10,685 nt of DNA from Nitrospirales bacterium. GTDB taxonomy: Bacteria > Nitrospirota > Nitrospiria > Nitrospirales > UBA8639. This document shows positions 1-10,685 of the stretch, in pieces. How positions within the stretch are numbered: position 1 is the stretch's first letter; every line of letters begins with the position of its first letter. The stretch lies in assembly GCA_029261305.1 (NCBI GenBank), contig JAJDBO010000306.1, positions 1 to 10,685 of the forward strand, read 5' to 3'. The notes beneath the pieces were generated by a model. That model was given only the letters and a program-made list of their open reading frames with translations, did no database searches and was not told the DNA's origin. The position numbers and the translations under genes were made by a program.

Positions 1-1
1 T

Positions 2-829
2 ACCGACATCTTTTTTCACCACTATTATCTAAGAAAATTTCGGTTTGATGAGGGGAAAGAAGAATCCGGCACGGTGTACGACGATCATATGTCGGGCTTT
101 TCGCACCTGCTAGCGCCCTCGCCGACAACAAGCGTTGGGGATTCAATGCCGACATCAGATGTCCAACCCTGGAACGCAGAGGCCTGGATCGCGCATGTGG
201 TGATGTCCTTCGAAAAAGCGGAACAGGGAGCATCACGCCTTTCCGATGAAGTCCTATCCATGGAGGGGATGTGTGGTACGTTCACCCGACACTTCTACAA
301 CAATATATGCAGCTTCGAGGGTTGTCGATACATAGAGATTGGAAGTTGGACCGGGGCGAGTTTATGCGCGGCCATGTTTCGCAATCATATATCAGCAGTT
401 TCTATCGATAATTGGTCCCAATTCGGTGGCCCCAAGCAAGTGTTTTTGGAGAATATTTCCAAATACAAAGGAAGTTGCCATCTCTCCATATTAGAGGAAG
501 ATTGCTTTGCCGTGAATACGAATGAGTTGGGAAGTTTTAATGTCTTTTTATATGACGGAAATCACAGTAAGGAAAGTCAGTATAAGGCCCTCCTGCATTA
601 TTATGATAACTTCGAGGACTATGCCATAGTAATTATTGATGATTGGAATTGGAAAGACGTGAGAGAAGGAACGAAAGAAGCGATGGAGAAACTGAACATG
701 TCAGTCATATTTGACAAGGAAATTTTTTTGTGCGAAGACGATGTGAAAGAGATGCCCAGGCACAAGGGCAAGCATACATGGTGGAATGGAATCTATGTGA
801 TGCTTATTCACAAGGGCGAACCATCATGA
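2..829 (+). CDS. Class I SAM-dependent methyltransferase, probably the C-terminal part of a larger protein (5' partial)
   Basis: Likely transfers a methyl group from S-adenosylmethionine to a sugar or small acceptor; the acceptor is unknown. Numbering from the GTG at 74, motif I is YIEIGSWTG (86-94), the acidic end of strand 2 is SIDNW (110-114), and later strands are VFLYDGNHS (157-165) and IVIIDDWNW (186-194), a Rossmann methyltransferase pattern. The frame is open without a stop from base 2. The upstream residues (TDIFFHHYYLRKF) resemble the HYYHDLKDG segment of the PqqD-glycosyltransferase at the right edge, so the methyltransferase may be fused to a glycosyltransferase that starts outside the window. 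Internal starts are possible at 74 (GTG), 89 (ATG) and 146 (ATG, preceded by a GGGG tract); none has a strong ribosome-binding site. It converges with the sulfotransferase, only 20 bp away. Methyltransferase fold: fairly sure. Fusion: inference. Confidence 0.75.
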   Translation, partial: TDIFFHHYYLRKFRFDEGKEESGTVYDDHMSGFSHLLAPSPTTSVGDSMPTSDVQPWNAEAWIAHVVMSFEKAEQGASRLSDEVLSMEGMCGTFTRHFYNNICSFEGCRYIEIGSWTGASLCAAMFRNHISAVSIDNWSQFGGPKQVFLENISKYKGSCHLSILEEDCFAVNTNELGSFNVFLYDGNHSKESQYKALLHYYDNFEDYAIVIIDDWNWKDVREGTKEAMEKLNMSVIFDKEIFLCEDDVKEMPRHKGKHTWWNGIYVMLIHKGEPS

Positions 830-849
830 TATCGAAAAAAGACTACATA

Positions 850-1548
850 TCAGGTCGTGGTGTGTTTCTGGTTGCACGTAATGGCATCGTTCACGATGCT
901 CCCTCCGATATCAGGATTCGCATTCATGGCTTCAACGACATGGGCGACCAAGGCGACGTCTTTGGGATATAAATTTTGGATTATAGACGTCATCAGGTCA
1001 TCAACATGGTCAATGTAGAATCTACTGTATTCGTAAATGGACGCTCTCCCTTCTCTGCTTCTTCTTTTCGGAAGTGGTGTGTAGTCAGGAATCCCCAGCC
1101 GATCGTATACATAGGTCATACTCCGGTCGAACGCTTCAACCGTGCCTAGGAAGTCTAATCTTTTATCACGGATATGGTCGTGCTGGTCGATGATGTGGGG
1201 ATCCCACTTCTGACGTTTGACCTCGGACAAAAACGTCAGGAAGCGTTCCTGATTGTCAGGCATAGCAAAGAACGATGGGTCATTCGCGAATGATTCTTGC
1301 CCATCTTTCCGCATGGAAATCTACTGATACGCGGACAGAAGCCGTGTCACAGGGTCTCGGAGCAGTGCAAAAATAAAATAGGTGTTCAGTTTGTCTGTTT
1401 CAATATGATCAAATCCGCATTCATAAGATTGATAGGAAGGCTGGCGAAATTCAGCTCTCAGCGTAGATGTCGCGTTCTTGGCAATTAGAATGCAGATGAA
1501 TTTATACCGATCTGAAACCACACATTGAGGATTCACCGCCTGCTCCAT
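850..1548 (-). pseudogene. Sulfotransferase (Sulfotransfer_2-like) interrupted by one in-frame TAG codon
   Basis: Family members move sulfate from PAPS to a carbohydrate hydroxyl. The N-terminal piece (1548-1321, 75 residues) holds both PAPS-binding motifs: the 5'-phosphosulfate loop in ILIAKNATSTLR (20-31) and the 3'-phosphate motif in LLRDPVTRLLSAY (62-74). It then meets TAG at 1321-1323. The frame continues unbroken through I-S to the ATG at 1314 and on for 154 residues (SMRKDGQESFAND onward) to the stop at 850. The two pieces are therefore one gene of about 231 residues split by a single codon, with no frameshift. A one-base change from GAG or CAG would create it. Re-initiation at 1314 would give a product without PAPS motifs. 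Amber suppression or a sequencing error are alternatives. No clear ribosome-binding site precedes 1548, and a palindromic element starts 4 bp upstream, so the native N-terminus may have been longer. It is last in the minus-strand operon. Confidence 0.75.
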
Positions 1549-1551
1549 AGA

Positions 1552-1672
1552 GGGAATGTTGAAAAAAGCCGCCAGCGGCGTTCTCGCCCTTTTGCCGTGC
1601 TCACGTACTGGAGTACGCTCCGCTCGTCAAAAGGGCTGCGGCCTTGCTGGACGAACTTTTTTGAACATTCCC
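1552..1672. repeat. 121-bp palindromic, MITE/REP-like element
   Basis: Long imperfect inverted repeat. The outer arms GGGAATGTT (1552-1560) and AACATTCCC (1664-1672) pair, followed inward by AAAAAAG/CTTTTTT, CCAGC (1572-1576) with GCTGG (1646-1650), GCCCTTTTG (1586-1594) with CAAAAGGGC (1628-1636), and a central CGTACT-GG-AGTACG (1604-1617). It has no coding capacity for a transposase. From memory it resembles a repeat scattered through Nitrospira genomes. It lies immediately upstream of the sulfotransferase ATG. Confidence 0.8.
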
Positions 1673-1732
1673 TTTCACTGATGTCGGTTGCCTTCCCGAA
1701 GCATCTATGGCCAATGGACATGAAAAATTCAA

Positions 1733-1823
1733 CAGACCCATAGACGCGGTTCGCGGTGCGAATTTTCTTTTCTGATATCCATATCAGTCTGAGCTGTCAT
1801 GACGCTATCGCACGATTGAATTC
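1733..1823 (-). repeat. Operon spacer repeat, copy C (after the FkbM-malectin gene)
   Basis: Read on the minus strand, this segment runs from GAATTCAATCGT through CAGACTGATATGGATATC to a purine-rich tail. It aligns with the spacer after the tandem glycosyltransferase (copy B), sharing GAATTCAATCGT, CAGACTGATA and similar downstream bases. It covers the last codons of the FkbM-malectin gene and the start of the gap before the sulfotransferase. A short reading frame from the ATG at 1800 stops after 23 codons and is not called a gene. Confidence 0.55.
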
Positions 1824-3130
1824 GCAGAGCTCAAGGAGCTAGCTGGATTGGGTCCGCCCGCTTCATCGACTGGAACGATCTTGATACCGCTGACCATCGC
1901 ACTGTTGCGCGAGGCGCGAAGCTCAATTGTAAGACATCCTCCAGACACCGTCGCCGTGTAGGTTTTCACCAGTGGAGTGGCAAATCCGACTTCGTCGAAG
2001 ACATCGAGATCGCGTTCAACGATGGTCTTCTGAATCGAAATGTCAAAGACCCGCACACCCAATCCCCGGGCACCTTCCCAGACCTCCGCGAAGTAGAGCG
2101 AAACGTTGTAGTCACCGTCTGGCATCTGCGATCGAAAGCGCAGTGCAGGCTCGTAGGTGGACGCGTAACGCACGTGCTGGAATAGATCATTTTCTTCCGT
2201 TCCCTGAATGGCCCACTTGACGTAGAATAGGTTTCCATTGGTGAAGCCCGTGTTGGCGCCGGAGAAGCCCTGATCGGGAAGGAAAATGTCTCCCTGGTAG
2301 GCTGCGGGCTCCATGCTGCCGGCGGTTATCAATATCCGCTCGCATGGGTCTGCAAGCGGAGAGCGATCGCGATCAACTGCAATTTGACCCTCGAGCTGGA
2401 TCGAAGAACACTCCATCATCGTTCCGACTTTTTCGTCTTCATCTGGAACTCGATAGCAAAGAAAGTCCTCGCCAAACTCCCTGTAGGCATAGGACCGATC
2501 CCCCAGCTTCCGTAACAGACTGACGTTCTCTTCAATGGACATAACCTTGTGCTCATACACGATCATCTCTGGAGACGCTATCTCGAGAAATGCGCTCACG
2601 ATTTCGCCATCGAATCCTTCGACATCGGTGATCAGAAGATTCAACTCTCGTGGACTGATGCCGGCAAAGCTCAGAAAAGTTTCTGGTGAAATACACTGTA
2701 CGTTGTCCGCCCGTATGTACTCCTCCGGGATATGCAATCTCAGATGCTCGTTGGTCAACGACCCAATTTTGTATTTTCGCCAGGGCTGGGCATCAGGCTG
2801 GTCCAGGGCGAATTGCTCTGACACCGAATAGAAGGTTCGAGTCTCGTCTCTTCCACCGATCGCAAAGTTATAACACGCCACATGATCAGAATAGGGTTCC
2901 ATGACCTGAAGCAGATCGTCATGCAACCGGCCAACGGCCTCGACAAGATGCGCTCTCACATGTTGTTGGCCTGTGATAATCCTCTGTGGCAGATCGTCCT
3001 CAGGCTTGCCGTTGCACGCGCCAATTTGAATGGCTGTCAGAATCTTCTGTTGAGAGCCATAGTGATCGACGAGGACTTGGATGGCAGCGGGGATGCCGGA
3101 TTGAGAGAAGATTTGCCCTTGGAGGTTCAT
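1805..3130 (-). CDS. FkbM-family methyltransferase fused to a malectin-like carbohydrate-binding domain
   Basis: A 441-residue two-domain protein. Residues about 30-230 are FkbM-like: AIQIGACNG (33-41) as the SAM loop, HLVEA (61-65) where the family has an acidic strand-2 end, and LITDVEGFDGEI (166-177) with MIVYEH (189-194) as the later conserved strands. FkbM enzymes O-methylate sugars or polyketides. Residues about 265-420 match malectin: ILITAGS (266-272), a GFSGANTGFTNGN stretch (288-300), YNVSLYFAEVW (341-351) and a closing VSGIKIVP (413-420). Malectin domains bind glucose-type oligosaccharides, so this domain may hold the glycan being methylated. An upstream ATG at 3226 would add 32 residues and overlap the glycosyltransferase by 38 bp. 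That stretch is spacer DNA which reads as linker in another frame, so the ATG at 3130 is preferred. No strong ribosome-binding site is seen at either. Third in the minus-strand operon. No signal peptide. Confidence 0.82.
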   Translation of the reverse strand: MNLQGQIFSQSGIPAAIQVLVDHYGSQQKILTAIQIGACNGKPEDDLPQRIITGQQHVRAHLVEAVGRLHDDLLQVMEPYSDHVACYNFAIGGRDETRTFYSVSEQFALDQPDAQPWRKYKIGSLTNEHLRLHIPEEYIRADNVQCISPETFLSFAGISPRELNLLITDVEGFDGEIVSAFLEIASPEMIVYEHKVMSIEENVSLLRKLGDRSYAYREFGEDFLCYRVPDEDEKVGTMMECSSIQLEGQIAVDRDRSPLADPCERILITAGSMEPAAYQGDIFLPDQGFSGANTGFTNGNLFYVKWAIQGTEENDLFQHVRYASTYEPALRFRSQMPDGDYNVSLYFAEVWEGARGLGVRVFDISIQKTIVERDLDVFDEVGFATPLVKTYTATVSGGCLTIELRASRNSAMVSGIKIVPVDEAGGPNPASSLSSANSIVR

Positions 3131-3141
3131 GGTGGAGATGC

Positions 3142-3242
3142 TCCAGAAACGCGTTTTGTGCCGCGACTCTTCTTTGCCGATTTCCCTATCAGTCTGTGCC
3201 GATTGACACGTCACTGGCAGGTTCATGTAAACGATTGAATTC
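3142..3242 (-). repeat. Operon spacer repeat, copy B (end of the tandem glycosyltransferase)
   Basis: On the minus strand it begins GAATTCAATCGT and contains GGCACAGACTGATAGGGAAA. In the glycosyltransferase frame it reads D-V-S-I-G-T-D, stop, stop, G-N-R-Q-R-R-V-A-A-Q. The residues after the stops match the inter-domain linker in copy A (G-N-R-Q-W-S-V-A-E-Q). Copy B therefore has 9 extra bases, with TGA and TAG, relative to copy A. Confidence 0.65.
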
Positions 3243-5309
3243 CTCGAAGGTCAAGCAGTGCTCCCAATCCTGTTCGGTTTTGATGGTAACCGGGTCTGGA
3301 GTCTCACCGGTAAACACGTCTGGATGGGCTGTTTTGTTCCTGAAATCCATCCCGGCATAAATTTCGTAGTCCCGTATGGAGCGTTGTTGCCCAATCCCAT
3401 ATGGTCCTAATTGGCGATGCGCGTCTGCCTCATCGCTGTAGAGCAACCATCTTAGACGCTCGAAGGCAACGCGATTCTTCTCCTGCACCACTTCTTGGCC
3501 ATTTTCCCAGTGGCGTCTTGGCGGAATCGGATGCATCTGATGCCAGGCCACAATCTTTTGCGGCAAAAAAAAGTCATAGCCGTGGGTGAAAGAACGTACG
3601 GTCAAATTGAGCTCTTCCCCATGGTAGTAATGTTCTGGGTCCTGCGGAACCTCTATGTTCCATTTTCCCAGGGTGAACACAAAATTGCCGGAAATAAACC
3701 GGTTGCGACCCGGGCTTCGGGTATTGGGTGAACCCCAATCAAACCACGGGGCCCAACCGTCACTAGGCCCCCAACTGTTCACTCGAGTAGTCCGAATTCC
3801 TAGGTAGGTTTGTCGATGTAGACGCCCGTGAGCGTCGTACCAAAACAGTGGGGCATTCACCGTGATCAACGGTTTATCACTCGGTAACGATTGAATCATG
3901 CGGATTAAGGTTTCGTCCCAGGCCGGCTCAAATTTCATATGGGAGTCAACCTGTAACGTATAGACTTCCCCATCCCAGAAGCGTTGCGCCATGGACCGCG
4001 CCCAGGTGCCGCCCTGACTTTCTTCAATCCGATAGTTCAGGAAGCGAAACCGTGGATCACGCTGAAACGTGGAAACATCTACCGGATTGTGATCGTCGTA
4101 TTGCCAGCAGATGCCAAAGCGTAACCGGTCAGGATATTGGGCATTGCTAAGACAATCCTCCAATGTTCGGGGCAGATCCGGATCACAGTACGAGGCGATC
4201 GACACAAAGATACGCGGTCGAGTACTTGAACTCGGAACCGTCTCGGATATTGGTTGGGTTTGTTCTGCGACGCTCCACTGTCGATTTCCTGAGCCGATTG
4301 ACACGTCAGTGGCACTCGCCTGCTTACGCTCGTATGCCTCGAAGGACAAACAGTGCTCCCAGTCTTGCTCGGTTTTGATCGTGACCGGGTCTGGGGTCTC
4401 CCCAGTAAACACGTCCGGATGGGCGGTTTTGTCCCTGAAATTCATCCCGGCATAAATTTCATAGTCTCGTATGGAGCGTTGTTGCCCAATCCCATATGGA
4501 CCTAATTGTCGATGCGCATCCGCATCCTTGCTATAGAGCAACCAGCTCAGCCGCTCGAAGGCGATACGATTTTTCTGCTCCACCACCTCGTGTTCATTGT
4601 CCCCATGGCGTCTTGGCGGTATTGCGTGCATCTGATGCCAAGCCACAATCTCTTGCGGCAAAAACAAGTCGTAGCCGTGTGTGTAAGAGCGCACGGTTAA
4701 ACTAAATTCTTCCCCCCAGTAGTAATGCTCAGGGTCCTGCGGAACCTCTGTGTTCCATTTTCCCAAGGTAAACACAAAACCGCCGGAAATAAACCGGTTA
4801 CGACCCGGGTTTCGAGTATTGGGTTTGCCCCAATCAAACCATGGGGCCCAGCCGTCAATGCCATCCCAACCGTTCACTCGGGTAGTCCGAATTCCCAGGT
4901 CGGTTTGTCGCTGGAGATGCCCTTGAGGGTCGTACCAAAACAGCGGGACATTCACCGTGATCAACGGTTTATCACTCGGGAACGATTGAATCATGCGGAT
5001 TAAGGTTTCGTCCCAGGCCGGCTCAAATTTCATATGGGAGTCAACCTGTAACGTATAGGCTTCCCCATCCCAGAACCGTTGCGCCATGGACCGCGCCCAG
5101 GTCCCACCCTGACTTTCTTCAATCCGATAGTTCAGGAAGCGAAACCGTGGATCACGCTGAAACGAGGTGACATCAACGGGGTGCTGCACGTCGTATTGCC
5201 AACAGATGCCAAAGCGCAACCGTTCAGGATATTGGGCATTGCTGAGACAATCCTCCAATGTTCGGGGCAGATCGGGATCACAGTACGAGGCGATCGACAC
5301 AAAGATGCG
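3189..5309 (-). repeat. Intragenic tandem duplication, period 1095 bp
   Basis: The two glycosyltransferase domains are encoded by direct copies at 5309-4284 and 4214-3189, exactly 1095 bp apart with no length change between codons 53-391 and 418-756. The segments 3886-3963 and 4981-5058 are identical over 78 bp, while other parts (for example the linker-proximal ends) differ clearly. That patchwork points to gene conversion or uneven selection after duplication. Confidence 0.9.
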
Positions 5310-5465
5310 CTGTCGGGTGTTTGAGGTGGAGGCGGTGTTGGAAAGTGTTTGGGACGTTATTGTCGGCGTGACCCCATTCTTCAAGGCTTCGAGTTGAGAA
5401 ACCCGGTGACGCAAGTTCTGCAACTCGGCAAGGAATTGCGCCTGAAAGGTTTCCTGGTCACTCAT
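3189..5465 (-). CDS. Tandem-domain Skp1-GlcNAc-transferase-type glycosyltransferase (PF11397-like)
   Basis: A 758-residue protein with an N-terminal coiled coil (about 6-28, AELQNLRHRVSQLE) and two copies of one catalytic domain at 53-391 and 418-756. Each opens with RIFVSIASYCDPDLPRTLED, then carries GICWQYD, YRIEESQGGTWARS, a VDSHM acidic motif (D142 in copy 1) followed by KFEPAWDE, NRFISG and a late AWHQMH. This pattern fits the GlcNAc-transferase family typified by Dictyostelium Gnt1, which adds GlcNAc to hydroxyproline on Skp1. The copies differ at about 50 of 339 positions (about 85% identical), and both keep the visible motifs, so both may be active. No signal or membrane segment is seen, so it probably acts in the cytoplasm. 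It starts 30 bp after the 2OG oxygenase; the ATG at 5465 has only a weak GGGG tract upstream. The coiled coil resembles the N-terminus of the Thr/Pro-rich protein at 8977. Family: fairly sure. Acceptor: inferred. Confidence 0.82.
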   Translation of the reverse strand: MSDQETFQAQFLAELQNLRHRVSQLEALKNGVTPTITSQTLSNTASTSNTRQRIFVSIASYCDPDLPRTLEDCLSNAQYPERLRFGICWQYDVQHPVDVTSFQRDPRFRFLNYRIEESQGGTWARSMAQRFWDGEAYTLQVDSHMKFEPAWDETLIRMIQSFPSDKPLITVNVPLFWYDPQGHLQRQTDLGIRTTRVNGWDGIDGWAPWFDWGKPNTRNPGRNRFISGGFVFTLGKWNTEVPQDPEHYYWGEEFSLTVRSYTHGYDLFLPQEIVAWHQMHAIPPRRHGDNEHEVVEQKNRIAFERLSWLLYSKDADAHRQLGPYGIGQQRSIRDYEIYAGMNFRDKTAHPDVFTGETPDPVTIKTEQDWEHCLSFEAYERKQASATDVSIGSGNRQWSVAEQTQPISETVPSSSTRPRIFVSIASYCDPDLPRTLEDCLSNAQYPDRLRFGICWQYDDHNPVDVSTFQRDPRFRFLNYRIEESQGGTWARSMAQRFWDGEVYTLQVDSHMKFEPAWDETLIRMIQSLPSDKPLITVNAPLFWYDAHGRLHRQTYLGIRTTRVNSWGPSDGWAPWFDWGSPNTRSPGRNRFISGNFVFTLGKWNIEVPQDPEHYYHGEELNLTVRSFTHGYDFFLPQKIVAWHQMHPIPPRRHWENGQEVVQEKNRVAFERLRWLLYSDEADAHRQLGPYGIGQQRSIRDYEIYAGMDFRNKTAHPDVFTGETPDPVTIKTEQDWEHCLTFEEFNRLHEPASDVSIGTD
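4256..4340 (-). repeat. Operon spacer repeat, copy A (in-frame linker between the two glycosyltransferase domains)
   Basis: On the minus strand it contains GACGTGTCAATCGGCTCAGG then AAATCGACAGTGG, aligning with copy B except that 9 bases are absent. It reads D-V-S-I-G-S-G-N-R-Q-W-S-V-A-E-Q and joins domain 1 to domain 2 without a stop. Confidence 0.65.
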
Positions 5466-5495
5466 GCAAACACATTCCCCGGAGGTGTGGTTGCA

Positions 5496-6104
5496 TCATG
5501 TCTGGGGTGGCAAGAGGGTCCAACCGACCGGAGTATAATGCACGAACATGGACGCGTAATACTCACCTTCTAAGGGATACGGCCTGGCATGCTTCAACTT
5601 GGCGCTTTCGTAGAAGATCATATCGCCGGGCGACATTGAAATTTCGTGGGCCTTGCCGTGTATATCTTCGATATAGAATGGCCATGGCTTGTCGAGTTTG
5701 TAATCAATGCATATGGATGAGCTGATCACATGGGTGTCAATAGTATCAACATGAGAATAGAGATAGCTTCCCCGCTGGCACACGCGTATGCCGTAACACG
5801 ACGCATTGATTAGCGGCAGGTTACACCACTGTTCATGAATCGGCCTTAACGCCGTGAGCAGGTTGGCATTAAACGCCTGATCTTCATAAAGGAGGGACGT
5901 GACGGAGCGCCTGTCAGTGGTATGCAGATACTTGTGATCATCATCGATAGATAATTTTCCGGTATTGTTGACGAACTGCTTCAGGAGTTTCACGTAGATA
6001 TCAGGATCAAGTCGGGCTTTCCGGAAGCCTAAGCCATGGTAGGGTACCCGAGCTTGCTGTTGAATAGTCAGTTCATCGAGATCCTGTGGCGTCTGACAAA
6101 ACAT
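5496..6104 (-). CDS. 2-oxoglutarate/Fe(II) dioxygenase, prolyl-4-hydroxylase-like
   Basis: A 202-residue cytoplasmic protein expected to hydroxylate a peptide or small substrate using O2, Fe(II) and 2-oxoglutarate. The iron-binding triad is visible: H118-x-D120 in LYSHVDTIDTHV and the distal H172 in ESAKLKHARPYP. They lie on a double-stranded beta-helix pattern with a MSPGDMIFYES strand (157-167) and a closing EYYASMFVHYTP (181-192). In known prolyl hydroxylases a Lys or Arg about 9-10 residues after the distal His binds 2-oxoglutarate; here those positions are E181 and Y182, so the anchor is missing or has moved (R174 is the nearest candidate). The ATG at 6104 is supported by GGGAGGTGGAGAA directly upstream, and a promoter lies 58 bp away. 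It is first in the minus-strand operon, 30 bp before the Skp1-type glycosyltransferase, which suggests a hydroxylate-then-glycosylate pair. Confidence 0.85.
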   Translation of the reverse strand: MFCQTPQDLDELTIQQQARVPYHGLGFRKARLDPDIYVKLLKQFVNNTGKLSIDDDHKYLHTTDRRSVTSLLYEDQAFNANLLTALRPIHEQWCNLPLINASCYGIRVCQRGSYLYSHVDTIDTHVISSSICIDYKLDKPWPFYIEDIHGKAHEISMSPGDMIFYESAKLKHARPYPLEGEYYASMFVHYTPVGWTLLPPQT

Positions 6105-6161
6105 TTCTCCACCTCCCTTCCCGAATCACATTCCAAACCCTACATCTTTAATGAGGCGCAA

Positions 6162-6190
6162 ATTTTATTGGACAGCAAGGACATCGTCAA
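6162..6190 (-). promoter_or_regulatory. Sigma70-like promoter for the minus-strand operon
   Basis: On the minus strand, TTGACG (6190-6185) and TAAAAT (6167-6162) are separated by exactly 17 bp. Each box matches the consensus at 5 of 6 positions. It lies 58 bp upstream of the oxygenase ATG, the right place to start the operon transcript. Confidence 0.6.
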
Positions 6191-6368
6191 GCAACAAGAA
6201 TGGAGTGCTCACTCCAAGCCTTTCGATTCTGCAACGAAGCGTGAAACAACCCAATGGTCATGACTGAATCGTTGCAAAATGGCATATTGGATTAAAAAGA
6301 AAACATTTCCAAGAAGAAAAAAAAGGCTCTTCTCCAAATCGTGTGGGTAATTTCTTGTTTCTTTTATT

Positions 6369-6389
6369 CCCCTCCTTTGTAAGGAGGGG
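6369..6389. repeat. Perfect GC-rich hairpin, 9-bp stem
   Basis: CCCCTCCTT, loop TGT, AAGGAGGGG. The bases after it (6390-6400) repeat the purine theme (GAAGGGGAGGT). No T-run follows on either strand, so it is not a classic terminator. It looks like a short dispersed repeat of a kind seen in many bacterial intergenic regions. Confidence 0.6.
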
Positions 6390-6402
6390 GAAGGGGAGGT
6401 AG

Positions 6403-6442
6403 AGGGTTTCGACAGCCGCTCGAGCTGCTCTTCGAGAACCCT
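6403..6442. repeat. Imperfect hairpin next to the GC-rich hairpin
   Basis: AGGGTTTCGA (6403-6412) pairs imperfectly with TCGAGAACCCT (6432-6442), with inner CAGC/GCTG pairing. It is probably part of the same dispersed element as 6369-6389. Confidence 0.35.
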
Positions 6443-6709
6443 AAAATGTCAGCAGGCTGGTGTCGAATCCGGTCTGGTTTTTTAGTATGCCATTAGTATG
6501 TCAATGGGTAGTTCTATACCGCAGACTCTACCCCACCCGCATTCCCTCTTCGGAAATTGCGCCCAGAACAAAGGGGAGTGATAGACTGGCCTAGGTTTTG
6601 TAGTCAGATCCGACCGCAATTAAAAGGAATAGAAATTTGCATCGTTGAAACAGTACTGGCAAAATTCGCCACTTTCATTAGACCCTACAGACGTTTAAAT
6701 GACTTAATT

Positions 6710-8563
6710 ATGACAGACCTTCTCAATACCGATATTCGTTTTGTCTCAGCCCAACCGGACACGCCGCACTTTATCTGGCAATGCCATGTGTATTTGCACA
6801 ATTTTCTTGCCAAGGGCATCCAACCTCAACAATGCGTGGCTCTATTCAGTAGGGACCCTGCGCAAGAACCCAGTCCACAGCTTCGCAACCTGCAAAGCCA
6901 CTTTCCTGAGGTCGATATCCAGATCTACCCAGATACCCGTGATGCCGATGGTCAACGCTATACGGCATCAATTCAGCCGCATCTGATTGTCAGAGCCTAC
7001 GAGGAGTATCCGGATTGGAACGATCGCCTTATGTTCTTTCACGATGGCGATATCGTGTTCAGACGTCTGCCCAATTTCAATCATATGCTTCGAACTCATC
7101 CTGGCTGTTCTCTACTCAGCGATACCATTTCGTACATCGGGTATACCTACCTCCATGATTGCTGTGAAAAAATCAGACAGGAAAACCCGGCTCTCCCGCC
7201 GGATCATCTGCTGCAATGCATGGCTAATGTGGTAGGGATCGATATTGACGTGATCAAAGAGAACGAGCCGTGCTCCGGCGGGGCGCAATACTTATTGCGT
7301 GATGTCGATAGAGACTATTGGGAGAAGGTATATTACGATTCAGTCCAACTTGCCTCACTATTTAGATCCTATAACCGTCTCTACAACCTAAAAAATCCCA
7401 CTTCGGAATATATTCAAACGTGGACGGCTGGCATGTGGGCCTATTTGTGGAACCTTTGGTGGCGCGGTCACCGTACCGTGATCCATCAGGAGATGGATTT
7501 TCAATTCAGTAACGAATCGACAAATGAGAGCAAGACCATTCTCCATATGGCCGGTTTGCCCGATAAACTCAAAGCCACCCATTTTGACAAACAGGCTTGG
7601 GTCAATCGCAACCCCATAGACATCCTGAGTGCCCAACCGTTCCTGTTCGATCACATCCCGTTCCATACCGTGTCCCATGAATATATCAGTAATATCTGCG
7701 CGATCGTCGGCATCCAGCCCTATCGACAACGGAATTTGGTACCGGCCAAACATTGGCGTGTCCTAGCATGGCATACAGAAAGCACCTTTGCATGGGACGT
7801 AGAACGATGCCAGTTTTATACTGAGAAAGAAGAATTGCAGGGTATCCCCCTAGAGTCCGGAAATGCCGGTGCCGGCTATGATGTGATCAATGCCTGGGAT
7901 GCGAATCCAACCACATACTGGGGCGGACGTCAGCATTCTAATGGACATCCCGCACCCTACTTTTTCCTTGGCATGACCTTCGACAAAGCCTATCTGCCGG
8001 GACATGTCACGATTACGCAACGAGAGGGACCGCATCGTGCAGAACGGGTGCTCCTTCAATACAGCCAGAACGGCACAGATTGGCAAACCGCCATCGTAAC
8101 CAATTTAACCCCAACCCCCGGTGCGCAGACCCTCCTCTACCGCTCAGCGGAAGTCGTCCAAGCCCGACAATGGCGCGTGCGGACAGCGCACACCTCGACA
8201 AGCTGTTGGGATATCCACCGATTAGCCTTCCTGCATAATCACCAGGAGCAGACGGGTACACCGTTTTCTTCGGGATGCCCATTTCCCGACGATCTGTCGA
8301 TGTACGGTCACCAATATGCCTTCGAAGATGCAGATGGGCATTGGGGCGGACGACCAGATGCACACGGACATTTCTATGTCGGAATAACCGGCACCGCGCC
8401 CATATCCGTGAACCATCTGATCCTGGCACAACAGTCACCTCAACACTGTGCGACCGAGAGTGAGATTCAATGCAGTGATGATGGCGTCACATGGCAAACC
8501 CTCAAAACAGTTTGCGATCTGCATAGTGGCATCAACCACATCTATCTGTTTGACTCGGCCTAA
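6710..8563 (+). CDS. Glycosyltransferase with two C-terminal discoidin (F5/8 type C)-like domains
   Basis: A 617-residue protein. The N-terminal half (about 8-340) looks like a GT-A glycosyltransferase: IRFVSAQPD opens it, RLMFFHDGDIVFRRLP (106-121) holds the acidic D112-G-D114 metal/nucleotide-sugar motif, and CSGGAQYLL (188-196) and WTAGMWAYLW (238-247) follow. The layout loosely recalls plant hydroxyproline arabinosyl- and serine galactosyltransferases, but that link is tentative. Residues about 348-480 and 488-615 are a repeated discoidin-like module, each with an opening W-R-V, a W-D-V/I, a later W-G-G-R and a DGVTWQT/NGTDWQT strand; such modules bind sugars. The frame is open back to a TTG at 6557. 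The ATG at 6710 is chosen because the domain starts just after it, but it has no clear ribosome-binding site. No signal peptide. It is divergent from the oxygenase operon and upstream of the Thr/Pro-rich protein. Confidence 0.78.
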   Translation: MTDLLNTDIRFVSAQPDTPHFIWQCHVYLHNFLAKGIQPQQCVALFSRDPAQEPSPQLRNLQSHFPEVDIQIYPDTRDADGQRYTASIQPHLIVRAYEEYPDWNDRLMFFHDGDIVFRRLPNFNHMLRTHPGCSLLSDTISYIGYTYLHDCCEKIRQENPALPPDHLLQCMANVVGIDIDVIKENEPCSGGAQYLLRDVDRDYWEKVYYDSVQLASLFRSYNRLYNLKNPTSEYIQTWTAGMWAYLWNLWWRGHRTVIHQEMDFQFSNESTNESKTILHMAGLPDKLKATHFDKQAWVNRNPIDILSAQPFLFDHIPFHTVSHEYISNICAIVGIQPYRQRNLVPAKHWRVLAWHTESTFAWDVERCQFYTEKEELQGIPLESGNAGAGYDVINAWDANPTTYWGGRQHSNGHPAPYFFLGMTFDKAYLPGHVTITQREGPHRAERVLLQYSQNGTDWQTAIVTNLTPTPGAQTLLYRSAEVVQARQWRVRTAHTSTSCWDIHRLAFLHNHQEQTGTPFSSGCPFPDDLSMYGHQYAFEDADGHWGGRPDAHGHFYVGITGTAPISVNHLILAQQSPQHCATESEIQCSDDGVTWQTLKTVCDLHSGINHIYLFDSA

Positions 8564-8633
8564 GGTCGTACAAAAGGTAACTCGGTGACAATTTTTTACA
8601 ATTCTGTCGGTTTTCCATTCCACCTGATGGTCT

Positions 8634-8745
8634 AAATCCGAAACTCGAATATCGAAATCCGAAACCAATGTTAAAGACCAAATTTAAACATCCGAATTTA
8701 GGATTTCGAATTTGTTTCGGATTTCGATATTCGAGTTTCGAATTT
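8634..8745. repeat. 32-bp inverted repeat with AT-rich 48-bp centre
   Basis: The left arm (8634-8665) and right arm (8714-8745) are reverse complements with one mismatch over 32 bp. Their core is CTCGAATATCGAAATCCGAA and its complement. The centre (8666-8713) contains further short versions of the same TTCGAAT/ATCCGAA words, so the element is built from a simple motif. Similar motif-rich elements occur in several bacterial phyla (from memory). No T-run follows, so it is not an obvious terminator. Confidence 0.85.
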
Positions 8746-8928
8746 ATGGAACGTATTTTGAACGACAATACTAATCACTCCCTGGAAGTTAAACCCACCT
8801 TTATCCTTAATGATTATCCTATTTTATTGACAACATTTGCTGAACAAGATATAGAATCACAACTTTTGCTTACGACTCGATATCATCAAGAGTCAGGTCG
8901 TGGGGTAAATGAGTTTCGCCGCGTTTAA
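8746..8928 (+). CDS. Possible small protein of 60 residues, unrecognised
   Basis: An ATG directly abuts the right arm of the inverted repeat and opens a 60-residue frame (MERILNDNTNHSLE at the start, GRGVNEFRRV at the end) that stops 48 bp before the Thr/Pro-rich gene. It is acidic to neutral, has no signal peptide or membrane segment, and matches no family I know. It lacks a ribosome-binding site, is AT-rich, and a good promoter for the next gene lies inside it. It may be a gene remnant or a chance frame in a leader region. A longer version from 8668 would read through the inverted repeat and is not believable. Confidence 0.2.
   Translation: MERILNDNTNHSLEVKPTFILNDYPILLTTFAEQDIESQLLLTTRYHQESGRGVNEFRRV
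8827..8855 (+). promoter_or_regulatory. Sigma70-like promoter for the Thr/Pro-rich protein
   Basis: A perfect TTGACA (8827-8832), a 17-bp spacer and TATAGA (8850-8855; 4 of 6 consensus bases). It would give a leader of about 115 nt before the ATG at 8977, probably carrying the PqqD-glycosyltransferase on the same transcript. Confidence 0.55.
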
Positions 8929-8976
8929 GATCGATCTTATTGGGGAACGGGTAAGTCGACACATACAGGAGATATT

Positions 8977-9573
8977 ATGAGCGATGCAGACAAGACCTCT
9001 GAAGAATTGATGGCTGAATTACGTGCGCTCCGCCAACGCGTTGAGGAGTTAGAGACCACAACAGGATCTCAGCAGACCCAGGCATCATCGATCGAGAATA
9101 CAGTCGACGCCGCTCAATCAGAACCTTCTAAAATATCTAAATCTGATATAGGTTTGACCAAACGTGATCTTCTTCATGTCAGTTGGGTCGCGCCAGTGAT
9201 TCTCACCGTGAATCTGCCCATGTCGGTTTTTGCGCAAAGCCAAGGCAGTCCAGGACCGAATCCGAATCCAGGCACCACACTACCACCGGTTCCGGCGCCA
9301 GTGCCCACGACGACCAGGACAACGCCTACCAAGAGACCCACTATGTCCCCCACGACGACCGTAGTGCCGACAAAGAGTCCCTCAGTGACCACCACCACGA
9401 CCACCACCACTAAAGCGCCCACGACCACCACTGCAGCGCCCACGGGCACGACTACCACCACCGATGCCCCGACCACGACCACAGCCAAGCCCACGTTTAA
9501 GCCTACCCCCTCCCCAACGCAGCCCACCAACATCCCAACGGCCGCACCTACGTTCGTGCCCACACCAGGGTAG
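8977..9573 (+). CDS. Secreted or surface Thr/Pro-rich, mucin-like protein with an N-terminal coiled-coil leader
   Basis: A 198-residue protein in three parts. Residues 8-27 (SEELMAELRALRQRVEELE) form a coiled coil, followed by a polar stretch to 60. Residues 61-86 look like an internal signal: TKRDLL, then a hydrophobic WVAPVILTVNLPMSVFA core, with likely cleavage after A86. TKRDLL weakly resembles a Tat motif with KR for RR. Residues 100-198 are low complexity, with 42 Thr and 22 Pro in 99 residues, as in heavily O-glycosylated or hydroxyproline-rich surface proteins. There is no catalytic domain, cysteine or C-terminal anchor. AGGAGA (8967-8972) stands 4 nt before the ATG and makes the start secure. 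The PqqD-glycosyltransferase begins 7 nt after the stop, indicating co-expression. The coiled-coil header resembles that of the tandem glycosyltransferase (5465-3189). Being the acceptor of the local enzymes is inference. Confidence 0.8.
   Translation: MSDADKTSEELMAELRALRQRVEELETTTGSQQTQASSIENTVDAAQSEPSKISKSDIGLTKRDLLHVSWVAPVILTVNLPMSVFAQSQGSPGPNPNPGTTLPPVPAPVPTTTRTTPTKRPTMSPTTTVVPTKSPSVTTTTTTTTKAPTTTTAAPTGTTTTTDAPTTTTAKPTFKPTPSPTQPTNIPTAAPTFVPTPG
9274..9570 (+). repeat. Low-complexity Thr/Pro coding tract
   Basis: Repeated ACC/ACG codons separated by CCC and GCC, including runs of eight (138-145), four (149-152) and five (158-162) Thr, with recurring K-A-P-T, A-A-P-T and D-A-P-T steps and a K-P-T/P-T-P end. 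Short-unit repeats like this change length easily by slippage. Confidence 0.8.
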
Positions 9574-9580
9574 CTAACGG

Positions 9581-10685
9581 ATGGGCACCGATGCTGAAGA
9601 CCAACTGGCTCTAACAGCCCAACAGATGGTGCGTCCCACGAGGCGGCAGTGCATTCAGGAGGTTGATGTTCGGGATGACCTGACCCTCCTCGCCGCTCCA
9701 GGTGACCAAGGCATCACCCTTAACGCCTCCGGCAGGGCCATCTGGGAATTGTGCGATGGCCAGCATACCATCAACGACATGTTTCGTGAGTTGAGTCACC
9801 GCTATGCATGTGAAGATGTCGATCTTTTTGCCGACCTCACTGCCACCCTGCTCAGATTCCAGAACCTCAAGCTGATCGAGATGAGCGGTGACGAGATCAC
9901 CAACAGCTCGTCGGTGAAGTTTGTCGTCGGCATTGAAGACACCACGTATTTTCACTGGCAACTGCCCATCTTATGTGAATCCCTCAGCACGCTGCCCCCA
10001 GGATGGGAACTTCTCGTAGTGGTGTGCAATAACCACGCCCCGCTATCGGAAACTCTGCAGCATATTGTCGACACGTATCCGGTGCGCTATTTTACCGGCA
10101 GCGATCACCCATCTAATGAAAATATGGATTTCGCCGATGGGGGCGATCGTTACGTACCGATTAATCGCATCGAGGCCCTCCATATGATTGCCGACCACGT
10201 TGATGAAGACGATATGGTGTGTCTGATGGATACCGATATCTTCCTCTATCGAGAACTCAATCCGTCTGTTTTCCCCCAACGAAATGCGCTATGCGCGAAT
10301 TGGCTCATTGCTCAGGATCGCTTTTTCACGGAAAGGCCCCCCACCAAAGGGATTCACCTTCCCACGTTATTGGCATCGATGGGCTGTTCGCATGCCTTCA
10401 AGCCGGGCGGAGTCCTGGTCTTTCTCACGGGCCGGACCGTGAAAAACCCAAAATTCATTCAGGATTGCGTCCGGTTTACCCAGGTTCTGTATTTACTCGG
10501 GAAGATTATCGAGGTGCCAAAAACCTGGATAGCCGAAATGCCGTGTTTTGCCCTGGCGCTGACGGCCAACGGCATTGACTACGACCTCCTCGACGTCCCT
10601 GAATTTGTTCCTCACCACCCTTGGGAAGAGTCGATTACCCCAGGCAGTTTGTATCATTACTATCATGATCTTAAAGATGGGGGGG
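9581..10685 (+). CDS. PqqD-like domain fused to a DxD glycosyltransferase (3' partial)
   Basis: The frame is open for 368 codons to the window edge. Residues about 17-101 match the PqqD fold: PTRRQCIQEVDVRDDL, then a GITLNASGRAIWELCDGQ core (44-61), TINDMFREL and a final helix. PqqD proteins are winged-helix RiPP recognition elements that bind leader peptides. Residues from about 111 are glycosyltransferase-like: VKFVVGIEDT and LLVVVCNNHAP strands, then VCLMDTDIFLYREL (213-226) with the D217-T218-D219 sugar-nucleotide/metal motif, and LYHYYHDLKDG at the edge. That last segment resembles the frame running into base 2 of the window, hinting at a related protein there. The ATG lies 7 nt after the Thr/Pro-rich gene, with only weak ribosome-binding bases, so translational coupling is likely. 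The PqqD domain may recruit that protein's N-terminal leader for glycosylation, which is inference. Confidence 0.8.
   Translation, partial: MGTDAEDQLALTAQQMVRPTRRQCIQEVDVRDDLTLLAAPGDQGITLNASGRAIWELCDGQHTINDMFRELSHRYACEDVDLFADLTATLLRFQNLKLIEMSGDEITNSSSVKFVVGIEDTTYFHWQLPILCESLSTLPPGWELLVVVCNNHAPLSETLQHIVDTYPVRYFTGSDHPSNENMDFADGGDRYVPINRIEALHMIADHVDEDDMVCLMDTDIFLYRELNPSVFPQRNALCANWLIAQDRFFTERPPTKGIHLPTLLASMGCSHAFKPGGVLVFLTGRTVKNPKFIQDCVRFTQVLYLLGKIIEVPKTWIAEMPCFALALTANGIDYDLLDVPEFVPHHPWEESITPGSLYHYYHDLKDGG

What the first reader, a model, noticed from the sequence alone, without database searches (positions are those of the whole stretch)
8977..10685. Candidate substrate-modifier pair: Thr/Pro-rich protein and PqqD-glycosyltransferase fusion
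A mucin-like protein with a long cytoplasmic N-terminal leader is followed 7 nt later by a glycosyltransferase carrying a PqqD domain. PqqD-type domains bind peptide leaders in RiPP pathways. A PqqD domain fused to a glycosyltransferase next to a leader-bearing Thr-rich protein suggests leader-guided O-glycosylation before export, a use of PqqD I do not know as described.
Basis: partly seen in the sequence, partly recalled or inferred. Interest (0 to 1): 0.8.

Follow-up and report, generated by a model that had tools for sequence, protein, structure and literature searches.

The report
Leader-guided glycosylation of Pro/Thr-rich protein
A bacterial gene pair encodes an exported proline/threonine-rich protein and a sugar-adding enzyme carrying a leader-binding PqqD domain, inside a gene set that in relatives resembles the plant extensin toolkit, which suggests that bacteria may build plant-like glycoproteins using the addressing system of peptide natural products.

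Summary
The pair is real: a 198-aa protein (coil, signal-like segment, 112-residue Pro/Thr tail) ends 7 nt before a PqqD-glycosyltransferase that leaves the window. The GT part is GT-A/GT8-like (model of a homologue); the PqqD part is nearest to lasso-peptide RREs. In all four loci read (window, L001-L003) such a leader protein precedes the PqqD-GT. Eighteen of 18 related leader proteins carry WxxPx[ILVM], the published RRE motif type; 0 of 102 signal-like ORFs of one host do. Ten of 165 PqqD-GTs carry it at their own N-terminus. In related loci PqqD is also fused to HPAT-family enzymes and, in one genome, a sulfotransferase, beside GT60-type and prolyl-hydroxylase-like proteins. Best reading: RRE-guided, mucin/extensin-like modification before export, with residues 70-75, not 1-60, as likely address. 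RRE-GT fusions are in print; this combination I did not find. Binding and chemistry are not shown.

The parts
8977..9573 (+). leader-bearing Thr/Pro-rich protein (198 aa), candidate substrate
   Evidence: ORF; same kind of gene directly upstream of PqqD-GT in L001-L003
8998..9060 (+). hydrophilic coil segment, residues 8-28
   Evidence: ELxALRxxVxxLE kept in the 4-sequence alignment; resembles N-terminus of the window's PF11397 protein, 0 of 2000 shuffles reach the score
9163..9234 (+). signal-like segment, residues 63-86 (RDLL-hydrophobic-VFA), predicted cleavage after A86
   Evidence: alignment; own rule-based detector finds it
9184..9201 (+). W70-V-A-P-V-I75, candidate RRE recognition motif
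   Evidence: 18 of 18 relatives carry WxxPx[ILVM]; published motif [Y/W]xxPx[L/V/I/F/A]
9235..9570 (+). Pro/Thr-rich tail, 112 aa, T 38% P 23%, 16 of 26 prolines preceded by A/S/T/V
9581..10685 (+). PqqD-glycosyltransferase, 3' end outside the window
   Evidence: ORF; homologues P0001 etc.
9695..9877 (+). PqqD (RRE) domain
   Evidence: PF05402 3.3e-9; family profile matches lasso RRE TbiB1 8.9e-9
9914..10684 (+). GT-A, GT8-like glycosyltransferase domain with D-T-D at 10229-10237
   Evidence: alignment; fold of homologue P0004
6557..8563 (+). protein with two F5/8-type C stretches and an unassigned N-terminal half (possible glycosyltransferase, by eye only)
   Evidence: PF00754 5.5e-10; no HPAT, profile or PDB match for the N-terminal half
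5496..6104 (-). putative dioxygenase-like protein; a homologue follows PqqD-GT in L001-L003 and is fused to the GT elsewhere
   Evidence: alignment with L001-L003, H118/D120/H172 invariant; fusions; 'dioxygenase' rests on the HxD..H pattern by eye; no Pfam or PDB match
3189..5465 (-). tandem GlcNAc-transferase-like protein (PF11397, GT60/Skp1 type), N-terminal coil
   Evidence: PF11397 3.4e-94, 4 stretches
1805..3226 (-). FkbM-type methyltransferase plus malectin domain
   Evidence: PF11721 1.2e-19; PF05050 4.2e-4, below cut-off
850..1548 (-). sulfotransferase gene with one in-frame stop; relative of a PqqD-sulfotransferase fusion in G003
2..829 (+). methyltransferase-like protein, 5' end outside the window
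   Evidence: PF13578 1.1e-6

Best explanation
The pair is a substrate and one of its modifying enzymes in an RRE-guided protein-modification pathway. The Pro/Thr-rich protein is made with an N-terminal coil and a signal-like segment containing WxxPxI. Step 1 (inferred): in the cytoplasm the PqqD domain of the glycosyltransferase binds the WxxPxI stretch as an edge strand, as lasso RREs bind their leaders. Step 2 (inferred): the GT-A domain glycosylates the tethered Pro/Thr tail, together with other cluster enzymes that in relatives carry their own PqqD (HPAT family, sulfotransferase) or not (GT60 type, 2OG oxygenase) and that may hydroxylate Pro and add further sugars or sulfate. Step 3 (inferred): release of the signal-like segment allows export by Sec or Tat and cleavage after VFA, giving a mucin/extensin-like exported glycoprotein. 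Shown here: gene order and conservation, domain identities, motif conservation, fold of the GT in a homologue. Not shown: binding, sugar, modified residue, export.
For: Conserved adjacency in 4 of 4 loci read. In 101 relatives of G003 the full PqqD-GT and the strong leader hits (E<1e-30) fall in the same 3 genomes, which are those the queries came from. WxxPx[ILVM] in 18 of 18 leader relatives and [WY]xxPx[LVIFA] in 0 of 102 signal-like ORFs from 400 kb of G003. PqqD profile nearest to TbiB1, then 9x8z (LppB), 5sxy, 9x90 (PbaB1) and others; LppB and PbaB1 bind Y/WxxP leaders, and TbiB1-leader complexes are solved. Ten of 165 PqqD-bearing GT homologues carry WxxPx[ILVM] N-terminal to PqqD (shuffle mean 0.27, max 2 in 500); in the model of one (P0004) residues 1-10 have mean pLDDT 87 and residues 8-12 are a strand although residues 25-52 are below 50. 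Three PqqD fusions lie near one another in G003: GT, HPAT, sulfotransferase. The GT is fused to the neighbouring dioxygenase-like protein in other organisms. Prolines follow A/S/T/V in 172 of 218 cases in 19 related tails.
Against: Only four loci could be read, two from closely related MAGs. The motif lies in a segment that must also work as an export signal, so its W and P might serve export; similar AW..PVI signal peptides in actinobacterial Tat substrates are recalled, not tested. In 31 of the 120 homologues listed no PqqD is annotated (some are fragments). The N-terminal motif is confined to few GTs, apparently one lineage, and may be a relic. The dioxygenase-like protein matched no known family and its model failed (pLDDT 50). 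G002 has a second leader protein without a GT beside it. G001 and G002 also encode PqqD domains elsewhere (about 110-aa stand-alone ones, L010 and L011, and one in L013), so the domain has other uses there. In the window itself no HPAT match and no PqqD on the sulfotransferase were found.
Confidence: 0.58

Rival explanations
1. The Pro/Thr protein is glycosylated by cluster enzymes, but recognition runs through the coil (residues 1-40) or the tail itself; PqqD serves assembly of the enzyme or another ligand, and the W-P residues belong to the signal peptide.
For: The coil is conserved in the leaders and resembles the N-terminus of the window's PF11397 protein (score 61, shuffle maximum 52 in 2000); the motif sits within a signal-like segment.
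Against: PqqD domains are fused to three different enzymes of one gene neighbourhood in G003; the motif matches published RRE ligands and is absent from 102 signal-like ORFs of that host.
Confidence: 0.2
2. The GT acts on a cell-surface polysaccharide or lipid-linked glycan; the Pro/Thr protein is an unrelated exported linker that is co-transcribed.
For: The neighbourhood is rich in sugar-modifying genes; GT8-type folds also occur in lipopolysaccharide enzymes such as LgtC (fold match; role recalled).
Against: Adjacency in 4 of 4 loci and a leader-binding type of domain on the GT are not expected of a glycan-only enzyme.
Confidence: 0.12
3. The product is a small secreted peptide (signal or antimicrobial), with the Pro/Thr tail as core, rather than a structural coat glycoprotein.
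For: In 17 relatives with a full tail (the truncated P0137 left out) tails are only 26-56 residues, like RiPP cores; HprK-like and NTP_transf_5 genes recall LPP and paeninodin clusters.
Against: The window's tail is 112 aa and low-complexity. By eye no dedicated peptidase or exporter stands out in the ORFs listed from the related loci (no family search was made, small ORFs were not listed, and an Opp/Dpp-like permease ORF lies at L003 19860-20819).
Confidence: 0.1

Closest known systems
Linear polyphosphorylated peptides (LPP) and paeninodin-type lasso peptide systems (PMC13381572; passages and section 6 read)
   Same: PqqD-type RRE; precursor with conserved N-terminal part holding [Y/W]xxPx[LVIFA] and variable C-terminus, 35-200 aa; HprK-like kinase and NTP transferase in the cluster (in the relatives); a signal-peptidase link
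   Different: Here the RRE is fused to glycosyl- and sulfotransferases instead of being discrete; oxygenase and extensin-type glycosyltransferase genes; tail Pro/Thr-rich; no lasso cyclase or SipW-type peptidase recognised by eye in the ORFs listed (no family search)
RRE-glycosyltransferase fusions (PMC7470986 section 10; PMC12710340 section 6)
   Same: PqqD/RRE domain joined to a glycosyltransferase
   Different: The 2025 paper names PF00535; the GT here has no Pfam family and is GT8-like; a substrate protein and pathway are proposed here
Plant extensin/arabinogalactan-protein glycosylation and Dictyostelium Skp1 hydroxyproline glycosylation (roles recalled; search listings only)
   Same: In the relatives: prolyl-hydroxylase-like oxygenase, HPAT (PF23452), PF11397 (GT60 type) and, in L003, PF03407 (GT77 type); A/S/T/V-P repeats in the tails
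   Different: Bacterial, presumably cytoplasmic, with RRE domains fused to some enzymes; activity and hydroxyproline not shown
PqqA/PqqD of PQQ biosynthesis
   Same: PqqD domain; PqqA starts MKWxxP (recalled), like the N-termini of P0004, P0007-P0009 and P0015
   Different: No radical SAM enzyme or PQQ gene recognised by eye in the ORFs listed; the candidate substrate is a larger protein

Membership tests
PqqD/RRE domain (PF05402) | profile match above curated cut-off | tested here: met
   37.4 bits against 23.4
PqqD/RRE domain (PF05402) | three-strand, three-helix winged-helix order | tested here: met
   model of homologue P0004: strands 69-73, 76-80, 86-90 (a further short one at 61-64) then helices 92-100, 107-117, 125-138; the window's own copy was not modelled
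PqqD/RRE domain (PF05402) | binds a leader peptide | not testable with these tools
   no complex prediction or assay available
RiPP pathway | precursor gene with conserved leader and variable core next to RRE-bearing enzyme | tested here: met
   4 of 4 loci read; leader conserved, tails variable
RiPP pathway | core modified and leader removed | not testable with these tools
   needs expression and mass spectrometry
LPP RiPPs | [Y/W]xxPx[LVIFA] in precursor N-terminal region | tested here: met
   window W70-I75; WxxPx[ILVM] in 18 of 18 relatives
LPP RiPPs | discrete RRE, SipW-type signal peptidase, MsbA-like transporter in the cluster | tested here: inconclusive
   none recognised by eye among the ORFs listed, but flanks are limited and no family search was made; stand-alone PqqDs of about 110 aa lie elsewhere in G001 and G002
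LPP RiPPs | HprK-like kinase and NTP transferase | tested here: inconclusive
   Hpr_kinase_C weak and below cut-off (0.027 in L001, 0.0037 in L003); PF14907 3e-32 in L001, 1e-35 in L003; not in the window proteins scanned
Extensin-like hydroxyproline glycosylation | HPAT enzyme (PF23452) | tested here: inconclusive
   met in L001, L002, L003 (6e-16, 3e-16, 9e-12); not found in the window proteins scanned, and the cluster may continue beyond the window
Extensin-like hydroxyproline glycosylation | prolyl 4-hydroxylase | tested here: inconclusive
   2OG-FeII_Oxy_3 protein in L001 and L003, weak match of the L003 one to a P4H subunit (0.008); the window has only an unassigned dioxygenase-like protein
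GT8 / LgtC-glycogenin fold | GT-A fold of this type | tested here: met

The most novel reading that the evidence does not exclude
Bacteria possess an extensin-like pathway in which hydroxylation, glycosylation and sulfation of a Pro/Thr-rich protein are steered by RRE domains that read a WxxPxI address hidden inside the export signal, so that RRE binding both recruits the enzymes and holds the protein back from export until it is finished.
Probability: 0.25. Interest if true: 0.88.

Novelty: new variant of a known kind. Interest (0 to 1): 0.72.

Why it matters
It would join two fields: RiPP leader recognition and protein O-glycosylation. RREs would then direct sugars and perhaps sulfate onto an exported structural protein, and hydroxyproline glycosylation, known to me only from eukaryotes (recalled), might have a bacterial counterpart. 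A six-residue address would make the enzymes easy to retarget in glycoprotein engineering and gives a direct test by point mutation.

Tried and rejected
Residues 1-60 as the PqqD-binding leader: not excluded, but the part shared with known RRE ligands is residues 70-75. GT domain as an HPAT relative: profile comparison aligned only the PqqD parts. Window 6557-8563 as HPAT: no Pfam, profile or PDB match. Dioxygenase identity: no match by profile or Pfam; the model had pLDDT 50 and was not used. Wider genome survey: the full PqqD-GT was found only in the starting genomes, 3 of 101 (a fourth, G006, matched in the PqqD part only), 1 of 398, 1 of 397, 1 of 385; HPAT in 1 of 299, again G003 itself; no plasmid match; viral contigs gave no relative. 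Weak leader hits (E 2.5e-4 to 0.0096) in 14 other genomes, 16 rows: 13 cover only the coil; 3 reach the signal part (G036, G022, G041), of which I looked at G036 alone: it is an 84-residue ORF without the proline, antisense to a 515-residue ORF (my note named the wrong overlapping gene). Contig-length matching between leader and GT lists: of 18 leaders, P0121/P0139 and P0124/P0141 share a longest-contig length and P0130's equals the L002 contig; the other 15 gave no match, but both GT lists show only their best 120 rows (of 187 and 164). P0023's N-terminus looks like a Pro/Thr gene read out of frame; its DNA was not seen, so it was not counted. P0020 has the N-terminal motif but fell outside the count. 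In that count 48 of 213 GT homologues were dropped for lack of a recognisable PqqD core.

Full report
Observation. The two genes are as described. ORF 8977-9573 encodes 198 aa: a hydrophilic coil (MSDADKTSEELMAELRALRQRVEELE), a KR-type signal-like segment ending VFA, and a 112-residue tail with 38% Thr and 23% Pro. After 7 nt, ORF 9581->10685 encodes at least 368 aa and leaves the window. Pfam finds PqqD at residues 39-99 (3.3e-9, above cut-off) and nothing in the rest.

Conserved pairing. A scan of genome contigs gave three loci: L001 and L002 (Rhizobiaceae MAGs) and L003 (alphaproteobacterial MAG). In each, the gene directly upstream of PqqD-GT is a leader protein of the same build (L001 272-646, L002 9533-9856, L003 9409-9765), 45-53% identical to the window's. 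The gaps are 12, 12 and 220 nt. In 101 relatives of G003, full-length PqqD-GT occurs in 3 genomes and strong leader hits (E<1e-30) in the same 3. The queries came from these genomes, so this is consistency, not an independent test. G002 also encodes a second leader protein away from the cluster (L024 1468-1830), which fits a substrate acted on in trans but shows that not every leader protein has its own GT.

The motif. A protein search with the L003 leader gave 18 proteins, among them the L003 leader itself (P0121), the L002 leader (P0130) and close kin of the L001 one (P0131, P0132). All 18 hold WxxPx[ILVM], as W[AV]AP[VI][IV]. PMC13381572 (passages and section 6 read) describes [Y/W]xxPx[L/V/I/F/A] as the motif recognised by discrete lasso RREs, places WxxPxL in the RRE cleft of PbaB1, and reports that changing the Tyr or the Pro of LppA reduced complex formation, while two other leader changes did not. 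PMC12710340 (passages and sections 6 and 7 read) gives W/Y/LxxP/L/I for groups with FusE, McjB, PqqD and StsC. As a control I called ORFs in 400 kb of G003: of 361 ORFs kept, 102 were signal-like by a simple rule of my own and 0 of these carried [WY]xxPx[LVIFA] in the segment; 14 of 361 carried the W form anywhere in their first 100 residues. The same rule detects 18 of 19 leader proteins (window and the 18) and finds the W motif in those 18.

A motif in cis. Of 213 GT homologues fetched, 165 have a recognisable PqqD core; 10 of them carry WxxPx[ILVM] before it (shuffles: mean 0.27, maximum 2 in 500), and 10 of the 14 with 40 or more residues before PqqD do. Examples start MKWIAPDIQTF or MRWETPAIQTF, like PqqA (recalled). 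In the model of P0004 this end is confident (residues 1-10, pLDDT 87; strand 8-12) although residues 25-52 are disordered, so the motif appears docked on the protein. This is suggestive of motif-RRE contact, not proof.

The surroundings. The window also holds a tandem PF11397 protein (GT60/Skp1 GlcNAc-transferase type; role recalled), a FkbM-malectin protein, a sulfotransferase gene with an in-frame stop, a protein with F5/8C domains, a methyltransferase and a dioxygenase-like protein. The three related loci add an HPAT-family enzyme (PF23452) with C-terminal PqqD (Pfam-tested in all three). Pfam-tested in L001 and L003 are PF11397, a 2OG-Fe(II) oxygenase, an O-FucT-like protein (below cut-off) with a weak HprK-like end, and NTP_transf_5; L002 has similar ORFs. 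L003 has a PF03407 protein upstream and G003 a PqqD-sulfotransferase about 10 kb from the PqqD-GT. The window's sulfotransferase is 40% identical to it over 195 residues; no PqqD was seen in the three frames 5' of the window's gene. Elsewhere the GT is fused to the dioxygenase-like protein (P0113, P0120, P0184 and others) or to PF03407 (P0221). Thus PqqD is attached to three different modifying enzymes of one neighbourhood in G003, which is what a shared leader-bearing substrate predicts. Other PqqD domains lie elsewhere in G001 and G002 (L010, L011, L013).

Substrate chemistry. In 19 tails (window, L024 and 17 relatives, several closely related) 172 of 218 prolines follow A, S, T or V, the spacing of arabinogalactan-protein modules (recalled). 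With HPAT, PF11397, PF03407 and a prolyl-hydroxylase-like protein (L003, weak match to a P4H chain, 0.008), hydroxyproline glycosylation is plausible in the relatives. In the window itself only PF11397 and the unassigned dioxygenase-like protein speak for it, so Thr/Ser glycosylation remains equally possible there.

Comparison. RRE-glycosyltransferase fusions are in print (PMC7470986 section 10; PMC12710340 section 6). The closest worked-out kind is the LPP/paeninodin group. My searches for PqqD or RRE with glycosyltransferase, hydroxyproline, sulfotransferase, Tat signal, HPAT and two Pfam accessions listed no paper on this pathway in the library held; subscription papers are largely absent from it and I saw only titles and abstract starts of the listed papers, apart from the three read in part.

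Verdict. A real and conserved pair, very probably substrate and enzyme; RRE recognition through WxxPxI is well motivated but unproven; novelty lies in the combination with an extensin-like toolkit and in the address lying within the export signal.

Noticed in passing
window 850-1548 (-): Sulfotransferase gene interrupted by one in-frame stop; disrupted gene or sequencing error. An intact relative exists fused to PqqD in G003 (L012 865-1797).
   Followed up: partly
window 5465 to about 5380 (-): N-terminus of the PF11397 protein resembles the coil of the Pro/Thr protein (score 61, 0 of 2000 shuffles): possibly a docking coil. The corresponding ORFs of L001-L003 start without it.
   Followed up: partly
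L024 1468-1830 (G002): Second leader protein with WxxP and Pro-rich tail, not beside a glycosyltransferase in the 3.2 kb listed.
   Followed up: partly
L001 2458-4662, L003 11758-13965: O-FucT-like domain (below cut-off) joined to a weak HPr-kinase-like domain.
   Followed up: no
window 8532-8928: Both strands encode repeated FGFRYSSF-type peptides just upstream of the pair; looks like a short degenerate DNA repeat rather than a gene.
   Followed up: no
window 6557-8563 (+): F5/8C-bearing protein with an N-terminal half that by eye resembles a DxD glycosyltransferase but matches nothing.
   Followed up: partly
P0023, P0011, P0016: P0023's N-terminus looks like a Pro/Thr gene read in another frame; P0011 and P0016 carry leader-like WVAPEIL segments fused ahead of PqqD.
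   Followed up: partly
L010 1480-1806, L011, L013 506-1768: Further PqqD domains elsewhere in G001/G002: stand-alone ones and one joined to an HprK-like protein by eye.
   Followed up: no
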